From assembly GCA_963920635.1 (NCBI GenBank), contig OY987308.1:8002225-8066224 (forward strand): DNA of 64,000 nt, in the 5' to 3' direction. The notes beneath the pieces were generated by a model, which was not told the DNA's origin, searched no databases, and saw only the letters and a program-made list of their open reading frames with translations. The position numbers and the translations under genes are program-made. Shown here in pieces: positions 1-64,000 of the stretch. Positions within the stretch are counted from its first letter, which is position 1, and the number at the start of each line of letters is the position of its first letter. This DNA comes from Pseudeuparius sepicola (lineage: Eukaryota; Arthropoda; Insecta; Coleoptera; Anthribidae).

Positions 1-442
1 TAATTCTAAGAGTTTTTAGGATTCTGCTGATACGGTTTTTGAATAAGAAAAAAGCATCATTAAAAAATTGTAGGATATCTTTGTGTTTTAAGTTTACTAT
101 AATGGCTGAGCGAATGCGACTTTGAAACACCGATTTTGTATCCTCCCATTTTACCCGGTAATTTCTATTTTCTATCCTACCTTTACCTGCCCCCTCGTGT
201 CTATATGCTTTCAAATAAGTTCTGAACCTAATTAGATGTCCTAAATTTGTCTCCAATTTTATTAAGGTACCATGATTGTAAATTTTCTTCTTTAATGCCC
301 TACGAATTAACTTAATGTTTGCGTTTATTATCTTTTTCCAATACTCTATAGTTCGTTGATTTGTATTTCTTCGAAAAAGTCTAAACCCTTTTTCACAAAC
401 GTTGATAATGTTGTCACTCACGTCAGAAACTTCGTCAGACAT
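1..442 (-). CDS. hypothetical virus-like protein, C-terminus beyond window edge
   Basis: Reading the minus strand from the ATG at 442-440, the frame stays open for about 147 codons to the edge of the window, so the gene is partial at its 3' end. The product is rich in Lys, Arg, Ile, Leu and Phe, with an acidic start (MSDEVSDVSD) and a basic middle. It has no membrane segment or zinc-binding cluster that I can see. The composition and segments such as KSVFQSRIRSAI resemble the N-terminal part of large proteins that accompany replication genes in virus-like elements of arthropod genomes. That is recollection of a family, not a search result. It is divergent from the small-protein gene starting at 631, with a shared upstream region of about 190 bp. 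Function is unknown. Confidence 0.5.
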   Translation of the reverse strand, partial: MSDEVSDVSDNIINVCEKGFRLFRRNTNQRTIEYWKKIINANIKLIRRALKKKIYNHGTLIKLETNLGHLIRFRTYLKAYRHEGAGKGRIENRNYRVKWEDTKSVFQSRIRSAIIVNLKHKDILQFFNDAFFLFKNRISRILKTLRI

Positions 443-630
443 TTCTAAGTTGATCTATACCGTGATGTATATCTCTCGGAAATGTAAACGCATATGAAAA
501 CCTTACACCAGTTTAAATGTTGTATAACTGTTCTTCCCCCCCACCTATTTGCGGTACTATAAATTCAGTGACGGTGTTTCTGAAATTTATTAGTATTCCA
601 CTATTGTTGAACACTATACTTATTAAAAAC

Positions 631-939
631 ATGAACTCATTCCTAAGTTATTTAAACAAGAATTTATTAGTGAAGAAGTTCGTAAGTGTGCGAGATATGG
701 AAATTGGAGAAAAGTATAGAATATCATCTTTTAGTAAAATCCATACAAGGTTTGGAGAGAAAGTGTTAGTAGAATTTTTGGAGTTCCGTACTTTGTTACC
801 ACGTAGATTTACTGAAGAATTTACACCCCAACGTATCGCAGAAATAAACAAGATCGAAAGTGGAGAAACATTTTTTTTGGCAAGTCTTGGACCAGCACCA
901 GGTAGAACAACCAACATAGAATTTTCGTCTTACGAATGA
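631..939 (+). CDS. small OB-fold-like protein, virus-like element family, copy 1
   Basis: About 102 residues starting at MNSFLSY. An upstream in-frame ATG at 517 would add a leader of 38 hydrophobic residues, which I consider unlikely because its paralogue lacks it. The core has a pattern of short alternating hydrophobic strands: GEKYRISSF, then TRFGEKVLVEFLE, then LLPRRF, then a helix-like stretch and GETFFLASLG. The same order (G-x-Y/KI, T-K/R-FGE-x-VLLEL, LPQR/PRR) is seen in the minus-strand gene at 3340-3699, so the two are diverged paralogues. The strand pattern suggests a small OB-like or single-strand nucleic-acid binding fold; this is inference. The stop codon overlaps the ATG of the next short ORF as ATGA, which suggests a compact polycistronic arrangement. 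Confidence 0.55.
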   Translation: MNSFLSYLNKNLLVKKFVSVRDMEIGEKYRISSFSKIHTRFGEKVLVEFLEFRTLLPRRFTEEFTPQRIAEINKIESGETFFLASLGPAPGRTTNIEFSSYE

Positions 940-1082
940 CTCTAACGGAATCCAAAAGGAGGTCGAATAGACTCTACTATAGAAGAAAATTAGAAATGTA
1001 TATAAAATCTTTACAAGAATTAAAATTTGAAATTATATTATATGAATTAAATAAGAAAGTTGATAATATTAAATTAGATTAA
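936..1082 (+). CDS. 48-codon basic coiled-coil ORF overlapping its upstream neighbour (ATGA)
   Basis: The ATG at 936-938 shares two bases with the TGA at 937-939 that ends the upstream gene. The 48-residue product begins MTLTESKRRSNRLYYRRKLE, is strongly basic at the start, and then becomes a Leu/Ile/Lys heptad-like helix ending in KLD. A similar short coiled-coil ORF with the same kind of stop/start overlap lies at 55657-55782, beside a decayed virus-like gene. That recurrence is the main reason to take this short ORF seriously. No function can be assigned. Confidence 0.4.
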   Translation: MTLTESKRRSNRLYYRRKLEMYIKSLQELKFEIILYELNKKVDNIKLD

Positions 1083-1615
1083 GGATTATTGTTAATGCAA
1101 AAATTATAATAAAAATTATAATAAAAAAATAAATGAAAGTACCTATTTTAATTTACCTTATCATCTAAAAAATATACAATGAATTTGAAATGAGAATTTT
1201 AATGCGATAAACATAATTAGTAAATGATTAATGATATAATTGATTATAAAACTTTTGAAACCTTATTTTTAATTATTGCTAACTATGATTAATTCAAATT
1301 TGAGAATATCATGATTATTATAATTATTATTTTGGGTAACGAGTGAATCAAACAAATTTTTATGCTTATCCTGTTTATTTGTTCTGAATACTTTTGTTTT
1401 ATTATATGTTTTTTGTTAGTATGATGGTGAATAAACATATATTAATAATATATCGGTAGGTAATATTATCTTTTATGTGTTTTACAACTAGTGAGCTGTT
1501 GCATTCTTCACATTATTTTTACAACTTTATTTAAACTTGGTTATTTTATTTGTAAATGGGTAAAAGGGAGTAAAATAAAAATGTTAGAATTAATTTTGCA
1601 TAGATCATTTATTAA
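1083..1615. other. AT-rich intergenic DNA, no gene seen
   Basis: Very AT-rich sequence between a plus-strand gene cluster and the minus-strand gene ending at 1616. Both neighbours converge on it, so it may hold their 3' ends. Several AATAAA-like strings occur (for example near 1128). No reading frame, repeat or RNA structure was recognised. Confidence 0.5.
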
Positions 1616-2092
1616 TTAAAAAAAAACAATATTTTTATCGTTATGATATTTACCATCAACGAACTTTGCCATTCGAACACGTTCACGATCACGAAAGGCC
1701 CTTTTTTCACTCTTACTTCTTTTTGCAGGAAACCTTATTATATTTTTTTCATCGAGTTGTGGTCGATACATTGTTTCACCATCTTTTCCCCACGCATTCC
1801 AGTAACCCTGCTCTTCCTTTTCCTTCTCCATTTCTATTATTTTTTTATTATTATCCTCGTCTTGCTTCCATAACCACGTCTCTTCCATTATCGCTCTCTG
1901 TAGTACTGAACTCATGTTTGTTGGTTCATCGTCGTTCCCCCATGCGTCCCAGTAACCCTGCTTTACTTTCTTCTTCTCCATTTCTATTGCTGCTTTATTA
2001 TTTTCCTCGTCCTGCTTCCATGACTTAGTCTCTTCATCAATCGCCTTCTGTAGTGCTGAATTCATTTTATTGGTTAACTGAATGATATCCAT
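1616..2092 (-). CDS. hypothetical charged protein with two tandem 44-residue repeats
   Basis: A 158-residue, highly charged protein. Residues of about 10-53 and 59-102 are two copies of one module. Each begins with SALQKAI or SVLQRAI, continues with a Trp-Lys-Gln-Asp-Glu core and an acidic/basic helix, and ends in GYWDAWG or GYWNAWG. The C-terminal third is basic (KRSKSEKRAFRDRER) and could be a nucleic-acid or nuclear-import segment. I recognise no family. It lies head-to-head with the IAP-like gene at 2328, sharing a 235-bp upstream region that contains TATAAAT-like strings near 2272. The clean reading frame and the preserved duplication suggest a real gene of the same virus-like cluster. 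Confidence 0.5.
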   Translation of the reverse strand: MDIIQLTNKMNSALQKAIDEETKSWKQDEENNKAAIEMEKKKVKQGYWDAWGNDDEPTNMSSVLQRAIMEETWLWKQDEDNNKKIIEMEKEKEEQGYWNAWGKDGETMYRPQLDEKNIIRFPAKRSKSEKRAFRDRERVRMAKFVDGKYHNDKNIVFF

Positions 2093-2327
2093 CTAAATTC
2101 ATACCTTTTTATAGTCAATTCCCCTAAGGGGAAGAACGTAAAATATATTCTGCTTGATTAACAGATTTAGAGCATCGTCAACTTTATGGAATTTCTATAG
2201 AATATTAATCCGTTTTCAAAATACGGTCAAGGTTATTTCAGGTCATTTTAAGTCCCCACTCTTCGATTTTGATATAAATTGATATAATACACATAAAAAT
2301 CTAGCAGTTGGTTTCTTACGTACAGAA

Positions 2328-2855
2328 ATGGAATTAATTTCGGAATATAAAAAATTTGATAATAGACTAAAATCGTTCGAAAATTGGCCGCAAGAGCATG
2401 TGTTTAAGGCAACGAGAAACCTGGCGGAGGCAGGCTTTTTTTATACGAGCTCCGATGATACAGTACAATGTCCCTATTGCTTCATCGAGGGTTACCAATG
2501 GAAGGTTGATGATGACCCTATGCAAGACCACAGAAGTTGGAGTCCGAATTGTCCATTTATCACAAATCGTGGAGATAGTGAAGTTTACGGTATCGAAATT
2601 CGTCCTAATGCCGTTACAGAAGATGAAAGTTTTTTCTCTAAGCCTGCTCCAGAAAATGTATATATCACCAAACCTACTCCAGAAACTGAGTATATGAGTA
2701 ACATGTTATGTAAAATCTGTTACGAAAATAATATAGAAATCCTGATGATACCTTGTGGACATCTAGTATTTTGTATGAAGTGTTCACCATCGATAGAAAC
2801 ATGTCCGTTGTGTAGACAAATTGTAACCAATAGGGTGCGAGCATTTCTACCGTAA
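2328..2855 (+). CDS. iap-like: BIR-RING inhibitor-of-apoptosis-like protein, virus-type architecture
   Basis: 175 residues. An N-terminal BIR domain spans about residues 12-77: RLKSFENWP near the start, then a zinc ligand set seen as CPYC, a His in DDPMQDHRSW and a Cys in SPNCPF. A C-terminal RING spans about residues 125-165 (CKICYENN, PCGHLVFCMKC, CPLCR). One BIR plus one RING without further domains is the short architecture typical of IAPs carried by insect DNA viruses, although cellular IAPs can be similar. A RING of this type is expected to act as an E3 ubiquitin ligase restraining cell death. TATA-like AT runs precede the ATG and AATAAA lies near 2933. The frame is intact. Whether it is endogenised viral DNA or a host duplicate cannot be settled here. 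Confidence 0.8.
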   Translation: MELISEYKKFDNRLKSFENWPQEHVFKATRNLAEAGFFYTSSDDTVQCPYCFIEGYQWKVDDDPMQDHRSWSPNCPFITNRGDSEVYGIEIRPNAVTEDESFFSKPAPENVYITKPTPETEYMSNMLCKICYENNIEILMIPCGHLVFCMKCSPSIETCPLCRQIVTNRVRAFLP

Positions 2856-3006
2856 ATATAATATATATGTGTGTTATTTTAATCTGTAATGTAGTATAAA
2901 AATAAATTTTCGATAATACTTAATCGTTTATTTCAATAAAATTCCTGCGATTTTGCCTGGAAAGATCACGAGTACAAATTGGTCTTTTATTTTTGATAAA
3001 ACCCCC

Positions 3007-3297
3007 AGAGCGAAGCTCGAGGGCGAAGCTCGAGGGCGAAGCTCGAGGGCGAGTCAACGTTTCGTCGACGTTCGTCGACGTTTCGTCGACGTTTCGTCGA
3101 CGTTTCGTCGACGTTTCGTCGACGTTTCGTTGACGTTTCGTCGTCGTTCGTCGACGTTTCGTTGACGTTTAGTTAACGTTTCGTCGACGTTTCGTCCAAG
3201 CGTCGACGTTTCGACGACGTTCGTCGACGTTTCGTCCACGTTTCGTCGACGTTTCGTTGACGTTTCGTTGACGCCTTCGTTAACGTTTCATCGACGC
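3007..3297. repeat. satellite: GCGAAGCTCGAGG triplet followed by CGTTTCGTCGA-type tandem array
   Basis: Three tandem copies of a 13-bp unit (gcgaagctcgagg) run into roughly 240 bp of an 11-12 bp unit, approximately CGTTTCGTCGA, with variants (GTTGACG, GTCCAAG, GTTAACG). The unit is a near-palindrome (TCGACGA). The open frames across it on both strands are only repeat translation. The same motif, with the AAAACGTCGACGTTTTCG variant, fills the centre of the foldback element at 23781-24301. Confidence 0.85.
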
Positions 3298-3339
3298 TAG
3301 TAACAGATTTAGGTTTAATAAATAAAAAAATATTTCCAT

Positions 3340-3699
3340 TTAAATATTTTTATTTTCTACAATCTCAAACTGATTTGCCGGGTGAAGTTTTCCAGTGTTG
3401 AGTTGTCCCTTAAACACGAGGGAATATCTTTCAGATGAGAAATCCTCCAGGTGTGGCTTGAATGCTACCGTGACTCTCTGCGGTAGGAATACAACATTCT
3501 CCTCCAATTCCAGTAAGACGCATTCCCCGAATTTTGTCTTCACCAGCTTGCCTGAATATATTTTCAATGGCAAATCTTGCGGTAATTCCGCCAACTTGAT
3601 GCTGGATTTCCGATTGAGGCACGTCAACTTGTTGATTGCTTGTAGATCCATGTTGTCTGCTTTCAAACTAAACTGAGTTCTCCAGCTAGAACGGACCAC
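3340..3699 (-). CDS. small OB-fold-like protein, virus-like element family, copy 2
   Basis: 119 residues from the first ATG. An internal ATG (MDLQAINK) about 16 codons in is an equally plausible start, giving about 103 residues, the same size as its paralogue at 631-939. Shared order of segments: KIYSGKLVKTKFGECVLLEL, then VVFLPQRVTVAF, then YSLVFKGQLN near the C-terminus. The two copies flank the IAP-like and repeat-protein genes on opposite strands, so the cluster is bracketed by paralogues. The strand-rich pattern suggests a small nucleic-acid-binding fold; function is otherwise unknown. The frame is intact. Confidence 0.55.
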   Translation of the reverse strand: MVRSSWRTQFSLKADNMDLQAINKLTCLNRKSSIKLAELPQDLPLKIYSGKLVKTKFGECVLLELEENVVFLPQRVTVAFKPHLEDFSSERYSLVFKGQLNTGKLHPANQFEIVENKNI

Positions 3700-3744
3700 C
3701 TTATATCCTAACCTAGTGGTAGAGAGGGGGAGCTGAACATGTCA

Positions 3745-3900
3745 TAACAATTCTTAATAACCTATCGAGGTCAAGTCCCGTCCGGGGTTACGTCAGGTTA
3801 AAATGCAAGTCTGCACCTGTCGGAAAAGGTTAATAACCTCCCGGGGGTCACGCCAGGTCAAAATGCAAGTCCTCACCTGTCGGAAATAAACATCTGCCAC
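3745..3900. repeat. imperfect tandem duplication, two units of about 65-70 bp
   Basis: The segment AATAACCT..CCGGGGTTACGTCAGG..AAAATGCAAGTC..CACCTGTCGGAAA appears twice in a row. The copies differ by small indels and substitutions. It sits in the noncoding stretch 3700-4300, where I see no gene. It could be the edge of a decayed element or a local duplication. Confidence 0.6.
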
Positions 3901-4421
3901 GTAGCGGCCGAGGCCGTGACGTCACTGTCCTGATGCCCGCTTTGCTTAACTACTCCAGTTCATCACTGTGACGACTACGACTCATCACATACAATTTTAT
4001 CACATTAATTTTTATATTTAACTTTTAGAAATGGAAATGGAAAACTTTAAATCAAAGCCACACAAAAGAAAATTAATAAAACGATTCTAAGTATATTGCA
4101 TCCAGGTCGCTTAAGCACTTTAATAGCTATGGTTATTAACCTTCTTTGAAGATTTTGCATAATATCACAACAATGACGTATTACCTGCTTTTAAATGGGT
4201 TAATCTTTTAAATGATATTTCTGGTACATAATATGTAAACAAGTATTAATTACCTGTTTTTAAATTATATTAAATTATTAAAGGATTAATCAAAATATCA
4301 TTATTGGCTAAACAGGTACAAGGAAACTTTCATATAAATATAGAGCAGAATCTAAAAGTTCTCTTACTGTCGCAAAGTTATAGTTATATTTTGTCATTTT
4401 GTAAATTTCTCGAAAATCGAT

Positions 4422-5575
4422 ATGGAAAAGGAAACATTTTCGTATGGATCAACTTCTCGAGGAGGTCAGACACTGATATACCAGTCTCACGAATACATAA
4501 AACACCGAGTGACATCTGCAAATATTACACACTGGCGTTATAGACAACATCAAGCTTCAAAATGTAAGTCAATTATTCATACAGAAGGGACTAAAATTGT
4601 ACGTTATCCTATGGACCACACGCATGATATTTTGCCTTTTGGGCCATTGGCTAATAAAGCCATTGCAGAAATGAAAGAATTGATGGCCCATCCTGGTATG
4701 ACACCAAAGCGAGCCATGGCTGAAGTTACACAGGATCTGTCAGATGGAGTTAAGGTATGCATGCCAAAAAAAACCACCCTTCAACGAGCTCTACAAAGAA
4801 GCAGGATAAATCAAAACTCTACGCCTGTTCCCAAAGATATGAGATTTGAAATACCAGAAAAGTACGCACCATATATTGTCTTTGATACTGGCAGAGAAGA
4901 TAATGAGAGAATAATTATATTGGGCAAAAAGGACCTGTTGCAATTTTTGGAACGAAAAACCTGCTGGATAGCTGATGGGACTTTTAAAGTGGTTCCAGAG
5001 TTATACTTTCAACTCTACAGTATCCACGTACAAGAAGATAGTACTTCGTGGCGTTGCGTTCTAGCATTATTACCCGGAAAATCAGGCTTTGAAGGATTTA
5101 ATGCCAGAAGCGGCCCCTACAAGAATTTTGACTGATTTTGAGATGGCAGCAATGAACTCCTTCCAGGCAGTATTCCCGACGGCTCAAATATCTGGATGTT
5201 TTTTCATCTCTCTCAGGCCATCTTAAGAAAAGTTGGGAGCCTCGGCCTAAAAAACATATATGAAAGCAATACAGACAACATAGCCACAAGTATAAAAATG
5301 TTATGTGCCTTATCGCTGCTTCCATTGGATGAAGTTGAAGATGCATTTTTAGAAGTGTCAGAGACGTTCCCACACGACCGCCAGGATGTTGAAGAACTGT
5401 TGTCCTACTTCGAAATGACATTCGTTCGTGGTCGCCAACTACGTGGAGGAAGAAGAAGGGAAGCTATATTTCCAAGTCACATCTGGAATCACCGAGAAGC
5501 AGCTGCTGAAGGATTTGCAATAACTACAAATTGCGTTGAGGGTTGACATAATGGCTCAGTAGAATTTTTTAAGAT
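4422..5575 (+). pseudogene. FLYWCH-MULE transposase, frameshifted and truncated
   Basis: The first open part (4422-5135) contains a FLYWCH-type zinc finger near the start: GSTSRGG, then a Trp-Arg/Lys-Cys segment and a terminal DHTHD histidine pair. It then has the MULE transposase entry with WIADGTFKVVP. A frameshift near 5100 moves the frame. The next segment reads through LTDFEMAAMNSF (second catalytic Asp region) and GCFFHLSQAI (His of the MULE core) to 5546, where a TGA replaces the Trp of an expected C-terminal VEGWHNG motif. The remaining C-terminus is missing after about 5575. Such proteins cut and paste Mutator-like elements. I did not find matching terminal inverted repeats, so this is a decayed coding fragment. 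Confidence 0.75.
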
Positions 5576-6074
5576 TCAAAAAATTTTGATAGTATATGTA
5601 TACTGTATATATGTATGTCAATTTATAGAAATAAAGATATTTTTTGTATAAATGTTTTTTTTGTCAATAACCGGTCACATATAAACTATATAAGACGTCG
5701 TTAATGAGTCAGCAGGCGTGAATAATGCGTCAATACCTGACTAAAAATTGTCATCATAATGACGTCAGTGTGTTAGCTGAAATCTATTCGAGGTTGTTGA
5801 AAAACTTTTGCGCAAAAAGGCGCCAATGTTTTTGGGCAGGGTTGTAAGATTTTCCACTATTATTCAGGCAATCTAAGACCAACCTAACAGAGCCTAATTT
5901 ACTGTTTTTCGCACAGTAACTGGCAATGTCGCGTAATAAGATGTTTGGTTTGCCGTCACTTATGCCTTTAAGGTTATGGCTGGCTTTCAAACCGCGAGAG
6001 AGGGGAGGGGTAATTGCAAAGTTGTCAGTTGAACTCCTTTGCGACCACACGTATTGTAACGATTTGAAAGATCG
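5576..6074. other. noncoding stretch, nothing recognised
   Basis: Between the MULE fragment and the 3' end of the minus-strand LINE. It contains two TGACGTCA-like strings and short AT-rich runs but no convincing reading frame or repeat. Confidence 0.4.
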
Positions 6075-8220
6075 CGCCTGTACCTATATTATATACTATA
6101 CATTAGACATAAGCGTCTGTACCAAACAAAATAAAATAAATGAAAGAGATGCAAAGAAGTGTAACTAAAAAGAGATTTCCAGTATGGCCTTCTGAAACCA
6201 TCAACAGTAAGGAGTTTAAGAGCAAGAATAGAGTGGTACATAGATGCAGCCCGGAGTTTACGTCTGTTTTCCATATTAAACCACCTTCCAGCTCTCAGTT
6301 TATAGGAGATAAGACCAAATCCTCTAATGCTGTAAACAAATCTTAGGCACGACTTCTGAAGCCTCTCGATGCGAATCCTGTCGGACTGACACAAGCGTGG
6401 ACTGTATAGTGTATCACCGTAGTTAAGGTGTGATAAAACCAAACACTCAGCCAGCCTTAATTTCAACCTCTCAGGTAACATATGCCTATGAGGGTAAATT
6501 AACTTATGCGGTACATATTTTAGCTGTAATATGTTTAGCGGTCCTCAAATCAGAATCCACCATCACGCCCAAACTTCTAACAATCTCCAGACGTACAATG
6601 CTGTTTTCGCCAAATTCAACCTTGATGCTTTAACACATCTCACTCCTGTTTTTACCAAAAATAATTAGAGAACTTTTGGCATGGTTAATGTTGAGTTCGT
6701 GCTTAACATTTTAGTGTGGGCATCATTCGCTTCTGCAGGAAAAAAAGAATAACACAATTGCGTATCCTCCGCGTACATGTATGTAGTACAGTTCTGCAGA
6801 CAAGAGGCAATGTTACAGAAGAGTGTGGACCCCAGTGCCGATCCCTGAGGCACCTCAGATCTAACTAGCCCCATAGGTGACTGTCCTGTCATTTGTAACA
6901 TGTTGCATTCTTTTCGCTGAATACCAGAGATGATTCGGAAAATGTAACGGAATACTGAAATCATAAGCTGATTGATCCTATGGAACGCCTTCGAATAGTC
7001 GAGCAAGACTAAGGCAGATGTTACGTAATATGTCGTCGACCAGATCCATCAAAGGAGATACGCAGCTAAAGCCCTTCCTAAGTCCGAATTGCTTGGAAGG
7101 TAGAATATTAAATTCACTTAAATGCTCCCGAATTTGAGATGCCATTATTTTTCGAAGACCCTCGATAATGGCGAAAGTAAGGATATAGGGCGTAATTGAG
7201 CGTAAGATATCACTGTGGACTTCTTAGGAAGAGACTTTCTACTGTTCTGGACATTTACTTTCCAAGAGACAAGAATTGATCAGATGGGTCAGAAAGGGAA
7301 AAATATATGGGCAGCACATAAGCAACATACTTGAATTAATATTGTTGGGGTCATAAGAATTCAACTTGATTTCAGATAAATAATGGAATTTAAATGACGT
7401 CGACTCTGTAACCTTACGATTATTATTATAGAAGTTTAAAAACTCATAATCTGGAGGAATATCAGTAAAGGCCTGCATAAACTCACGATTAATAGCTAAG
7501 GGATCTTTCAGATTTAGAGGAAGGGAAAAACATTTAGACTGCTTGGTAATATGAAGTTGGTTCAGTTTTAACCACAGAACTCTGCTACTAGTGCCATGCC
7601 TCCTGAAGCAGTCATTAAGGAACTCATGTTTTTCGCGTTTAATGGCATTTTAGTGACTTTATTGAATTGCTTATAGTATTCCCAATGTGCCGGTTTTTTA
7701 CTGATCCTAAATCGATTATAAGCTCTGTCCTTCAAGCGAATCATCCGCCTTATTGTAGCTATAAGCCATGGGGGATTAAACTTACGAACAATAATATCTT
7801 TAATGGGGACCACCATTAAACAGGAGATCACCAAAACACTTTAAGAGTAATATCGTCAATGTAAAGAATGTTATGGAATGTTGTTAAATTCAATAGGATA
7901 TTTAGGCGATTTCTATCCACATTTGTCAGATTTCTAGTTCGTATTTTGCGGGGTTCTGATCTAAATGTCAAAGCTCTGAAAGAAAAGAAATTTGATGAAA
8001 CGTTAGATGATCTGCAGTGTCAGTTCCAGAAGTAAAATGTTCATATCATTGAAAATCATTATTAAATCTATAAGTGTCGCTGTGGTGGGGTGTTAACCAA
8101 GTTGGCGTATCAATTATCTGCTTAAGATCAAAATTCTCGTAACAAGAATTAAGTCTGGAGACTTTTTTCTTGCCTTGCAATAATTCAACCGAATTATCCG
8201 CTCTAAAATACCTTAACATA
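6075..8220 (-). pseudogene. decayed non-LTR retrotransposon (LINE), 3' part
   Basis: Minus-strand fragments in order from 8220 down. First comes the end of an endonuclease-like domain (LRYFRADNSVELL near 8200). Next is a linker with RMIRLKDRAYNRFR (7568-7834), then a pre-RT segment (7239-7478). The RT core follows with LDYSKAFHRI, EVPQGSALGS and a Tyr-Ala-Glu-Asp variant in place of the catalytic YADD (6665-7006). The C-terminal segment has HLNYGDTLYS and IERLQKSCLRFVYS (6089-6481). Frameshifts and stops separate them. The order is that of CR1/Jockey-type LINEs. The 5' part lies beyond the BEL element at 13508-13797, so the LINE was split by that insertion. Confidence 0.75.
8164..8220. repeat. 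direct repeat (left copy) flanking the BEL element
   Basis: About 56 bp of LINE endonuclease sequence ending in CCTTAACA is repeated with about three or more differences at 13508-13563, on the other side of the BEL/Pao element. It is far longer than the usual 4-6 bp target duplication. Confidence 0.7.
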
Positions 8221-8761
8221 ATTTTTTGGTTCATCGTAGCCGGTTTTTATCGTTTAATTACATGTATTTTGTAGATTTATAAACAAATAAGTATCACTAC
8301 AACGCGAGGCGGCGAAACTACGCATCGGCAGCTGATCAGCGGCCCAGCTCAATGTCGTAATAGGAGCAGCGGAGTTAAGAGCAGCGGAGTTCCGAGGAGA
8401 CTACGACTGATCCACTAGAACATCGGTACGAGGCTTGTAGGGCTGACCGGGCATCGCTGAAAAACGCCGTGGTGTCGAGAAGAAGGCGCGCCGCCATCGG
8501 GAGGGGAGTTCGTACGCGGTACCTGGAGCTCGCTGAGGAAGGGACGACCATTGTCACCTTGCAACGTGTCGCAACGCATACGAAAACGAAAATTACAATC
8601 TACTAGAGGCCTGTGAGTCCGTTCCTTTAATAAATTTCCTACATAAGTACCTATCTATTTTCTTGACTTTATACCTACGAACTTTCTGTACTTTTACCTG
8701 TGTTCAATTTGCAATCATTTTCTTGCTTCTTAAAAATTCATACTTTTTCAATTTAAAAAAA

Positions 8762-10150
8762 ATGCAAACCGAGGAGTTCCAAGGCCTCATTCGCAAACGT
8801 GGAGCTGTAAAACAGCGACAAATCATTTTCAAAAAATATTTTTATGAATTTCAAAATGCATCAAAAAATATTTTGCTTTCGGATATTGAAAAACACACGA
8901 TCCTTGAGCTAGAAATGAGCTTAGAAAAGCAGAAAAAACTTTTCCAAGAATTCGAACAAATTCAAAACGAAATAGAATCTTTAACGGATGACATTGAACC
9001 TCAAATTCTCGAGAGGGAATCTTTTGAAAATAATCATTTTTCCTTAAGTGCTGAATGCAAATCGTTCATTTAAAAGTTTTACGAGGAAACTCAACGTCCC
9101 TCGTTTACAGCTAAGAGCTCTGGTGGCTCCGACTACGAATCCACGACAAAATCAGGCAATCGTTCAAAAATGGAGTTCAATATAAAACTTCCTGAAATAA
9201 AATTGCCAAAATTTACCGGGTCTTATGAAAACTGGTTAGAGTTTCGAGACACTTTTGATTCTCTTATCAACAGAAATACCACTATAAGTGATATACAACG
9301 ATTTCATTATTTACGAGCTGCCGTGGAGGGGGGTGCTGCGCAGGTTATACGTTCGATCGAGTTTTCTTCCGAAAATTATAACGTAGCTTGGGAAACCTTG
9401 CTCCAACGCTACAACAATGATAACATTCTTGTGCATAATCACGTCAAGTCGATTTTTGAATTTCCTTCAATAACCAGAGAATCATCTCTGGATTTACGAA
9501 AAATGTTACATGGCGTGACTAAGCACTTACGTTCCTTACAGAATCTAAACCAACCAGTTGAACACTGGGACACACTCTTAGTGTATATCTTAAGTCATAA
9601 GTTAGACAAAACGACGGCAAGAGAATGGGAGCAGATAAAGGTAAGTTTGTCTTCAACTCCTGATGAAAACAAAGTTTTAAACAAAGGGACAACTAGTTCA
9701 AAGTTGGCCACCTTTGATAACTTTAAGGCTTTCTTACGAAATAGAGCTGACTTTTTAGAAACCATTTCCTTGTCAAAGGAAACAAAGGGTCAGCCACATT
9801 CATACCAAGCTTCAACTTCTTCTGTGCAAACGAGAATGTGCATCTTTTGCAACAAACCCAATCATTTTATACAAAATTGCACTGACTTTGTTAAACTTTC
9901 AAGCAAAGAACGTATAAATCAACTGAAAACGCGAAAACTTCGTGTTAATTGCCTAAGGGGTACTCACCCTCTTCAGAATTGTTTAGCGGGTAAATGCAAA
10001 AAATGTAAGTCCAATCATAATACTCTCTTGCACAACGATTTTCAATCTCTTTCAAGTACAAAACCGGAGAACCCGCTTTCTGAAACAAAAGGGTGTTTTC
10101 CGGAAAGAATTCTTCAAGTTCAAATAATGTACTTCTTTCGACGGCTGTAG
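8762..10150 (+). pseudogene. gag: BEL/Pao gag with one internal stop
   Basis: The ATG at 8762 (MQTEEFQGLIRKRG) opens a frame that meets a single TAA at 9071-9073 and then continues in the same frame through 9170-10150. This is therefore one gene with one nonsense codon rather than two genes. The second part contains the DUF1759-type gag domain (KLPKFTGSYENWLEFRDTF; AVEGGAAQVI) and then two zinc-knuckle-like clusters: MCIFCNKPNHFIQNC and a CLRG/CLAGKCKKC segment. Gag packages the genomic RNA. The frame is lost near 10090, where the protease continues in another frame. Confidence 0.8.
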
Positions 10151-12115
10151 TTCAAATTAAGGATTCCTACGGAAGCTTTCAAACCGCAAGGGTGCTTTTA
10201 GACTCCGGTTCTCAGTCAAATTTTATTACAGCCACAACTTGCAAGCGGTTGGGGTTAGAAACCTTACCTGTAGAGGTATCAGTCACAGGTATTTCTCGAG
10301 ATGCGTTTCTGATAAAAGCACGATGCAATGTAACAATGGAGTCTATGCATACATCTTTCAATACCGGAATTTCTTGTTTAATATTACCCACTATACTAAG
10401 CTATACCAAATCAAACATTCGATATTACAAATTACAGAATTCCTCCTAAATTGAAACTAGCCGATCCTGCGTTCTTTATAAGTGCGGGAATAGATATTTT
10501 GATAGGGGCTCAATTATTTTATAACTTACTTTGTATCGGACAAATAAGACTGGGGCCAAATCTTCCTACGTTACAAAAAACAGTTCTGGGTTGGGTTGTA
10601 GCTGGACCACATCTGTACTACAAAAATTTTGCTCCCCAAACAAGTTGGCATTTCAGCATCAATATAGATTTGCAAAATTTACTTCAAAAATTTTGGGAAA
10701 TTGAAGAGCCAGTAGCAAGGACAAATGCTCATCTTTCAAGCGATGAACAGATGTGTGAGGACATTTTTCAAGCTACGACCAAGCGCAATGAAAGTGGTAG
10801 GTTTATTGTACAGATACCGTTGAAATTGCATCCTTCGAACCTAGGAAAATCTAGAGAAATTGCAACGAGGAGATTTCATTCCATTGAGTCCAAACTTGCA
10901 AAAAATTCTAACTTGAAAAAATCTTACTTGGACTTTATGGAGAAGTATCATAGTCTTGGTCATATGCATAACGTTTTAGATTCAAAGGTTCCTTCCGATT
11001 CCTATTTCCTACCGCATCATGCCGTTGTCAACGGAAACAATCAAACCACTAAGCTACTAGTCGTTTTTGACGCCTCAGCTCAAACGGACTCTGGAGTCAC
11101 TTTCAACGACCTTCAATACGTGGAACCGACAATCCAAGACGATCTATTTTCAATCTTACTGAGATTTCGTCAGGGGCCCATCGTAATTTGCGCAGACATC
11201 GTAAAGATGTCAAATTGAAGTAGACTCATCTCAGTGGCATCTACAGACTATTCTTTGGCGGTCTGAACCCTCTGAGGAATTGAAAGCATTCCAATTACAC
11301 ACGGTGACATATGGGACAGCATCTGCCCCGTGGCTTGCAGTTAGGTGTCTTAAACAATTGGCGGTAGAAAATACGGAAAAATTCCCTCTTTCTGCAAACA
11401 TTTTGACCAAGGATTTTTATATGGATGATCTCCTCACCAGTTGTCATTCTGAAGAGGAAGCACTAATAATTTGTAGTCAACTTTCAGAAATTCTTTTCGC
11501 TGGTTGCTTCCAACTTCAAAAATGGGCATCCAATTGCAGTGCAGTGCTCGATCACGTACGAGCAGAAAACCCATCTGCTATTCTTAAAATTGGTGAAGAT
11601 CATCGCACAAAAACTCTCGGTTTGTATTGGTCGTGTACTGAAGACAAGCTAATGTACACAATCGGTGAACCTTCTTTATCCTCGACTAAAGTTACGAAAC
11701 GTACTATATTATCTGACATAGCCCAGATTTTCGATCCTTTAGGGCTTCTTGGCCCATGCATATTACTTGGAAAAATTCTCCTCCAATCCTTGTGGCTGCT
11801 TAAACTTATTGGGCTGAATCTCTTCCTTCTAACCTTGATTGTCGCTGGCGTCAGTTGCGACAAGAACTTCCTGTACTTAATTCTTTGAAAGTTCCACGAT
11901 TTGTTCTGAGCCAGGCGGCTTCGCGAGTCGAACTTCATGGTTTCTCAGATGCCTCACTCGAAGCGTACGGAGCATGCCTATATGTTCGTAGCATATCTCC
12001 ATGTGGTGAGATAGTTGTAAAACTTTTAACTGCAAAAACCAAGGCGAGTCCTCTAAAGTCGCTAACAGTTCCTAGGCTGTAGTTGGGCGCAGCCTTGCTT
12101 TTAGCTCAGCTTTTA
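10093..12115 (+). pseudogene. pol: BEL/Pao protease and reverse transcriptase, frameshifted
   Basis: An aspartic-protease (DUF1758-type) segment carries LLDSGSQSNFI with the catalytic Asp-Ser-Gly. After a frameshift near 10430 the pre-RT domain follows (LADPAFFISAGIDILIGAQ, TVLGWVVAGP), then the RT fingers/palm up to ICADIVKM at about 11210. A small deletion and frameshift follow. RT then resumes with VTYGTASAPWLA and the catalytic FYMDDLL near 11425. The Pao peptidase-like/RNase H entry (LHGFSDASLEAYGACLY) ends at a TAG within LTVPRL at 12080, where a Glu codon is expected. The enzyme would copy element RNA into DNA; this copy cannot. Confidence 0.8.
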
Positions 12116-12327
12116 GTCAAGGTCAGACACTCCTGTAATTATTTCGCATAAACACCATCTTACAAAGCTTATATTCAACTTCGAGCACCTTCGACTGTTC
12201 CATGCTGGTCCCCAGCAACTCCTGTATTCAGTAAGACAGCGGTTTTGGCCAATTTCCGGGATAAATCTAGTTAAACAAACGGTGCATACGATGTTACAGA
12301 TGTAAACCTGCACAGCAATCTCCTATC

Positions 12328-13295
12328 ATGGGAACACTTCCTAAATCAAGAGTGACTCCTGCGCCACCTTTTCATACGACCAGTATAGACTATGCCGGAC
12401 CAGTTTACGTAAAATCCAAAGGAGGGCGAGGAGGCACCGTGTCCAAAGCATATATAGCGTTGTTCGTTTGTTTTGCCACCAAGGCAGTTCACCTCGAACT
12501 AGTAAGTGACCTCACAAAGGACGCTTTTATTGCCGCCTTTCGTCGATTTTGCGCCCGTCGTGGTAAACCAAACGATGTCTTAAGTGACAATGGCACCAAT
12601 TTTCTTGGAGCTAATTCGGAGCTGCAAGAGCTCTCAACTTTCCTAAAAACAAATAAACTAGCATTGCAAGAGAACCTCTGGAATTCTGGGGTTATGTGGC
12701 ATTTCATACCTGCCTTCTCCCCACACTTCGGAGGTATATGGGAGGCTGGGGTAAAGGCAGCCAAAAGGCATCTTACTCGAATATTAGGTAACACAAAGCT
12801 CACATTCGAAGCATTTTGTACAATTTTAACGCAGGTGGAAGCGATATTAAATTCACGACCTATTACTCCAATTTCTTCCGATCCTCGTGACCTCTCTGCC
12901 TTGACTCTTTCCCATTTCCTTATCGGACGGCCAGCTACCTCTCTACCAGATCCAGATTTGCGAGATGTCCCAATGGCAAGACTTTCGAGATACTAAATGC
13001 TTCAACAAGGTCAGCAACATTTCTGGACTCGCTGGTCCCGCGAGTTTGTCAGCGAACTTCAAGTGCGAACCAATGGAAAAGCCAGCAGACCGCACTCCAG
13101 CAGGGTGCTCGTGTGGTGATCAGGGATGACCAGGGATGGCGATTAGGAAGAATAGTAGATCTTCACCTCGGGGCTGATGGCACGGCTCGTGTCGCCACCA
13201 TAAAAACAATCAACGGACTTGTGAAACGTGCCTTTTCAAAGTTCTGTGTCCTACCTATCGAAACTTCTTTGGACTCGGCAAATTTACCGATATAG
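12328..13295 (+). pseudogene. int: BEL/Pao integrase core and DUF5641-like tail
   Basis: The zinc-binding H2C2 part is missing or reduced just upstream. The catalytic core is readable: SIDYAGP (first Asp), SDNGTNF (second Asp) and GGIWEAGVK (Glu). A stop at 12994-12996 breaks the frame. The tail continues with FWTRWSREFV and, from 13113, GWRLGRIVDLH (DUF5641-like, chromatin or DNA binding end). The D,D,E spacing fits BEL/Pao integrases. Inactive because of the breaks. Confidence 0.8.
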
Positions 13296-13507
13296 ACTTA
13301 CCCGATGAGTGACTTTAGTTCTTAAGATTAGTATTAAAGTTATTAGTGTATGGTTACATATTTCCTGTTTACGTTAAAAGCTATGTTCAAATTCAAATAT
13401 GTTTCCTAACAATGTATCATCTTAACAATGCTGGAGCGGACCTGTCGCCCGGCAGTTTTTTTTTAAATTGTCAAGTAAACACGTAGCCGAAAATCTCTCG
13501 CCGTGTT

Positions 13508-13563
13508 TTTCTTTCTTCCCTTGCAATAATTCAACCGAATTATCCACTCTAAAATACCTTAAC
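13508..13563. repeat. direct repeat (right copy) flanking the BEL element
   Basis: Partner of the copy at 8164-8220, again LINE sequence ending in CCTTAACA. In the minus-strand LINE frame it reads LRYFRVDNSVELLQG. Confidence 0.7.
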
Positions 13564-13797
13564 AGAAAGATTTATGTCTGTAAGAATCACGCTACAGTCC
13601 ATATCTGATCTATAGTAGATGCCCGCACACCGCCACCCTTTCGCGAAGCTGTCCCGTCTTAAAAGCATATAACCATCAATGCTAATGTAATCACCAGGCA
13701 CACGGTGACTCAGTCGTGTTTTGCATAAACTCGCAATGTCAAACTTCATTCGCAAAAGGTATGTCTTAAAATCTGAAAATTTAGCACACAATCAAGC
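13508..13797 (-). pseudogene. LINE endonuclease fragment, 5' part of the element at 6075-8220
   Basis: Minus-strand frame from about 13791 reads an apurinic-type endonuclease start: MKFDIASLCKTRL, then GYMLLRRDSF and AGIYYRSDMD. It runs into the same LRYF..NSVELLQG segment that restarts on the far side of the BEL insertion. The two pieces therefore form one interrupted LINE. A frameshift lies at about 13555. Confidence 0.7.
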
Positions 13798-13829
13798 AAT
13801 ATCATAACAGGCAAAGTTAAGTGGCATTT

Positions 13830-15170
13830 CAGGGAAAATTGGATTCAAATATGTAGAAGAGACTTTATCCAAATTTTGGGATTGAAGAATTCATGGTGTG
13901 GTAAAGCGATTTCTATTTGAGGGAAAAACCCAATCAGAGAATAGATGAGGTGGCCACGTTCTAGGAAAGAATGATAAAAAAATAGTTATGAGTAATTTTA
14001 TTGAGAGTTTTAAATGTATTTGGAATCATACTCCTATAGAAGTGAAGTAAAGAAAAGAACCGCCCTACTTTGTGACCTTAATATAAGAAAGCTCTTCAAA
14101 CTGTATAAAGCAGTGGTTTACGCTCTTACAGTTAAGGAACATTATTTTCGTATTTTGCAAGGCATTATAATATAGGTTTTGGAACTTCTATCACAGACGC
14201 ATGCTCTGTTTGTTTAAGATGTAAGAAAAATATGTCAAGAAAAAAGAACTGAACATTTTACAGGAATTGCATAAACTTAAAGCGAAATCATTTTACAGAT
14301 TTCTTAGAAGTAGCTGCAGCGAGAGAGAGGTATTTTAATGGATTGTTAAAAAAACTTTGCTCTCCCGAAGTTACCTGATCAGAAAGCTTATTTCCCTTCC
14401 CAATATAATTTCTAAAATTTTTCAATTGTAAATGGTGCTTTAATTCTGACACAGTGGCAACGTATGTGTGGACCGATTTGGAATTACCAAAAAATTCAAG
14501 TGTTATAGCTTCAGCGTTATTCCCTACATTATCAAAACATAAATTCTCCAAGCATGTTCAAGAAATTTTGATCTTTGCAGATGGCTGCCCAAGTCAAAAT
14601 AAAAATATAACAATGATAGGCATGCTTGCAAGTTTTCTCTATATAAAAGCAGCGTATTGAACTAATATTGCCGGTTGTAGGGCACAGTTTTATGTTGTTG
14701 GTATTTTTGGAAGCAAAATTAAAAAAACAAAAGTTATAACGAATCCAGAGCAGTACATAGCTCTAAATTACGTTTACGAAATCGAAAAAAACGATTTTAA
14801 AACATTTATTAGCGAGCTACAGGGCAGCGATTACTGCTACAAGACAAGATAGATATTAACCCGTCAGGAGCTTGGCATTTTCAGTTCAACAATGCAAAAG
14901 TTTTAAGATTTTGAACCGAAATAACACAATTATTGAAGTTCAAGGTGAAGTTCGCATTTTAGAGTTATTTCAGTCTTCATTTCCTTTGGATTTCAAATTG
15001 ACATTGATACATTTCAGTTGATTACGGAAGATGAACAAACAAAACTTATACCGAAACATGGTGACAGGGCGACAATAAGACATTTTTGAGATAAGAAAGT
15101 TTAGGGTGTAATACAGAGTAAGGAAAAGCGAACTATGCTTAATACAACCCAAAAGCTCACTTACAAGAAA
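13830..15170 (+). pseudogene. DUF7869-like transposon-associated gene, C-terminal half, decayed
   Basis: Fragments in several plus-strand frames follow the order I associate with a large gene family common in arthropod repeats. They are a LNIRKLFKLYKAVV segment near 14080, a Cys-rich ACSVCLR segment near 14200, the diagnostic ADGCPSQNKN segment near 14580 (the usual D-x-C/G-GQNKN core), then KKTKVITNPEQYIAL near 14730 and PSGAWHFQFNNAK near 14870. Many stops and frameshifts separate these. The molecular function of the family is not known to me. An N-terminal half of a similar gene lies at 24330-25780, so two partial copies are present. Confidence 0.55.
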
Positions 15171-15303
15171 AAGAAAGGTGTATAAATATTACATACAAAT
15201 AAAAAAGACGATTACCGCCATGTTCTTGTACCTTTGGAGGTGGAACTCGCCGCAAGTCTGTGCTCCGTTCGGCAACCTGCAAGGAAGTTTTTGAAATAGC
15301 AGA

Positions 15304-15675
15304 ATGTTTGTGCTTTCCGAATGGCGTTTCCAGCAAGGGAAAAGTGCAAAATTTCGATTCCGAAATTTTGGATTACAGCCTCAAAAAATTGAAAATATGG
15401 ATATGGCAATAGTCCAATTTTATAATGTATCTGGTTTGTGCGACCTTCGGTTTTATCTTGCAACAAGTAATGAACAACTACAGAGGAACAACAACACTGA
15501 CAGCGATGATGAATTTGTTCCGAGCACGCTAACCCATGATTATACTCTGCGCTCATTGCCGAATAGTACAAATAATGGCAGCCAGAATGAATACATTACA
15601 AACATGTTAAATGAAAGTGAAACACCCACAGATTATTATTGCCGCTCAATCCAGACAATCAGTGATGGTTCATAA
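15304..15675 (+). CDS. hypothetical ORF, doubtful
   Basis: A 123-codon open frame with a Ser/Asn/Thr/Asp-rich second half. I recognise no domain. It follows the decayed DUF7869-like gene and could be its 3' extension or an unrelated open stretch. The antisense frame over the same bases is also open for about 119 codons, which lowers confidence. No promoter or polyadenylation context stands out apart from AATAAA near 15739. Confidence 0.25.
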   Translation: MFVLSEWRFQQGKSAKFRFRNFGLQPQKIENMDMAIVQFYNVSGLCDLRFYLATSNEQLQRNNNTDSDDEFVPSTLTHDYTLRSLPNSTNNGSQNEYITNMLNESETPTDYYCRSIQTISDGS

Positions 15676-15679
15676 TTTG

Positions 15680-16029
15680 ACTGATTATGTAACACATTTT
15701 GCTCCTGAATATTATGTAAGTTTGACGTTTTTATTTCAAATAAATACGGAACACTCGATATCTGAATTGCATTATTGATTTAAGTATGTGCGCTGAAGGG
15801 AGGAATGAGGTTAAAATTAATTCAGAATTCAAAACTGAGACAAATAGAAATCCAAATTGTATTTGAGGATATTTGACACATCGCTTACTGATGTTAACCT
15901 AAAATGGGACATGGATATTCTGTGATGAAAAATGGATATTTATTTACCAGACTTTTTCGCGTGTTTTGTCTGGAGTTTCCCAGTTAAAGTGTATAAAATT
16001 TACATGATGTAGCTCATTTACATGATGTA
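15680..16029. other. noncoding stretch, nothing recognised
   Basis: AT-rich DNA with a short duplication of TTTACATGATGTAG at 16000-16030. No gene or element was recognised. Confidence 0.4.
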
Positions 16030-16150
16030 GCCGCGGTGGCGTCGCTCGTAGTTTTTAGACTGCATGTTTTTCTGCCTTCGATCGACCTTGGTTCGAGGCA
16101 GGCGCATGCAAATGTCTTTGAAGAAAAACACCGCTATGGCCAAGAGCGCT
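16030..16150 (+). repeat. possible tRNA-derived SINE-like head
   Basis: A GC-rich island in AT-rich DNA. It contains GTGGCGTCGCTCGTAG, a loose A-box-like string, and GGTTCGAGGC about 45 bases downstream, a good RNA polymerase III B-box match. The spacing is what a tRNA-related SINE promoter would show. No cloverleaf was verified and no second copy is present in the window. Confidence 0.3.
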
Positions 16151-16265
16151 AGACAAATGTGGGTTCACGGTATTGCTCCTAAATAGGCTTTATTCGTGTG
16201 ATTTACTAATTGTCCTACACTCACTGGGATTACTACGGTTTTCTAGGGTTTTCCGTAGTACTTGA

Positions 16266-17830
16266 GCGAATGCTGCAAACTTTTGGCGGACTCTCAAATG
16301 GTTGAATGTTAAGTCCGAGATTACTTGTGATGCTGCAAAATGTGGAAATCCTGAGGAGTTCGGTGCCTTTTTTAGAGATAATGTACCTAGCGTCAACACT
16401 AGTAATGGGAATGCAAATAATATAGTGCAGCGTTACAAGTACACTCGTTTCCCAACTCTAACATCTACTCTCTATTTCAATAGCATTACAGTAGCAAAAT
16501 TTGAATTGCTTTTTTCCAAAATTAAGTCAAATTCTATGGGTAGCGATAATATAAATTTGAAAATGCTAGCGTTGGCTATTCCTCATCTCAGTGACATTTT
16601 TACTTTTTTGATAAATTGTTGTATTAGGCAACATGTTTTTCCTACGTCTTGGAAAATTGCCAACATTGTTCCTGTACCTAAGATCACAAATCCCAGTAAA
16701 CCATCACATTTCAGACCGATTAGCATTCTACCAACAATTTCTAAAATTTTGGAAAAAGTAATTCATGAACAACTCACGGTTCATCTTTCAACTAATAAAA
16801 TATTACCATCTACTCAATCAGGTTTCAGGGCCGGTCATAGCACAACTACTGCCCTCCTCAAGGTTTCCGATGACATTATTACTGCACAAGATAATAAAAC
16901 TGATACTGCCCTTGTCCTTCTTGATTACAGTAAAGCTTTCGAGACGATTGAGCATGATATATTGTCCACCAAGCTAAAATACTTTGGACTGCATGATAAT
17001 GCTCTGGATTTTATTAGGAGCTATCTTACGGACAGAAAACAGAAAGTAACTTTTGACAGCAAGAGCTCTCAACTGTATCAAACAAATAAAGGAGTACCCC
17101 AAGGTAGTATACTTGGACCCCTACTTTTTACTATATATATACTGCTGATTTTGGAAAGTATTTAAATCATGTTCAGTCCCATCAATATGCTGACGACTAA
17201 GCCGGAATATTTAAAAACCAAACTTGTAGAGAGGAGTAGCGTTCATAGTAGATCCACGAGATTCAACAAGTTTTATAACTTACCTAGATTCACTTTAGCT
17301 GTCTTTCAGAGGTCATTTTCCTATAACGCTGTAAAATGTTATAATAAGTTGCCACCCTCCCTGAAAAACTGTCCTACCTCTGCTGCTTTTAAAAGAAAGC
17401 TTAAAGAGTGTATTTGGTCAGGGCAACTAAATGATTAATGTGCTACATTATGTTTATCGTTTCCGGCTATTTACATGTTTATTTACTTTGCTATTGTTTT
17501 TATTCATTATTTTTGTGTAACTTCATGGATTACATTATTGTATTGTTTACGTGATATTTGCCAATTGTCATTCTTCTCAACTCAACCTACTACTGTTTTT
17601 CTTTTTTACTAACTCTCAAATTTAATCATGCAGGTGTTTTATACTTAGAGTTACCAATAATATGGTAAATTAGGTTAAGTTAGTTAATAGTTTAATTAGG
17701 AATTAATTTTAAGACAGAGTGGTTAGATAGAGTAGCATTATGCTAGATCTCGCCACTCCTGTACCTATGTTTTCTTTCGCATTTTCTGTTTGGGTACGTC
17801 AATGAAGACATTTATTATTATTATTATTAT
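16266..17830 (+). pseudogene. CR1/Jockey-like LINE with RT core deletion and ATT tail
   Basis: The open part 16302-17165 holds the RT fingers and palm: GSDNINLKML, IVPVPK, SHFRPISILPTISKILEK, QSGFRAGHSTTTALL, LLDYSKAFETIEHDIL and GVPQGSILGPLLF. The block carrying the catalytic YADD is missing. A deletion joins directly to the C-terminal segment at 17169-17438 (FNKFYNLPRF, YNKLPPSLKN). About 390 bp of 3' UTR follows and ends in a TTATTATTA tail near 17815-17835. That tail joins the microsatellite that hosts the R4/Dong-like element. The polymerase cannot be functional. Confidence 0.8.
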
Positions 17831-17837
17831 TATTATA

Positions 17838-18592
17838 TCGACTTAGCCAAAAGGCGTTCGCACTCCCTCTACGGGGAACATTCACTCAGATCCCGGGCAT
17901 CCCGGACACCATAAGGATCGGGCTCAGACGAGACCCTTGCCATGTTATCGGGCCTTAGGTGACATTGATGTTGTCGGACGTTCCTGCATTCCCCATGAAT
18001 TTCCTGACGGTTCGGGCTGTCGCAAGTAGTACCGCTTTCTGCATGGACCTGTAAAGACTATCAGTTAGACTCAGCTCTTTTATGTTTCTCAGAAAACTTT
18101 TTGGTGGAACCTTCCCCGGACGATGTTAAGGGTGCGGCACTTGTCCAGTCCAAACTGCATTCCGATGTCCCTGGAGAACTCCTCTACAATTTTAAGCATT
18201 TGCGTTAGTTGGTTTTTGGTTGCGGCCATCAGTTTTAAATCATCCATATATAATAGGTGATTCAACTTGATCGCTTCTGCGTTGTTGCTTTTGATAGCGA
18301 AGCCGTATTTTGTAGAGTTCAACCGATGTGATAGAGGGTTCATCGCCATGCAGAACCACAGTGGACTGAGTGAATCTCCTTGGAAAATCCCTCTTCGGAT
18401 GTTGATTGTGTCGGTCTCGATGTTGCTGCTTGCGGTTCTGAGTTGTACCTTAGTGCGCCAGGTTGTCATAACGTGTTCTAAAAAGTAAACTGTAAAATGA
18501 TCTATTTTATACAGCTTTAAGATACCTGTTAGCCAGTCGTGAGGTACGGAATCAAATGCTTTTTTGTAGTCCACATAAGCCATGTAGAGGTT
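17838..18592 (-). mobile_element. short R4/Dong-like LINE copy, 5'-truncated and internally deleted
   Basis: The minus-strand copy begins, reading its own direction, at LYMAYVDYKKAFDSVPHDW after a TAA run. It continues through the RT palm (GIFQGDSLSPLWF, LLYMDDLKLMAATKN) to about 18110. It then jumps over roughly 1.3 kb present in the neighbouring copy and resumes in the 3' UTR (17838-18050). About 60 bp at the junction do not match the neighbour. Both ends abut ATT/TAA microsatellite. The sequence is nearly identical to the copy at 18612-21961, so the two are recent relatives. Confidence 0.8.
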
Positions 18593-18611
18593 ATTATTAT
18601 TATTATTATTA

Positions 18612-21600
18612 TTATTATATCGACTTAGCCAAGAGGCATTCGCACTCCCTCTCTGGGGAACATTCACTCAGATCCCGGGTATCCCGGATACCATAAGGAT
18701 CTGGCTCGGACGAGACCCTTGCCATGTTATCGGGCCTTAGGTGACATTGATGTTGTTGGACGTTCCTGCACTCCCCATGAATTTCCTGACGGTTCGGGCT
18801 GTCGCAAGTAGTACCGCTTTCTGCATGAACCATGAACCATGAACCCCCAAACTTTTTGGTATGACACCAGTTGTTGACACGATGATTGGAATCGTCTGAA
18901 CGTTGTCCATTTCCCATTGCCTTCTAATTCGTTCTTCTAAGTCTCTGTACTTCGCGATCTTCTCGACTTGCTTCACACGCAGGTTGTTGTTGTTCGGGAT
19001 GGCCACATCAATCAGAGTTGTCTTCCTAGAAATTTTATCAACTATTATAAGGTCCGGTCTGTTATGGGCAACTCGTTGATCTGTCAGAACTGTACGATCC
19101 CAGTACATCTTGTAGTTGCTGTTCTCAAGAACAGGCTCCGGTGTGTAGCTGTAATATGGGACCCTCTCTGCCTGCACAAGCAGCAGTTTTTCCGCCAGTT
19201 CCTGGTGCAAGATCTTGGCAACCGAATCGTGTCGTTCCTTATATTCCGTTGATGCGAACATCTGACATCCTCCTGTTATGTGCTGGATTGTTTCTGAAGT
19301 TGGGCACCCGTATCTGCATCTGTCATCCACTACCGATGCATCTCTCACAATGAATATTAGGTAGTTGCGAGTTGGTATAACCTGATCTTGTATGGCCAGT
19401 AGGAAGCCTTCCGTCTCGGGGAACATTCGTCCCGAGGTCAGCCAATAGTTCGACGCTAACTTGTCGACATGTTCCTGGTTAACCCAATTAGGATGCCTCC
19501 CGTGCAGCGGCTTCCCCAACCACCTCTGTAGTTTATCGTTGTCGGTTCGGTGGTGATTTTGACGCTCGTGTTCCGTCAGACGTAGCGGTGTTGAGACGTC
19601 TGCTCCGCATATAGCCCTATGTAGTGTGGAGCTGTTGGCCTGCCTGTAGAAATAATTACGCAGATTTAATATTTGTTGGTCCAATTGCTTGCTGAGATCT
19701 GCCAATCCTCTTGCTCCCAGTTGACGTGGCAGAGTTGTTCTTTGTACGGCGCTACGGGGATGATGTTTATGAGCTTTTGTCAGTAGTGTCCTAACTTTTC
19801 GTTGCAGGTTGTTGATGTCCGTGTTGGTCCAATTCACTATTCCGAACGAATAGCCGAGTACAGAGCACGCATACGTGTTCAGGGCCTTAAACAAATTCCT
19901 GCTGTTAAGATCAGTTCGCACTACTTGTCTTACTCTCTTGATGAATTCATTCGTTAAATCAGTCTTCATTGTTCGATGGTCTATCCTTCGAGCTTGTTTC
20001 ATCCCGAGGTACTTGTATGTATCTCCCATGCTCATTGCTTTGATCTCCTGGCCGTCCTCCATCTCGTGTGCGCTTTGTTCGAGCTTTCCCCGGATGATAT
20101 TAAGGGTGCGGCACTTGTCCAGTCCAAACAGCATTCCGATGTCCCTGGAGAACTCCTCTACAATTTTAAGCATTTGCGTTAGTTGGTTTTTGGTTGCGGC
20201 GATCAGTTTTAAATCATCCATATATAATAGGTGATTCAACTTGATCGCTTCTGCGTTGTTGCTTTTGATAGCGAAGCCATATTTTGTAGAGTTCAACCGA
20301 TGTGATAGAGGGTTCATCGCCATGCAGAACCACAGTGGACTGAGTGAATCTCCTTGGAAAATCCCTCTTCGGATGTTGATTGTGTCGGTCTCGATGTTAC
20401 TGTTTGCGGTTCTGAGTTGTATCTTAGTGCGCCAGGTTGTCATAACGTGTTCTAAAAAAGAAACTGTATGATGATCTATTTTATACAGCTTTAAGATACC
20501 TGTGAGCCAGTCGTGAGGTACGGAATCAAATGCTTTTTTGTAGTCCACATAAGCCATGTGGAGGTTTCGTTGCTTGGAATGAGCCTGGTTGCAGATGACA
20601 GAGTCTATGATGAGTTGCTCTTTGCATCCCATTGCGCCCTTCGAGCAGCCCTTCTGCTGCATTGCAATGATGTTGTTCCGCTCGCAGTGAGCATATATTC
20701 GCTGCGTAAGGCAAGATGTGATTATCTTGTACAGCGTAGGCAAGCAGGTTATCGGGCGGTACTTGGCAGAGTTATCCGTATTCCGCTGGTCTTTTGGTAA
20801 CAGATAGGTTGCACCCTGTGTAAGAAACAATGGCATTTTCAGAGGATCGAGCAAGACTTCTTTAATTAAGGTAGTTATTTGTTCATGCGTGCACCACAAC
20901 TTCTTAATCCAATAATTTTGGAGATGATCTGGACCTGGTGCCTTCCAGTTGTGGGAATTCTTGATGACATCGGAGACCTCAGCGGTTGTGAATTGCTCGT
21001 GTTGCATCTGGCTATAGTACCGGCCCATCTCGCGTTCTTCGCGGATCCAGCTTGCACTGACATCGTATGGACCTGGTGTGGCAAGTTGATTTCTCCAGAA
21101 ACCGTCGACCTGTTCTCTGCTAGGGTAACTCGCATTTGTGGCATCGGCACTAGAATTAAAAGCACGGTAGAAACCCTTTTCTGATCGTTCAAAGAGTTTG
21201 TTGTCTCGTTTCCTGTTGTTACTAGCCTTGTATCTCCTCAGACGCCCTGCGAAAACAGAAAGTTTTTGTTTTAATGTGTCAAGACATTGTTGAGCAGTGA
21301 TGTTCGCGGGGTCATGCCGAGAATGCATTTGGGTGCGGCTCATTATTGCCTGCACCGCCCTCTGGATCCTTCTAGTTCTAACTCCTCTGATATATTCCGT
21401 CACTTGTCCTATGTCTTTACGGAGACTCTCGATCTTCCGATTTAGTCGCATTTCCCATTGAGCCATTCGTGGTTCTGGTCTTGCACGATTCAACTCTTGG
21501 GCCGTTCGGATCTTGGCACCCATTACAGTGGTGACTGCCGTTGCGGCACAGTAGATTAACATGTGCATACGTTCTAATGTTGGTGTCACTGAAACATAGT

Positions 21601-21961
21601 TTGGTAAAATTCTTATGTTCATAAGATCGAGCACGATCGCAAGTTTCCTGGAATAATTTAATCTTGGTAGCGGTGGCCTGCTCAGTGGGTCTGTGCCTTC
21701 GTATCGCAATACTGCCTGTCTCATATGTGCGTTTAAGCCTTCAAAATGTTCTTCGTTAACCGATTCCAGACTCTCGGTTGTTGGTTCTACCGTTTCGGCT
21801 TCTAGTTGTTGTCCAGGCTCTTGGAGTTCACCATTGTTGTTGTTGTCATCTATGTCTATGTGTTCGCCGTGGATCTCTAGGTCAACTTCCCGTTTGATAG
21901 CGTTAAGTCGCGTTTCTGGAATTCGGTTATTTCTAATTATTATTATTATTATTATTATTAT
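18612..21961 (-). mobile_element. R4/Dong-like LINE in TAA microsatellite, 5'-truncated
   Basis: A minus-strand element flanked by ATT/TAA repeats on both sides (18590-18611 and 21937-21962). The 3' end is the conserved string ATATCGACTTAGCC next to the microsatellite, identical in the shorter copy. The open frame runs right up to the 5' microsatellite without a start, so the element is 5'-truncated. Insertion into TAA repeats and a restriction-like endonuclease are the known habits of Dong elements of the R4 clade. Confidence 0.8.
18737..21961 (-). CDS. R4/Dong-like reverse transcriptase with restriction-like endonuclease
   Basis: The frame is open from the microsatellite at 21961. The first Met is at 21724, giving 995 residues, but upstream codons (RIPETRLNAIKREVD) continue the frame, so the true N-terminus is lost. 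Order: basic linker; RT beginning KAPGPDHLQNYW; PITCLPTLYKI; QQKGCSKGAMGCKEQLI; DYKKAFDSVPHDW; GIFQGDSLSPLWF; catalytic YMDDLK; thumb; a CRYGCPTSETIQHITGGC zinc cluster; then a restriction-like endonuclease with RPDLIIVDK..LIDVAIP (PD..D..K type). The enzyme nicks its target and primes reverse transcription there. The frame has no internal stop, so this copy is young although truncated. Confidence 0.85.
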   Translation of the reverse strand: MIIIIIIIIRNNRIPETRLNAIKREVDLEIHGEHIDIDDNNNNGELQEPGQQLEAETVEPTTESLESVNEEHFEGLNAHMRQAVLRYEGTDPLSRPPLPRLNYSRKLAIVLDLMNIRILPNYVSVTPTLERMHMLIYCAATAVTTVMGAKIRTAQELNRARPEPRMAQWEMRLNRKIESLRKDIGQVTEYIRGVRTRRIQRAVQAIMSRTQMHSRHDPANITAQQCLDTLKQKLSVFAGRLRRYKASNNRKRDNKLFERSEKGFYRAFNSSADATNASYPSREQVDGFWRNQLATPGPYDVSASWIREEREMGRYYSQMQHEQFTTAEVSDVIKNSHNWKAPGPDHLQNYWIKKLWCTHEQITTLIKEVLLDPLKMPLFLTQGATYLLPKDQRNTDNSAKYRPITCLPTLYKIITSCLTQRIYAHCERNNIIAMQQKGCSKGAMGCKEQLIIDSVICNQAHSKQRNLHMAYVDYKKAFDSVPHDWLTGILKLYKIDHHTVSFLEHVMTTWRTKIQLRTANSNIETDTINIRRGIFQGDSLSPLWFCMAMNPLSHRLNSTKYGFAIKSNNAEAIKLNHLLYMDDLKLIAATKNQLTQMLKIVEEFSRDIGMLFGLDKCRTLNIIRGKLEQSAHEMEDGQEIKAMSMGDTYKYLGMKQARRIDHRTMKTDLTNEFIKRVRQVVRTDLNSRNLFKALNTYACSVLGYSFGIVNWTNTDINNLQRKVRTLLTKAHKHHPRSAVQRTTLPRQLGARGLADLSKQLDQQILNLRNYFYRQANSSTLHRAICGADVSTPLRLTEHERQNHHRTDNDKLQRWLGKPLHGRHPNWVNQEHVDKLASNYWLTSGRMFPETEGFLLAIQDQVIPTRNYLIFIVRDASVVDDRCRYGCPTSETIQHITGGCQMFASTEYKERHDSVAKILHQELAEKLLLVQAERVPYYSYTPEPVLENSNYKMYWDRTVLTDQRVAHNRPDLIIVDKISRKTTLIDVAIPNNNNLRVKQVEKIAKYRDLEERIRRQWEMDNVQTIPIIVSTTGVIPKSLGVHGSWFMQKAVLLATARTVRKFMGSAGTSNNINVT

Positions 21962-21964
21962 TTA

Positions 21965-22126
21965 ATGCTATCCTAGTTCTATCGGGAAAAAAGTCGGCCC
22001 TAGCCGCAAATGGCAACGAAAACAAAATAATAGTAATTGGCCCCCTCCCCTGCACAAGCATGTGTTTGCTTCTGGGGTACTCCTAGTTTGGAGTATTGTA
22101 AGGGTGAGAATTATTATTATTATTAT
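21965..22126. repeat. segment between two ATT microsatellites
   Basis: About 150 bp bounded by ATT runs at 21937-21962 and 22111-22126. Its right part (CTTCTGGGGTACTCC..GGGTGAGAA) recurs in inverted orientation at 22702-22785, so it belongs to an inverted-repeat or 3'-end fragment that also uses ATT sites. Confidence 0.5.
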
Positions 22127-22785
22127 ATTTAACATACAATATACCCCTGTCCAATAACTTTACGTGTGCTCCTATGTCACCCGAAGCAGGGCTGAACCCC
22201 AAAGATCAAATTTCAACTAATTTTTTGTTAAGAGTCGTCCAAATAATTCAGGTATAGGTAATTTATAATACCTATGCACGATACGTTGTCAATTCAAAAA
22301 TAGGTATATACTGAACGGTGTCACTCAATATACCGTGTGTTTCACTTTGAGTCGGAACAATTCCATATTTTTCGAAAGATAAGCCTATTTTCAAAAAAAA
22401 AACAGACTATAGTACTCGAAGAGCCTTTCATTTTGAGGTATAATTTTTTGAAATAATCCTATTCTAGTCCTAATGTTATTAAAATAAGACACCCAAAAAT
22501 CTCAAAACCGTATTAGACATTTTTTTAAAGAATGAAATAGATAGTGCCATTGAGTTGTCAGAGTTCAAAATTTCAATGTTCTAAGTTCACCAAATAGGGC
22601 CAAAGTTCAAAAAATGGGATTTTCCATTCTACGCACTGCTAGCATCTTGGCATTGAGGAATCTAATATTGACTTTGAGAAAAATCATACCCTTTTATAAT
22701 AATAATATAAATAATAATAATTCTCACCCTCACAATACTCCAAACTAGGAGTACCCCAGAAGCAACCACATGCTTGTGCGGGGGA
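22035..22785. repeat. inverted repeat, arms about 75 bp, spacer about 575 bp
   Basis: The left arm near 22043-22125 (GCACAAGCATGTG.., GGGGTACTCCTAGTTTGG, ending in ATT repeats) matches the reverse complement of 22702-22785. The spacer includes sequence related to the hairpin element at 29114-30343 (GTGTTTCACTTTGAGTCGG near 22340). Either an ATT-seeking retroelement end inserted twice in opposite orientation, or a decayed MITE. Confidence 0.55.
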
Positions 22786-23780
22786 TTTAGTAAAAACACA
22801 AAGCAAATTTGAATAATATCTTTAAAACTGTATATTGTCACAACCGGAATTGTGACCGGCGGTTAGCATCGGAGGTAGAATTAAAAAACTAAAAATATTT
22901 ATTTTTATCTTGTACGGACATAGAATCATTTCGCAGAACGGAGAACTAAGGAACACATACATCTCGCTCGCCTACCAAGGGGAAGTCACCGGCTGTCAAC
23001 TAGAGTATATCGTCGTCATCCCGAAGAATATTATATCGTTGTTACGTAGGGTTGAGTAGAGTCGAGGAGTTTAAGTTGAGTAGTGCAGCACGAGCCGGGG
23101 CGCCTGGAACATTCATGAATTTTTTCAACATTTTCACCAACATAACTCCAAAAACACACAAAAACCAACACAAATCACATAAAAATCGATTTTCTACCTA
23201 AACTGATCCTCCTATGAAGTAGGTGCACTTCATAATCAACTAAATATTTGTAAAAGGAACATTCGATATCAGCTGATGTGAATTCAAAGTGATTCGGAAT
23301 CGATTTGAGATTACTTAAAACTGTAAAAGGAGAACGGCTTATTATTACCTAAATATCATTTCAGAAAACATCGGTATCATAAATATTAGAGAAAATAGTT
23401 TGTTTTGCTAAATTTGGTAAACACATTGTAAACATTTTATATAAATTTTTCTTTGAAATTCCGCTTGTAAATTACGGAAACATCGCGACAAATTTAAGTT
23501 TGGACATACGACTTTTTCTTTTCCCTGTATATTGGGGTTACGATTATTTCCCACTTGTTCCTATAAGCTAGCTTCGTTTAGTTAACTGTATTTTATCTAT
23601 TATAAAGTAATTTTTCTTTTGATAACCAACTGATGAAAGTGTTGGATTCGGCCGAAAATGGCCGATGCTTTTATATACTTACAGATCTCATCATTTGATA
23701 ATGCATACCTAATATTACCTATAAATCTCGTATGGCTACTTTATATTATTATTTACTATTTGTAAAGAAAAATCTGAGCT
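22786..23780. other. noncoding stretch; a possible LTR-like block only
   Basis: No gene seen. TGTCACAACCGGAATTGTGACC near 22837 is a palindrome-like string that could start an LTR, with a GC-rich block ending CTGGAACA near 23111, but no matching second LTR or target duplication was found. The rest is AT-rich. Confidence 0.35.
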
Positions 23781-24301
23781 AATAGTAGTATAGCTATAAG
23801 AGTTCAACCACAATTTCCCCATGTATTTCTTATGGGGGCTAAAACATGGTCAAAACGTGAGCAACCGCCGCGCGCCGCGACTTAACGAGATCCCCACGTC
23901 AACGAAAACGTTCGACGAAACCGTTCGATGAAACGTGGGGGTCAAAACGTGGCCAACCGCCGGGAGTTTATGAGATCCCCACGTTTTGTCAACTTTTTCA
24001 CGAAAACGTCAACGAAAACGTTCGACGAAACGTCAATGAAAACGTCGACGTTTTCGTTGACGTTTCTTCGACGTTTTCGTTCGACGAAACGTCAATGAAA
24101 ACGTCGACGTTTTCGTTGACGTTTCTTAGACGTTTTCGTTGACGTTTCATCGATTTTTTCATTGACGTTTTCGTGAAAATATTGACGAAACGTGGGGGTC
24201 CCGTGAAGTCGCGGCTGTTGGTCATGTTTTGACCTTGTTTTACCCCATAAGAAATACATGGGGAAATTGTGCTTGAACTCTTATAGCTATACTACTGCTA
24301 A
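23781..24301. mobile_element. foldback MITE with CGACGTTTTCGT-type core
   Basis: The outer arms of about 110-120 bp are inverted copies. The left arm starts TAATAGTAGTATAGCTATAAG and contains CCCCATGTATTTCTTATGGGG, then GTCAAAACGTGAGCAACCGC. The right arm is the reverse complement with some mismatches, ending CTATACTACTGCTA. The 270-bp core is a tangle of direct and inverted CGACGAAACGTCAATGAAAACG units, related to the satellite at 3050-3297. No coding capacity; a non-autonomous element. Confidence 0.75.
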
Positions 24302-24329
24302 TAACAACTATGCAATTTTAATTGTTTGT

Positions 24330-25780
24330 AGGAAAGAAGAATTTCAAAGATCACACAATATCTTAACCGGACTAAAAAAATATATGACGACGTTAATGAA
24401 AGTCGTATTATGGAAAAAAGTCGTCAGACACAGAAGACAATACCTATTCAATAGCAGGATTTAGTACCGACGATGCTTGACGTATGTGAACGAGTGCCAC
24501 CTAAAATTATTGAAGATCATATTGACATAATGTGTGAACAAGAGCCACTTTTAACTGAAGACGAGCCTAGGGGTCAATTTTGCAACTTTCTGATGTGGGA
24601 AAGTTATAATTTTTAAAATAATATCAGGGATATTTTCGAACTAAACTGTGATATTAATGAAGGTATCGTATTAGATTTAGATTTAGGAACATTATTTGTA
24701 CCTGAAGAAAGTGTGATTTCTATTTCTACCTAAGAACAGATCAATTTGGCAATTCAAGAATATAATGTAGAACACCAGAACCCAAGTAATAAATGTAACA
24801 ATGCTGAACAAAACAAAGAAGAAATGTGTGGAATGACCAAAGATAATGAAGACGAAACAGATGTAGACTTGAACGATCCCGATTATGAAAAAGGAAACTG
24901 TTTATCTTCGGTAACCAGCTTATCTTCTGTAGATTATGAGCTTGAATTTAAAAAATCGTGGAATAAAAAGAAAAATGAGAAAATACAGTATGTTGACGAA
25001 AAAAGTCGGAAAAAATGAAAATAAAAGAAAAAGAGGAAAAGGGAACGAATACTTTAGGAAAAAAGTATAAAGGAATCAGGAATTATAATATAAATAGGAA
25101 AAGTAGACAACTCAGGGGCGCCAGTAATTGCAAAGTGTCCTTAAAAAGCAAAAAATAAAAGTATGTCATGTAAAGTTTTAACCAACCAAGAAAGAAAAGA
25201 ATTTTTTAGTTTTGGTCTGATATGATGGGAACAACTTAAGATTTACATAAATCTACTAGTCGCAAAAGAAAATACTATGAGGAGAGGAAATAGAAAATAT
25301 GAAGAATGTTCAAGGAGGGAGTTTACCTGGGTCTATCACTTAGAAAATTCAAATGATATAAAATTTTGAGTGTGTAAAGAAATGTTTTTAAACACCTTAT
25401 GCTTGAATAAACGAACAATTATACATTGGGAAAATGGCTTTAGCAGTAATTAGATGGAGGAGACAAAAACCAAAAACCATGAACAACAAGGAACTCAAAA
25501 TTTTGAAGAAAAGGACAGAAAGGGAGTTTTTTATTCAGGGATTCTTATTGCGACGACGAAGGAACCAAGTATGTATCAAGTGCTTTATTTTCCCATCTTT
25601 TTGACGAATTTAATTTGCGAAATTTTAAGCTCAAAAAAGATAAATTTGTGTTAGATACCGTGTGAAAAATTTATCGGAAGAAGATTATGTGTTACACGAA
25701 ATAATGAAAAATAAAGCTGGGGAAGCAAAGGAAAAAGACAAGGCTTCCGCAAACAGAGTATATAGAGTAGGACCAGTAGA
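24330..25780 (+). pseudogene. DUF7869-like transposon-associated gene, N-terminal half, decayed
   Basis: Plus-strand fragments begin just after a TTGTTTGTAG acceptor-like site near 24332. They run through an acidic stretch (24746-25018, LNDPDYEKGN then SSVTSLSSVDYE) and a Lys-rich block with KKYKGIRNYN. Next come RKEFFSFG, WEQLKIYINLLVAKEN and CKEMFLNTLCLNKRTI near 25200-25420. Near 25690 is a LSEEDYVLHEIMKNKAGE segment. The order corresponds to the N-terminal half of the family whose C-terminal half is at 13830-15170. Frames change repeatedly, so the gene is dead. It ends where the outer inverted-repeat arm starts. Confidence 0.5.
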
Positions 25781-26065
25781 CAAATGCAAGGAAATTTTTT
25801 TTAACAAGCTAAAATTTTGTTTATAAGTAAGTCATACCCTCCATACTACCATACTAAAAGTCCCAAAGTCTCCCATTCCGGAAACCCTGAAAAATCTTAG
25901 CCGCCATCTTGTATTTTTTAGTTTTTGGTAAATAATTTCTTAACGGTGCATTATTTTGGGAAATATGTAATATACTTATTCGTAGAGAATTAAAAAACAC
26001 ATATTTTATTTTTTTATTGATTACGATAGCATAAATAGTAAACAAGTTACAGCAGATAAACTATA
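25780..26065. repeat. left inverted arm of outermost element
   Basis: Pairs with 54110-54395 in inverted orientation. The open frames seen over it on either strand are translations of the repeat and not genes. Confidence 0.7.
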
Positions 26066-26415
26066 GTCGCAAAGTTTAATTTCTCAGATTTTGCACATTG
26101 GGTTTTTACAGTCCTACCCGACATTACATGGTGAGTATATCTAAAAATATTAACATTTTAGCAATATGTATTTATGTTTATAAACTAGATTTAAATTAAT
26201 ATTTCAAATGACATATTGGTACCTACTTTCTTCCATTTCCTCCATCTCTTCCATTAAAAAAATATTGGAATCATTAATTTACAGCTTCTATATGTAATAA
26301 CAATAACCATAGACCATATCTCTCAGCTCTTATAAACAATTTTATTATTTGAACATATGTTCAATAGTTATAGTTTGCCCACACCCTAGCAGTTCTACTC
26401 AGTTGCGCAAAGCTG
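26066..26415. other. remnant interior of outermost element
   Basis: About 350 bp between the left arm and the Ty3 insertion point. The last four bases (GCTG, 26412-26415) are the left target-site duplication. No coding remnant recognised. Confidence 0.5.
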
Positions 26416-27118
26416 TATGGCGCGCACCTTTGTTTTAGATGTTAGTTGGTCGAGCGGTATGTTTAAAGGTGGTCCATAAGTTAATTTATTTTTGGTGTGG
26501 GCCTAAGGATTAACGGAAACAACAGGGGAATTTTAATACATATATTGAAAAAGTAAATGGTACGCCTATGGCGTAAAAATATACAGGTTACGAATTACAC
26601 AGTAAATGAATTGAGGATGCACAGACGTGAACAAAATGAATTATTAAAATATTCCTAAGTAAATATAACAGTAAGAATCAACAATAAAGAATTTTGTGCA
26701 AAATAATTATCTATAAATTTTAGTAAATGGATTTAAACCTAAGTGGCGAACAATACTGGCTTATAGCATAAACTGATAACAAAACCTGCAGAAATAGTAC
26801 GTGAATGTAGCTCAAAATATTCCAAGAAATAATACCAAAATTATTGGCACACAAGTTAGTTAGCCTGATCACACAAACGATAATAAAATTATGTAAATTC
26901 TTAAAAATGATCCGAAATTGATATAATAGACACAAGATTATTAAAATCACTTGAAATTGGCACAAAAACGTATTTAAAAATACCCAAAAATTTAGCGTAA
27001 AATATTAATATTGGACTTAATACGGGACTGCTATGCTAACAGCTTTTCAAATACCCAAAAATTAGCGTAAAATGTTCAGAACTGTAACGCGACACTGCTT
27101 TAAAATATGACAAAATAT
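26416..27118 (-). repeat. 3' LTR of Ty3 element, distal part
   Basis: Matches 51761-52490 nearly base for base, apart from small indels such as the extra AAGAATCAACAATAAATAATC in the 5' LTR. It ends at the insertion point of the 9.07 kb DNA transposon (AAAATAT | CCCC). Confidence 0.9.
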
Positions 27119-27577
27119 CCCCAGTACAACGACCTTGCATTTTTTTGATACATACAAATGTAAAACTTTGTGAGTGCCTTTTTTGCGAGGAGTCCGACAA
27201 ACTTTCGAATGCGAAAATTTTCGGCGCTGCTGCGTTTTCGAATGCTCAATTCCTAAAATTGTCGATATGACGTCACTATGACTCTCCGTACATACAAGTT
27301 TGATTTTTTTGAAATTTGTTTAGTAAAGTTAATTAAAAAGTAGCGGTCAACTTGTCCGACAAAAATCATGCTGCGTATGGGGTGTCCACCACCCTGAAAA
27401 TGTCAATATGACGTCACTATTACTCCCCGTACATACACGTTTGATTTTTTGGAAATTTGTTTAGTAAAATTAATTAAAAAATTGTGGTCAAGTTGTCCGA
27501 CAAAAATCATGCTGCGTATGGGGTGTCCACCACCCCGAAAATGTCGATATGACGTCACTATGACTCTCCATACATAC
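27119..27577. repeat. left TIR with 141-bp tandem units
   Basis: Contains three TGACGTCA boxes at 27268, 27409 and 27550, spaced exactly 141 bp. Each lies in a repeated module with CTCCGTACATAC and TTGTCCGACAAAAATCATGC. It matches the right TIR in inverted orientation nearly throughout. The modules are good candidates for transposase-binding or promoter sites. Confidence 0.9.
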
Positions 27578-28052
27578 AATTTTAACTTTAATATTGTTTG
27601 ATTCAAAATAAAGTACTAATTGTAAAAAATATGTGTCCGACAAATACACGCTGGAATTCTAGTGGTTTAACAAACTTACTCCTGGCTATCCTAATCAGAT
27701 ATACTATCAATTTATCGACTTTAAAATAGGTATAGTAAGAAAATGACATATGACATATTATTGATGACATATGACAGAGTGACATATTATTATAAACTAT
27801 ATAGTCATAAATTTTTCATAATTAGTGAATGTAAGTACTGAAAATAATTTTTCTCAAAATATTCCTATATTGTATTTGAATTTACGCGCCACAGTTTCAC
27901 ACGAACCACGTGACTAAGACAGTCTCCAACGACGCCAAGCCGGAGCATCCAGTCACATGTTTGTATATCTAAGAAGTGCACGCATCGATTGAATTTTTGA
28001 ATATTTCGGAGTGTTTATTTCAATGTTTTTAACATTATTTATCAAATAAAAA
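27578..28052. promoter_or_regulatory. 5' leader of the transposon gene
   Basis: Unique sequence between the TIR and the first ATG, with no coding frame. It should hold the promoter and 5' UTR. GTCCGACA recurs once more near 27630. No clear TATA element decides a start. Confidence 0.35.
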
Positions 28053-28479
28053 ATGGAGTGTTTTTTGTGCAGTGTTTTGAGTGAAAATCCAAATTGTAGG
28101 ACAAAAAGAGAGGAAATAAAACAATTTAATCCGGAAATATTATCTATGTGTAAAAAGTTTTTGAAGGCTAGAAAATATCATGGCCATAAATATAACAACG
28201 TGGTCCTGCCTGATGATCACATTGATACTATTATAGGATATCACTCGACCTGCTATAAGGATTTTGTTGTTAAAAAGAAGTATTTGATAGATGAAAGGTA
28301 AGACAGAATAATTATATTTTTTTAATGTTCTTGAATATTATAAATACATACATATAAATTTATTTTTTAAATATCATTTAATATTATTGAAATATTATTT
28401 GATACGGATATTAAGTTAAAAATTAGTAAATAATATACATGTGCTCCGTTCTCTACGCAGCATATTTATATATACGATG

Positions 28480-29051
28480 TATACACGGTGTTTCAGCGGA
28501 AACGTAACAGGCTCTTAAATTCTTGCATCCTTTTTTTAATCGAATGTGTTAAAAACATTAACAAAGATTATAAAAGTGATTTTATAAAAAAGAAGTTGTC
28601 CTTTCATTACTTACGGCCGCCGACCACCACTTTCGGCTTAATTATTTAAAAATACCAAGCAGTAAATCTAAAGTCGATCGATTTCCGAAAATCATATGCA
28701 GGTGTATAGAGAATTGAGAGACATTTCCAAAAATGTGCGAAATGAACCCCCTTCCCATTTAAATTTTTTGAAGGGGTTCAACCCCCGCTCAGGGGGTTGC
28801 AGATAGACCTATCAATTTTATGCCAAAAGATGTCCCCCTGCCAAACAAAATTGACCTCTTTTTGCGTTATTCCAAAAAAACATTTTCCCGGACGTTATAG
28901 AGCCTGTTACGTTTCCGCTGGAACACCGTGGGACAACTTCTTTTTTATAAAATCACTTTTATAATCTTTGTTAATGTTTTTAACACATTCGATTAAAAAA
29001 AGGATGCAAGAATTTAAGAGCCTGTTACGTTTCCGCTGAAACACCGTGTAT
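28480..29051. mobile_element. MITE with about 120-bp TIRs, inside intron 1
   Basis: The arms 28480-28600 and 28932-29051 are near-perfect inverted copies beginning TATACACGGTGTTTCAGCGG. An extra internal copy of GCCTGTTACGTTTCCGCTG lies next to the right arm. No coding capacity. It was inserted between exons 1 and 2 of the transposon gene, so it should be spliced out. Confidence 0.85.
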
Positions 29052-29113
29052 ATGTTAATATGATGTATTAGTATGTGTACTACACTATACTAATGCCAAC
29101 GAATATATTGTGT

Positions 29114-30343
29114 ATATACAGTGTGTATCACTTTAAGTCGAGACAATTCATTATTTTTTAACGGGTTCACCGATTTTCAAATTTTTTTTTAAATATATTC
29201 TACTTTAAAAGATCTACAATTTGACACTAACCTTTTTTTAAATTGCTTTATTCCACGGCCTACTACGATCAAAAGTACACCCTCAAAAACGGCAAAAGTA
29301 TATTAGGCATTTTTTTAGGAAAAAAACGAATAGCACAGTCGCATTAGTTACACCCGAAAACCCCATATACCAAATTTCACTGTTATAGGATATACAGGGC
29401 GTTCACAAAATAGCTTCAAACACAGCGAAAATACGATTTTCCAGAGTACCCTGTACAAACACCGAAAGATATTTTAAGATTATTTCTTCACAGTTGGATT
29501 AGCACTCAAATGGCCTATCAATTCTCACAATTTCATTATCCTGTCTTATACAGGGTGGTCACAATAAAAATTCAAAAATTGAAAAAAAAAAACGATTTAT
29601 TTTCTACGTGTTTTTTACAATTTTTTTTTATTTTTTTGTAACTCACAACTAAACTAAGCATAAACAATATTAAATTTTGGTATTTTCAATAAGTCATTGA
29701 CTTAATGTTACCCTGTATCATTTTTGTAAAAAAAGGTTGGAAAAATGTATTGTTGTACAGGGTGGACTTATTGAAAATACCAAAATTTAATATTGTTTAT
29801 GCTTAGTTTAGTTGTAAGTTACAAAAAAATAAAAAAAATTGTAAAAAACACGTAGAAAATAAATCGTTTTTTTTTCAATTTTTGAATTTTTATTGTGACC
29901 ACCCTGTATAAGACAGGATAATGAAATTGTGAGAATTGATAGGCCATTTGAGTGCTAATCCAACTGTGAAGAAATAATCTTAAAATATCTTTCGGTGTTT
30001 GTACAGGGTACTCTGGAAAATCGTATTTTCGCTGTGTTTGAAGCTATTTTGTGAACGCCCTGTATATCCTATAACAGTGAAATTTGGTATATGGGGTTTT
30101 CGGGTGTAACTAATGCGACTGTGCTATTCGTTTTTTTCCTAAAAAATGCCTAATATACTTTTGCCGTTTTTGAGGGTGTACTTTTGATCGTAGTAGGCCG
30201 TGGAATAAAGCAATTTAAAAAAAGGTTAGTGTCAAATTGTAGATCTTTTGAAGTAGAATATATTTAAAAAAAAATTTGAAAATCGGTGAACCCGTTAAAA
30301 AATAATGAATTGTCTCGACTTGAAGTGATACACACTGTATATG
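29114..30343. mobile_element. giant hairpin MITE, arms about 580 bp, loop 70 bp
   Basis: The left arm 29114-29694 and right arm 29765-30343 are almost exact reverse complements, starting ATATACAGTGTGTATCACTT. Any transcript of the intron would fold into a very long double-stranded RNA. Related sequence (half of such an element) appears near 22326-22690. Confidence 0.9.
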
Positions 30344-30376
30344 TATGTATGTGTGTGTGTGTGTGTGTGTATGCAT
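30344..30376. repeat. GT microsatellite
   Basis: A GTAT/GT dinucleotide run directly after the hairpin MITE. Confidence 0.9.
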
Positions 30377-33300
30377 ACACTCTATTTTTTCAATAGAAAT
30401 AAAACGAAACTAGCGAAATAAAAATTTGAATGAACAATTATTTAAAAAAATTTATAACAAATTTTTTTGAAATAATTTTCATTTGGCAAATTTTTTTAAA
30501 ATAATTTTCATTTGCCTTTTAAGCTGTCAACTATCGTCAGCTGATGAAAATACTTCTGGCACAATTAATTTTTCTGCTGCTTCAACTTCAAGTTTGCCTA
30601 CTTCAGTACCAACGACATCATGGTTAGTTTATAAAATAATGTTTCTTCGGGAACAATGTAAATAATAGTACGATATTTTAATGTGCAGTTCAATTTTTAG
30701 CGATCACACTGCTGCTACACAGGGAGACCAAAGTTTCTGCGAACTTTATGGCAATGAGACTTATGAGTGAGTACAACTTTTACGTGATTAAATGGATTTT
30801 ATGTTTATGAAAAATTGAAAAAAATATTTTATACATCGAAGAATTTTTTATCATGATCTGAATGAATTTTCTTATTTGAATAACTCCAGATTCGACATGA
30901 ATTCATCTTTTTTTTACAGAAATGAAGATACCATTCAAGCAGATGACACTGATACGGTTGAAGAAGGACATGTTATGGATACAGAAGAAAATGCAAATGA
31001 TGAAGCAGGGCATGATTGCTTTTATTGCGGTAAACATTGCATTACACGCAAAGGTCGCAAAATATTTTGCATACGTAGCAAGAAGAAAGCGAGAATTTTG
31101 CAAAGGATTAAAAAGTATGCCACTGAAATGAATGATCTGGATATGCTGTTAAAAATTGAGGCAGAAAACAAGAATGCTACAACACACCTTTACTATCATA
31201 ATACGTGCCAAACTTCTTATTTTGGAAAATTTGCAAATAAACAAACCAAAGCAAAAACCAATACGCAAGAAACTATTCGCAATATTCACAAAGAAGCACG
31301 TGGAAGATTATTTCAATATATCGAAGAGGAAATTATTAATAATAAAAGAATTTTCTCTTTGACTCACTTGAAACATTGTTTCATAACTTTTCTAGAAGAG
31401 TTACATGAAATTGCAGGTTTGGAAAGTGATTCGCTGTTCAATGTATACAATATAAAAACCCATTTGGATAAGCAATTCAAAAGGAATATTCGCTTCATAC
31501 ATTTGAACAAAAAGTTGTATATTATGTCAGCGCAATTGAACATCCATGATGCCTCTGATGAACAAATTCATGAACTTATATTTGAACAAGAAGTTGTAGA
31601 ATTTGCTTTGAAATATCGATCACACTTATTAGAAATAAAATCGCATCCTTTGCCTGAATATTTGAATAACGAAGCATTACAGAAAGGTGAATGTGAAATT
31701 CCTAGATGGTTGCGTTTATTTTGGACAATTACACTAAGTGGCATGAATGGCAAACATAATGATCGGATTGATAGGTTGGCTTCGACTTTTTCTCAAGATT
31801 CTATATACGCAGTGAACAGGGGTCGCATTAAGCCTAGTAAACACATTTTATTAGGAATCACAATGAAGAGTCTAACAGGTAGTGAAAAAATAATCAATAT
31901 ATTAAACAGGTTTGGATATTGCATTAGCTATTCCACTCTCGTGGAACTGGAAACATCGGCAGCTTATTCTTCTGTCTCGAATAAAACATTGTGTCCTTCA
32001 GGGATTTATCCAACAAGTATACTACCTTCTGGAGTAGCATGGGATAACTTTGATAGGTTTGTAGAGACTTGCGGAAAAGGAACAGTTGGAAAAGAAACTT
32101 TGCACGATACCGTTGGTATTATCTACCAGAGTATACCCACTGAGGAAGAAGTTAATTTAATACAGTTGACAGATAATAATCATAGTTTTCAAAATATGGA
32201 CAATGTTTTGGTAAATATTCGCGATGACAGCGGTCGTAGAAAAAGATCTTTTGAGCCAGAGTATATCGACAATTTGCAGAATGCTAAGCAAAGTCGTCCA
32301 GAATTTTGGCAGAGCAGTATTGCATTATTAGAAAATCCAATAAATATGAATACTTTTAAGACAATAAATTTTTGTTGGTTGCTTTCACACAAACTCCAAA
32401 TATCAAATACGCCCATGTGGGTTGGATATAATTCTCAAAATTTGAAAGATGAAAGTGCAATCCAGAAAATCGAGTATTTGCTGCAAATTAATGATTCTCC
32501 CACGGATCCGGCAGTAGTTAGGGAGACTCTAAGAAGAAGTTTGCAGATAGCATTAGAGTGTGGAAAAACGTATTACAATGTGACATACGATTTAGCGATG
32601 GCAAAAATTGCCTTGCGAATACAATGTACGGAAGATGAATTTTCAAAATTATTCATTCACTTCGGATCATTTCACACAATGATGTCGTATCATAAAGCTG
32701 TGGGAAAATTTATACAAGGATCAGGGTTAGTCAATTTGTTGATAGATAGTGAAATTTTGGCAAATGGTTCTGCCAACACTTTTTTAACAGGAAAACATTT
32801 CAATAGGTGTCGAAAATTTCTCATGCTATTGTCGCTTGCGCTGCAAATTTTGCACTTCGAGAGATTCATGATAGCGATGGAGTATAGTACGTCAGACATA
32901 GAATTCGTTAAAACACATCTTCTTAATTTAAATTCTGCCAATGCTGTTTCTTCAGAAATAACTGATATTCGAATAATGAACTTATTTAACAAATATGAAA
33001 ATTTCAAAAACGAAACGCTTAAAGGTAAACATGGCAAAACTCCACAGGTTTATATAATGTATGTAAAACTTGTTGATTATTATCTGATGTTAGAATATAG
33101 CATTCGCACTGCGGATTTTGAACTTTACCAATACGTATTGCCGAAAATTACTAACATATTTTTTACTATGAATCATCATAACTATGCCAGATATATGACC
33201 GTTTACATAAATTAAATAAAATTGAAGAAACGCATCCTGGATTGTTAAATGACAGTAAACAGTGTTTTCTAGGTATCCGCCGTACTTCTAACCCGTTTTG

Positions 33301-35394
33301 CAGAGTTCCGATTGACTTAACCTTGGAACAAACTATTAATGCAGACGCCGCTTCGAAAGCTTCTGGTGTTATTAATCTAACAGATTCTTTTTCAGCAAGG
33401 CAAAAATGGTCTGTCACACATGCGATACGTACTCATGCAATTTCACAAATTTTAGAGTTTTGCGATATGAAAAAACCTGACGACATCGTAAAAGATTTAA
33501 AAAAATCAATAATTAGTGAAGGTAAAAAAAAATTAGATTTATTACTAGAACATATTAAAAGTTGTACCAATCCTTTTTCAATAGATTTACTTGAATCGCA
33601 TTTATACAATATTTCATCTGGTCAAACCGTAAGCAACGACGTATATGATTTCTTGTCTTCAGTAGAATCAGTTGGTGAAGAACAACGTACCAATTTCGTT
33701 TCAGAGTGCTATACCACACCAGAAAGATTCGATCAAGCTATTAAGAAGAATAAACTAATAAATTTTGAATCTAATAACACAAAGAAGGTTAAAATTGCTG
33801 GAAAAGTCAAAGAAATTAAAATACAAAGGGATGTTTTCGGCAGATTATTATACGCATCACTGAAAAAGAAAATAAATTTAGAACAGGTACTATGTTATCC
33901 TCTGGGTCCTATTTCTTTCTCTTTTTGCCATTCAGATGGTACTATTTGTAAGACGCAAAAATCTGTAATTATCGACATTTTGAAAGCAGAACAACCACAG
34001 GATATTCAGGTTCCAGAGGCAGATATTCATATTATCGATGGATTTTATTTATTACATACCTTGAAAAATGTACCCAATAGTTATGGCAAAATATCTGAGT
34101 TAATTTTCAAAATCATTATAAACAATAGAAAAGAGACACACATAGTATTTGATACGTATCCTAGACCTAGTCTTAAAGACTACGAACATGATTTGAGAGG
34201 GCAAGAAGAACTTCATTTTGACATAAAAAATTGTAATAAACGTTCTGTTCAGTTTGATAAATTATTAAGGAGTATCAATTTCAAGAAAAAATTCGTTGAA
34301 TTTTTAATAGAAGACTGGGTCAGCGATAGGTTTGCTCTTTTACTCCAAGATAAAAAAGTAATGTTAAATTACGACAAATGCTATTCTTATCAGACTGTTA
34401 ACAATAGAATGATACGAGTAATCGATTATAACTTTACGTGTTTTCATGAAGAAGCAGATACTAAGATCGTTTACCACGTTTGCCAATTACATGCGAATTA
34501 TCGCGTTGAAGTTCACTGCACTGACTCGGACATTCCAGTTATTATGCTCTCAAATTTTAAATTTCGGCAAGGAGAAACTGAAGTTATAATAAATTTAAGT
34601 ACGAGTAAAAAAAAAATCGTACCTACATATTAATGCTATCCATAAAAATCTTGGGGACATGATGTCACGTTCTCTTGCAATTTGTCAAATTTTTACAGGC
34701 AACGATTTTAACCCGTCGTTTTTCCGTAAGGGGAAGAGAAAGCCCTTCAATATTTTAAAAAGCAATGCTAAATTTCAAGAGGCTTTTATTAATTTAATAC
34801 AAATTTCACTGTCTCCAATCAGCACCGAAACTGCACTTTTTAAAGTTATTGAAGAGTTCGTGTGTAGAATGTACTCATTAAAAACGAAAGATGACGTCAA
34901 CAAAGGTCGCTTTGAATTATTCGAAAAATCATATAAATCCTGTAAAGATTCGGAAGAAGTTTTAAAAAAAAATTCGCTCCTGCGACGCGTCAACTCTACC
35001 ACCCACCAAGCAAGAACTTTTGCAACACATTAAAAGGACACAATACATAAGCAGCATATGGTGCAATGCACATATGCGTAATCCGACGGAAGCAACTCCT
35101 GAAAATTATGGCTGGGTTTTGATCGACGGGAAATATGATATTTATTGGTTCGATGGGCCCGAAAGTCCACCATTATCTGAAATTTCATCAGAAATGTTAG
35201 GTACTCTATTAATATTAAATATCAATTTAATACTCATTCAATAACCTTCTAATATATTTTTTACTTTTGTTCTAGAATCTGATGATAGCAGCAACGATAG
35301 TGATGAAGACGACAATGACAATGACAATGATGATGAAGACTCTGATAATGATAATTATGATGATCATGTAGTTAATAATTCTGATCTACATTGA

Positions 35395-35739
35395 ATTATT
35401 TTTTTTTTAAACATAAAATACGTATTTTTTACCTTTTCATACAATAAAACATCAATATAAAAGAAAACAGATTTTTAGTTTTCCCGATTTTCCGATTGAA
35501 ATTGTTATATAATTGTAATTTTATACGGCGAATTTTATGTCCATTTAATATATTTAAATAATATACGTGAATATTTCAGGTCATTCAGTCAGAAATTGAC
35601 CAAAAGAAGTTTACAATTAGTAATGACTTGTTTTTCTCATTTTTTTGTCGGACTGACTATTTAACTCAATATATTTGTCGGACAAGTTGATATTGGCATT
35701 TAAAATACTATTATCTATCATTGTTATTTTTGTCCGACA
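35395..35739. other. 3' UTR of transposon gene and TIR-proximal DNA
   Basis: Contains AATAAA near 35443 and further TTGTCGGACA strings (35645-35740) related to the TIR modules. No coding frame. Confidence 0.5.
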
Positions 35740-36190
35740 TGTATGTATGGAGAGTCATAGTGACGTCATATCGACATTTTCGGGGTGGTGGACACCCCAT
35801 ACGCAGCATGATTTTTGTCGGACAACTTGACCACAATTTTTTAATTAATTTTACTAAACAAATTTCCAAAAAATCAAACGTGTATGTACGGGGAGTAATA
35901 GTGACGTCATATTGACATTTTCAGGGTGGTGGACGCAGCATGATTTTTGTCGGACAAGTTGACCGCTACTTTTTAATTAACTTTACTAAACAAATTTCAA
36001 AAAAATCAAACTTGTATGTACGGAGAGTCATAGTGACGTCATATCGACAATTTTAGGAATTGAGCATTCGAAAACGCAGCAGCGCCGAAAATTTTCGCAT
36101 TCGAAAGTTTGTCGGACTCCTCGCAAAAAAGGCACTCACAAAGTTTTACATTTGTATGTATCAAAAAAATGCAAGGTCGTTGTACTGGGG
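35740..36190. repeat. right TIR with TGACGTCA modules
   Basis: Inverted copy of 27119-27577. The TGACGTCA boxes are at 35761, 35902 and 36034. The second interval is 132 rather than 141 bp because a short piece (near GGTGGACGCAGC) is missing from one unit. Confidence 0.9.
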
Positions 36191-36192
36191 AC

Positions 36193-36655
36193 TATAACAA
36201 TCATTTACGACACCTCAAATAAACACCAATAGCATTCAAAATAAAATAAAATCAAATAAATTAATTAACTAGAAATAGAAAGGCAACTCAGTTGACAAAA
36301 CCCAACAAAACACAATTCAATCGCTTACTCTGTGGTCAGTTGAACGGGCAGCATACTGTACTGGGGCTCTGGTGCTGGATCTATGGCAGGCAAGGCGGCA
36401 AGGCAAAGCAAAGCGCCCAACACTTGGTGGTCGGGGTCTGCAGGTGTTCACTTAGACGCTCGCGAGCTTGTCGGCGGGTAGGACACATAAACAAACACGT
36501 TTTTCGGGGAACATTAATTACCCTAACCCGATGAATTTGAAACGAGATATTTTAAGGAAGTACTTAACATTGTATTGAATTATTTGATAAAATAAAATGA
36601 GAATTTTGGTTGGTATATACGGGGCACCTCATTGGTAACTACGGGCCATCACAAT
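36193..36655 (-). repeat. 3' LTR of Ty3 element, proximal part
   Basis: Continues the LTR after the DNA-transposon insertion and matches 52487-53104, except that about 175 bp present in the 5' LTR (mainly 52686-52975) are missing. It ends TCACA, next to a polypurine tract. Confidence 0.9.
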
Positions 36656-36668
36656 CCTCCCTCCTTAA
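36656..36668 (-). promoter_or_regulatory. polypurine tract of Ty3 element
   Basis: On the minus strand AGGAGGGAGGAT directly precedes the LTR start TGTGATGG. This is the plus-strand priming site and shows that 26416-36655 is a 3' LTR rather than a solo LTR. Confidence 0.75.
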
Positions 36669-37159
36669 TTTGAAAAGGAATTATGATATAATTACTTTTC
36701 TGTTAATACGATCGTGATTCTGGTTCTCTTGATTTGATTGTTCTTACTTCTTTCCTTTACTTTCCCACATTGAACTGACCTCTTACATATTGAACTGAGT
36801 TGCTCTTATGCCTTTAAAATACTATGCTTTGTTGTTTCCCCTATAAAAAAAAATTATTTTCTAACATACCTACTCTCTACAACTACTATCTACTAACATC
36901 TTATTGCTTCTTATAATACAATGTTACACAACTTAAATCTAAATTTCTCAACGATGCACTTACACTTAAAACACGCGAGCTTTCTCTCATCGTCACTCAC
37001 TGTTACTGCGTCTTCTCCTCCTCTCCCGACTCCTTTTTCAAGAATTCATGGTCGTATAACTTACGACTCGAAGTTTCCTCACGGTGCTGGCGGTGCCTCA
37101 ACCCCAGTAATGCTCCAGTCTCTGCTCCATGTACCATTCGGTGTGGTACCATTGTAGCT
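36669..37159. other. Ty3 internal noncoding 3' region, part 1
   Basis: Noncoding DNA between the polypurine tract and the errantivirus insertion. It continues at 44771. The last four bases AGCT are the left target duplication of that insertion. Confidence 0.6.
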
Positions 37160-37345
37160 AGTTACGAAGGGAGATTGAGCGAAGATCTTTTTTAAAAAGC
37201 CAGAACTTTATTTGGCAACGTACAAACAGTGAATATCCTGTATGACATGGGAACAAGTGTTTTTATACAATTAAAAGCTGATAATGTAAAATAAAAGATG
37301 ACCGTGGGAACTGGTGCCAGCACTGCGGTTTCTAGGAACATAACT
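37160..37345 (-). repeat. errantivirus-like 3' LTR
   Basis: Pairs with 44585-44770. AGGGGAGG on the minus strand at 37346-37353 is the adjoining polypurine tract. Confidence 0.9.
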
Positions 37346-37354
37346 CCTCCCCTG

Positions 37355-39043
37355 TTAGTTTGAGGTTCCAGCAGGAAATCCGATCGGAACCGATTGATCC
37401 TTGATTTCTTTCTTCTTTCTTGATAGAACCATTGAAATCTTCTTTAAATTTAGGCAAATTATTAGAATGCATATAACAGAAATAACAGTCCAAATTGGCC
37501 AATTGATTGCAGAATTTTCGGTGATGTCTTCTAAATTGATTGGATTGATTGTTTTTACGTACTCGTTCAATTGATGCAGTTTTTCTAACGGAACGTGGTT
37601 GATGCGAAGTGGTTTTCTTGAGGGTTTTGCTAATTTTCTTGAATTTTCTTCAATTTTTGGTAAAAATATTGGTTTTTCTGGTTTGCTTTCTTCAGTATTT
37701 CCAAATTTCAGTGACTTGTACTCGATGCTGCTGTTCTGCGGGATTTGAACCAAAACTTTTCCTTGAATAGATTTGAATATTTCATCAGGACATTTTGTTT
37801 TAATTGTGATTGATATATTGCTGATTATTATTAAGAACTCTTCGTTAATTTTATTAAAAATCATTGATGTTTGCTCAATGGGAACTGGAGAACAGGAATT
37901 TCTTCTACCGTGGATTAAATTTGATATGCAGTCTTCTCTCGGGTCCCAATTAAGTTCTTCTTGGTCGCAAATATACAGGGTGTCTTGAAGTGGCGAGCAA
38001 GGGTATTCCATATATTGCAGTGATGCTTCTTCCAGAGCTAAATAAGGTTTATTAGGAATGAGTATGGAATTTTCATTGTTAGGAATAGGGAATAAATGAA
38101 AATATTGGTAGATTTTGGGAAACATAATTGGAAATTCTATGGCAAATATTAATTTATTATTTGAAAAGTAGCAGTTTGTTTTCACTATTGAGTACCAGGA
38201 GTGAACATTTATTTTTAAAATTTCGCTTTTAAGATAATGGTTTTCTAATTCGTTCAAAATTTCTTTTAAATTGTCTACTGTTAATATATCAGGATGAGTA
38301 ACATGTAATTTGGAAAATGTAATTGCCGATTCGACGTTATTTAAAAAGTTCATAATAATATTAATGTTTAAAGAGATTTGATCTAAAATACTGGATATTG
38401 ATACATAATGAACTATTTGATCTGAAATACTTTCATTATGGATTTGATTGATATGTTCAGTAATTTTCTGCTGGTTTTTGATAATTGTGGAAAGTGTAGA
38501 TTCGTATTTTCCAATTAAATTATTTGATAAAGAAATTTGAAAATTAGCATTTTTTATTATTTTAGCTTGATTCTTTTTTAATTGTATAATTGCGTTGTCG
38601 TATTTTTCAGCGTCAGAATAATCTAAGGTTCCAAAAATCCATTTTTGTATCGTTCCACCAAGGTTGAATAATCCACTTTTTTGCCTATTATTAGTGTTAG
38701 AGAGATTTATATTTTTAAATTTTCGTGATATTTCCGTTATAAGTGGTTCAATATTTTTGTAAATATTTATTAGGTTTAAATTATAAAGTAATTGATTCGA
38801 TACGAGAGAATGATTTAAGTTTTGATAAGTTGCTTCTAAATAATCAATTTGTGACTTTAAAACAGATAAATTTATGTCGTGCAGAAAAACATGTTTGTTA
38901 GTAATAATTTGAGCTGTTCCTAATTTAAATGGTAGTATTCCGGGAGTACTGTTAATGTCATGTATGTGAATTTGTTCAGTCTGAGTCGATGTTTGAATTT
39001 GTATTAGGATGGGAAGTAGGATAAAGAGAGTCAAATTCTTCAT
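37355..39043 (-). CDS. env: errantivirus-type envelope (F-like) glycoprotein
   Basis: 562 residues with an uninterrupted frame. A signal peptide lies at the N-terminus (MKNLTLFILLPILIQIQTS). A long ectodomain with several heptad-like stretches follows. A probable fusion-peptide region sits near residue 120 (GLFNLGGTIQKWIFGTLD), preceded by RQKS, where a furin-type R-x-x-R would be expected; the cleavage motif therefore looks degraded. A transmembrane segment lies near residue 525 (WTVISVICILIICL), followed by a short basic tail. Such proteins resemble insect-virus F fusion proteins and let errantiviruses move between cells. The gene ends just before the polypurine tract, the usual last position. 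Confidence 0.85.
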   Translation of the reverse strand: MKNLTLFILLPILIQIQTSTQTEQIHIHDINSTPGILPFKLGTAQIITNKHVFLHDINLSVLKSQIDYLEATYQNLNHSLVSNQLLYNLNLINIYKNIEPLITEISRKFKNINLSNTNNRQKSGLFNLGGTIQKWIFGTLDYSDAEKYDNAIIQLKKNQAKIIKNANFQISLSNNLIGKYESTLSTIIKNQQKITEHINQIHNESISDQIVHYVSISSILDQISLNINIIMNFLNNVESAITFSKLHVTHPDILTVDNLKEILNELENHYLKSEILKINVHSWYSIVKTNCYFSNNKLIFAIEFPIMFPKIYQYFHLFPIPNNENSILIPNKPYLALEEASLQYMEYPCSPLQDTLYICDQEELNWDPREDCISNLIHGRRNSCSPVPIEQTSMIFNKINEEFLIIISNISITIKTKCPDEIFKSIQGKVLVQIPQNSSIEYKSLKFGNTEESKPEKPIFLPKIEENSRKLAKPSRKPLRINHVPLEKLHQLNEYVKTINPINLEDITENSAINWPIWTVISVICILIICLNLKKISMVLSRKKKEIKDQSVPIGFPAGTSN

Positions 39044-39280
39044 TTTGGGTAGCCTGCAATAAAGGGGGCTTTCTTAATTCTTTTATATGAATTATTTCGG
39101 TTTTATTGGTCCTGTCATTTTTGATTTCTACTTTATTGTTCTCAACTAGTTTTGTAACCGTGTAAGGACCTACGAATTTATTTAGTTTTTTATTTCTGAT
39201 ACTGTAAGGGTTCTTTTTATAAACCTATTGATTAATTTGAAATTCGTTATTAGAGTTTCCTTTAATATTGGTTTTCGAAA

Positions 39281-40825
39281 TTACCTTTTCCTTATGGGTT
39301 TGCATTTTTCCTGTACTTTCTGATAGACAGAGATTAGTTTATTGTTGTGATTTTCCACATAATTTGTATAAAATTCTTTGGGGCTGAAAATTTCATCGGA
39401 ACTTCGCAAATTCGTATGTCCGAAAACTAATTCAAATGGTGTAAAGTCTGTTGCTGAATGAATTGAATTATTGTAACCTATTACAGCGTAATTCATGAGG
39501 TCTGATTCTGAGGGATAAATTTCTTTTAAAACGCGAAGGTGCTCAATAATTGTAGAATGAAAACGTTCTACTACGGCATTGGATTCGTGGTGTCCGGGCG
39601 TAGTAAAGTGCACGTTTATTTTATGTAATTTGAGAAGTTCTTTAACCGTTTCGTTGTGAAACTCTCTACCACTATCTATTACTAGATTGCGAGGAATTCC
39701 AAACTGAGCGAAATATTTTACTAACGCGTCTGAAACACTTATAGCAGATTTTCCTGGAATTAAGATAGCTTGACCGAATTTTGAAAATGCGTCTACTAAT
39801 GTGAGATAACTTTTGTTGTCACAATTAAAAACGTCTATGTGTACTTTTTCGAAAGGTTTTGAAGGAGTGTCAGTTAAGACTAAAGGGACATAAGGAAGTT
39901 TCCTTGCGTACTTAGTCTTTTGACAGATTTGACAGGCGTTAATAAAATTTGTTACTGATTTTTTCATATTTGACCAAAAATAGTTTCGTTTAAGATATTT
40001 AAGAGTTTCTTCGATTCCTCTATGGTTACATTTACCTTCATGGTGATTGCGGATTAATAAAATTTGTTCTTCTAAATTTTTGACAGTATTGATAAGTTGC
40101 GTGCATCTTACTAGTTTTGGACCATTTTTATTGAATTTTTCGGAATAAACATTAGTGAAGGGAATCAACAACTCGGGTTCATGAAAATATAAGTAATACG
40201 TGGTATTAGGCTGCAAATATTCTTTTAAAAATTGAAAAATTAATGTTTTGTTATTGCCTAAAGGGATTTTGACATTAAGTATTTTTTGATTTTCTAATTT
40301 TTCTTGTGACACTGAAAATTTATTTTGATTGTTTTTGAACACGTGAATTTGTTTGGCTTTATTGTTGATTATTTCGTCTAAAATTAAAATTCCATTATTG
40401 CAAACTTCTTTTGAAAGCGAATGAGGTGTTTCGTTTGAGCTAATTGAAATTGGATCTTGATCTTCCACTGAAAGTGGTGGCCTTTCGTCAGAACAAATAG
40501 AAATTGGTTTGTTTGTCTGTTTGTCTGGGGGTTTTATTTGTATGTCTGAATGAATGATAATTTTAGGTTTCAGTTTTTGAGATAAAGGAGTTGAGTTACT
40601 GTTTTTTGGGGACGATGGTCCAGGGTTTTGTTGGGTATAACTAAAGTTTTCGGGATTTTCAACGTACTGTTTTAGAAATTGATAACTTTCTTGGTTAATA
40701 TCGCCTGGATTGTTAATTACTGATTCATTTTCACCAATCATATTAATTTCGATTCTTGAAAGGGCGTCCGCATTTGAATTTTGTTTTCCTTTTTTATAAA
40801 CAATTTTATAGTCAAATTCTTCCAA
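39281..40825 (-). pseudogene. pol: errantivirus-like integrase (3' part of pol)
   Basis: The frame from about 40825 starts in the end of RNase H (EEFDYKIVYKKGKQNSNADAL), then a Ser/Pro-rich linker. The integrase zinc finger follows (HHEGKCNHRG, CQICQKTK: H..H..C..C) and then the catalytic core with HIDVFNCD, DSGREFHNE and the Glu of HHESNAVVERFH. It is in another frame from the RT upstream: the RNase H region 40826-41200 has at least two frameshifts. The integrase part itself is open and ends next to the env leader. Confidence 0.85.
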
Positions 40826-42326
40826 CTTTAGTCGCCAAAGGACTAATTTAGAATTCGGTTCTTTAAGGTTAAATAACCAGGTTAGGGGTCTATGATCTGT
40901 ACAAATTGTAAAAGTTCTACCATATAGGTAAGCCTAAAGTGCTTACAACTCCAAACAATCGATAACAGTTCACGTTCAATTGTGCTGTACCGTTGTTCAG
41001 ATTCATTCAAAGTACGTAATGCGTACGCCACTGGTTTATCGTGTCCGATGGTGCCTTGAGAAAGTACGGCGCCTAGTGCAATGTTTGATGCGTCAGTTGT
41101 TAGGATAAATTCCTGGGAAAAGTCGGGGAACTGTAGAAGTGGGTCATTGCAGAGTATCTTTTTACATGTGTTAAAGCTTTCGAGAAATTTGTCGTCGTGA
41201 ATTACTTTTGCATTTTCTTAAGACAAAGCGTTAGAGGTTTGGTAATTTTTGCGAAATCTGGAATGAAGCGTCTGTAATAACCTAAGAGTCCAAGGAAGGA
41301 TTTTATATCTTTTTGTGTTTTCGGAATCGGGTATTTAATTACTGCTGCGATTTTTTCTGGGTTTGGCTTAACGCCTTCGGGTGTTATGATATGTCCTAGA
41401 TAAGAAACAGATTTTTTCAAAAATTCCAATTTATCAAGTTGGAGCTTAAAGTTTGCGGATCTTAGTCTATTAAAAACACTTTTTAATCTTGTCATGTGTT
41501 CTTGTAACGAGGTGCTGAAAATTATTATATCATCGAGGTAAACCAAACATATTTCATTATTTAAGCCTCTAAGGACATTGTCCATAACTCTTTGGAAACT
41601 ACTCGGAGCGTTCTTTAGCCCAAAAGGCATACGAACAAACTCGTAGTGACCTCCTTGAGTTGAGAAAGCGGTTTTTTGAATGTCATTCGGATCAATTTGG
41701 ATTTGGTGAAAGCCGGAAGCAAGGTCTAAGGTCGTGAAATAGTTGGCACGTCCAAGTCTGTCTAAAATATCGGTGATATTGGGAAGAGGGTATTTGTCGT
41801 CTATCGTCTTGTCGTTAAGTTTTCTATAGTCTATTACTATACGCCATTTCTTTTTGCCGGATGAATCTAATTTCTTGGGGACTACCCATATTGGACTACT
41901 CCAGGGTGAAGTAGATGGTTTTATGATGCCCTGCTGAAGCATTTTACTGATTTGTGATTTTACTTCTTCGCGGTGTATTTCGGGAAAGCGATAAGATTTT
42001 GTATAGATAGGGGTTTCGTCAGAAAGATTTATTTTGTGATTTATTTCGTTTGAAAAACTTAATGGAATGTTTTCACAAAAGAAAATGTCGCGGTAATTAT
42101 AACATAGTTTACGAATTGCATTTTTTTCTTCTTTGTTACAGTGATCAAGTCTCAAATTCTTAAGATTTGCTTTAAGTAAGTCGTCTTCTTGTTTAGAAAT
42201 TTCGAAATTTGTTTCCATTTTGTCCATAAAATTTACTTCGTTAATGTCTAATAGTTCTAGGTCAAAAGGTTCTGTTATAGTAATTTTATAGGGTTCTGTA
42301 TTAGGATTTAATATAGTTGATTGCAA
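40826..42326 (-). pseudogene. pol: errantivirus-like reverse transcriptase and broken RNase H
   Basis: The open part 41202-42326 (374 residues) runs from [17 protein letters not shown] through WVVPKK, the palm with [10 protein letters not shown] and the catalytic [11 protein letters not shown] to the thumb ([15 protein letters not shown]). It ends at a frameshift near 41205. RNase H sequence continues in another frame (TTDASNIALGAVLSQG, SEQRYSTIERELLSIVW) to about 40930, where a second frameshift occurs. Normal errantivirus pol is one frame. Confidence 0.85.
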
Positions 42327-42816
42327 AATAATTTTTTATATTTACTACTGCTTTTGGAGATTCCAAATTGGTGTCAAAATTGATATAGTCAAGTATGCCT
42401 AAACCATTTTCGTAACAAACAGGAATTTTTACAACCTTTTGAGTTCTCGGAGGAATGACTATGGTGTGATTACATTTTTGGAAATTTTTTGAAGGCATAG
42501 TGTGATCATAATTCAAAGGAATTTGAGCATAGGGTGTGACTAAAAAATCTTCATTAGTAAGGACGTTTGCTTGTAAAAGTTTGAGTAAATCCATGCCAAT
42601 AAGTCCATCGTATTTCGTGGAAAAATCATACAAATAAAATTTATAAAATTGATTTGTGTTAAAATTTTGAAACATGGGAATTATTGCAATTTTATCATGG
42701 GAAGTGACTGCATGTGAGGTTTGTATACTAAAATTTTTGTTAAGAATTGAATTTGGATAGAATTTGTAAGCTAAGTCAGGGTTTATTAAACTGCGTGAAC
42801 TGCCTGTGTCTATCAA
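42301..42816 (-). CDS. pro: retroviral-type aspartic protease region
   Basis: Begins with the catalytic [24 protein letters not shown], the second conserved block, lies near residue 80. It overlaps the start of the RT frame by about 26 bp, so the full product was probably one pol polyprotein reached from gag by frameshifting. The N-terminal few codons lie upstream of the Met given here. Confidence 0.8.
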
Positions 42817-42899
42817 AAATTTTGCGTCGATTTCGGGAATGTATATGTAGGGTAAATAGCTAAGTAAGTGATTAAGGTCTATTATTACGTCATTCGTTT

Positions 42900-44245
42900 T
42901 TGAGCTTGGTCTATGGGAAAATTTGCGTCTTGTTCTTGGAAGTTATTGTAGTCTTCTGTAAAGTCATATGTGGTGTTAGATGTCGAGGGTTCGGGTTCAT
43001 AGTAATCGGGGTATACGTCATAATGAGAGTCGTATTCAACGGAAGTTTCGGGTTGAGCGTGATTCTGGGAATAGGTGGGTTCTTCGTACTCTTCGATATT
43101 GTGTAATTGGGAATAATGTCGTTTTTAGGTGGAGGTTGGGAATTTCTAGTATTGGTAGACATCGGTTCGGGTCTATTATTGGGAACTTGACCTGTGGGTC
43201 TAAATACATTTTGGTTACCAAAAACGTCTCTGTTTGAAAAGAATTTTTGATTATAATTTGGTCGTGGTTGGATATTTATTGGTTGTGACGGGAAATGTTG
43301 CCGAAATTGTTGCTGGGGAAAATTTTGTGGTTGAGAAGGAATGTAATTTTGTTGCGGGATCTGTCGTTGTTGCGTAGGGTATTGTTGCTGGGGGTAAGAT
43401 TGTGGAAAAGCGTTAAAAAATGGTCGCGGTTGATAGTGAGGAACATTTTGACTGTAGGAGTTTGAAAAACTTGCTCTTGGAATATTAGGTCGTGAAAATA
43501 AGGGTTGTTGTTGAGGTGTCCTAGTTACATTTCTAAAAGATAAAGTTTGTCTTTGATTAAGTAAAAAGTTTTCTTCTTCGAGCACATATTAAATTGCTAA
43601 TTCTATTGAATTTGGGTTTCTAAGCCGAACCATATCTTGTATTCTGCCGTTTAAGCCTCGTAGAAATGTTTTGAGAGCTAACTCGTCGTAGTTTTTATTT
43701 GTAATAATTTTTCGTTTGCTGGAATATTCATAGATTTTAGTTTAGAACAAATTGAGCTTCTGGATTTTTGAATTCTTTGTCCAAAAATAGAAAATGATTC
43801 GTTTTTAAATGGTTGCATTATCATGAGATCTTGCACAAGGCAATCTAAGTTTCTTTGATCACCAAATGTAAGACGGAGTAAAGCTTTCAAATCATCCCAT
43901 TTACGAACTTCGGGTCTCGAACCTGCAAGGATTAGGGCGGTTCCAACTAATTTACTAATAATTGCGCGGAGCAGAAAACCATTAAACGTATCTTCGGGGT
44001 TTTGATTTGCAAAATTAGAATAAGGAGAATCGCAATGTTCGATAAATATCTAAAGGTATTTTCGTCGCCATTAAAGTTCGGAATTGTATCAATAAACAGT
44101 TTCAGTAACTGATAATTGACTTGAGAATCATTATTTCCGGGCATTTCGTTAGTATTATTATCAACTTCTAAATTAGTTGAATCTAAAGCTAAATTATTTA
44201 AAATATCAATTAATTCGTCTATTTTGACAGATTTAGTTTTTCTAA
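42900..44245 (-). pseudogene. gag: errantivirus-like gag, frameshifted
   Basis: Starts near 44240 with a KTKSVKIDELIDIL segment and MPGNNDSQVNYQLLKLF. It then passes through LKALLRLTFGDQRNLDCLVQ (43678-43890) into a Gln/Pro/Asn-rich C-terminal region (42911-43585). No zinc knuckle is visible, as is usual in errantivirus gag. At least three frame changes interrupt it. Confidence 0.75.
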
Positions 44246-44570
44246 ATTAAAAACGATTTTCTTAAAAATAACTTAAATATGTGTCTTGAATATTATATGC
44301 CTTAATATTCAGAGGAACACGATTTTATACGTAAATCCAAACTAAACCTAACTAGGAAAAATCATATTCTCTGAAAAACCTAGGGACTCCACTGTTTAAT
44401 TTGCCACAGAAAAACACAAGGAAATGATACACGGATTGGCTCTTACCCTTGGTCGTTCTGGAAGTTCTGGGTCTTCTCTGGATCTTCTTCGAGGTTCTAG
44501 TAGTTGATGGAAAGCGATTTTCCGACGACACGAACGCGACGCGATGCGCAAACTGTGTCTTTCAACTATC

Positions 44571-44585
44571 CGGAAGACTGCGCCA
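44571..44585 (-). promoter_or_regulatory. errantivirus-like primer binding site (tRNA-Ser type)
   Basis: Directly after the 5' LTR on the minus strand, (T)GGCGCAGTC matches the 3' end of insect tRNA-Ser, the primer used by several errantiviruses. The T is shared with the LTR end. Confidence 0.7.
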
Positions 44586-44770
44586 GTTACGAAGGAAGAT
44601 TGAGCGAAGATCTTTTTAAAAAAGACAGAACTTTATTTGGCAACGTACAAACAGTGAAAATCCTGTATGACATGGGAACAAGTATTTTTATACAATTAAA
44701 AGCTGATAATGCAAAATAAAAGCTGACCGTGGGAACTGGTGCCAGCAGTGCGGTTTCTAGGAACATAACT
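44585..44770 (-). repeat. errantivirus-like 5' LTR
   Basis: Pairs with 37160-37345. ATAAAA-like strings and a short U3/R/U5 are compatible with a promoter here. Differences from the partner include GAAGGAAG/GAAGGGAG and AGTATTT/AGTGTTT. Confidence 0.9.
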
Positions 44771-45490
44771 AGCTATCTCCATTTCCATCAAAGACCATGT
44801 CCATTCCCACTCGCTCTAGTAGCAGCGGACGGTAACTGCGACGGCGGCGCTGGCTGGCGCCTGCGATTCGACTCTCTCCCGGTCCCGGTGCGGCTCTCTC
44901 CCGGTGGCGGCGCGGCGTTGCTTGCGGCGGCCCTGGCCAAGTCACAGGAGGTGGCGACCTTCCTCGACTGGGCTCGTTCCTGTTTGCTAAATACCCGCAC
45001 CTGCTACAAGTGTAGGCGCTTGGCTCTACCTACTGAGTACTAAGTACTACGCATGTTACGCGCCTACTACTTCTCGACACTACTCCCAATAAACTAACCA
45101 AATTGGCGACCGACTCCTGTTTCCCAGTTTTCATCTGCCTGAGTTACCTTCCTTGTTTTATTATTATACTTGCAATACATCGGTGCGGCGTGTTCTGTTT
45201 ATTTATGCTATTGAATCTTGGGTCTCGGGAGACTTTGTTTACAATACCTACGTGCCGATAGTATATACAACTTTGGGCCTGCCTATTTTCGTATTATTTT
45301 CATGAAATTTACCTAAAGTCACCTGTGCGGAGAGGACTTACAATTAAATTTAAAATTCTCGTTTCATTTTGGCTTTTGTTTGTTTCCTTATGAAATGTTT
45401 TTTACGCTCGAATCTGATAGCTGCGCGCTATTATTTACCTAACTCTATCTACTTAACCTATTCTCAACCTATTATCTTATTATCTACCTA
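44771..45490. other. Ty3 internal noncoding 3' region, part 2
   Basis: GC-rich then AT-rich noncoding DNA following the integrase tail of the host Ty3 element in minus orientation. Open frames over the GC-rich part (44729-45043 and its antisense) have no recognisable content. Confidence 0.5.
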
Positions 45491-45495
45491 AATAC

Positions 45496-47206
45496 TTAAA
45501 TCGCTTTTCTCAAAACCCAAGGGTGCTGTTCCTGTATTTCCCCCCTTGAACGCGTTTGATACGAATGTCCCTGTATATCATTGTTGTTTTCATTCTCCGG
45601 TGCTGGTGTCCCAGGCGGACGGCCTTGCTCGACTGCGGGGACATTATTATTATTTATTACTCTGTCGTCATCTCCTGGGCCACGTGCGCGTCGCGTGCCA
45701 GCTGGTGCGCCCCGAGGTTCCTCGTTGTCACCCTCGCTTTCACTTCTATCTCCGTCGGACTCGGACTCGCTATTGTTATCACTGTCAATTAATTGCGGTG
45801 GTGGTATATCCTCTATTTCTTCCCACATTTCTACTTCTTCTTTGTCAACTGTTATCTCTTTTTCGGGTTTATGGTTCACTATATTTTTGTCACCTGCCAA
45901 TGCTCCATTGAACATTTTTAACCTATTTGAATACTTGTTCCTTTCTCCCGCCGATCTCCTTAATTTTCAATGTTACCGGCCCCTTCTTTTCAATAACACG
46001 GTACGGCCCCGTCCATTTGGCTTGGAACTTCTTTGCCAATTTATTTCCTGGTATCACGGGCGAATTAAGGTACACTCTTCCCCTATTTCAAATTCTTTCT
46101 TTGTCTTTTTAGCATTAAATTTCTGGCACCTACTTTGTACTGATTTTTCTATATTTTCCTTCGCGTGTTCGTGAGCGAGCTGCATTCTTGCTAACATTTC
46201 CGTGGCAAGTCATACCTTGCTTTCCTATCTCTTATAGTAAGATGCTGTGGCAATTCCATATCTCGTCCAAACATTAAGAAAAATGGCGTCTCTTTTGTGG
46301 CACTGTGTATATTATTCCTATAAGCCATTAGAGCGAAGGGAATCCAAGTGTCCCAGCCATCTGCCTCATTACTTACGTAGTGCGAAATATGCATCTTTAA
46401 TGTTTTATGGAATCTTTCTATAACTGCATTACCCTGAGGGTGGTAGGGTGTCGTTTGCTGCTTCGTAATATTTAATATTTTACAAATTTCCTTAAAAAGT
46501 TTAGACAAAAATTGTGTACCTTGATCAGTAATTAATTCTCTTGGGATGCCAAACTGCGTGATTACATTTATGACAAAAGCTTTAGCCACTGTTTCTGGTA
46601 GCGGTATACGGACAGGATATCTCGTCAAGAAATCGATGCATGTCAAAATATATTTATTTCCATTCCTAGTCCTATTCAAAGGACCGACAATATCTAAAAC
46701 AATTCTCCCAAATACTATAGAGGGTACTGGCATTTTTTGTAGTTCCGCGGGAGGGTTGTAATTACTTTTTCTTACATTACAAGAGTGACAGTTATGACAA
46801 TATCTCCTTATATCCGTATCCTTTTCCTCCAATAAAAATTCTTTTTAATTAGCTCCGTCGTTTTCTTTTCTCCGGCGTGTCCCGCTAAAACACTATTATG
46901 GTAAAGATACATTATATCGTTTATAATGGACCTCGGCGCATATAATTTATCGCTTCTCTCTGACCCAGTTCTAGTCACGTATAGTAGGTCATCAGACCCC
47001 AAATAAAATTCGGGTCGGTATCTGTTTATGTTTTGAATAATCTCCGCCGTTATCTCGTCGTCTCTTTGCCTTCTTAGAATTTCTTCTCGAACCCATATAG
47101 TGGCTACTACGGGCGTTATTTCCGTTTGTTTTTCGTCTGTATTTACGAGCACGATTCTTGGCATTTCCTCTCGTAATCTCGTGAGACTGTCCGCGTTAGT
47201 GTTCAA
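45496..47206 (-). pseudogene. int: Ty3 integrase and acidic C-terminal tail, frameshifted
   Basis: The frame 46808-47206 holds the H2C2 finger start (YLYHNSVLAGHAGEKKT). After a frameshift near 46830 it continues CHNCHSCNVRKSN. The core has GRIVLDIVGPLN (Asp), ITDQGTQFLS (Asp) and HPQGNAVIERFH (Glu) in 46191-46832. A GPY/F-like module region (46190-45916) is shifted. The last frame, 45496-45915, is a Pro/Asp/Glu/Asn-rich tail (SDNNSESESDGDRSESEGD) that may tether chromatin proteins; that role is inference. Confidence 0.8.
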
Positions 47207-47221
47207 CCTGCCAGGCCTATA

Positions 47222-48985
47222 CTAAATACTAAACGAGTACTCCATTAAGAACATGGCCCATTTCGCTAACCTTGAACTTGGGTCTTTGATGGTTAATAAA
47301 TATTTTAGAGGTCGGTGGTCCGTAAAAATTAGAAAATGTGTCCCAGTTAAGTACTCTCGCCACCTCTTGACCGAGTACACGACCGCCAAGGCCTCCCTCT
47401 TGATAGTCGAATACCTGCGTTCCGCGTCATTGAGACCTCGACTAGCATAGTATACAGGGTGCTCCAAATTATCATACCTCTGGCAAAGGAGGGCACCAAT
47501 CGCCATGGCGCTTGCGTCCGTGACTACTATGAAAGGTTTACTAAAATCTGGGAATTTTAATATTGGGCTTGCAATTAGTGCATTTTTCAAAATTTCAAAA
47601 GATTCTTGTTGTTTTTCCATCCATTTGAAGGGTACATCTTTTTTTGTTAATTCTGTTAGTGGCTGTGATATTTTTGAAAATTCCTTTACCATGGATGCAT
47701 TGCATGCATTTTTCAAAATTTCAAAAGATTCTTGTTGTTTTTCCATCCATTTGAAGGGTACATCTTTTTTTGTTAATTCTGTTAGTGGCTGTGATATTTT
47801 TGAAAATTCCTTTACCATGGATCGGTAGTACGACGCTAAGCCTATAAATGCTCTAATTTCCTTTACTGTCTTTGGAACTGGATAATTCTTTACTACCTCA
47901 ATTTTCTTAGGATGCGCTTTGTATCCGCTAGAATTTATTATGTGCCCTAGATATTCAATTTCTTCTTTCATAAAATGACACTTCGTAGGTTTGAACTTTA
48001 AATTACTTTCTCTCATTTTATCGAATACATTCCTGAGGCGTTTAAGATGCTCTTCTACGTTTCCTGCACTAAAAACTATGATATCATCGAGATATATTAG
48101 GCACTCCTTGTAGGTTAGGGTTGAAAATACATTGTGCATTAATCTCTGCCAAGTAGAGGGCACATTTTTTAATCCCATACTCATACGTTTAAACTCGTAA
48201 TGGTTTTCCTGTGTCGAAAAAGCACTTTTCTCTCTATCTCGCTCGTCTAATTCCACCTGAAAATATCCACTAGCCAAATCCATCGTTGAAAATAAACTAC
48301 AGCCATGTAGTAAGTCAATGGTGTCCTGTAACCTTGGTAAGGGAAAGAAATCTGTCTTCGTTATGGCATTTAATTCCCTGTAGTCGATACATAACCTAAA
48401 TTGAGGCTCCTCTCCTGGGTGTAAACGCTTTTCCACCAGAAGGGCTGGGAAACTCCATCGAGACTGACTTTCCACGATTATCTCGTTATCTAACAATTCT
48501 TGAATTTTCTTCCTTAGAATTTCCTTCCTATGATATGGAACTCGGTATGGCCTTTTAGAAATTGGTGGGACGTCTTCTGTGATGATGCGATGCTTGACCT
48601 TGGTGGTACACGTCAACTTTGCGCTAGGTGCTCTGAAAATATCTACATATTCCTCTATTAAATCTTTTAGCTTTTCCTCGCTTGAATTGTTCACTTTATC
48701 TAGGTGCAGTAATCTTAATATTTCTTCTGAGTCCTGTACATTTACCTTCCGTACTGGCTTTCCATTCTTTGGACACTCACTTACTTCGGCCTCATAGGCT
48801 TTCGCTATGACATGCTTTCTCTGTATCATTAAGCGTTGTTCTGTCATATTCATTAAGCGGATTGGTACCTCTTTTTCTGCCTTATTTATACTTCTAGCAA
48901 TTATTATACCGTGCGTTATATCCTGGTTTGGTTCTACGAAGACAATTGGCGTCTCCATTTTTGCAACTTTTCTTATCGTAACCAT
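47222..48985 (-). CDS. pol: Ty3 reverse transcriptase-RNase H with internal tandem duplication
   Basis: 587 residues, open. RT blocks: PYRVPYHRKEI, FRLCIDYRELNAI, MDLASGYFQVEL, and the catalytic ECLIYLDDIIVF. The thumb ends at AFIGLASYYRSMVKEF. The connection segment beginning VKEFSKISQPLTELTKKDV is then repeated in frame (126 bp, 42 codons, at 47581-47706 and 47707-47832). RNase H follows (VVTDASAMAIGALL, RYSTIKREALAVVYSVKRW). The duplication inserts an extra helix-rich module between thumb and RNase H. Its perfect identity suggests it is recent or an assembly artefact. Confidence 0.85.
   Translation of the reverse strand: MVTIRKVAKMETPIVFVEPNQDITHGIIIARSINKAEKEVPIRLMNMTEQRLMIQRKHVIAKAYEAEVSECPKNGKPVRKVNVQDSEEILRLLHLDKVNNSSEEKLKDLIEEYVDIFRAPSAKLTCTTKVKHRIITEDVPPISKRPYRVPYHRKEILRKKIQELLDNEIIVESQSRWSFPALLVEKRLHPGEEPQFRLCIDYRELNAITKTDFFPLPRLQDTIDLLHGCSLFSTMDLASGYFQVELDERDREKSAFSTQENHYEFKRMSMGLKNVPSTWQRLMHNVFSTLTYKECLIYLDDIIVFSAGNVEEHLKRLRNVFDKMRESNLKFKPTKCHFMKEEIEYLGHIINSSGYKAHPKKIEVVKNYPVPKTVKEIRAFIGLASYYRSMVKEFSKISQPLTELTKKDVPFKWMEKQQESFEILKNACNASMVKEFSKISQPLTELTKKDVPFKWMEKQQESFEILKNALIASPILKFPDFSKPFIVVTDASAMAIGALLCQRYDNLEHPVYYASRGLNDAERRYSTIKREALAVVYSVKRWREYLTGTHFLIFTDHRPLKYLLTIKDPSSRLAKWAMFLMEYSFSI
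47581..47832. repeat. exact 126-bp tandem duplication inside RT-RNase H
   Basis: The two units start at CATTTTTCAAAATTTC (47581 and 47707) and appear identical. The reading frame is kept. Confidence 0.9.
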
Positions 48986-50361
48986 ACATACTACTTGACT
49001 TCTCGGGGGTCCTTTTTAAGATACACGTCCATACCTGTCGAGCCTGATGGTTCATCTCTCTCCTGTCGGAAATTGGAGGCAGTGTGCAATAGCCGACTGT
49101 CCTCAAGACGGTTATCTGACTCTTGGGCTGGTGCTTGTACCTGTCTAACTCTCTCATCCCCTCTTATCATCTCCCTTTCTCTCTTTTGCTCTACTATTTT
49201 ATTTTTAACTTCTTTTCACTTAGTTTCTCTTGACCTTCCATCTCACTTACTTTTTCTACTTTCTGGGAATCTGCAGCTCCCCTGGATGTCGCTAACTTCA
49301 CCTGTTGGTCCGCTTGGTTGTTGTTAACCTGGTTGTACCCAAAACGAGTACCAATCGTTTGAACACTTGCATTCTGGGTCTTTGGTACAGACCAAGAATG
49401 AGCGGCGGCCTCTGACAGGCGAGTTAACTCCTTCCCCAAACTCCTAACTTCACTTCCTAACTCCTTTACTTCTCTTTTTGCTTCACTAACTTCACTTTTT
49501 AACAACTTAACTTCACCTTTTAATTGACTAATTTCACTTTTTATCCCCTTAACTTCATTAACTTCACTTTTTAATTCCATAACTTCACCTTTTAACCTCA
49601 TAACTTCACTTTTTAACTCTTTAACTTGTTCACACAGAACTTCACTTAGAACCACTTTTTCCTCTTCTCTTTTAATTACACGGTCATTAATCACAACACT
49701 CTCTCGTTGCTCTCTAATTTCACTAGCTAACTTTTCAACTATAACTGTCAACTCTTGAATTTCGTCGTATACATTATCACTCATAATAATACTTCCTTCA
49801 CGCCTTTTAACTATACTTGCTCTCGTACTATAATTGTTTTCCTCAACTAACGGTATCTCTTTTTCCAGCATATAAATTACCCCACTTCCCCAGTCAACTT
49901 TTACTCCATACTTATGCAAAAAATCTATACCTAATAAAATATCCGCGTTAAATGCGATATCATCCGTCTCTAAGACCGTAGCTTCGTGCACTATACTTTT
50001 CCCATTGGGTAACTCAATATATAAACTCGTAACTCCTAAACTTGCTATATCATTTCCTTGAATATCTACTAATACTACATTATTTTTCCTAATTTTTAGA
50101 CCCTCTGCAACCTCTGGCCTCTGGCTTTACTAAAGACACAACTGCACCAGAATCTATTAAGACCCTACTTTTTCTATGACACACAGTCATCTCCGCAACG
50201 TTCCGTGGATGTATTCCCTTTCTGAAGCAGTTGCGGATCGGTTTCGTTATTACATGCGAGTTTCGGTTGTCCCAGCCGTACCCCGAAAGTCTTGAGTGGT
50301 TGGTTTGTCGTTTAAATGACCCTGTACTACACGGCGATACGTCGGAGCATTTCCCGGGCAA
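48986..50361 (-). pseudogene. pro: Ty3 protease and coiled-coil linker, frameshifted
   Basis: The frame 50089-50361 contains the protease catalytic block RVLIDSGAVVSLVKPEA. After a frameshift the frame 49194-49991 carries the second protease block (LLGIDFLHKYGVKVDWGSG). A striking run of about ten heptad-like repeats follows (LKSEVMRLKGEVMELKSEV and variants), a predicted long coiled coil. A linker to RT follows across another frameshift near 49190. Coiled coils in this position are unusual for Ty3 pol. Confidence 0.7.
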
Positions 50362-51269
50362 TTTCGAGCGATATGGCCTGGCCGCCTACATTGGTAGCAA
50401 AGTTCGTTATTATTCGGCCGCGATCTGGCACGCTCCGGGCGATATTGTAAACAATCTCGAGCGTAATGACCTATTCCGTGGCAGTTAAAACATTCCCGAC
50501 TGTTTTGCGGCTGCATTTCCCTACGCCTACCACAATCTCTCGCTAAATGCCCAACTTGTTTACATTTATGGCACCTAATATCCGCGTAACCGCTAGACCT
50601 GGCGTTTCCGGTTTCATTCTTACCTACTAGTCGACATTCCCTATTAATTTGGACTGGCCTAATAATTCTTTCTATACTTTCCTCCCTTTCCGCGTACTTT
50701 ATTGCTTCTTCCATATTTTTTGGTCTTAATGACAAAACCCGCTGTTTTATCGGCATTAATAATCCTAAAACAAATTGCGTCGTGATATCCATCTAGAGTT
50801 TCTCTTTAAGAACTTGCGTTTTTACCGGGTCATATACAAACGTTACGGTCCTGTTTCCTAGTATTTTAAGCCTAGTCAAAAATTGGCGACAGCTTTCCCC
50901 ATATCTCTGCCTCGCGTCTATAAATATTTTTATGGCCGTACCTGGTACGTGCCTTCGTTCAAATTGCTTCTTTAAAACTCCTTTTAATTTAACCCAGTCC
51001 GTCGTCTTTTGCAATTCTGGTTCCGCGTCTATTAATTGCTTGGCGCTACCTCTTAATTTCAGCCTAACAATAGCCACTTTTTGTTCCTCTGACCATCCGG
51101 CTAACAACGCGGTCTCCTCGATTATACTTAGAAAATCATCCACTCTGTCTCTCCCGTCATACTTCGGTACTGTTTCTATCCCCATTAAAAGCCTCGAGGT
51201 TATTTCCCTCCTTACCTCACCTTTCGCGCCGTTTGCCCCTGCCATTGCCTCCTCTTGTTCGTTTGGCAT
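50250..51269 (-). pseudogene. gag: Ty3 gag with one amber stop and three zinc knuckles
   Basis: One frame from 51269 to 50250, interrupted by a single TAG at 50793-50795. The capsid-like part has KYDGRDRVDDFLSII and KLRGSAKQLID. The nucleocapsid has three CCHC knuckles: CHKCKQVGHLARDC, CFNCHGIGHYARDC and CYQCRRPGHIARNC. The starting MPNEQEEAMAG lies about 490 bp from the primer binding site. Three knuckles suggest strong RNA binding; the nonsense codon inactivates it. Confidence 0.85.
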
Positions 51270-51741
51270 TTCAAAATCTTTTAATAAAAAAAATCCTAAA
51301 TTTTCTTGCCTATTACCTCTATTTTTGGATAGAATTTTTCTTCACCCTTAAATAGTTCCTCCTAGCCTCTCTTTTCCTAATTTTCTAAACCGTTATCTCA
51401 CACAGTTATGTCACACAGTTTTCCTAAAATTTTCTTTTTCACAATTTTCCGCCTTTCCTATTTTTTTCCTACCAAAATATCCGTAAAAATTCCTTTTTAC
51501 CCTACAATCCCGTTATCTCCTTATTAGCACCTCAGATTCTCTACAAAAATTAATTTTGACTTTTCCCGAAATTTTCCTAATTTTCCCCAAACTGCCCCTA
51601 TCCGTTATCCTTATTAGCAGACCTCCGATATCCTTATTGTACCACACAACTCTCTTAAAATTTTCCTTTTTCCGAAATTTTCCTAAAATTTTCCTAAAAA
51701 TTTTCCGTTATCCTTTCTATCCCTCCGTTATCCTTATTGGA
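51270..51741. other. Ty3 5' leader
   Basis: Noncoding, low-complexity TTTTCC-rich DNA (as read on the plus strand) between gag and the primer site, with loosely repeated CGTTATCCTTATTAGCA/GG blocks. It could hold packaging signals. Confidence 0.5.
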
Positions 51742-51758
51742 CCCCACACCTGACACCA
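51742..51758 (-). promoter_or_regulatory. Ty3 primer binding site (tRNA-Leu type)
   Basis: On the minus strand TGGTGTCAGG starts two bases after the LTR end and is complementary to the CCUGACACCA end of common tRNA-Leu species. Confidence 0.75.
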
Positions 51759-51760
51759 TT

Positions 51761-53104
51761 TATGGCGCGCACCTTTGTTTTAGATGTTAGTTGGTCGAGC
51801 GGTATGTTTAAAGGTGGTCCATAAGTTAATTTATTTTTGGTGTGGGCCTAAGGATTAACGGAAACAACAGGGGAATTTTAATACATATATTGAAAAAGTA
51901 AATGGTACGCATATGGCGTATAAAATATACAGGTTACGAATTACACAGTAAATGAATTGAGGATGCACAGACGTGAACAAAATGAATTATTAAAATATTC
52001 CTAAGTAAATAAGAATCAACAATAAATAATCAAATCAAAATAAGAATCAACAATAAAGAATTTTGTGCAAAATAATTATCTATAAATTTTAGTAAATGGA
52101 TTTAAACCTAAGTGGCGAACAATACTGGCTTATAGCATAAACTGGTAACAAAACCTGCAGAAATAGTACGTGAATGTAGCTCAAAATATTCCAAGAAATA
52201 ATACCAAAATTATTGGCACACAAGTTAGTTAGCCTGATCACACAAACGATAATAAAATTATGTAAATTCTTAAAAATGATTCGAAATTGATAATAGACAC
52301 AAGATTATTAAAATCACTTGAAATTGGCACAAAAACGTATTTAAAAATACCCAAAAATTTAGCGTAAAATATTAATATTGGACTTAATACGGCACTGCTC
52401 TGCTAACAGCTTTTCAAATACCCAAAAATTAGCGTAAAATATTCAGAACTGTAACGCGACACTGCTTTAAAATATGACAAAATATAACAATCATTTACGA
52501 CACCTCAAATAAACACCAATAGCATTCAAAATAAAATAAAATCAAATAAATTAATTAACTAGAAATAGAAAGGCAACTCAGTCGACAAAACCCAACAAAA
52601 CACAATTCAATCGCTTACTCTGTGGTTCAACGGGCAGCATACTGTACTGGGGCTCTGGTGCTGGATCTATGGCAGGCAAGGCGGCAGACTCTAGATGACT
52701 TCTCGGGCAGTACTTCGCCCAACACTTGGTGGTCGGAGACTTCTTCTCATTGCTGGTTCGGCAGTATCCTCTTTTATATCAGATTGGGACATTGTTTTCG
52801 CCTTGATTCGGGATCTGCAGGTGTTCACTTAGACGCTCGCGAGCTTGTCGGCGGGTAGGACACATAAACAAACATGTTTATCGGGGAACATTAATTACCC
52901 TAGCCGATCTGTCTAATATAAACAACATGGTTTTTCGATTTAATTTATTACCCGTTATTCGGCGGCCTGGTCCCTAACCCGATGAATTTGAAACGAGATA
53001 TTTTAAGGAAGTACTTAACATTGTATCGAATTATTTGATAAAATAAAATGAGAATTTTGGTTGGTATATACGGGGCACCTCATTGGTAACTACGGGGCAT
53101 CACA
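51761..53104 (-). repeat. Ty3 5' LTR, uninterrupted (1344 bp)
   Basis: Intact partner of the split 3' LTR. It holds the empty target site of the 9.07 kb transposon at 52480-52493 and an extra roughly 175 bp around 52686-52975. Target duplication GCTG follows at 53105-53108. Confidence 0.9.
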
Positions 53105-53430
53105 GCTGGATAACTTCGCATCAAACTCTTGAACTAGTTTTTTTAGTATTTCTTGTTCTCCTACATTCTATATCTTAGATAGATATTTGCCTATAAATTA
53201 TGTGACTTAAAGCTTCTTATGTTAAGAAATGGGCTCTAAGCCTTCTTGATTAGGCATGTCCAGATATTAAGTGAGGTATGGTGTTTTTTGCATAAACAAT
53301 TTGCCACAATAGTCCTCAATTCCACTACCACTCATCAAGTACCCAAACCCATAAAGGACATAAGCATGTGGAAGCCTCCCAATCTTACAATTATCGCTAG
53401 AACTGGAAACTTCAACAATATCCACAGCTA
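53105..53430. other. interior of outermost element, decayed
   Basis: No clear frame. Probably the 3' continuation of the minus-strand transposase remnant, cut off by the Ty3 insertion. Confidence 0.4.
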
Positions 53431-54053
53431 TTAAAAAAGGGGTTGATCAAATAATGTGACAATACAACATTTTCCATATTTATATCGTTCCGAGGTTTCT
53501 GCTGCGAATGTTAAAGCTGTTTGTATGGAATTAAGGTTGCTCGGATCAAGGCTAACAAATAATGGTAATGGTTCTATTTTTGTAGAACTGATTGTTGTTG
53601 TATAGTTTACTGAAGACATGTAAACGTTCCATGAAAAAGTGTTTAGTAAAAATATACTCCCAGCAATCCAAAACGTATCCAACATTTTAGCAGATTTCAG
53701 TGCCATATTTTCCTATTTCACTTGCTTTAATATTTTCCTTTGATTTAGTAATAACGTTTTCTTCTTTGTTGTCTTGCGAAATACAGAAAATACCACCCAC
53801 TGAATGGAAAGTCCCATAACAATTATATCAGCATTAATACTTACAAATTGAATAAAATTTTCAGTATTTGGGTCTGATTGACAACAGCCAAATTTTCAAA
53901 TTTTAAACGTTCTTTGTATGAAATAGAAATACCAAGCACAAAAAGTAACACTTCCTTACAGAGTACAGGGTTGGCATGGCCAGTTTCGTTTTGACGATCC
54001 CGTCGTAACCATTTATTTGTGTCTTGGTTCAACAAGGTAAACCAGTCAAACAT
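53431..54053 (-). pseudogene. decayed transposase related to the Academ-type protein
   Basis: Minus-strand fragments. 53841-54053 holds a WFTLLNQDTNKWL-like segment followed by a GISISYKERLKFENL segment. 53431-53706 holds MLDTFWIAG, a Trp-containing stretch, PLFVSLDPSNLNSIQTAL and CCIVTLFDQPLF. The last block aligns with SPTDPAVVRETLRRSLQIAL..NVTYDLAMAKIA of the transposase at 28053-35394, so they are distant relatives. Stops and frame changes abound. The C-terminal nuclease half is missing. Confidence 0.55.
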
Positions 54054-54109
54054 CTTAAAATCGAGCTTAAAATGTTGTTTGCAAGTGTTGGAAAGGCAGT
54101 ATTAGTAAT

Positions 54110-54395
54110 TTAAATGGAAAAATCTAGCGCCATAACTTTTTTGTTATTTATCCTACTGTATCAAATAAAAAAACAAAATGTGTGTTTTTTAATTCTCTAC
54201 AAAAAATATATCAGATATTTCCCAAAAAAGTCACTGTTAACGAGTTATTTACAACAAACTAAAAAACAAGATGGCGGCCAAGATTTCTCAGGGTTCCCGG
54301 ACTTTGGGACTATTAGTATGCTAATGAGGATGGTATGAACTACTTATAAACAAATTTGTAGCTTGTTAAAAATTATTTCCTTTCTCGAGGAAGAA
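54110..54395. repeat. right inverted arm of outermost element
   Basis: Inverted partner of 25780-26065. Confidence 0.7.
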
Positions 54396-54654
54396 CGTGT
54401 ATATTGGTCCTGCACTAATATTGTATGGACTTGCAGGCTGTTTTATCGAGTCCAAAGTAAAACACTTTTGCACTCTATTTTAACAAAACTTTACCATATT
54501 TGATATGGAGTCAAATGGCTTTGTATGGCACGAGGCAGCAGGAGGTTACTGCCGATAATTATAGTTCCATAATCTGCTTTTTTACTATATAAACGCTCTA
54601 TTAAAATTAGGCATAGAACACAATATCACTATCGAACAAAAGTGTTTAGAATGG
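54396..54654. other. noncoding, nothing recognised
   Basis: Between the right arm of the outermost element and the virus-like pseudogene. No convincing frame. Confidence 0.35.
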
Positions 54655-55664
54655 GAGATACACAAATGGAGGCTGACCACAAGAACTCATTGATTGATTC
54701 AGAAATACTAATATTAATAATTACACGATTTTTTTTAAATTTGCTCCCCTAAGAACTTTGTCATCAATTAGGCCGGATAGTAGGGTTGGAGATCCTGTGG
54801 TAACGGATCTTAGGGTACTAAAATATGGTATGGTAAAATGAAAGTAATTTTCTAATTACATTAATAGGTTTTTTCGAAGACTTTAAAACAATACTTTTAA
54901 ATGCTAGGCCAGAATTAATATTAGTTAGAACAAATGACGATAAAAATGCAGTTTATAGCACTGATGCAAACGAAGTTCCACTAATAAATATTTCAAAATT
55001 GGAGTGGGTTGTACCTTACGTTATACCCCAAAAAATTATATTTTACAAAATTAATAAACAAAAGACAAGAACCTTTAATTCCGTTCAGATCTTGGGAACT
55101 AGTATCCAGAATATCCAGAACTTTTAAAAACAACCATTAAAACCGATTAAAACATCTAACAAAGTGGAAACACCACGTCACGTAATTGTATCTTTCCAAA
55201 CAAACAAAAGGGGAAACGTCTCTGCTAATATGAGCGAATTTGACCATTGTAATCTCAGAAATATCAGAATCTATTTGAACTCATTTGAACAAATACCCTT
55301 ACTCTGATTTGTATTTAGATTTCGATAATTACAGATTTGCAAATTTTAAGAAATGTTTGTATCTTTTCGAAAATCATATTATGAAACCTCCCTTGAGCCT
55401 ATCTTTACACCAAAGGAATTTAAGGTTATGGCTCCAACATACATGAATTGCATGTATTAAAAGGAAGCTATTGAAACTGAACCAATTATTGTATTGAGAG
55501 TAGAGTTTGAAACAAGCAAAGATGTTCCCGATAAAACCTCCGTTTACTGTTTAATTCTTAACGATAAAATGTTTGATTACAACTCATTGACAAAAACTGT
55601 TCGACGCGCAAGAATTGTTTTAAAACCGAACCGGTGTGCTATTTTTGTCAGTAATAATGTGTGA
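54655..55664 (+). pseudogene. virus-like (possible structural) protein of arthropod elements, decayed
   Basis: The fragments follow one order: MGDTQMEADHKNSLIDSE, then GDPVVTDLRVLKYGM. A possible short intron follows (GTAAAATG..TTAATAG, about 54832-54868). After it come FFEDFKTILLNARPEL and LVRTNDDKN, ISKLEWVVPYV, PRHVIVSFQTN, FDHCNLRNIRIYLNS, TPKEFKVMAP and VEFETSKDVPDKTSVYCLI up to a TGA at 55662. I recognise this as a family repeatedly seen in arthropod genomes beside virus-like genes and suspect a capsid-type protein. The role is not established. At least four stops or frameshifts make it a pseudogene. Confidence 0.55.
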
Positions 55665-55782
55665 CCGTCTGACACAACATATCGATCAGCTTCTGACAGA
55701 ACTGAAACGACTTAAAACTGCAATCGAAAATTATAAAAAGAAAGTTGAAGTATTTAGAAAGTTTCGCGATTTAAAAATATGA
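55657..55782 (+). CDS. 41-codon coiled-coil ORF overlapping both neighbours
   Basis: ATG at 55657, inside the end of the upstream gene (8-bp overlap). The stop TGA at 55780-55782 overlaps the next ATG (55779) as ATGA. The product is a single amphipathic helix (HIDQLLTELKRLKTAIENY) with a basic end. It is intact although both neighbours are broken, but at this length chance preservation is possible. It resembles the ORF at 936-1082 in size, composition and overlap. Confidence 0.4.
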   Translation: MCDRLTQHIDQLLTELKRLKTAIENYKKKVEVFRKFRDLKI

Positions 55783-56135
55783 GTGTAGTTACTGACGTTC
55801 AGGCTTTAAAACCGAAAACAATAAATTTATTGTGAAAGAGTTTGCTGCGTACGATGGAAACAAGACATGACACTGCCTGTTTAAACCACCCTTCCGTAGG
55901 AATTTATTGCCACCAAAACTTTATACGCAAGCAGTGTGATTATAGTGACTGATTTTAAAAAGGCCATACAAAACGCGGCCCGTTTATCATGGCACAGGCC
56001 TGGTTTAGGCAAATCCAAAAATGGGACTGGTATAAATTTATAGAAGTCGACAACCCTCGCGCAATGGTTAAGATTTGTATTTGGCCTCCCAATTCTAAAA
56101 CCACAGGATGTAGGAGACTGTTTTGCAACCGAATG
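55779..56135 (+). pseudogene. virus-like gene following the coiled-coil ORF, decayed
   Basis: Begins MSVVTDVQALKP. After a frameshift it reads NKFIVKEFAAYDGNK, then a FKPPFRRNLLP segment, then several broken frames to about 56135. The start and order match a family of unknown function that I recall next to the virus-like protein in other arthropod elements. Non-functional here. Confidence 0.4.
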
Positions 56136-56189
56136 ATGTAAAACTTATCGAGTTTGCCAATTACTTCGTAACTACTTATATCGACGAAA

Positions 56190-56471
56190 ATGCTTGTTTT
56201 CCACCTACATTATGAGCCCACCGGAGCGTTTCAACGGATCATACAACAAATGCCTGCGAAAATTTTCATTTTAAATTCAATAAATCTTTCTATTCAAGCA
56301 CATCCTGCTTTATATAACTTTTTGGACGTTTTAAAAAATATGGAAACTCACACATACATGAAATTACGAGACTTAAAAAAAAACAAAAAAGGCAAGAGTT
56401 GTCAAAATTTGTTGGAGTCCAAATTAAATCAATATATTTCTGGCGACATTACCAGATTTGAGTTTATTTAG
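56190..56471 (+). pseudogene. C-terminal fragment of an unidentified element protein
   Basis: A 93-codon open frame with HPALYNFLDVLKNMETHTYM and a Lys-rich KLRDLKKNKKGK, ending ITRFEFI. The HPxLxxFLxxLxxxExxTxMK pattern resembles the C-terminal end of MULE-type transposases. It may be unrelated to the virus-like genes immediately upstream. Confidence 0.35.
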
Positions 56472-59430
56472 CTTATGCCAAATGTAAAAAGAGTTTTCTT
56501 ATTGATTTATATACATTCTTAAGATTGTTCACCTGAGATAAAAAGCTATATACATCCACAGAAATAAGATCCTCCAAGTCTAGAGAACCACAACATAATA
56601 AATAAATATTTATTTATACACATCCAATTTTTAAAATTTAATATTCGGTTTTACACCTGAATATTTGGTCCCTAATTTGGAAGTACTTCAAATGGGTATT
56701 TGTTCGTTCGCAATTTTGCTAGGCCTATTTTAGATAGAATATTTTCTTAAATATTTAGTGCGCAATTCTGCCTTCCCCAAAATTTTGAAAAATTTATGCC
56801 TGGCCGTTTGGTCCGCAATTCGGATGCACCAAAGTATCCTGACATATGTTTATGAATGTGTATGAAGCGAAAAGGTTTGTAGGCAGAATTGCATTACCTG
56901 GTTAGAATATGTATGCAATTAGAAGCTTTTATGATTCCATACCAAACTCAAATCAGTTTTAACATGCAGTGGTTTTGACCTTACTATTAAAAATATGGCC
57001 AAAAGTAAGTCTATTCTCTATCCATAAGAAGTAAAAACTATTAAATTTGAACGTTGTTAAAGGTTTTAAAAGTAACATGGGTACATCAGAACCCCAGTTT
57101 CATACATCAAGTTTTTGCATTTTTTTACAATAAATCGAAAAAGAAACATTCAGTTTGTGTTGGATTTGATTATTGATTAAAAGCATTTTAATCAAAAATC
57201 AACCTAAATTTTTATTTCAACATAATCGAATTGCCAATTATTTCCTTTTTTAGTTAATTGTAAAAAGTGCTTTACATTTTACCTCATTCCCACATTGCAA
57301 ATTGTATTTTAATTTTACGTCGTTATGTTGTAGATGTAAATAATTTAACTTCAAGTCGCAAACCATCTACAGTTCGATCCATAGTTAGCTTAGACAAAGG
57401 CTAAGTGATAAGAACTGCTTCTAGTACAAAAACACCAACGTTCCTAAACACATTTGGTAAGAGAAATATATTGTGTAGAAAATTTAAGAAACTGTTCCTA
57501 TACCTAAACAACATTATGTACTCAAGCCCTTCCTTTTATATGGAGTGATGAATTTGATAGTTTTTTTTATTTGCATAATTTGAAAACAAGTGGTGACAAC
57601 AATTTCAACTTATTCTTCCATATTTACCTCACATTCGCATTCCCCAGGGTAACATTGTTTTTCATTTTGATACTGTCATTATGTTGTAGATGTGGACAAT
57701 TTTACTCCAGGTACTATTGTTAGAAGTTTTACTGGCATGTACTTAGTCTACTTAGTTAACCTCCGACCACAACTTACAACCTGCTTCCTCATATGCCACC
57801 CCTCATTTCCAAATCCAAAGCTAAAAATGACCCGATTGTGAAACATTATGGATTTAGTTGGTGGATGCATAGACAAAGCTACGCCTGTCTATGTGTCCTG
57901 ATAGTCTTGTCAGGACCATTTAGTCTCAAGTCCTAAGAATTGTAAGACATTAGAATGTATCTCTTTTCATTTGTTTTCGTTCTAAAATTATAGTTTGAAA
58001 ATTTGTGTGCCCAGATTTTTTTCGGACAGATCCAACAATGCTATGCTGACTACAGTGGATACCTACCTCGAATCTTGAGCCCTGCGTCATTTGTGTCTTA
58101 ATTTATGCTGGATGGGATTAATTTTAGAAAAAAGCTCCAGGATTCGGAACAATCCACATTCGTATCGATAAACGATACGAGATCTATTTTCACTGACTGA
58201 GATAACGATATTTTTGTGAACATAATATGTTACATAGAGACAGAGTTACGTGGGCGAGCGTAACAAATTTGTTTTTAAAAAGATTTTATTAACAAGTTAC
58301 ATTTGATCTCCTGGAAGCTTTGTCAATTTTTCTTACCATATGCGAATCTCCTATGACCAGCTAGCGTTACTATATGGTAATAGCTGTTTTTTCAGGTTAT
58401 CGGAGAAAACCTAAACAACTACGAACCAAAACTATATTGTAAATTGATATGTTGATATCTCTACACCACTTATTAATACATAAGTCTTAAAAACGAAACA
58501 ACTACGAACCAAAACTATATTGTAAATTGATATGTTGATATCTCTACACCACTTATTAATACATAAGTCTTAAAAAACTTAATTGAGAAACATCAGATAA
58601 CGCGTACTCCAGACGAATGTCCATTTTATGCTATTTTTTATTTTTACTGAAACTTTACACTTTAAAAATAGCCCTTTTACCACCCTCGGTGGCAAAACAT
58701 TCACCTCTTAAGAGTACTTACACATAATCTCAACATCCTGCTTCCTTCAAAACTGTTGCCAGTTTCAGTAAAGAATTCACGACGTTACATTATGGTAACG
58801 CTATCCGCTTAAGGGTTAAAGGGTGGAAACCACCCCCAACTTTTTTCAAATGAGAAAGTGTGGCTTGTGAAATGTCGTTGGAAAGGCCATAAAAAACTGA
58901 ATACAACCCTTGAGTGAAGTATTATTAGGTTTGTTCCAGCAGACCCCTAAACCGTTTGAAATCACTTTGAATCTGTCAGGAGCATGCGCGATTGTGTTTT
59001 TGGAACGTCAAAATGAAAATTCGCATACTCCTGACAGTTTCAAATTTGTTTGAAATTTTGCCGTAACAAACCCTATGTTTGCTCAATTATGTGTAAAGAG
59101 GAACGACCGCTGTCACAGATGACACTTTTTTGTTCACCATTAGTTTTTGAACGACACATTTCTATTTAATATGCATTAACGACCCTCAACGCCATCTAGT
59201 TGTTGGCAACAGAGGTTTTATCTTTACAAATCTTTCACCCAACCATGCAACTCATATTTTATTGGAAAATTTTTAATTCATGTTGATGAAGTTGTTAATT
59301 ATGAACTACAAGTTTTACATAGACGTAAAGAAGCAAAATCTACTTGAGAAGAAAATTAAAACATTATATTGAGAAGCGTAGAATAAAGGAAAAATATATA
59401 TCTAGTTTAAAAGTTAATACTGAAAGTACT
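56472..59430. other. 3-kb noncoding stretch, no gene or element recognised
   Basis: AT-rich DNA. Two loosely similar segments containing TATGTTGTAGATGT (about 57330 and 57690) hint at an old duplication. The only sharp repeat is the tandem duplication at 58413-58578. No long frame. Confidence 0.45.
58413..58578. repeat. tandem duplication, 2 x 83 bp
   Basis: Starts AAACAACTACGAACC at 58413 and again at 58496. The copies look identical over nearly the whole unit, so it is recent. Confidence 0.9.
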
Positions 59431-59439
59431 TTATGCAAC

Positions 59440-60370
59440 ATAGGAATAAATAAAGTAATGATCGCTCCGATCAGACGATAACAGTGCCCACTGCAACTAC
59501 TTCAACGACTTATCATCCTTGTCCCACTTCTCTTATACCTAGGTTTCCAAAAGAACTTACCATACAAGAAAATTCAAAACCAAATTTATTAGTTTCAGAG
59601 TTAAGGGAATGGGCCACTGAAGGCTGAATTTCAGAAGTAAATTTTAATAAACTTATCAAAATTCCCAAAAAACCCAAAGATTTTCAAAAGCTTCAACAAT
59701 TACCTGACAATTGTCTAAGTATACTAAAAAGAGAAAATAATAATTATGTTATTAAAGTTGATAATGGATGGAATCTATTGCCATTTTGGCATCGAGGAAG
59801 GGGTTTTACATACGTTGTCATATTTTAAAATATCTTCTGAAAAATGTAACGATATTTTTTAAACATTAATGTTGATGGTTTGTCATTAGCTAATAGTTGA
59901 TTTAGTCAATAGTGAATTTTGGTTAATTTTAGGAAGTATATTATTAAAGTTTGGCTCATGTTGAGGCTCCTCGTTAAGAATGATATATCTCAAATCTGGA
60001 ATGTTCAGAACCATTTAATAGGTGCATTTCATAGTAATAAAAAGACACATGATTCCGTATTTAGGTACATTTAAAAAAAATTATTTCCAGATTTATTTGT
60101 GACGCTCCAGCAAAATCCTTCATTTTGTGCATAAAAAATCATAACGCATATTTTGGATGTGCTAAGTGAATCGTAGAAGGTAAATATTATGTTAATAGAA
60201 GGGTTTGTTATACTGATCTAAGATCTACTTTAAGAAGGGATGAAGATTTTTAACAATATGAGATATTCAAGTATCCCCAACACCACTTCTGAATATTGGG
60301 ATAAGTTTCAGCATTTTCCACTCGATGCAATGCACTTAGTTTATTTGTCAGTAACCTCTTCATAACGAAG
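59440..60370 (+). pseudogene. tnp2/EnSpm-like transposase family remnant
   Basis: Plus-strand fragments: SELREWATEG and NFNKLIKIPKKPKDFQ near 59590-59700, then FICDAPAKSFILCIKNHNA near 60090. Next come YYVNRRVCYTDLRSTLRRDEDF near 60190 and HFPLDAMHLVYLSV near 60310. These correspond to a widespread arthropod transposase-like family whose DAPA-x-SFI and DxMHLVYLGV blocks recall plant tnp2-type proteins. Stops and frame changes throughout. Confidence 0.5.
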
Positions 60371-60752
60371 AGGTTACTGACAATTTGGGTTTTGAAACCG
60401 TTTTGAGTTTTTTTTTTTAATTACCTTTGGGTAATATCAGTGCCAGAATGACTACTGCTGATATTAATATAATAAATAACCATATGCAAAACCTAAAGGC
60501 GCGTACAAACCAATGCAACAAACAGCGCAAAACGTTTGCGAACGTTGCAAAACATGTCGGTTTGGACGGGTGTGCGCTCAGTTCTGCGCGCGCGCGCTCT
60601 CTTTTGCGCGCGATTTGTGTGTTCCCGAGCAGTGTCGGTACATCAAAGGAAATTTGCTTGTTTGTGCGCGTCAGTCTGGACGTTATTAAGGTGTGAGGCG
60701 CGCAAATTATACCTACGCTTGTTATTATTTGCACTTTTGTAACTATTTGACA

Positions 60753-62073
60753 ATGAATAATCAGTGTCAGTGGAATCGGAATGAGAGTATACAATTAATT
60801 GAATTGTATGAACAAAAGCCTGAATTGTGGAATCCAAATGATAATAATTATCATATGAAGACAATTAAACATGATGCTTGGAATGCAATTGCTGATAAAA
60901 TTAAGCGTGATGTAGAGGATGTTAAACAAAAAATGACGTCTTTACTATCCTCATTTCGACGCGAAAAACTGAAGGTAAAGAAAGGCATGGGTACTGGAAA
61001 AGGTAAGTAAGAACTTAAAACATTTTTAGTGATTATATTGATTTGTTTTATCTTTGTAGGACGTGACGATATTTATTTAAGCACGTGGTTTGCTTTCAAA
61101 AGCTTTGGCTTCCTTTTGGATAAGGATAAACCCAAAAACACCATCGAGACTGAAGTCGTAAGTAATTTAACATTTAATGTAGGTATTTTATAGTTTATTA
61201 CTAATAAAATACATATCTTAGCTGAAAATATTCAAATATTTAACAATAATCATCTTGCCAAATAATTCGTCCATTACTCATGAAGTATTCTGCAATTTCT
61301 CCTCTAATTTCTTGTGCATTCATGGAAGAATGCGGAAAATTCCAAGCTTCTTCAAATTCTTTACTATGCTGTAACCATTCATTAGGGGTAGCGGGAAGCT
61401 GAAAGAAAAAGATACATTATTCGCATTAATTTTGAACCACCTTGTACAACTAATGCAGTTGATTTATTTTTCGGAAATCGCCTCAATTTTTTTTTTGTTT
61501 CAGTTTGAGGAATCTGACGAACAATACAATTCTGAAACAATGAATAATGAAGGGTCAGTAATTTGTGAATCACAAAATCAGCCAGGAGTAAGTAATGACG
61601 ATCCTGGTGAGACAGTTGAAGAAACCACTACAGCAACACCGAAGACAACCAAAGCATTTATTTCTCCTAAAAGGGGAGTAAAACGTCGAAACACAGGAAA
61701 CCAGGAGGATCCGAGAGTTGTCGAAGCATACGGCATTCTAAAAGGAATTTCATCAAAAACCGCAAATAAAGACGAGTGTTCAGCGTATGCTGATTTTGTT
61801 GCTTGTAAATTACGAAAATTCGACGACCGCGTACGTGCAATCGTTATGCATAATATGAACACTGTAATTTTCAATGCAGAAATGGGCAAATACAATCAAA
61901 TCAATATGAGTCAACAATCGTATAATTCTCCATCACCACTTTTATCTTCTTCAGAAAGTTCACAAAACAGTGAACAGTATATACAGTTACAACCAGTTAA
62001 TATTTCACAGCCATACCATACTAATGAAAATACATTACAGTCCTACATTACTACCTTTTCCGATACTAATTAA
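60753..62073 (+). CDS. MADF-domain DNA-binding protein of Harbinger element
   Basis: The exons I infer are 60753-61002, 61060-61157 and 61504-62073. The GTAAGT donors at 61003 and 61158 and acceptors TTTGTAG/TTTCAG keep the frame, giving 305 residues. The N-terminal MADF domain (WNRNESIQLIELYEQKPELW, then HDAWNAIADKIK) continues into exon 2 (STWFAFKSFGFLLDK). The middle is acidic/Thr-rich. The C-terminal part has DEYSAYADFV-like BESS-type spacing (CSAYADFVACKLRKFDD) and a Ser/Gln-rich end. In PIF/Harbinger elements this protein helps the transposase bind DNA and enter the nucleus. No stop is seen, so it may still be expressed. Confidence 0.8.
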
Positions 62074-62517
62074 TATTGCTATTTTATATGCCACTACCGT
62101 ACAAAATAAAAATTTACTTACCTTTATATAGTCTTTTAATACTTCTGTCAGAGCTTTACAAACTTCCACAACTATTGTTGAAAGGCTTTGCTTTGATATT
62201 TTAAATAAATACATTAAGCTGGTATATGAGTCTCCGGTAGCCAAGAAACGAAGGGTTACTGCAAGTCTCTCATTAACAGGGATGCTTTGTCTATAGTTTG
62301 CATTTTTTTTCATTACTTTGGGTCCAATTAAATTAATCAAAATCTCAAAATCCACTGAAGACATTCGACAAAAATTTTTGTATTGCCCTGTATCTTCTAC
62401 AGATAAATCATTTAGTAAATTGGACGCTCTATAACGGGATCTACTTTTAAAGATTGTTGTCATCCAGCAACGACGAGTTTTCTTCTTTTTCTTTGATTTT
62501 AATGCATCACATAGCAC
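61240..62517 (-). pseudogene. Harbinger transposase lacking the DDE core
   Basis: Exon 1 is 62517-62122 (SVEDTGQYKNFCRMSSVDFE, PVNERLAVTLRFLATGDSY, SLSTIVVEVCKAL). An intron with a GTAAGT donor at 62121-62116 runs to a TTTCAG acceptor before 61398. Exon 2 is 61398-61240 (LPATPNEWLQHSKEFEEAWNF, then directly QEIRGEIAEYFMSNG and a stop). Between EEAWNFPH and the EIRGE segment, nearly the whole DDE nuclease domain of a normal transposase is missing, yet the frame is maintained. MADF exon 3 lies inside this intron and this exon 2 lies inside MADF intron 2. Confidence 0.8.
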
Positions 62518-62723
62518 AATGAATGAGGCGCATGCAGTTTTTCGTCATCACACATTTTTCGACTTCAATTGATAACCACGCGCTGTACGGAAACGTCGAC
62601 GAACACTGACAAACGGAAAATGTTGCAGTAGTTTGGACGTTATCCGCGCTGAGCGAAATACTCGTTGCAAAACGTTCGCGAATGTTTTGCGCTGTTTGTT
62701 GCATTGGTTTGTACGCGCCTTAA

Positions 62724-63860
62724 GAAAGCCGGGATTTTAGTAGGCTTCCAAGAACAATGATTTTTTTGTGCTTTACTTGAATATGTATGAAAGCAAAATT
62801 CTACATCGACAAAGTATACATTTTGTCGTTCTTTTTTTTTCGTTGAAAAACATGCTAGAATGTCTGAGAGCCGGTATTGTCTGATATTCAATACACTTTA
62901 AGAATATTAAATAATGATTTATATAATGTGAAAATTCGGCATTAAATATTTGATGTTTTGTTTGAAATAAACTTCACAGCACCTTCTTTAATTACCAAAA
63001 TGATAGTAGCCTTCCATTTGTATGTTGTTTCATGCCACCATGATTTTGTGAGTTTTATAATATTCTGCATTTTGGTCCATCTAGACAAGACTTAAAAATA
63101 TTAAGCTTTTTTATTTATGCACAATATTTCCTTTAGTAACAAAACTTTTCTATTTTTCAGACTTCAGTATTATGTTCGAAGAAATTGTATCAATAAAAAC
63201 AAGCGTAAATATGTAGCTTGACAAAAATTAAATATGACCGATACAAGCAATTTCAACAACTTGGGTAATAACAATTTATTACCAGATACCAGTCGCTTAA
63301 TTCAGTGGCTGCATTAATAGAATTTGATAAATTGCTTAAAGAGTCAGCTACTGCAAAACTCCAATTGGTAAGTTAGTCTTCTTCTCAGTCTTTTTGATTC
63401 TGTTTTAATCATGTTTTAATTAAAACTGAAAGTTAACCCTATTGACACTGATGGTTGACGACATATAGCTATAATTATTCATCACTTTATTCGAACATTG
63501 TCTCGCACGTATTGGGAGATAGTCAAATTACACATTCATGTTCAACCAACAAAAACTATACAGGGTATACGTAAAGTAACGCATAAAATCATTATTTTTG
63601 AAAATTCAAGGTTAAAAAAAATCCTCAAACACGTCGATTTTGTTTTAAAAAAATGTTATTTTTGACATGTCATTCAAATCCGTGACGTCATCGTTGTTCC
63701 GGATATGACGTCATCGACAATTTTTTCAAATGGCAACCCCCCATTTTTATGACGTCATTAGAAAGGCCGTCACAACCTACATTGAAATTGTCAAATATTT
63801 TGTTATGTTAAATAACAAAATTTTCGATAAAAACAATTTTGAAATTTGAAAATGTATATA
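62724..63860. other. noncoding stretch, no gene recognised
   Basis: AT-rich DNA. A CAGGGTATACG string near 63560 and several TGACGTCA boxes (63680-63760) resemble sequences common in MITE ends. No frame of note. Confidence 0.4.
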
Positions 63861-63867
63861 GTATATT

Positions 63868-63982
63868 TCCTAACAAGTGCGGAAAGTACCACTTTTCCGC
63901 ACGCGATTGCAGTTGGCTGAACGACGCGTAGCGGAGTTCAGCCAAGAAATCGAGTGTGGAAAAGACACTTTCCGCAAGAGTT
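63868..63982. repeat. palindromic element, arms about 35 bp
   Basis: The left arm TTCCTAACAAGTGCGGAAAGT..CTTTTCCGCAC is mirrored by GTGTGGAAAAGACACTTTCCGC..GTTAGGAAC. The GC-rich centre holds GGCTGAACGACGCGTAGCGG. It could be a small MITE or the end of a larger element cut by the window edge. Confidence 0.6.
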
Positions 63983-64000
63983 AGGAACACTATTTTTTCT

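Follow-up and report, generated by a model that had tools for sequence, protein, structure and literature searches.

A 9.1-kb transposon at positions 27119-36194 of the window (the whole 64-kb stretch of Pseudeuparius sepicola DNA analysed, G000:C10:8002225-8066224 in the host-genome search) is read here, with a probability of roughly 0.83, as an AcademX cut-and-paste DNA transposon in which a DDE core and an XPG nuclease share the work within one protein. The window copy is a recently active, now broken Academ-type transposon in an animal genome. The element is of a known kind, a member of Academ/AcademX, to which the analysis adds a structural interpretation of the two domains, the conserved acids of each and an exact target rule for this family.

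The transposon was inserted into one of two LTR-like repeat copies. Its inverted ends, reported in a first-pass annotation of this DNA, were confirmed as terminal inverted repeats (TIRs) of 460 and 451 bp (27119-27578 and 35740-36190) with 98% identity, the outer 259 nt of both showing 100% complementarity. The left TIR, on the plus strand, lacks the outer TAGT expected by the family rule, and the right TIR, on the minus strand, runs to 36194 with its terminal ACTA (36191-36194) and is followed by TAACAATC. The pre-insertion sequence is also preserved as had been claimed, since the other repeat copy (51761-53104) is uninterrupted at the insertion site, near 52480, with the empty site at 52475-52495 on the plus strand. 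Minus-strand frames between the two repeat copies match reverse transcriptase, RNase H, integrase and the envelope-like Baculo_F, and thus the repeat pair behaves as the LTRs of a retroelement nest. Nested within the retroelement whose LTR carries the Academ transposon is a further minus-strand retroelement (37157-44770), with Baculo_F-like, integrase and reverse transcriptase matches, flanked by 189-bp direct repeats that are 95% identical.

A TIR search of the host genome (769 Mb, 16 contigs) returned at least 14 matches, representing at least seven loci, and comparison of the copies, several of which were near-identical, defined the ends of the family. Four loci carried both canonical ends, TAGTCCCC...GGGGACTA, with a 3-bp duplication immediately outside in each case (4/4): TTG at L015/L016, CAA at L017, GTT at L018 and TCA at L021/L022. 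The full termini in these loci read TAGTCCCCAGTAC / GTACTGGGGACTA. Such copies, with shared ends and duplicated targets, bear out the mobility attributed to the element in the first-pass annotation. Within the stretches fetched, a single end was found at the C9 locus, and at the C8 locus the left end was truncated and the right end with its flank was duplicated. The two right ends of the C8 copy lie at L020:7328 and L020:9636, about 2.3 kb apart, and their doubling is a local tandem duplication. L017 and the window copy were collinear over their full length, both TIRs included, and so were L021/L022 and L015/L016, insertions aside. The near-completeness claimed for the window copy is supported. 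The collinearity of these three loci, with canonical ends and matching duplications, contradicts a reading in which the TIRs and the gene come from different repeats nested by chance; intron 1 does contain nested fold-back repeats, but the probability of this reading is negligible.

L018 is a 3.5-kb internal-deletion derivative, with element positions 1-2642 fused to 8194-9072 and perfect GTT duplications, which suggests either non-autonomous movement or a deletion following insertion. In the L015/L016 copy (C10:11718199-11735384), exon 4 is broken from L015:4963 to L016:2964 by some 8 kb of inserted DNA, probably a retroelement, in which several long reading frames are found; a 10-bp piece of the element (window positions 31539-31548) is matched on either side of the insert.

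The same comparison corrected the termini of the window copy, which had been given as CCCCAGTAC with a TAT duplication. These ends are off register with the true family ends in the four two-ended loci, and the TAT duplication is rejected, as its register needs both ends to be aberrant. With ACTA kept on the right and TAGT absent on the left, the sequence read by the family rule points to a TAA target and to 6 bp missing at the left junction, which is simpler than the TAT register. Alternatively, the TAT duplication could be genuine and both ends of the window copy, CCCC at the left and GGGGAC at the right, aberrant from the time of insertion; TAT does adjoin both sides in that register. Against this, neither end would be canonical and TA would have to be restored by chance beside GGGGAC, whereas one 6-bp loss alone accounts for the left junction, and we regard such an insertion as improbable.

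The gene lies on the plus strand in five exons, as annotated previously, and all of its introns are GT..AG. Exon 1 (28053-28297) carries the first CxxC..HxxxC cluster, which is putatively zinc-binding, and is followed by exon 2 (30524-30622), exon 3 (30701-30766), exon 4 (30920-35200), with the second Cys/His cluster, the DDE core and the XPG domain, and exon 5 (35276-35394), with the acidic tail and a TGA stop at 35392-35394. The encoded protein has two CxxC..HxxxC clusters, then a long central part and a C-terminal part, and ends in the acidic tail. Intron 1 (28298-30523) contains two fold-back repeats (28480-29052 and 29114-30342), with perfect arms of 122 nt and a long palindrome whose arms measure 280 and 212 nt. 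Whole or partial, the fold-backs are present in 6/6 other loci and were thus probably acquired before the family spread.

All three frameshifts claimed previously were found in exon 4 against the other copies. Of the copies compared, only the window copy has the 4-bp deletion at 33206 and the additional A at 34607, one other copy differing from it by 2 at the latter position. The third, an A-run at 34963 that is short by 2 bp, is also found in L017 and L021/L022 and is absent from L020 and L015/L016. L020, from which about 1.25 kb upstream is missing, retains 1,188 open codons, about 1,174 of them from exon 4 and the remainder in intron 4, and provides the residue numbers used below.

The central domain is predicted to have a DDE transposase fold resembling that of P-element transposase. 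The predicted RNase H-fold core corresponds to L020 residues 1-600, from which its coordinates, 31683-33480 on the plus strand, were mapped, and in a structure comparison the predicted fold matched DDE transposases well above other rows. Foldseek alone did not detect the DDE fold of the central domain, and a sequence search against solved structures yielded no relevant relative, the best hit being a TPR protein at E 1.8; further such searches gave only annexin, at E 0.4 to 1. Conservation was followed in an alignment of 60 rows, consisting of L020 and 59 of the 85 homologue matches. Of the 26 left out, 25 were partial or deselected on grounds of length or coverage; the other, P0045, is full-length, is recorded under a bacterial MAG and probably originates from the clam host of the latter. 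D303, H331, D546 and E550 were conserved in 60/60 rows, D124 in all 57 rows with a letter there and D121 in 55 of the same 57. Judged by this conservation, there are two possibilities for the first acid (D121 or D124) and two for the last (D546 or E550), so that the candidate core acids in the window are D at 32043 or 32052, D at 32589 and E at 33326 (or D at 33314), along with the invariant H at 32673. The codons of all listed DDE and XPG residues are intact in the window copy. By the fold prediction, the central domain, previously regarded as an uncharacterised accessory to a PIN/XPG core, constitutes the DDE core.

The C-terminal part is predicted to form an XPG/Exo1/FEN1-like nuclease domain, at approximately 33956-35102 on the plus strand (L020 residues 760-1142). 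In a structural comparison the closest solved folds were those of Exo1 and FEN1, and this predicted fold, together with the conserved acids, supports the PIN/XPG nuclease proposed in the first-pass annotation. The acids D787, D825, E925, D927, D949, D951 and D1009 (34037, 34151, 34451, 34457, 34523, 34529 and 34704 in the window) were complete and in order in 53/60 rows, an order that we take to resemble the FEN1 set; three rows were without the last acid, two without the last five and one without the first, and one departed at two. An alternative reading takes the XPG domain alone as the transposase, leaving the central domain a structural or DNA-binding role only. The XPG fold and its seven acids are indeed well conserved, but the central fold matches DDE transposases, its acids are invariant, and PMC9587614 lists Academ among the DDD/E-transposase superfamilies, all of which makes a transposase of the XPG domain alone very unlikely.

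Relatives of the same layout are common, amounting to 85 proteins in the first search and 139, of which 120 were listed, in a central-domain search, and their hosts include insects, a limpet, a hydrozoan and a fish. The earlier suggestion of a poorly described branch is thus not supported. Precomputed Pfam annotation gave no helicase domain in the central-domain relatives among the 120 of 139 matches listed, and none was found when the ORFs of the window and 12 homologues were scanned against Pfam. A scan of viral contigs gave 63 pattern matches, with no relative confirmed. A simple pattern detected two CxxC..HxxxC clusters in 7 of 59 homologues and a single cluster in 25, and the other 27, many of them without N-terminal sequence, had none; an acidic tail, assigned by a set criterion, was present in 36/59. 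Matches to Pfam PF20231 (DUF6589) are partial and fall over the second half of the core. In the window ORF the match spans residues 606-795 and scores 17.7 bits, below the cut-off of 27; this region is equivalent to about L020 residues 318-508 and takes in the end of the core and the inserted helices. In the 12 scanned homologues there were two matches above the cut-off (P0037 and P0049) and three below it, and seven had no match at E 0.01. As the window match falls below the cut-off and 2/12 homologues lie above it, the idea that DUF6589 belongs to a DDE core is offered as a lead. The family thereby supplies a functional lead for DUF6589, of which no mention was found in the literature searched.

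Seven occurrences of the palindrome TGTCSGACA (9 bp) were counted in the 64-kb window, where 0.22 would be expected, and all seven lie in the two end regions of the element. The shorter GTCSGAC is present ten times in the element, at 27192, 27354, 27495 and 27635 on the left (27192-27643, the last three inside TGTCSGACA) and at 35647, 35677, 35732, 35817, 35949 and 36111 on the right (35647-36117). These subterminal repeats are possible transposase-binding sites and, with the N-terminal Cys/His clusters, would let the protein engage the ends. The DDE core would then cut the transferred strands and attach the 3'-OH ends of these to phosphates spaced 3 bp apart in the target, and the XPG domain would cut or trim the other (5') strand or flaps, the two active sites dividing the work. 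With its three frameshifts and eroded left end, the window copy would be mobile only with protein supplied by another copy.

A stricter version, in which a P-like DDE domain cuts and joins the transferred strand and a fused Exo1/FEN1-type metallonuclease severs the other, is put forward tentatively and is on balance doubtful. If true, it would parallel, in a single eukaryotic chain, the way in which the two Tn7 proteins TnsA and TnsB divide their labour, reached with an unrelated nuclease fold. Alternatively, both domains may act with the XPG domain trimming flaps or resolving hairpins in donor or target repair after insertion or excision, and not serving as a second-strand endonuclease. Exo1 and FEN1, its nearest solved folds, act on 5' ends and flaps, and we place this alternative somewhat short of even odds. 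The available parts of the literature searched gave no account of how Academ cuts its second strand. Two conserved active sites in one protein make a second-strand role of the XPG domain testable and, given several loci with near-identical ends, a target rule, confident models and listed residues, the roles of the two sites are separable by ordinary mutants.

Compared by its features with published descriptions, the element fits the Academ superfamily and the lineage AcademX. Academ is named for its nuclease, which in AcademX is of the XPG type. The 3-bp duplications, the predicted XPG nuclease and the absence of a helicase from the Pfam scans support the original Academ-type assignment. PMC10045372 describes AcademX without a helicase and with duplications of 3 or 4 bp, and AcademH with a helicase and duplications of 9 or 10 bp, tying these lengths to nuclease and helicase; the helicase absence claimed previously is consistent with the former. 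The present element has the expected duplication, of 3 bp in 4/4 two-ended loci, a nuclease within the transposase protein, by predicted fold and seven acids, and a putative DDD/E core, by predicted fold and invariant acids. It differs from AcademH, of the same superfamily by name, which has a helicase and 9-10 bp duplications. PMC10294476, in which the Academ DDE/D domain is taken from Yuan and Wessler 2011, describes numerous Academ elements in bivalves, the curated ones averaging 5.6 kb, and at 9.1 kb, with its intron repeats, the element described here is longer. PMC6327564 and PMC10799480 report Academ in every arthropod examined and mention AcademH helicases for fungi, respectively.

Beyond Academ, the predicted core fold is similar to that of the P element transposase (6p5a, 6pe2), with a structural-alignment identity of 8%. 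P elements make 8-bp target duplications, whereas the Pseudeuparius sepicola element makes 3 bp, and to our knowledge they are without an XPG domain. CACTA/EnSpm elements also duplicate 3 bp, but this assignment was rejected, as their ends begin CACTA/CACTG and those of the present element are TAGTCCCC. With the Exo1, FEN1 and XPG nucleases the C-terminal domain shares 12-14% identity, and here it is fused to a transposase core.
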